This document shows, in pieces, positions 1 through 24,526 of a DNA stretch of 24,526 nt (positions within the stretch are counted from its first letter, which is position 1; each line of letters opens with the position of its first letter). Both the position numbers and the translations under genes were made by a program. The stretch is from NCBI GenBank assembly GCA_000310025.1, contig FN649729.1, positions 3,691,218 through 3,715,743 on the forward strand, written 5' to 3'. The notes under the pieces were generated by a model. That model did not search any database. It was given only the letters and a program-made list of their open reading frames with translations, and was not told where the DNA came from. Source of the stretch: Ectocarpus siliculosus. Its lineage: Eukaryota; Sar; Phaeophyceae; Ectocarpales; Ectocarpaceae.

Positions 1-1299
1 CCGGGCTCTTGTCGAGAGCGTGTTGCACAAAGGAGTGACTCAAGTTCCTTTATTATTAGAGAGAGTTTAACGAGTGACAGACGTGAGCAAGAAGAGGCAA
101 AGCCTGCTGCACCAAGTCTGTCTATCATACCCATATCTATCTCATCTGCGTAACCCCCTCGGAGATCTCGGATAATTCAGTGCTGCACTTGGCTGCACGG
201 CTGAAAAAAAAAAAAGATGGCGGCGGAACAAAGAATATCGGCTTACACAGAAGAGCAGCGCGACCGGCGTACATCCACCCAACGCTAAAGGTTTACAGCA
301 GTAGACTATTCCAATAGCTATCTAGGGAACCAAGATTTGCCGAATTCTGTCCACTGTAGGCTGAAAAATTGTCGGCGCAACCCGCAGCCCGTGCCCGAAA
401 AAAACGTGCCGATCGAATCTACGCGGCGCAACCACGCTGCTGTGCACCCGCCAAAGAGACCAAGCACGAGAACGCGCCCACCACAGCATCAATCGCCACA
501 AAAATTTGATGGAAGATGTACTGAGCGCCAGAGAATAGGTTGCATAAAAATTCAACTTAGTTAATGCAGATGATCGAGAGGTAGGAACGAATGAAGTTGA
601 AAAGTTGCGTTCGCATACAGGCACCGTGCTTATGCCCTGCCACAGTGCCGGCAACACCGAGCATTGGCAATGTTAGCTGCTGATCTTGTGGTTGTATAGC
701 ACTTGGAATTGTGCTGCAATACGAACTACAGGTGGAGTACTCTTCAATGGCGTCAGCTAGGTTTGAACTGAAATTGCTGTTGGTGGTGCCCCCCTGTTGT
801 TGCACCGCACACGCTTGCTTGTGCCTGTTGGAGTCGGGACCTGAGACCTAGCAGCACAACTCTCCTGATTCCTGACGAAAAAAAATGCAAGAAGGGTCGA
901 GCGACTACTGTAACACGGCACCTACGGTAACAGTGAGTTTGGCCACTGATAACGTTGTGCTACGTGGTGTCGCATGCAGGCACGGTCGGCATATATATGA
1001 ACACATTGAAGTACTTGTCTCGATGTACATGAGTACGCCCTGAGCATTGGGTGTGGCGAGAACGCCGGAAATACTTACAAACGAGCACCGCACACAAGAT
1101 CGGGACCCCCCGGGTTGCCCAAACCTATCAACATCATGCCCGAAGGATACAACAACTAACTTATTTACAGTCAGTACAATACCGGCCCAACGCACACAGC
1201 ACCCCAATAATAGGTTTCCGCCGGCAGTTTGCCGGAAAAACGCGAAGAACAAAATACCATGCCAATAAACAACGGACACCCGGCTTGGCCGAAGAGAAA
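1..1299. other. Left flank without a supportable gene
   Basis: I find no convincing gene here. Open frames on both strands are short (at most about 144 codons), have biased composition and overlap each other on opposite strands. None shows a recognisable domain, and none joins neatly to a neighbour through splice sites. The stretch contains A-runs near 206 and 881. It could be intergenic DNA or intron of a gene beyond the left edge. A minus-strand frame at 557-805 could be an exon, but nothing else supports it. Confidence 0.5.
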
Positions 1300-1406
1300 T
1301 ACCCCCCCCCCCCACCCCCCGGTTCACCTCCCTGCGCAACTAGGAACTAAAATTCCCCCCGGGCGGAAACGCGCGCTCTAACCCGCTTGAAAGTATTAAG
1401 CTGAAA
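1300..1406 (+). repeat. ~107-bp direct repeat, copy A
   Basis: This begins with a poly-C tract interrupted by one A, then GGTTCACCTCCCTG, and ends near AAAGTATTAAGCTGAA. It matches 2059-2166 in the same orientation with about ten differences, mostly transitions. The pair brackets an ORF for a reverse transcriptase tail. The simplest reading is that copy A is the 3' UTR of an upstream, otherwise lost, tandem copy of the same retroelement. An LTR-like terminal repeat is the alternative. Confidence 0.8.
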
Positions 1407-2056
1407 TAGGAGACCAGGAGGAAACGTTGGACACGGAAGGGTTCGGGGGGTTCAAGACGAAAGTCAAGGAGATGCTAGAAAGTAGGGAGGAGTCAACCCT
1501 TCGGAAGAAGGTACTAAGCGAAGACCACTTGGAGATATACGGGAAGTTGAAAGAAGGGATAGGGATGAAGACGTACTTGGACGGCCCCATGGACTACGCG
1601 AAAAAGCTGAAATTGCAATTTCGAGTAGGCGATCTGGACTTGCCAGAACGGAGGAAGAGGTATACCAGCCGTAGGAGAGAGGAAGAGGAGGATAGACACA
1701 CATGTCCATGTGGCAAATCGGAGGAGAGTAGACCCCACATAGTTGGAGAGTGTGAGTTGTACAGGAAGGAAAGAGAGGATCTCGAGGAGGAAATGAGACA
1801 GAGAGGGTGTGACATGGACAAGTTTGGTAAATTAGACAACAGCGAAAAAACGATCGCGATAATTGGGGATAGATGGTGGGCACAAGAGGCCCTAGAGGAC
1901 GGGGATAAGATGTGCAAGAAATTTTTATGGAGTTTGTGGCAGAAACGTAAAGAGCTCCTAAATGTTGGTGGTGTCTCTAGTAGGGGTAGGAACGGTGCTC
2001 CGTCTCGAAAGGGACGCGTGGTCAATGGTCAAATGACTACGGCAAGCAACAAATGA
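1400..2056 (+). pseudogene. C-terminal fragment of a retroelement reverse transcriptase protein
   Basis: The frame opens after a stop at 1397 and ends at TGA 2054-2056. It encodes about 218 residues with no ATG near its start, so it is the 3' part of a larger protein or a truncated copy. Counting from the TTG at 1427, a metal-binding cluster C93-x-C95-x8-H104-x4-C109 sits in an acidic/basic helical context. It is followed by an aromatic block (DRWW) and a basic tail. This arrangement resembles the zinc-binding C-terminal region of non-LTR retrotransposon reverse transcriptases. No polymerase or endonuclease motifs remain in the window. The element would act in the nucleus on its own RNA, but this fragment cannot. 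The family assignment comes from motif layout and general resemblance, not from a search. Confidence 0.6.
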
Positions 2057-2058
2057 GT

Positions 2059-2166
2059 ACGCCCCCCCCCCCACCCCCCGGTTCACCTCCCTGTGCAACT
2101 AGGAACTAAAATTCGCCCCGGGCGGAAACACGTGCTCTAGCCGGCTTGAAAGTATTAGGCTGAAGT
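2059..2166 (+). repeat. ~107-bp direct repeat, copy B
   Basis: This starts two bases after the stop codon of the reverse-transcriptase fragment and is the second copy of the 1300-1406 repeat, including the poly-C tract. Its position right after the stop suits a retroelement 3' UTR. No poly-A or simple tail is visible at its right end, where similarity stops near GGCTGAA. Confidence 0.8.
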
Positions 2167-2431
2167 TCGTCCGTCTGATGTCTCGTACCCCGGGGTCGTC
2201 GTATCTCGTGGATGGATGCATCCAACGGAAGTGAAGCACGGACGGACCTGTTCAACCACCAACAAGGACGCGCGAAATATGTCATTGAAACATGGAGTTA
2301 GGATAAATCAGACCACACGATCTTTCTGTACGACGTGGAGATCTGACGTGCAATAATGCCGGGCACGACATCCCCAACCCCAATCCCATGGAACGATATA
2401 TTATGTACCTGCCTGAAGAAGTAGCCAGGTC

Positions 2432-2917
2432 TCAGTTCCAGGCGTCGGTTACGAGATCCGCAACCCCATCATCTGTGTCTCCATCACTCCAGTTGGAGTC
2501 GACTCTCTTCTCGCTCACCCCGTCAGGTTCCCCATCGCTGGAGCCAGATTCGCTCGAATCCACCTTGATCAAATCGTCGAGTGCTCCGACCGAACCGTCG
2601 CCGTTATCGTCCGACTCGGGGTCCTCCAACTCTTCATCGGCGTAGCGATGCTTCTCGCGTGTCCCGGGGGTGTTCTTCAGGGCAGGGTCACTCTCCACGT
2701 CGGCTCGAACAATTCTACCAGCTGCCCGCACGACGGACATCCTTGCGTCTGCGTCCTCCGTGTCCTTCTCGACTTCCTTCAGAATCGACTCGAGAGACCT
2801 ACCCTTATCCGCTAGCTGGTTGGATGGTGGCTGTGCGGGTGCGTTACGTCGAGCACGCAGCATAAACTCAACGAGATGCTTGTCCCCAAGGGTGTTTGGG
2901 AAGAGGAAGAGTTCCCG
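2432..2917 (-). pseudogene. In-frame downstream part (acidic tail) of the cysteine-rich protein
   Basis: This frame is identical in phase to the large minus-strand ORF at 2918-4438 and follows its TAG without any other interruption. It runs about 160 codons to the stop at 2432. The first ATG is at 2863, so as a separate gene it would encode 143 residues. The protein begins with a short basic stretch and then a predicted helix (about residues 20-55 from that ATG). It ends in a very acidic Asp/Glu/Ser/Gly tail rich in DD and SDG. Such tails are common in chromatin or nucleic-acid-associated proteins, but that is only compositional. It is probably the true C-terminus of the upstream protein, detached by a nonsense mutation, readthrough codon or sequencing error. 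An unannotated intron spanning the TAG is also possible. Confidence 0.45.
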
Positions 2918-4438
2918 CTAGCGTGCATCTCCTTGCGCTCCGTCGGCTCGGACCAATCGTGATTTGCTGTCGGGGTCTGCGTCCATCCCGGTAAACAAGT
3001 CCTGGACGATGCTTCGTGCGTACTTCCCCGTTATCTCCTCCATGCCAACCTTCGCTCGTTCAGCAGCTAGCCAACCGGCGACGTCCTGCCAGCAAAGGAT
3101 ATCACCTCGACCGAGGACGTCATCCACCATCCTCCGCACCGTGCTCAAAGGCTCTAGAAGCGTCGGCACCTCGTCCCCCGATCCACATGGCTTGTTCGCT
3201 GCTTGCTCTGGCGGTTTGTCGTCTCTCTTCATGCCGTTCAAGCGGCTCTGGTAGCAACGGCCGCACCACCAGTCACCATCACTCACCATCGCATTACCCT
3301 CCGCGACATGGTCTCCTGCAGCATCCATGGGATACCACCTTACGCGGCTCTTGTCCGATTTCCGGTACTTGCATTTACTGCATTGGCGAAGCTCTGCTTT
3401 CCTTTCTTTCTCGGCGAAATAAGCTAGGAAGCAGTCTGGGCGTTGGCAGAGGCAGTCCTTGCTGGGACTAAAGTCTCGCATGATAGCTAGAGGCAGGGTT
3501 TTCTCTCCTTGTCTCAACGCGGCTACGAAGGTTACAGCTCGCCCTAGCCGGTCCGCGCGGAGGTGCGTGAAACCTTCGTCGTCCGGCAATCTGTGGCATG
3601 CCGAACATAGTCTCTCGTCGGCCGAGTGCACTACACTCCCGGGGCATGTGCTACACTCGGTGCGAGGGTAGTGTGTAACCCAACCGCATTCCTGACGGCC
3701 GCACACCTTTTTTCGCTTCTTGCCTGTTGGTTGTCCTACAGGTAGCACCGCCGGGGCAGAAAGTCTCCTGCCCGCATTCCGCTTGCCTGGCAGATGACCG
3801 GCTTGTCTTGGGTTCCCGCCGTGGCTCCTACGCCGAGTATCAACGGGGTTATTCCCCCCGGCCTCTGATTGTCGCCGTTCATCTTCGGCAATCGCGCGAT
3901 CTCTACGAGCCGTGGCCTCTCTCCTGGCCTCGCTCTGCTGCTTGTAGTAATCCTCCTCCTCGAGCTTGCTCTCGAGGTTTGGTAGGCACCCACCCGTGAC
4001 ACTAGCAGAGGGCCTCCTCTTCCTCCTCCGTTTCCTGCCCGACCGGGTCTTTCCTCCCGTCCGACGGACACGTGCACCGGAATCTCCCGCGTCGCGCTTT
4101 GTCGCGGCGATGGGGGTGCGCGCCTCGTTGGTTAGGTAACCCTCTCCCCTGCTCCCGCTCCGTCTCCGTTCACTTGTGGCGTCTCCTTCTGTCTCGTCGA
4201 CCACTGGCTGACACGGGGTTAGCGCGCCTTCCGTGAGCTGGCGAAGGGTTAGTATCGGCTGTATACCCCCGCTTCCGGGTGTAGTAGGGCTCCCATACTG
4301 GTTCCGAGGCAACGCCGGTGGCGTACCCGGCAGAGCTGTGGGGCTCTTCACCCCACAAGCCGGTTGGCCCACCCTACGTGGACGGGAATTCATCTGGCAG
4401 CAGCTCGACCTATGCCGGCCGTTTTTCCATGCATTCAA
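2918..4438 (-). CDS. Unrecognised cysteine-rich, probably zinc-binding protein
   Basis: A 506-codon open frame, by far the longest outside the retrotransposon. I do not recognise the family. From the TTG at 4438 (the first in-frame ATG encodes residue 16), residues 1-110 are Pro/Gly/Arg-rich. Residues 130-145 are strongly basic and look like a nuclear localisation signal. Residues 153-196 are a charged, probably coiled-coil helix. A second basic patch (about 239-245) precedes two similar cysteine modules. Module one has C246-x4-C251, C262-x2-C265 and C278-x2-C281. Module two has C331-x4-C336, C353-x2-C356 and C392-x2-C395. This looks like a duplicated zinc-binding domain. The frame is open upstream to about 4505 without an ATG, so an upstream exon is possible. 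It ends at TAG 2918-2920, after which the same frame continues. It may be a host nuclear factor or a transposon-encoded protein; the sequence does not decide. Confidence 0.55.
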   Translation of the reverse strand: MNAWKNGRHRSSCCQMNSRPRRVGQPACGVKSPTALPGTPPALPRNQYGSPTTPGSGGIQPILTLRQLTEGALTPCQPVVDETEGDATSERRRSGSRGEGYLTNEARTPIAATKRDAGDSGARVRRTGGKTRSGRKRRRKRRPSASVTGGCLPNLESKLEEEDYYKQQSEARREATARRDRAIAEDERRQSEAGGNNPVDTRRRSHGGNPRQAGHLPGKRNAGRRLSAPAVLPVGQPTGKKRKKVCGRQECGWVTHYPRTECSTCPGSVVHSADERLCSACHRLPDDEGFTHLRADRLGRAVTFVAALRQGEKTLPLAIMRDFSPSKDCLCQRPDCFLAYFAEKERKAELRQCSKCKYRKSDKSRVRWYPMDAAGDHVAEGNAMVSDGDWWCGRCYQSRLNGMKRDDKPPEQAANKPCGSGDEVPTLLEPLSTVRRMVDDVLGRGDILCWQDVAGWLAAERAKVGMEEITGKYARSIVQDLFTGMDADPDSKSRLVRADGAQGDAR

Positions 4439-5544
4439 AACCTGACCAGAGTTACGACAACAACATGTTACTTTTGCACGTACAGCTATAAGCCAGGCGC
4501 ACGCCTATTCGTGGGGTGGGATTTTCGGTGCCTCTTGACAGCCATGCATAAGGTCTGATCCTCTTTACGGGCGCGCCTATGCACCTGAGCACGCAACGGA
4601 CAGAAACCTGTTCAAATACGTAGTTATACTCTAGAGTGTCTGCAGCTAAGCGCCCCGAGTGTCTGCAGCTAAGCGCCCCGAGTCATGTTCGGCTCGTATA
4701 TTGGCAAAGCACCGAGCGTAATAATTGAACTCGAAGAAATCGTACTTGCCCTCTTGAAGCCCAATTTGTCTGCAACTTGTAGTGATAGGCTGACCCTGAG
4801 CTGGCATTATTGTACCGGGCATTTCCATCGTATCTTGGGGTGGGAATGGTGTATCCAAATGTACCTACATGCGCAACGTGCAAGAGCGCTGCGGACCCAC
4901 GGCATGGACTCTTCTGAAATTTGAATTTTGAACACACCATGCTTTTCCCCTGCCACACTAAATCGCCTCAAACCTTTTGCATTAGGTGGCAATACAACCT
5001 AGGTATAAGGCGGTAGCATAGTTAGGCTGCAATACAACCACCTCGCGCAGAGGTCGGGTCGCATGTGAAGCTCGCTCCCTGATTTTGGAGCTGCTGCATG
5101 GTGGTACACTCTAGCTAAAGTCCAACTTTTTCACCCTACCGTTCACAACTGTACGTATAAAACATACCCTGGTGTACCCTGGCATCTTATTTACATAACT
5201 CTGTTGAAATCTGGACAGTTTATGCTCTCGTTCGCCCTCTAGAGCCGATGCTAGGTGTGGAGGTCTGGTGCCGAGCGAGCTGCCTGATCAGAGGGGTTTC
5301 CACAAGGGGCTGCTTTCCCGTTGGAAGCTTTATTCGGCGTACTTACTTTTTTTTTTTTTCAGCCGTGCAGCACTGAATTGTATCCTGCCGAGTACACACA
5401 CATTTGTTACGGTGTCTTTTTTTATTGGATCTTTCTATTCCGAGTCATCGACCGAAAAATAGAGACGTCACATACATAATACATACACCTTCTACCGCTA
5501 TGTATGGTGTTTCGGTGATATCTCCGCATGCATACAGTGAAGCA
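4439..5544. other. Non-coding stretch with a short tandem duplication
   Basis: No gene is supportable. Open frames are short and mutually overlapping. The only clear structure is the 23-bp tandem duplication at 4634-4679. A T-run lies near 5348-5360. The phrase GCAATACAACC occurs twice (about 4991 and 5029). Confidence 0.5.
4634..4679. repeat. Perfect 23-bp tandem duplication
   Basis: Two identical head-to-tail 23-bp units (4634-4656 and 4657-4679), each starting GAGTGTCTGCAG and ending GCGCCCC, followed by a further GAGT. This is a recent local duplication, probably replication slippage. No function is implied. Confidence 0.95.
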
Positions 5545-6135
5545 ACAGCGATGACAAAGGCATCCGCCATGAGCTGCGTGTATGGTCCGTCTTGGGTGGT
5601 GGCTGTTAGAGACCACAGGGCGATTGGAGGCACGCAAACTGAGGTGGCGAGGGTCAACAGCACGCCGGAAAAATACCCATCCGCGCCAGCAACCAGTTTT
5701 TTTTTTGCTCTTTGGTCTGTGTCGCAAATTTGGTTTATCGATGCTCCCTCGCCACCCACACCAGCACCAGCGATGACAAAGGAATCCGCCATGAGCTGTG
5801 TGTATGGTCCGCCTTGTGTGGTGGTTGATACAGACCAGGAGGCTGAAGGGCGCTCAAACATTGTGAGCGCAAGAGTCGTGAACAAGCGGCGGGAAGAATG
5901 ACCCGCCTCGTCTTCAAGCAAATTGTTTTTGCTCTTTCGCCCGTGTCGCAACTTTGGTTCATCGATGCTCCCTCGCTACCCACTCCAGCAACAGCGATGA
6001 CAAAGAAAGGTATCCGCCATGAGCTGCGCGTATGGTCCGTCTTGTGTGGAGGTTGACACAGATCAGGAGGCTACAGGGCGCCCAAAAGTTGGGTTCGCAA
6101 AAAAAGTTGACAGCACACCAACAAAGACCCCCCGC
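5545..6135. repeat. ~223-bp tandem repeat, about 2.6 units
   Basis: The anchor ATGACAAAG followed by an ATCCGCCATGAGCTG block recurs at 5551, 5773 and 5997, giving spacings of 222 and 224 bp. Units also share CATCGATGCTCCCTCGC and a downstream GACAGCAC/CAACAGCAC block, and the third is partial. On the minus strand all units can encode the peptide GPY(T/A)QLMAD. In units one and two this continues as FVIA, but unit three has a small insertion that breaks the frame and a stop nearby. This could be a minisatellite-like array or repeated exons of a decayed minus-strand gene. The plus strand is also open across much of it, so coding evidence is weak. Confidence 0.85.
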
Positions 6136-6421
6136 TGCTGCGTCCAGACTCTCTCGGCTCGTTTGCCGCTTATTTGCGCCGCACACATCGGGTTGTCCAC
6201 TTGGTCCAGCCGAATAAAAAAACAACGCTAACTAACGCTGATGCTACTGACTCTGCACCAGTCACATGACACAGCTCGTGTGAACACCGTTAGAGTTTGC
6301 GGGGATCAACCGTCGAGAGATTCAGTTTGTAGGTAGCGTCATGTGGTTGTGACAAAAAAAATACCACAGAAAAACACAGCCCCGACTTATTTATATGTTA
6401 CCCAAAACTGCCCCAGAAAAA

Positions 6422-6540
6422 GACAGGATGGGCTGTCCAAAACGGGTTGCCTTTTTTTGTTGGTCTTTTTTCCCTGAAAAAAGACACCGTAAAAAGGGGT
6501 TCTGTGGCCAGTTGTCTTTTTTTGAGAAGGAAAAAAGAAA
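6422..6540. other. Cluster of short perfect inverted repeats
   Basis: GACAG-GATGGG-CTGTC lies at 6422-6437. GTCTTTTTT-CCCTG-AAAAAAGAC (9-bp arms) lies at 6463-6485. A T-run/A-run pair with TCTTTTTT and AAAAAAGA arms lies at about 6515-6538. The tracts are homopolymeric, so some pairing arises by composition. The cluster ends about 90 bp before the retrotransposon's left end and is not part of it. No gene is evident from 6136 to 6630. Confidence 0.5.
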
Positions 6541-6591
6541 AAGAAAGGCAGCTCCAAAAAAGAACCGTAAGAAATGGCCTTTAGAGAGGCA

Positions 6592-6630
6592 CTTGGTTGG
6601 TTGTTGTGCCTCCTCGCCTCCTCTGTCCTC
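6592..6630 (+). repeat. Left half of the repeat split by the retrotransposon
   Basis: This short stretch, containing GCCTCCTCGCCTCC and CTGTCCTC, matches 17345-17382, where the same repeat is uninterrupted. It ends in CCTC (6627-6630), which recurs immediately after the element at 17082-17085 and is the target-site duplication. Confidence 0.7.
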
Positions 6631-6670
6631 TGTTATAGGATTCAGATGTGTAGACGGAACATAGAAGAGC
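6631..6670 (+). repeat. Remnant of the 5' LTR (first 40 bp)
   Basis: Identical to 16846-16885, the start of the 3' LTR. The match breaks after AGAAGAGC, where the 5' side passes straight into gag-proximal sequence and the 3' side continues as LTR. The rest of U3, R, U5 and the primer-binding site are missing here, which fits one internal deletion. Transcription from this end would need a neighbouring promoter. Confidence 0.85.
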
Positions 6671-6674
6671 CTTG

Positions 6675-6760
6675 CTTCGGCCCCCCCCGTTTCTTCGGAA
6701 ACTCGTGTTGCGTTTTCGAACATGCCACCGGCTTCGGCCCCCCCCGTTTCTTCGGAAACT
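6675..6760 (+). repeat. 29-bp direct repeat, 57 bp apart, at the Gag start
   Basis: The segment from CTTCGGCCCCCCCC to TTCGGAAACT occurs at 6675-6703 and 6732-6760. The 57-bp spacing keeps the Gag frame, so both copies encode ASAPPVSSET. The upstream copy lies before the first ATG (6722) and is open back to TAG 6662 inside the LTR remnant. This suggests that the present Gag start is truncated by the deletion. Confidence 0.85.
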
Positions 6761-7339
6761 GTTGCACCTCCTGTTTTTTCTACCGCTGATTATGCTGTAG
6801 GCTCAGGAATCGCACACAACCCCGGGTTCTCAAACCCCACCCCCCCTTCGACTTTTGTGCCCGTACAAGATGTTCATCATGTTGTACCGTCTTGGGATAG
6901 TGTTCCGCCTGCTGCCCCTTCGGTTGCAGCTGCTGCACCCCCTGTCGTTTCGGATGATAGTGTCTTGCCACTTTCTTCCAACATTGCACATGCTCGTCAA
7001 GCCACAGTAGATGCGGCTGCTTCGGCAGTTAGCAAGACTCACGTAGTTACTGTCCAACGGGCGTACATCACTCTGAACTTGAAAAAAGTTGGAAATGTCG
7101 CTACCATGCCCTTCCCTTCAACTTTGTTGCCTGGGGACGGCTACCAACAGCTCATCCGCACAACACGAACGGCCTTGTCCGACATATTGTTGCTGTATGA
7201 TGACCAAAGCGAAGGGTTGGACAGTACTGATTACGTGCCTGGATGGGAACGGCCTCTCGAAAAGAAACTTTCGGGTGCGATCACCCCTGACAAGCCCTCT
7301 ACTGCCGATCTTGTCCTTTCCATCGCTGATTACTTTTAG
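6722..7339 (+). pseudogene. gag: Gag, N-terminal part
   Basis: The frame starts at ATG 6722, or earlier in the intact element, and stops at TAG 7337-7339. The same frame then continues. The first 90 residues are Pro/Ala/Ser/Val-rich and probably disordered. A more ordered segment follows, containing hydrophobic stretches typical of the folded Gag region. Gag forms the intracellular particle that packages element RNA. The assignment rests on position ahead of the zinc knuckle and protease and on composition, since capsid domains diverge quickly. The TAG is followed by CAG, which resembles some leaky-stop contexts, but three further stops downstream favour mutational decay. Confidence 0.7.
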
Positions 7340-8224
7340 CAGGTGAAGAGGAGCTTGGACGGCGGCGCCACCGGACCTGAAGCTTTTCAGTTGCTGTTGC
7401 GTCATCTTGCGGAGCAATTTGATGTCGGCGACCGTCAAGAGTTATTTTTGAGGCTACAACAATTTGGAGTAGCAGATGGTACTTCTTTCGCGGATTACCT
7501 TCGTGCTTTTCGTTTGTTGGTTTCGTCTGTGACTGGCTCTGAGCGTACTTTGGCCCCTAGCGTATCCATGGTTCTAGAAATAGTGCGGCATTCGGTCTGC
7601 AAGCAATTTCCGAGTTTGTCTCCGATTTTGTACCCGGGTGCTCTGGCCACGGCCGTCACTCCCTTTGCGTCGATTGCGGATATGTGGGAGGCGTTCGCGC
7701 CTCTAGCGACAAATAAAACCCCGGCTATCGGCGGATCATCTTATTTTTCGTTGTCTTCGACGCGTGGCTCCTCGCAGCCTCGGCGGTCCCAACACCGCGC
7801 CCCCGCGCCTTCGGGCCAGTGGGCACCAGGTTCAGCTCAGAACCCTGTAGTTCTGCCGGTACAATCGCACGATGCTGACCCTTTCACACGCAACTATAAT
7901 TCTTGGCCTGCTTCGCAAGCCGATTGGTCTGATGTATACGCTCTCACTTCTAGCTTTCGTAACACGGAGGATCCTTTTTTGTGGACTCCTTTGTTGACAC
8001 AAGAGGCTCGCTCGCAAGCCTTCCGCGAAAACAGGAATCGCTGTCTGAACTGCTCGGGTGAAGACCATTCCATGAAGCAATGCGTTGCACCGTTCACGAA
8101 TTCTAGTGGGTTGTTGAACCCCGAGTTGGGTCTCCTCAATGACGATTCTGCTGCTTTTAGACGTTGGCAAGGCCGTATGCGGTCTTTTCGACGAAAAAGT
8201 GCGGACAACCGCCAAAACAATTAG
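7340..8224 (+). pseudogene. gag: Gag, capsid C-terminal part and nucleocapsid zinc knuckle
   Basis: This is in the same frame as the preceding part and runs from the base after TAG 7339 to TAG 8222-8224. The first 110 residues are helical with regularly spaced hydrophobics, as in retrotransposon capsid domains. A Ser/Arg/Pro-rich linker follows. A CCHC knuckle, CLNCSGEDHSMKQC, spans 8042-8083 (C-x2-C-x4-H-x4-C). This motif binds the element's RNA during packaging. The tail after the knuckle is rich in Arg/Gln/Asn and continues past the TAG, again with no frame change. Both flanking stops could derive from CAG by one transition. Confidence 0.8.
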
Positions 8225-9865
8225 GGTAGACGCCACCAGCGCTCTTCCTCTTCGTCCTCTCAGCGTCGAAACCACGCTGGGAATCGCCGTTCCGACGGTG
8301 GTAGTTCCCCTCACACTCATCAGACACAATCGCACAACAGTGGGTATGCCCCAGGAAATTCTGCGGGTAACTCTCACCCTCAGCAACACCCTTCGATCAA
8401 CACCAACCACACTGGTGCTCTGTCCCTCTATCAACCACAAACACATGCACACACCGGTCCTTCGTCTGGCATCATGGTTTCGACCAATCACAATGCCCGT
8501 CAACCTGGCAACTTCCAAAATGGTGGCCGTTCTCGCAGCGGATGACTCATCGGTGGTGGTTCGCCTACTTCCCCCGGACCGCCCTCAGCATCTTCGGGGA
8601 CCTCGTCTCGTTCTTCACAAGACGCTCGTGTGTCACGCTCTGTTGCCCCTAATACTTCGGTTTTATGCAACAACGACAATACTTCGGTGTCTGTCGCGCC
8701 GTCACACACTGTTGCCTCTAGCACTTCGGTCCTACGCAACGATAACCACACTTCGGTGAATGTTATGCCTTCTGGTACTTCGGTGCCGCACAATAACAAC
8801 CATACTTCGGTATCCGTTGTTTCCCCCAGTGTCGATCAGGTCGGTATCCAGACAAATGCTCTCGTCCCACCTTCTACATCGCACTTATCATCTGCCACCT
8901 CTGCGTCTCTGCCTCTTCGGGCTGGCGCTCCGTCAGAAATTAACCAGTCTGGCGCGAGTGCTGTCTTGAGGTGCGGGAACAGAACCGTAGGACCTTCGGG
9001 GCCATCGAGTACCGCTCGTTTGTCGGGCACCGCTCGTTCGCTCCCCCCGTCGTCTGCAGATCAGACCGGCCGTAGCCATGCGCTTTGGACGATTGAAGAG
9101 GAATCGCCTGAATTGGTTACCTCGGGTGAATCTTCGGATACGCTCAACTCGTCTGTGCTCGCTTCCGTTGAGGGTTCGCCCTCGATTGTTGCACCGGTAG
9201 CTAACTTGACTGGTTCCGACCGGCAAGTTACAGGGTCAAATTCGCCTTGTTTCGAATCGCTTTGTTCTCTTGGTTCTGACCGCCGAACATCATCAGATTC
9301 CGCCACGAGATATTTCGACCATGGATCGTCTTCGGACGCTCCATCCCTTCCGACGCACGCTCGCCCCACGGCGCCCAATACCAGGCCGCTGCGACCGACG
9401 TCGACAGTGTTGACACCACCGCTTCGGGAGGACCCTCCCGGAGTGGCCTCCGAACAGCCGGCGGTCTCGCGTACCTTGTCACGGAGGAATGGCCAGGAGC
9501 ACCACGCCCGGTTTGGTTCTTTAACCGACCCGGCCTTGGCGGCCGTTCCTAGCGAAAGCAACCTGTTGAATGACGCCTCACGAGGCGTTTCTTCAGGTTT
9601 AGAATTGGGGCGCACCCAGCGTGATGTCGCTGGCCCAATTATTGCGAACAATTCGGCTCCCGTCGATTCTTCGCCGGTCTCTGACATACCCGAGACCGTC
9701 CCCATGGACGTTCACGCCGTAAATTACAATGCGGGCGTTTCGGCTGCCTCCGCTTCGACTACATCAGCTTCGGCTGCAACCTCAGCTTCGGCTGACCGCA
9801 CTCCAGGTGTTTCGACTCCTGCAGTTCCCGCTGTCTTCGACCCGTCTAACGAGTATTGTACTTCT
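8225..9865 (+). pseudogene. Low-complexity Ser/Thr/Asn/Pro-rich polyprotein linker
   Basis: About 547 codons joining the nucleocapsid to the NADAR domain, in the same frame and broken once by TGA 8543-8545. Composition is Ser, Thr, Pro, Ala, Asn, Gln and His, with no predicted globular domain. An internal degenerate tandem repeat at about 8640-8825 carries four rounds of a motif like TSV-x2-(N/H)N-x-(N/H)TSV. The length is unusual between a CCHC knuckle and a protease. It may be a flexible tether exposing the next domain on the particle, or a fast-evolving spacer. No other function can be read from it. Confidence 0.7.
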
Positions 9866-10327
9866 GACATGGTCTTGTTTTGGCAGCCTCCCTCTCCTTT
9901 TTCCCAGTGGACACCGTCGACTTTTGTGGTCGATGGAGTGGTATACTCGTGTGCTGAGCAGTTTTTCGCTGCGGAAAAAGCTCGTCTTTTCGAAGACCAT
10001 TGCGCTTTACAAAACATCATGCGCGTGTCCGATCCTGCCTTAAACAAGAAGTTTGGCCGCGGTGTCCGTGGTTTCGACCCATCTCTTTGGGAACACGAGC
10101 GCGAAAATATTGTGCTCACTGGCTCTTACGCAAAATTTAGTCAAAACTCCGATTTGCGCGAGCATCTTCTCTGATCTGGCGACAAAATCCTTGCCGAAGC
10201 TAGTCCCTACGACCGTATTTGGGGCATTGGCCTTCAAGCCGATGATCCTGACGCTCTATCCACCTCTCGATGGCGTGGCCTCAATTTGTTGGGCAACGCC
10301 CTTCAACGAGTACGCAGTCTTTTGCGA
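9866..10327 (+). pseudogene. NADAR (YbiA-like N-glycosidase) domain inside Gag-Pol
   Basis: About 154 codons match the NADAR family (COG3236, formerly DUF1768) along the whole domain. There is an N-terminal SPFS block, then VDGVVYSCAEQFFAAEKA with the conserved glutamate at 9956-9958. Next come a K-x-FGRGVRGFDPSLW block, [29 protein letters not shown] (YDRIWGIG at 10208-10231) and W-x-G-x-N-LLG-x-AL near the end. Length equals the usual domain. A TGA at 10172-10174 sits just before SGD, at a variable position, and is the only interruption. Known family members cleave N-glycosidic bonds of riboflavin intermediates or remove ADP-ribose from guanine. In the polyprotein it lies between nucleocapsid and protease, so it could be packaged with the particle. 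The substrate here is unknown. Confidence 0.9.
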
Positions 10328-11300
10328 TGCAATGCCCCGCCGCCCGAGCGCAGCTCTCGTTTGCTACCCCCCAACGACCACGTTTCGACGTCGTCTCAAC
10401 ATTACGCGGTCTATGAAGTTAGCCCTTCTACACACCAGCGTCTTCGGATGGCCTCAACCCCTCCGTCGACTGAACGATTCGCGTCGTTTTCACAATACGC
10501 TGCGAATGTTCCATCGGATCATGACACCGCTGTTTGGGCCGTGTCTTCCGGGTGCCCTCAGCCATCCTCTTCCTCTTCTTTGCTTCCTGAGCAAGGTCCG
10601 GATTTGGTTGATGGTGTTGTTACCATCGATGATGACTCTTTCACCACCCAAATCCTCACTCACAGTGGTTCGGCTTCTGTTCAGTTTGGATGTGTTGCGC
10701 TTTTGGACACGGGTTCCCCGCAGTCTTTTATTAGTGCATCTGCGTGGGAATCCATGAAAGCCGCTTCGGCCGCTTCGTCGTTGTCTGAGAAACAAACCCA
10801 ACCTCGCTGTTGGGGAGGTTTCGGCGAATCTGCTCCGCTTCAAACTTCGACTATTGTCCGTTTAAGCGTGCAGTTTCTTCGCAAGCACCTTCCTACTTCC
10901 TCTCTCGCTGTTTGGGCATACGTTGTTCCTGATGGTGTTATGCATCATGACGTACTCCTCGGGAGAGACAGTTGGATGCGGTTTAGCGACCGCTCTTACC
11001 GCACTTTGCGTGCGAAACGCCCTGGTGACCGTGTTTTTGGTGAGCTTACCCTGGCTCAGCATAGCAGTTGCGGTGCCACCGCATTTGCTCACGATTTGTC
11101 TTCCACGGATGGAAACTACCAACTTCGCTATGCTGGGAAACATTCCGTCCAACTTCACCCTGAACATAGCCTTGTTCCGGTTAATTTGGTACGCAGCGAT
11201 GGCTCTCCCGCCCTCGTGGGTAACTATCTCGTGGATATTCTTCCACAATGTGCTATGTTTTCTTCCCAGGAACATTTTGTGCAAAATGGTTGCCAAAGAC
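10328..11300 (+). pseudogene. pol: Retroviral-type aspartic protease region
   Basis: The same frame continues after NADAR through a Ser/Pro-rich spacer to [15 protein letters not shown], with the catalytic DTGS at 10706-10717. About 95 residues later, [13 protein letters not shown] gives the LLGRD block that normally lies near the C-terminal end of the protease fold. The protease cleaves Gag-Pol into its working parts inside the particle, acting as a dimer. No stop or frameshift occurs in this portion. The boundary with the reverse-transcriptase region is approximate: a further ~190 residues of less conserved sequence follow before the polymerase. Confidence 0.88.
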
Positions 11301-13052
11301 TCCCGCTCGCGGGTATCTCTTCACTCGAACCAGGCGACATTCTGGGTACAGCTTCGGCTCCCCTTCTTCGCGTGCCTCTCAGTGCTGTGTCTCGCCACAG
11401 TTTGAGCGATGGTCTTCAATCTGCGGCTCAAGATCCCACCATTGCTTCGGGCAACTGGGTTCCGGGTCCTGTTTCGACAGGTGGCATTGATTCGTCTGCC
11501 GAACGTCGCATTGATGACCCCTTCGTGTATAATTTGCATGAGCGACCCACGCCGTCGCCACGCGGCAAAGAGGACCCTGGTTCTGCCAGTGCTTCTCTTT
11601 CGTCGCCTCCGCCTGCTCTTCTCGAGCGGTTGACGTCTGAACAACGTCAGAGTTTTTCCCGCGTGTGGGATAAGCTCCCCTGCCATCTCCGTGAGATTTC
11701 TTTTGATCTCCATGGTCCGGGTTGGACTCCGGATGTCATCACTCAGCTTGGTAACGTCCTGTGCGACTATCATGATGTCTTCTCGAGTTCCCCCACCGAC
11801 TTTGGATCTTGTTCGCTTTTTCCTTTCAAGCTTACAGTTCCTCCGGGCAGTGCACCCGTCACGTCTCGTCCATACCGCGTTAACCCCCCGGTGGCGAAAC
11901 AAGTTGACGCGATCCTTGATCAATATCTTGCGGCTGGTCTGATCCAACATTCGACCTCGCCCTACTCGAGTCCTTTGGTAGTCATACCGAAGAAATCTGG
12001 TGGTGTTCGCATCACTGTCAACTATCGCAAGCTCAACAAGCTTTGTGCTTTGAGCCAGCTTCCGATTCCTCGAGTTGATGATACTTTGGACAAGTTGTTG
12101 AAAGGGCGAATTTATTCCCTTTTCGATATGAAGTCTTCGTTCCACCAAATCACGGTTCACCGTGATACAATCCCTTTGACGGCATTCGTGACGTCTTCCG
12201 GGCTTTTTGAGTGGTTGAAGATGCCTCAAGGCAGTTCTGCTGCCCCTGGGTGGTTTTGCAAGGTGGTCAACGAAGTCATCAAAACTCTCCACGGTGTTGC
12301 ATCGTACTTGGATGATTTGATCGTTTTCGACGACAACCCTGCTTCTCATGTTGATACCATGCGCGCTCTGTTTGAACGCTTACGCACACACAACTTGAAA
12401 CTCACCCCACCGAAGGCCACCATTGGCGCTACCGAAGCGGATTTCCTCGGCCACACCATCTCCCCCGACGGTGTTCGGCCTAACGGGGCCAAGGTTGCGG
12501 CCCTCACCAAAATGCCCATGCCTAAGGATGTTAAACACCTTTGCTCTCTTCTCGGCGGCCTCAGCTACTACCGCAAGTTCCTTCCCAACATGGCTACGCG
12601 AATTCGACCTCTGACCACTCTTCTCGAGAAGCAGGCGATGTTTGCCTTCACCCCTGCCATGGAGCAAGCTGTTCGCGTCCTGCTGTCTGAGTTGGCCAAC
12701 CCTCCTGTCTTGGTTTATCCAGATTGGGATGCCGTTACGGACGGCTCGCGACCTTTTCGCCTCTACTGTGATGCTAGTCGCGATGGGTTCGGCGGAACTC
12801 TCGAACAAGAACAGTCGGATGGCTCCATCCGGCCCATCGTTTTCATCAGCCGAGCTACTTTGGACTCCGAACGTCATTGGACTCCCCTCGACCTCGAGGC
12901 AGGTAGCATCGTATGGTGCATCAAACGACTTCGCGGTTATGGGGCACGAAATTTCGCATTTTTACCGACCACAAGTCTCTTGAGCATTTTGCCAAGGTGG
13001 GGGAGAACAATGCCCGCGTTCAGCGTTGGCTTGAATTTCTTACCGCCTAAAT
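11301..13052 (+). pseudogene. pol: Reverse transcriptase and RNase H
   Basis: After a spacer, the polymerase begins near 11866 (RPYRVNPP). It shows [31 protein letters not shown] and MPQGSSAAP, then the catalytic YLDD at 12305-12316, and FLGHTIS and [10 protein letters not shown] in the thumb. RNase H follows with LYCDAS (Asp at 12770), LDLEAG (Glu at 12896) and TDHKSLEHF (Asp at 12967). The enzyme copies element RNA into DNA and degrades the template. The frame slips by one base near 12939, between RGY and the WGTKF block, so RNase H is split. It slips again at about 13047-13052, where a TAA appears in the highly conserved connection to the ADFLSRLP block. Both slips behave like single-base deletions. 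Confidence 0.95.
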
Positions 13053-15607
13053 TACACTCTCGAGTACCGCAAGGGTTCCGCAAATGGCAAGGCTGATTTC
13101 CTCTCTCGCCTTCCGATCGATGCGACGGAATGTGACCGATCTGGTCGCAGCCGCTTGACACCGGATGACGATGAGGAGAGCGTATTCTTCATCCGTTCTT
13201 GTGGCCTTACGCCTTCTGGCCATCGCGCCGTGGGTGTTGGCTTGGGTGGGCTCGTCCCCACTTCCCCGACTTTGGTCTTGGGTGGGCTGGCCCCCTCTAC
13301 AGATGATTTTGTCGACTTCCGTCGGCATGGTCCACGTCTCTCGCCGTCAGGCCTTTCGTCTCCGCCTGCCGTCTGGAACATCGCACCCTGGCCGTCTAAC
13401 AACTCCCGCGGGTTGTCTCCTTCGCTACGACGCCTGTGTGACAGGACCCTCGATTGGTCTGGCTCCTTACATTCTTCGGTGGAGGACATTTTGGCTCTCG
13501 AGCCCGAGTCTTCGCCGGCCGTCTCGCCGACTGCAGCATCACGACGGACTCTCGACCCTACTCAACTGGTTTCCACGCGAACTCGCCGTCGCACGGCGGT
13601 TGTGGCAGGCACGCCCCTCCCGCCCGTGGATTATGGTTTCTCCGAGGACCCGCCTGCTGCTACTCGGATTTCCGCTTCGCCCCGATCGTTTCGACGTTCC
13701 CCGCCCGCACACTCAGCATCGACTGCGCCCCCCGTTTTGACCAGGTTGGTTTCGGCTCCTGGTGCTGACACTTCGATCCCAGACCTTCATACGCCTCTGG
13801 CTCGTGGAAGGGATCTTGCGTCTTCGACGCATCCTGCAACTTCGGTTGCTCCTGCCCAGCAGTCTTCTGCTGCCCCCGATTCTTCGGAATCTTCGACGCG
13901 TTCGGTTTCGACCACTCGTACGCCTTCGTCTTCGGTTTCCGCTGCTACTCTGCCTTCGGGTGGATTGCAGCCGGAGCCTCAGAAATCGGCTCCCTCTTCT
14001 ATCGAGGCGGTTTTACATTCCTCGGCAGATTTAGCCTTCCGGGCGTCTGTCGAACGTTTCTCGCATGCTGATTGGGCTCGCGAGCAACGTAGCGAACCTA
14101 TTTGTGATGCAGCTATTCGTTTCATCCTTCTGGGTAGGCCTTCGGCCCTCCCTCCGGATTTCCTGGATCATCTTCCGTCCGCTCGTCGACCTCCTCTGTC
14201 GGAGATTCGTGACCTGTCTAACAAAGGCCGGTTACATGTTGACGATGATGGTTTGGTCTTGCTTGTTCGCAAGCAAACAGCGCCCCCGTCGTCTACGACC
14301 ACACGTCCTGGCGGGCGTGCTGCTTGCCTTCTCAACGACGAACCCATTCGGATTTATGTTCCCATGCTCATGCGTCCGTGGATCATGCAAGCCTGTCACG
14401 CTGATGCATCCTGCCACCTCGGTGCCGCTCGCACGCTTAGCATGCTGGAACGTTTTTATTGGTGGGTTGGCATGAGTGTTTGCACGAAGTGGTGGGTAAG
14501 GCATTGTTTGCGATGCCAAGCTCGCAAGTCATCTCGTCAAACGCCTCGATGGCCTACTTTGTGCCTTCCGCTGCCTTCGGGCCCTGGTGTGTCGGTGAGC
14601 GTCGATTATTTCGGTCCCCTCCCGCTGACACCGCGCGGAAACACATATATTCTGCTTTTCACTGATCGTTTCAGCCGCCGTGCTGACATGTACGCGGTTA
14701 CGGCTGCAGAAGTCACCGCCGAAGGCACCTCTGACGTACTTGTCAATCGGTATATCCCTTTATGGGGTTGCCCTTTGAGTCTCTTGTCTGATAATGGCTC
14801 TCAGTTTTGTTCTAAACTGTCGCAGGCTGTATACGCCCGTCTGGCTATACGCAAAGTGGCTACCAGCTTTTACCATCCCAACGGCAATGGGGGTGTGGAG
14901 CGCGTAAATCACACTATGGCTCAGATGTTGGCTATGGTCGTCAATGAGAGGCAAGATGATTGGGACATTCATCTGCCGCACGTTGAGTTTGCCTACAACA
15001 ATTCGGTTAGTGCCGCTACTGGTTTGGCGCCCAACGAGGTGCACATGAACCGCCTGCCACGCATGCCGATGACGGTTTTTGAGCATCCATATGCTCGCGG
15101 CCACCAAAGCTTGCATCGCGATCAACTTGAGTATTGCGATCTTGCTGCTGATCGCCAACGTCGTTCTTACGATTTAGTTCGCGAGCAGCACAACCTGTCC
15201 GTTTCGAGGATTGAGCGGCGTAACTCCGCTCTATCGGATGCTTTGCGCAAGGTCCCCTCATACACCGTCGGTGGATGGGTTTGGGTGTACAACACCGAAT
15301 CTACCATTCACCAAGGTGTTCGTTCAGGCACGGATGACAAGGTCCTCAAGGCTAAGTTGTCTTTCCTTTGGACTGGTCCGTTCAAGATCTTGGCCGTGGG
15401 TCCGTGTCCTGACGCTCCCGACGGTTGTCCTCTGGCTTCCAAGTTACTGTATTTGGATCTTCCATCGGATCTGCCGGGTCCGGACTCGAAAAACCGTGTG
15501 TCAGTTGCGCGTTGCAAGCCTTGCGCTAATCCGCATGACACTGAAGACTTGCCTCGGTTCCTGCCTGCCGGCCTTACACCGTATGTGCTAAACTCCTATG
15601 CGAATAA
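13053..15607 (+). pseudogene. pol: Connection region and integrase (HHCC, DD35E core)
   Basis: From [20 protein letters not shown] the frame stays open through a long Ser/Pro/Arg-rich spacer (about 13150-14040). It then enters the integrase. The HHCC zinc domain has His at 14397 and 14415 and Cys at 14505 and 14514. The catalytic core has Asp 14604 (VDYFGPL), Asp 14790 (SDNGSQF) and Glu 14898 (GGVERVN), with exactly 35 residues between the second Asp and Glu. The C-terminal part carries a beta-rich segment near 15260-15500 (GGWVWVYN, LWTGPFKIL) typical of gypsy integrases. Integrase joins the cDNA ends to host DNA. The spacer before the zinc domain, about 300 residues, is long for the family. 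The frame is lost between 15608 and 15632. Confidence 0.95.
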
Positions 15608-16282
15608 ATCTCCTCCCTCCATGTTACGGAAGACGACGTGTCGACTCCGGTCGAACGTCTCGAGGTTGACCGCATTAGTGGCCATCAGTCTGTTCGTGGC
15701 CGTGGTGGCACCATCGCTGTTTTATACCAAACGCATTGGAAAGGTCTTCTTCGTCCTTCTTGGGAACGTGAGATGGACCTCCAGCATTCCAAGACCCACA
15801 TTCTCCGGTACTGGACGGGTTCGCCTGATCAACACCGCCAAACGAATCGCCGCTATCGGGCGATGCGTATTGGTGCGGCCACCCGCGAGATGGCGCGCGC
15901 TAAAGGGGAGCGAGCCTTGCCTTCGGGTGATTCGCTCGTCTCTCGTTCAACATGGGACCGTCGCTTCGCCCATACTCCGCTACCTGCAGGCGCCTTCTTC
16001 TGGTACAAAGCTCGCGATGGATTCTGGTGGTTGGGCAAGATTACTGGACCGCCTCTACCGTCCGACTTCTACATCGTCCGCTTCTTGGACGATCCTGGCC
16101 CTGTCAAGCTCGCCCTTCCTGATGTTCGCTACTCCACCGCTGAAACCGCCGTCTCCGGATCCTGGTGCCTCCAAGTTCACAGCGGCAGCGCCCTTTTTAA
16201 GGGGATCCTTCGCAACGTCGACATGTCGCGTGGTGACCCCGGGACTGATTCGTTGCCTGATAACGTTGCGCGCCCCCATTAA
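15608..16282 (+). pseudogene. pol: Polyprotein C-terminus: chromodomain plus SH3/Tudor-like domain
   Basis: After a one-base frame loss, the polyprotein resumes in another frame and ends at TAA 16280-16282. A chromodomain spans about 15650-15814. It starts with VERLEVDRI and contains YQTHWKG (the usual Y-x-V-K-W-K-G position), then PSWERE and LQ, ending ILRYW. In chromoviruses this domain follows integrase and guides insertion toward particular chromatin marks. A second module at about 15989-16142 has FFWYKARDGFWWLGKI, then FYIVRFLDD and LALPDVRYS. This aromatic-rich small beta-barrel pattern is like Tudor or related Royal-family/SH3 folds. That second assignment rests on pattern only. Two possible histone-reading modules in one integrase tail would be unusual. 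Confidence 0.78.
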
Positions 16283-16845
16283 TACGACGTGCTAGTTGTC
16301 TTGGCTTTCTGTTGTTTTCAGCGTTGTTTGGGTTGCTTTTTAGCCTTGGTTGGTTTTCGCTTTCTCCTCGCTTTATTTTGTGCCTTTAGCGTTTGGTCAC
16401 GACCTGTAGGTGTTTCGCGCCCATTGTTGGCCCTTCTACACTGCCGTGGCGACTGCGTGAATGGCGTATCTTATCGTTTTCTTACGATACCGGTCTTGTT
16501 GTGGTTCCTACAGTGATCCTTTCTTTTTGTCGTTATGACGACCTCTGTTTTTCTTTTTTTCTGTTTTTCTTCCTTTCTTTGTGTTTTCCTTTCTTTGGTT
16601 CCGACCTTCTTCCGGTCGTCGTAGGCTTTTCTTAGCCCCGTCAGTTCCTTCCTGTCTGTGTCTTTTTGTCGTTTTAGAAGTCAAACGATGGTCTTGCGAC
16701 TCATCGAGTGAGAGGTGTGGGAGGGTGAATTGTGCTGTTTTGGAGCTCCACATCCTCGATACTTTCATTTAGAGACTCGACAATTGCTTGTCAAGACTCC
16801 GAGGTTTTACAGTATCTGCGTATGAGAACCTCCAGGGTGGGCTAG
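16283..16845 (+). other. 3' untranslated region of the retrotransposon
   Basis: There is no coding potential after the polyprotein stop. The first 400 bases are strongly pyrimidine-rich (runs of TTTCTTTTTT near 16515-16590), which is unusual for the sense strand. A purine-rich GAGTGAGAGGTGTGGGAGGG lies at about 16705-16727. The segment next to the LTR (about 16830-16845, CTCCAGGGTGGGCTAG) is the expected polypurine-tract position but is only weakly purine-rich. Confidence 0.65.
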
Positions 16846-17081
16846 TGTTATAGGATTCAGATGTGTAGACGGAACATAGAAGAGCTTGGTTCCTTCTAGA
16901 AGGCGCGAAGAGATGTAACTCTCCGCGGAAGGATAAAAAGTAGGGGACAGGATCTAGTAGCCCCTGCTTGTGCAGAGGATCCTGTGTCATTCCTACTGCT
17001 GCTGCTGTTCTACAAGAGTAACAACAAGTGAGTTCTTCTTCACGGGTCAACCAGACTTCATCACGCGTGCATACCACTACA
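16846..17081 (+). repeat. Complete 3' LTR, 236 bp
   Basis: It begins TGTTATAGG and ends CACTACA, giving the usual TG...CA ends with TGT/ACA symmetry. Its first 40 bp equal the 5' remnant. The right boundary is fixed by the empty-site relative at 17343-17490. A TATA-like ATAAAAAG lies at 16933-16940. A perfect palindrome CCTTCTAGAAGG occupies 16892-16903 in U3. An 8-bp perfect stem, ACAGGATC (16947-16954) with GATCCTGT (16978-16985), sits just downstream of the TATA, where the transcript would start. Confidence 0.85.
16933..16940 (+). promoter_or_regulatory. TATA-like box in the 3' LTR
   Basis: ATAAAAAG lies in the middle of the 236-bp LTR, at a sensible place for a U3 core promoter with R starting about 25-30 bases downstream. 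In the 5' LTR this segment is deleted, so the copy has lost its own promoter. Confidence 0.45.
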
Positions 17082-17220
17082 CCTCCCTCTGTGCCGCGCG
17101 CGCGCCCGGGTCGTTCTCTTAGAGACATGGAGGCTTGCTTGTGCATTTTCAGTCCGTACGGGACGCGCCTTTGCCTGAAGTTTCTTCCAATCTTCTCCAA
17201 AATTTCGTTGTGTCCAGTGT
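17082..17220 (+). repeat. Right half of the repeat split by the retrotransposon
   Basis: It starts with CCTC (target duplication, 17082-17085). From CTGTGCCGCGCGCGCGCCC onward it aligns to 17376-17490 with scattered mismatches and small gaps. Shared blocks include GGTCGTTC, CTTAGAGAC, ATTTTC and CCTGAAGTTTCTT. Confidence 0.8.
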
Positions 17221-17342
17221 ACTTTTTTTCTCTCTAATAACCCGATGTGAATAAACCCCCACTTTTGCAATGATAAAATTTGTTGAAGATTCTCGAACAG
17301 TACTACTACACTACTAAAATATGAAACCTGACTGTAGAGTTC

Positions 17343-17490
17343 GTTGTTGTTTGTTTTTGCCTCCTCACCTCTTCTGTCCTCCTTGTGTGCCGCGCGCGCG
17401 CCCAGGTCGTTCGCTTAGAGACGGACGCTTGTGAATTTTCTGTCGGTAGGGGAGGTGCTTTTCCCTGAAGTTTCTTGTAAACTTCCGAGA
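17343..17490 (+). repeat. Uninterrupted relative of the target repeat (empty site)
   Basis: This copy contains in one piece the blocks that are 10.4 kb apart at 6592-6630 and 17082-17220. Across the junction it reads CTGTCCTCCTTGTGTGCC, where the split copy gives CTGTCCTC on the left and CCTCTGTGCC on the right after removing one CCTC. It validates both ends of the insertion. The nature of the repeat itself is unknown. Confidence 0.8.
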
Positions 17491-19532
17491 AGAATATAGC
17501 CCGGGGCGCCGGGGCACCCTACAAGCCGTAAAGATTCATCCACAACTCTTGAGCAATCATAAACTGAAACCCAGTTCTGTCTGTTCAGAATTTGGGAAAA
17601 TACAACATCGGGTTATTTTAACCTACAATAAAATGATTCCAAGCGCTAATTATTTTTCCTTGGGCTGTGGGCCGTCTCCCTTTTCCTGGACCTGGACCGA
17701 TCTCGGGATCTCGATCTCGATCACCGTGCCAATCGATCGTGTCCAGCTCATCGTGTCCCCCGCACACACGCGCCCCCACCCACCCCACCACACACACACC
17801 CGAGGAGCCCATTCAGCGCACAACAATCAGCAATCAGCACGTTAGGAGAGCATCCTGCACGGCAACACGCACAGGGTATTCCGCAGCAGCTGGGACCTTG
17901 CACAGTGAGTGGCCAACAAGTTATTAATAGCGGGTCAACGAGGCAACGGGGAAACTTAAACTTCGCCGACTGTGAGGCGAGAGATCTTGACGAAGCAACG
18001 CCCGGAGAGGGAGGACTAGGTGCAGTACTACAGCAGTAGACAAACCTGTATGCATACCTGTTAACAAAGACAACGGAAGCCCACCACGAGGGGTGTGGAG
18101 AAAAGATTACGTCGTCGTGAGTACAATGTGCACACTGTGTACAGAGGTGCGATCAAGGCTGGGTAAATCGGACGCCTCAAGTTGCGGGTGCTCCCTGCTG
18201 CTCCCCCCGTGGAAGTAGTTGCGTTCTTGGCGGCAGTAGATCAATCGCGCCGCTTTATGAGCAAACACGTGCGTGTCGTGTGCATCGGATAGACATGCCG
18301 CGTAGGATACAAGTATGCGTTCGCGACCAGCCGTCGAAAATCGAAACTCGTTTTTGCTCCAACGAACTTCCTGTCCCCCCGCGGTGGGGGTGATGAAGAA
18401 TGCTTTGCCCATTTGCAGATAAGTAAGGTTCTCGGAATTCTGGTTCTGTTGCACCCATCTCCAGAGGCAGTGCGATCCAATCTATAGCCTTTGACCGCAC
18501 AATAACCAAGCGCTAACCGTGCACAGCACCCTAACCCTACAACCTAGCCCCCACCCCTTTTGCGTCGCGGCTTAGCCTAAACGGCACAGCAGCAACCAAG
18601 AACGTAACGGTACAACAACCTATACCAAGGTAGCTTTTTCCCGTTCCTGGGACCAGTCTCGTTTTTGTCAGAATGTGATGATGTCACGATGTCACCGTGA
18701 GGAATCTGATCAGCACGGCCCGCGACCAAGTCACCATATCTCCCAAACAGATGCTTGCATTCGGGGGAAACCTTCGACCCAGCTCTGAGGTACCTTGCCA
18801 CCAACCATCGGGGTCTGAGTGGAGCGTTGTGAGCGTCTTGTGAGAGAGACGCGACGGTTTGAGCTGGAATGGATGTGCACGCACCCAGACAGGGTGTGCA
18901 TCGCAGCACACCGCACACGTTCGTCGCTCCCTCGCAACACATCCCGTCAATCTTCCAGCCAGAGCGAACAACGCATAAGACAACGCATAAGGCAGCAAGA
19001 TGCCCTAGCTGCCGAAATTTGAACATAACACCCTGAGTCTGTCGACGCATACTTCGAGCTCGCATTTTTTCCGACAACGTGTTCACCCTTTCGCGTAGTT
19101 GGTGTGATACGGTATGAGTTGTGTACAGTACATAGGTGACCAAGGCCCCCCGCCAAGACGAATTCATTACTTTGAAGCCCAAGCCTTACCGCACCTCCTT
19201 CTATTCGCTCGACCATTCGACAGACCGTAGGTTCCCGGAGCAACAAAGGAAACAGTAGGGTATTAACGCTGCCTCGCACCTTGCCTCGGTTGTTCAACTG
19301 GAGCACCGACTGCTTCTTCATGTCCAAATTAGGTTGGCCACAACCCATATTTCCATCCTGTGTGTGTCCGCAGACAGTTGATTTGGATGGGTGGTATTTC
19401 CGTACCCGCACATACATGTGCAGACTTTCAGTGGGTGTGGAATCTCACCTGAGCCCCAACATTGCTTCATCTGTACTACATGTGCTGTACGCAGTTGTGA
19501 ACAAGTCTTTTCGGGTATATAGCGGAGCCACG
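17491..19532. other. Long non-coding stretch
   Basis: No gene is supportable. Open frames on the minus strand at 18107-18454 and 18577-19182 have no recognisable domain and odd composition. The stretch holds a CA/CCCACC-rich segment at 17760-17800, a CTCGAT-type microrepeat near 17702-17722, and a duplicated ACGCATAAGACA/ACGCATAAGGCA at about 18971-18993. It may be intergenic DNA upstream of the gene that starts near 19533. Confidence 0.5.
19513..19521 (+). promoter_or_regulatory. TATA-like sequence upstream of the possible first exon
   Basis: GGTATATAG lies about 12 bases before the ATG at 19533. If it is a core promoter, transcription would start inside or after that ATG, so it may be coincidental or serve a different start. 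Confidence 0.2.
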
Positions 19533-19677
19533 ATGACGCAGCAAAGGGCGGAGACCAACAACGAGGCAAAGCTTAGGGATGTTCGCGCTGCGGAAGAAAT
19601 CGAGCACGTCCGGCAGCAGGGAAACCTTCAGGGAAGTCGCACGGCCCAAACCTCAGATACGAGAAATGCAACGCAAA
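19533..19677 (+). CDS. Possible first coding exon of the membrane-protein gene
   Basis: ATG 19533 starts 48 hydrophilic codons rich in Gln, Glu, Arg and Asn, with helix-forming composition. They end exactly at a consensus splice donor GTGAGTGCG (19678). The frame left over is phase 1. Joining to an AG at 21664-21665 (ACTCCAG) enters the frame of the membrane-protein exon at 21666 without a stop, giving a protein of about 212 residues. Joining to the stronger acceptor at 21600 gives an immediate stop. Without splicing, the frame runs to 19769 (78 residues) and ends in a cysteine-containing segment. The exon looks coding by composition and donor quality, but its link to the downstream gene is inference. 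It could belong to another gene or be a short intronless ORF. Confidence 0.35.
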
Positions 19678-19769
19678 GTGAGTGCGTGCGTACTTCCGAA
19701 GATATATGCAGTTGTATCATGTTGGGGCTATTTTGCCCGTCTGTGAAGAAGGCGTTGCACGCGAAATAA

Positions 19770-21529
19770 CCCAGCACGCAACCTGGTATGAATGAATATA
19801 TGATGAATTGATTCGTTTCGTTTCCTTTCGCTGAGAGCTGTTGTTCCGCTCCGCTTGGACCGAGCGTTTCTTTTCGCTGGTCCCATCTTAGGAGTGTACT
19901 GTAGCGCTAACCTACAGATGGACCCGGCACAACAGGATCAAAATTTTGACATCAAACTCAAGTCCACAAAAATACTTTTTTTTTATTTCGATTTTTGCAA
20001 CAGAACCGTTGGTCTGATGGCAGCCGATCCCATAAACGGCGTTCGCGGGGAATCGGAAACGAATGCAGCACAGTATTTTGATTGGTCCTTCGGTACGGAA
20101 ATTTCGGATTTTCGGAATGATCAGCTTTTCCATAGGAAAATATGCCTTTTCGTCGATATCTCGACGAATTTAAAGCCGATTACGAAACCGTTTCGTACAG
20201 TCTCTGCGGCTGTTCCATGCGGATTCATTCAATCTGCGATTCCAAAAGCAAAATTCTCGACGGGTTGTGTTGTCCCGAAAACCCAGGGACATGAGGCCTC
20301 CTGGTGCCAAATTCTGGGGGTAGGAACACATAATAAATGGGAAAAAATATTAAACTGCAGTTTTGCGCATCCCACGGGACGGCCAAATTTGGTCTAAAAT
20401 AAAAAAAAATGTTGAACTTTTGAGTGGTGTCTTCTGAGGAGTATACCTCGTGGGGGAAATTTCATTTTTCCCTCACAGTGCTTTGAATCCATCCGGGCAT
20501 AGATCGGCCTAAAAATAAATGTGTAATTTTTTTTTTTTTAATCGGCAACTTTCTTGTCGAGATAATGACAGAAAGTACAAAATTCGGCACGCGCGAGATT
20601 TATTTATAGAAATCGTCTTCTCTCCTTGGAACAGCGTTGAATCCACCCGGGCTTTTGCGCAAACGTTTCAGTTCTTTATTCGGCCAAAAACTCGGGGAAA
20701 CTCGTCGAGATATCGCGAAAAGACCGAAATTCTTGCTTTTCTTGTTGTGCCGGGCCCACCTGTAGTTGAACATCGATTCAATCGTCGATGTGATCGACCG
20801 CGGGCGCAGCGAGCCGGCGAGGGATTGCACCGACCCGCTAAGGCGCGAAAGCCTGCTGTGCGAGCCCAAGTAGCCCCTTCCCTCCATGCTGGAAGGTGGG
20901 CCACGCCGGAGGCGCCGCCGGAAGCAAAAAAAAAATAGCAAGTAAATGCGCTTCATGTCCTTCCCATATCACAATTACCGAAAAACAACGACCTCCGAAA
21001 CCGGTTGTGAAACGCTGTCTATAACTGAAGGATAACGTGTGGGAAACATTTCAGCAAGGGTATTATCATTTCATGTAACCAATGTACGTAGTAGTGTATC
21101 AAAGCTCAGCCGTATCCCATGTCCCACTAGTTGTGCAAGGTTGTCGTAGAAGCCCAAACTCTTACAGAGAAACAAATGAAAGGATAGCATCTCAAGTAGC
21201 AGCTTCTCTTCTCGCTTTGAGATGAATCGTACGCAATTTGTGGCGTCCTTCATGGCATTAAAACCTGAACACGACCAAGCCCTACTACAGTATATGATGG
21301 TCGTTTCCGGAGTTCCTTATCGATAGATCGATATTGATGCAACGAATCGATGCGATATTCCGAAAGGTTCGATACAATATCCTAATGAATGAATTCTAAC
21401 CGCCTTTTTACGGACGACGAAACCTGGAACACGCAGAAATGCCGCGGCAGTGTCGATTTCGGGCGAGCAAGCCAAACCCTCCGGCACATCCCGGAAAAGC
21501 CCCGTTCGCGATATCGCACGTACATGAAC
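19770..21529. other. Intronic or intergenic stretch with AT-rich repeat-like sequence
   Basis: No gene is supportable, although the plus strand is open for 180 codons at 19855-20397. The sequence carries long A and T runs, a perfect hairpin TTCGTCGA-TATC-TCGACGAA at 20149-20168, and a near copy of its surroundings in inverted orientation at about 20698-20722. The phrase GAATCCA(T/C)CCGGGC recurs at 20486 and 20639. A GC-rich block at 20745-20925 ends in an A10 run, as a retroposed sequence might. It probably contains old mobile-element debris. Confidence 0.45.
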
Positions 21530-21585
21530 ATTAATAGTACTACCACGCGTGTGTTGTATTAATAGTACTACAACGCGTGTGTTGT
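21530..21585. repeat. 28-bp tandem duplication beside a splice acceptor
   Basis: Two adjacent units (21530-21557 and 21558-21585) start ATTAATAGTACTAC and end GCGTGTGTTGT, and they differ at one base. They finish 15 bp before the AG at 21599-21600. Each unit contains AGTACT and ACGCGT palindromes. Their closeness to the acceptor means copy number could alter branch-site or pyrimidine context. Confidence 0.95.
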
Positions 21586-21600
21586 TCTCATTGTTCGCAG

Positions 21601-21886
21601 TGTGAATGCCTTGTCCTTTACCATATTTGATCGGAAAAGCCCAACCCAACTCTCCAAAACTCCAGATATCCTCACCCAGGCGGCTAACATGGACATGCAA
21701 ATGTCCATCCAGCATGACCGCATCAAGAGCGCCAAGGTCGAGCAGTTGCAGAAGAAGAAGCAGAAGCTGGAGAAGGACGAGGAGAAGTTCCGGGGGCTCG
21801 CGAACGTGGCGTGGATGGCGTTCCCGGTGACGGCGATCGTGTTCGTTTGCACCTGCTGTCAGTGCTGCCTTCCCGAGTTAATGAAG
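21601..21886 (+). CDS. Coding exon: coiled coil and transmembrane segment of a small membrane protein
   Basis: A good acceptor (CTCATTGTTCGCAG) ends at 21600. ATG 21689 has a strong start context (AACATGG), so 21601-21688 may be 5' UTR. From this ATG, residues 6-39 are a Lys/Glu/Gln-rich helix, probably coiled coil. Residues 40-62 are a single hydrophobic segment (VAWMAFPVTAIVFV) followed by CTCCQCC, a juxtamembrane cysteine cluster that could be palmitoylated. The exon ends after LPELMK at the donor GTGCGA (21887), phase 0. The next exon at 22566 continues in phase. With ATG 21689 the protein has 156 residues. I do not recognise the family. The basic helix before and Arg/Lys after the membrane span leave the topology undecided. 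The exon pair is well supported by splice signals and reading frame. Confidence 0.7.
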
Positions 21887-22565
21887 GTGCGAAAGGGCGG
21901 TAGGCAGTTGTTTGTTTTGTGGACCAAAGGCTGGCAGGATACGCGAGTACGGGTTTACCTGCGCTTGAGTGAAGGTCCAAACTTGCTTCTTTTTGAGCTT
22001 CGAACTCGAAACCCTGAGGCAAAACGTCTTGTGGCTTGTGGCGTGCGTCAAGTTCGGGTGTTCACTCTCGACCAGCATCTACGACGTCGTGGTCACAGCC
22101 TTGTCGATCGTTGTGTTCCGCTTCTTTACTGTTGTTCATGTATGGTCTACGTGTGGACGAAACCATCCCGTTATCCGTTCCGTCGTCACTCTCGCAATCC
22201 TAAGATGCATCCAACTCTCATTCTGAACGAACTACCGCTCAGTCTACCGCATGTTCTTCGTCGTCCTGACCTCCTAGTATATATTTGTATTGCTATGTGG
22301 TGCCTGCCGAAAACAAACAGCGAAAAAATGTGTGTTGCCCAGGGCTGAGGTGGATCCGATATGAGCCCGTTCGTCATGCTCCATGTGATCTGTATCTATC
22401 ATCGGGAGAAAGTCATCACTACTGTAACGCCGTGAATTATGGAAGAAACCCGTCGTCGATCCGGCTGGTTGTGTGTGGATATTGGCTGTGTGTGAATATT
22501 TCATTTCACTCCCTCACCTAAAACTGTTCTTGTTTGTGGCTACGTATATTGCTCGTCTTTGGCAG
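21887..22565 (+). other. Intron of the membrane-protein gene
   Basis: 679 bases from the GTGCGA donor to the pyrimidine-containing acceptor GCTCGTCTTTGGCAG. Phase 0. The open frame from the first exon happens to continue well into it (to 22348). An intron-retained form would therefore encode a longer, arginine-rich tail, but composition changes sharply at 21887, supporting removal. Confidence 0.7.
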
Positions 22566-22838
22566 GAGAGGAAGAGGAACGCCCAACGAAAGATCAACGA
22601 GGTGGACGCCGAGCTTCTGGCCCTCACCAACGTCAACGTCCACAGAAACTTCGCGATCTCCGACTCGGTCAGCGCCACCAACCATGACCGCCGCTACACC
22701 GGGACAGCTGACCCCCAGATGGAGTCGGTGTACGCTGCACCCCCCCCGGGGTCGACGGTCACTACCACGACCCGTTCGGCCGCCCCGCCGAACTATCACG
22801 ACTTTGTGGGTGGTGTTACACAGGTCCATATCCAGTAG
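22566..22838 (+). CDS. Last coding exon: cytosolic-type tail with a PPxY motif
   Basis: Ninety codons from ERKRNAQRKINEVDAELL to TAG 22836-22838. It starts with a basic helix, which fits directly after a membrane span, then a polar stretch. A Pro/Thr-rich segment (APPPGSTV) and PPNY near the end follow. PPxY motifs are recognised by WW domains, for example in NEDD4-type ubiquitin ligases that control trafficking of small adaptor membrane proteins. Codon third positions are GC-rich here, unlike the flanks, supporting real coding. Together with 21601-21886 it forms a short single-pass protein with a coiled-coil side and a proline-rich side. The role is unknown; adaptor or trafficking functions are only inference from the motif. 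Confidence 0.7.
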   Translation, partial: ERKRNAQRKINEVDAELLALTNVNVHRNFAISDSVSATNHDRRYTGTADPQMESVYAAPPPGSTVTTTTRSAAPPNYHDFVGGVTQVHIQ

Positions 22839-23559
22839 ATAGACATGCATGGCGCTTCCCTTGTTCGGTATTTTTTCCGCCTCGCTCGGTGGTGGACAAG
22901 ACGTTTTGTGGGTCGACGGCATTCGGCGTGTGCCTAGCGCAGGTACAGACAGGTATTACGACCCTACCCTCCTGGTTATTCATGGTTCGACCGGACGCAT
23001 TCAAATATACTTCCTGGGTATATAATGTCGGGTGTACTCTTCCGCCGCATGTTGGTACAGCGCTCTTTTCCAGATTCCGTGTGTATATAGACACGCCCCC
23101 AGGCGAACGTTTGAAGCGAACCTCGTTGTATGTGGTGTTTCTGACAACTTGGCGGCAACGACACATCTTGATTCTCGGTGATATTGGTAAACCAAGCACT
23201 CACTCCGGCGCTTGGGGGACGTTACCGATCACCTTACTGTACGCGTTCCTGCCACATTTCCATCTTCCAGAGGCTGCTTATGTTTTTGTGGCGCCCTCGA
23301 CGGTGTGAGCTATGGGTCCTTTGGGCATCCATCATAAACGATTTGCAAGCACGTAATGCAATGATACGGTGCGTTCAACGGGCACCGGTTCAACGCATGC
23401 AGCGTGTGGGCTTACTGCGGGCCTGTTTCGCCTTTGGAGGGGGTTTCACATAGTGGAGGCACAGGGTAGCTTTGGGGCTCTGGTTTTTGCAATAGACATT
23501 GTTCGTGTGTGCGTCAGTGTGCTGTGTTTTAGTCCTATGTAGCTATTTCGGCGACAGTC
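22839..23559 (+). other. Probable 3' UTR and downstream flank
   Basis: A frame open for about 139 codons at 22889-23308 starts at GTG, has no domain and overlaps a similar minus-strand frame, so I do not call it. No AATAAA is present in the stretch. If the gene has a long 3' UTR it would lie here. Confidence 0.4.
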
Positions 23560-23779
23560 CCACCATTTTCGTGGTGGAATGTGTACACTCTTCAATGTAT
23601 GTACTACTGTAGTCTACACTTTTCCGTGTACTTTTTTCGTACAACTGTTGTAAATGTACAACCAACCAGGGACGCACCGGCATACACTGGATCTTAAAAA
23701 ATATACGAGGAAAAATATGGTTTGCCGGGCAAGGGAGAGCCCTGCTCGACCGTTCGAGGGAGGCACGGGCCTTGCGCCC
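23560..23779. other. Group of perfect hairpins downstream of the gene
   Basis: CCACCA-TTTTCG-TGGTGG lies at 23560-23577. GTTGTA-AATG-TACAAC lies at 23647-23662. A larger fold at 23727-23779 has GGGCAAGG pairing with CCTTGCGCCC (one bulged G) around an internal CTCGA-CCGT-TCGAG. They may be 3' UTR or end-of-transcript structures, or a small structured RNA. No known RNA family is recognised. Confidence 0.4.
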
Positions 23780-24526
23780 AACCTTAACGAACGAGGGCTA
23801 CATGCGTAACTCAGCTAACTAGGGTGTTGGCTTGGTGTGCAAACCAGTATACTCTTGTCAACAGCTGGTCGGTTGCAGAAAGATGCGGAGAAAATGCGGC
23901 CACGCTCCAGGTTGCTGTTCAGGTTCTGCGTGTCATGATGGATAGCTTACTACGTGGATCTACATGTCGTGCCAGGTGACGCGAGCGTGCCTCTGAGTCC
24001 GTACAAGTTGGCACCCGAAGCGCCGCTAACGAAGATCTGTAGTGTGCTCTCGTGGGGGCACGGGGCAAGGTCAGCACTGGTGGGGATCCAACTCCATCTC
24101 AAGGGGCACGCCCAGTAGACTGTTCTCAGGTATACTCCCGACCATCCAACATCCTATCCACAATAAAAGATGTTCCCTACTCCTGCCACAGCCACACCCC
24201 TTAATATGTCCGCCTGCGCCATGTCCGCTGGTCGACTGTACGGTGGAATGAAAGATCGCCCCGCATCGCGGATGAACGCGGAGGAACATTTACCCGTCGT
24301 CGGAGCATAGCTCTTCATGGATCGTGCCGAACTTCTGTTATGCTGTCGACATAGACTACTGCTTGGGCCCCGTTACAGCACGGTCATGTCTTCAACACAC
24401 ACCCGCTGGCCCATTGGCCAACATCGGATGTATGTGCATGAACACGGGTCCTGCGGCGAGGTGGATATAGGATGTGGTAATGTCGCGGTTCCGGTCTTGG
24501 TGTGATGGGGTGCGGTGGTGCGGTGG
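23780..24526. other. Right flank without a supportable gene
   Basis: Only short overlapping frames are present. An AATAAAA sits at about 24161, which could be a poly-A signal of either a very long 3' UTR or nothing. No repeats or RNA genes are recognised. Confidence 0.45.

Follow-up and report, generated by a model that had tools for sequence, protein, structure and literature searches.

Why should the Pol protein of an LTR retrotransposon carry a NADAR domain, and does the domain belong to the element at all? The question is raised by a stretch of 24,526 nucleotides from the brown alga Ectocarpus siliculosus (contig FN649729.1), hereafter the window, which harbours the decayed copy of an LTR retrotransposon of the Ty3/Gypsy type whose Pol includes a NADAR domain. 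The features of this copy are collected in Table 1; from Pfam matches and motif positions, the order protease, reverse transcriptase (RT), RNase H and integrase is that expected of Ty3/Gypsy. The 3′ LTR was assigned from an 87% match of window positions 16845–17082 to positions 517–786 of the locus L022.

Table 1. Features of the NADAR-bearing Ty3/Gypsy element in the window (window coordinates).
Feature	Position	Strand	Remarks
Putative 5′ LTR remnant, begins TGTTATAG...	6631..6670	+	likely; 40-bp direct repeat identical to 16846–16885
Gag frame, interrupted in the window copy	6722..8542	+	TAG 7337 and TAG 8222 inside
CCHC knuckle of Gag	8042–8083	+	frame common with NADAR and LLDTGS
In-frame TGA followed by C, Gag/Pol border; predicted readthrough site	8543..8545	+	conserved in the family
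Variable linker, Pol N-terminal	8546..9877	+	26–43% amino acid identity between subfamilies
NADAR domain, YbiA type	9878..10327	+	PF08719, 86.7 + 54.4 bits; in-frame TGA 10172–10174 in the window copy
Retropepsin active-site motif LLDTGS	10700..10717	+	frame common with the CCHC knuckle
Reverse transcriptase (RVT_1)	11984..12460	+	Pfam; YLDD at 12305–12316
RNase H (RT_RNaseH_2)	12647..12940	+	Pfam
Integrase zinc-binding domain (H2C2)	14358..14534	+	Pfam; frame differs from that of RT in the window copy
Integrase core (rve)	14583..14879	+	Pfam
Chromodomain-like stretch	15662..15814	+	PF00385, 16.1 bits, E 0.011, below the Pfam cut-off of 25.1
3′ LTR, at least part of it	16846..17082	+	inferred by similarity to the 5′ side of L022

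The initial annotation described a full-length NADAR domain in frame with the CCHC knuckle and the DTGS protease motif and proposed a profile search as a check. The search confirms the domain, its full extent and the common frame, but the domain is split by TGA 10172 in the window copy: one piece covers 9878–10171 (profile positions 2–112, 86.7 bits, E = 2.7e-24) and the other 10178–10327 (profile positions 115–163, 54.4 bits, E = 2.3e-14), at a PF08719 cut-off of 35.1 bits. The Gag–NADAR frame of this copy contains four stops, TAG 7337, TAG 8222, TGA 8543 and TGA 10172, and the reading frame changes ahead of the integrase. The two TAG codons look like decay; TAG 8222 is also present in L014. 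Over 9 kb, the window copy is 97.4–98.0% identical to six other copies of the same subfamily. Elsewhere in the window, a 103-bp direct repeat (93%) within 1303–2164 lies on both sides of an ORF (1427–2056) without a Pfam match, whose product looks on visual inspection like the C-terminal part of a LINE protein, and three copies of a unit spaced 222–228 bp apart occupy 5556–6100, directly upstream of the Gypsy element.

The 189-Mb genome (492 contigs) was scanned for further copies, and the best 150 of 230 NADAR candidates were scored. According to the initial annotation, the lack of a profile hit or the absence of the domain from all other copies of the family would have refuted it; neither is the case, and all 150 scored places exceed the PF08719 cut-off; 129 of them have no stop (table count), and in 24 the NADAR domain lies without a stop in an open frame of at least 2,000 amino acids. 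It should be noted that runs of N occur in at least four of these 24 long-frame places (L011, L018, L019 and L027), two being much inflated, and that the middle of NADAR is frameshifted in another of them, L026. The profile scores, together with the 150 scored places, exclude a chance match. With the family RT as the query (best 150 of 477 candidates scored), RT was found on the same strand at a distance of 0.8–5 kb downstream, most often 1.8–2.3 kb, for 125 of the 150 scored NADAR places, and NADAR was found upstream of 125 of the 150 scored RT places. According to our reading of the table from a later genome search, NADAR places are listed ahead of five or more of the 25 unpaired RTs. Four unpaired RT loci were inspected: NADAR is present at L036 and was not found in the approximately 3.8–5.8 kb upstream of RT at L033, L034 and L035. 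The frame of L033 begins behind the protease motif, and RT places of this type without NADAR are likely due to truncation; the family may also contain a sublineage without NADAR. Two of the 25 scored NADAR places without RT, L037 and L038, proved on inspection to be element pieces.

Taken alone, the stops and the frame change of the window copy would suit a one-off capture or an assembly chimera. This explanation, to which we assign practically no probability, is refuted by the pairing of NADAR with RT at 125 places on many contigs and by the same fusion in other public records and in print. The print source is a Genome Biology paper of September 2025 (PMC12477816), in which one Gypsy lineage of Ectocarpus is reported to have NADAR at the N-terminal end of Pol, so that the layout, for which the initial annotation knew of no described chromovirus, is already described in this genus. 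Among the papers listed by our literature search, which was thin on subscription journals, it was the only one recognisable as dealing with NADAR or YbiA in a retrotransposon. The lineage concerned, Gypsy-12_Ec32, resembles the window element in being a Gypsy element whose Pol carries a NADAR of the YbiA family N-terminally; a C-terminal chromodomain is reported there. The same paper places the Ectocarpus lineages outside the true chromoviruses, which speaks against the earlier label of chromovirus; in the window, the chromodomain-like stretch stays below the Pfam cut-off (Table 1). It also describes Tx1 LINEs of Crassostrea gigas with NADAR in ORF1, which are retrotransposons too, but non-LTR. 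The words "stop codon" and "readthrough" are absent from its main text, and the conserved UGA described below comes from the present analysis; its NADAR passages, in the available text, contain no selection test, no single-capture test and no Gypsy NADAR outside Ectocarpus.

The initial annotation placed NADAR within one Gag-Pol polyprotein frame. Gag and Pol do lie in one frame in subfamilies A (L012), B (L010), C (L009) and D (L024), but with a single TGA between them, and TGA 8543 of the window is this conserved stop. TGA-C is kept in 24 of the 25 copies with BLAST hits over the site, a count that covers subfamilies A–D of a family that further includes E (L002, L028, L037 and L038) and F (L001 and L008); the sole exception, L027, has a small deletion across the site. 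Since Gag and Pol are parted by the conserved UGA-C upstream of NADAR, the latter is a domain of Pol.

UGA readthrough is the likeliest predicted route to Pol, because coding similarity continues on either side of the stop and the first Met after it differs in position between copies. The lack of a shared Met also disfavours reinitiation; splicing may be another route. A host code reading TGA as sense is disfavoured, as Pol frames of more than 2,000 amino acids are without TGA and one site keeps it. No RNA structure after the TGA is shared among the five stretches folded (z = −0.66, −0.55, −2.16, −0.76 and −0.65). The arrangement is comparable with gammaretroviral gag-UAG-pol (PMC4178896, available text), in which Gag and Pol also occupy one frame with a stop between them; the algal element differs in having UGA-C, for which no stimulating RNA structure was found and readthrough is predicted. 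If readthrough holds, NADAR would be produced in enzyme amounts.

Is the domain equipped to act as an enzyme? In the available text of PMC11543638, the contacts with ADP-ribose in the NADAR of Phytophthora nicotianae (8bau) are E43, K50, R79, W89, R93, E125, D130 and W133. We placed these residues on the element NADARs via the profile alignment to 8bau (E = 4e-26), the window and L001 being entered with X at the stop and L039–L044 left out. The full set of eight contacts occurs in 26 of the 29 element copies, the exceptions being L026 and L028, with frameshifted middles, and the truncated L027; E43 is found in 28 of the 29 (one copy being truncated), and K50, E125 and D130 in every copy. All 29 also carry Glu as the catalytic residue of the last strand, in agreement with the YbiA subfamily rule of Glu rather than Asp or His at this place (PMC11125620, available text). 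The DarT1-linked antitoxin NADAR of the BC4488 type differs from the element in its last-strand Asp and its linkage to DarT, for which the genome gave no match.

Among 39 related polyproteins (from 63 identifiers, P0121–P0183, chosen by name, with a NADAR of at least 140 residues), the other seven contacts are each retained in 37 to 39, and the R93 position is occupied by R in 11, C in 27 and K in 1. In five of five host proteins the R93 position is K; together with the C or K in 28 of the 39 polyproteins, this counts against the reading of the domain as an ADP-ribosyl hydrolase. An AlphaFold model of P0003, a close element-like NADAR (pLDDT 89.4, pTM 0.82), matches 8bau, a NADAR with ADP-ribose, at E = 1.7e-11 (TM 0.71/0.79) and YbiA (2b3w) at E = 2.2e-07; the other 11 matches of this structure search were all non-significant. 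The Phytophthora protein (PMC11543638, available text) has the same fold, the eight contacts and the YbiA-type Glu, but it lies outside any retroelement and is 27% identical to P0003 in the structural alignment. The best NCBIfam model is TIGR02464, riboflavin biosynthesis intermediates N-glycosidase, with 148.7 bits for the NADAR of L012 at a cut-off of 73.7. Overall, the residues expected of a guanine-ADP-ribose hydrolase are retained in the element NADAR, and this activity is predicted from its sequence.

Between intact copies of the four subfamilies, amino acid identity is 58–80% for NADAR, 61–92% for RT, 44–68% for the spacer and protease, 48–63% for the 500 codons that follow RT and 26–43% for the linker that directly precedes NADAR. 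The corresponding dN/dS values for A–D, calculated from one intact copy per subfamily with dS at or near saturation, are 0.06, 0.03, 0.09, 0.16 and 0.51. Across subfamilies, the conservation of NADAR thus comes close to that of RT and far exceeds that of the linker. The initial annotation had proposed a dN/dS test for purifying selection; the value for NADAR is low between subfamilies, and within subfamilies the picture is weaker. There, with few changes, NADAR gives 0.90 (A), 0.14 (B) and an undefined value (C, no synonymous change), and RT gives 0.08 (A), 0 (B) and 0.16 (C), also with few changes. Because the within-subfamily values of NADAR are not clearly low, recent constraint is less clear on NADAR than on RT.

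We observed a high correlation (r = 0.946, 0 of 5000 permutations, 13 rows) between RT and NADAR distances; P0163, P0175, P0121 and P0152 had been excluded beforehand, and close copies among the rows help the correlation. The NADARs of the lineage form one clade in the careful trees of 50 rows (98/94, 14 rows) and 72 rows (98/90, 30 rows). The rows of both trees were chosen, in the former from the 127 of a quick tree, with P0043 and six other proteins counted as element-like. Since NADAR distances track those of RT and the lineage NADARs form one clade, the data fit a single capture before the subfamilies split. The 127-row quick tree counts against one capture, as the element NADARs are split there between two groups, adjoining the host clade in an unresolved arrangement. 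The comparison of element with host NADARs, also proposed initially, places five brown-algal host NADARs in a separate clade of the 50-row tree (100/99); a joint clade of elements and brown-algal hosts is absent from the best tree, yet it is unrejected (AU p = 0.271). A bacterial origin of the element NADAR is suggested in the available text of PMC12477816 and is neither shown nor excluded by our trees.

The alga has an intron-bearing NADAR gene of its own. With P0012 of E. fasciculatus as the query, two exon-like matches lie at C24:2125206–2127003, and the 2.5-kb stretch at this gene (L045) contains four; in four segments, the gene is 83%, 90%, 95% and 62% identical to the protein of Ectocarpus sp. 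13. Its N-terminal stretch, rich in Cys and His, is common to other brown algae. The search for ADP-ribosyl transferases in the host genome gave four short PARP-like exon matches, two of them with an internal stop, and no match for DarT; KptA likewise had no match there, and for both an exon-split gene can be missed.

The search for related proteins used a piece of L012 as the query and NADAR as the scored region, and 54 of 628 candidates passed. P0129, P0130, P0136, P0139, P0152 and P0160 combine NADAR with an RT that is 55–63% identical to those of subfamilies A–D, and the RT of P0122 (Ectocarpus sp. CCAP 1310/34) and that of subfamily A share a rounded identity of 100%. Two polyproteins, each known from a single public record, are more distant. 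P0163, a Gypsy polyprotein of 1919 amino acids on an ENA contig of 8569 bp, has the order RT, RNase H, integrase, macrodomain (1226–1343) and NADAR (1422–1570); P0175 has NADAR ahead of protease, RT, RNase H and integrase, so that NADAR stands at opposite ends of Pol in the two. Their RTs are 29–38% identical to those of A–D and 34% to each other, and in the 72-row tree their NADARs join those of a clam and of further proteins (99/88, 9 rows), being weak sisters (85/74) on long branches. Because these RTs are distant and the NADARs lie in another clade, a capture separate from the brown-algal one is likely, as judged from the sequences; P0163 and P0175 may share one capture.

None of the 10 hits to the macrodomain–NADAR region of P0163 is a second macrodomain-bearing element. 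Among 31 pattern stretches in IMG/VR no viral relative was found, a collection from which records near the Ectocarpus genome may be absent. Several other fusions were noted: P0167 (1035 amino acids, confirmed) and P0168 (1054 amino acids) join microbial PARG, ADP-ribosylglycohydrolase, NADAR and a macrodomain; P0176 (1165 amino acids, JGI/ENA), perhaps from a large DNA virus, joins an mRNA capping enzyme and a cap methyltransferase to NADAR; and in P0125, a clam protein of 894 amino acids (Mercenaria mercenaria), two NADAR domains are the only Pfam matches.

What, then, does the domain do? We tentatively favour, at somewhat short of even probability, a putative particle-borne ADP-ribosyl hydrolase that would strip ADP-ribose from the bases of the element's RNA or cDNA. 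On this proposal, UGA readthrough would yield Pol, and hence NADAR, at a small fraction of Gag, and NADAR would be packaged in the particle alongside protease, RT and integrase. Host transferases would add ADP-ribose to guanine, or to nucleic-acid ends, of the element's RNA or cDNA; this mark would otherwise block reverse transcription, and the NADAR of the particle would remove it. We favour this reading because of the intact ADP-ribose site, the conservation between subfamilies, the expected packaging with Pol and the likely recurrence of capture, in one case next to a macrodomain; the PARP-like exons of the host also argue for it. The initial annotation had put forward such a counter-defence role as a possibility. 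The lack of DarT and KptA matches in the host genome, where an exon-split gene can be missed, and of a shared RNA structure after the UGA argues against the proposal. An analogous precedent for an eraser in a retrotransposon may be seen in orchid Ty3/Gypsy elements (PMC9289625, available text), which likewise acquired an eraser of a nucleic-acid modification, the AlkB m6A RNA demethylase; it is another enzyme, encoded in a separate ORF and not within Pol, and its activity was shown in vitro.

The good fit of the riboflavin N-glycosidase model TIGR02464 makes a small-molecule substrate possible. The domain could clear damaged or signalling nucleotides, such as ADP-ribose derivatives and reactive N-glycosides, near reverse transcription, in the manner of retroviral dUTPases, and in the available text of PMC9503650 it is argued that the NADARs of phages favour, for the most part, soluble ADP-ribose derivatives. 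The same source, however, proposes that the NADARs of eukaryotic RNA viruses mainly target host macromolecular ADP-ribosylation, and every NADAR/YbiA protein assayed in the available text of PMC11125620 hydrolysed guanine-ADP-ribose; with the ADP-ribose contacts retained in the element copies, we consider a small-molecule role unlikely, though the foremost of the alternatives. The macrodomain beside NADAR in P0163 fits ADP-ribose chemistry generally and does not separate the macromolecular from the small-molecule reading.

Somewhat less probable again is that NADAR processes the RNA intermediate, acting on RNA ends, NAD caps or the primer tRNA. A similar idea is voiced in PMC12477816, and the fusion with a capping enzyme in P0176 points the same way; against it, KptA is without a match in the host genome, and no report of NADAR activity on RNA ends was found in the sources as far as available. 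For a binding or structural module of Pol without catalysis we found nothing direct, beyond the general point that accessory domains can be repurposed and the within-subfamily dN/dS values that are not clearly low; the near-invariance of E43, K50, E125 and D130 in the element copies makes such a role very improbable.

The ADP-ribosyl hydrolase reading has a wider form, which we regard as a serious possibility short of an expectation and somewhat less probable than the hydrolase activity itself: ADP-ribose erasure would be a recurrent, selected function of retroelement particles, and at least two, perhaps three, Ty3/Gypsy lineages (that of brown algae, that of P0175 and that of P0163 with its macrodomain and NADAR) would have captured domains for ADP-ribose processing independently and would deliver them in Pol. 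Our literature search found no report of a eukaryotic defence that ADP-ribosylates retroelement RNA or cDNA.

Taken together, what our results add to PMC12477816 is the UGA conserved between Gag and Pol, the test for co-inheritance of NADAR and RT, the NADAR gene of the host and the cases in unrelated Gypsy elements. Likely independent captures and a UGA that would meter NADAR with Pol make this a testable question with a small domain. If NADAR strips ADP-ribose from nucleic acid, it would indicate that eukaryotes have a defence in which retroelement RNA or cDNA is ADP-ribosylated, and if recurrent capture is true, a defence acting in this way on retroelement nucleic acid would be implied.
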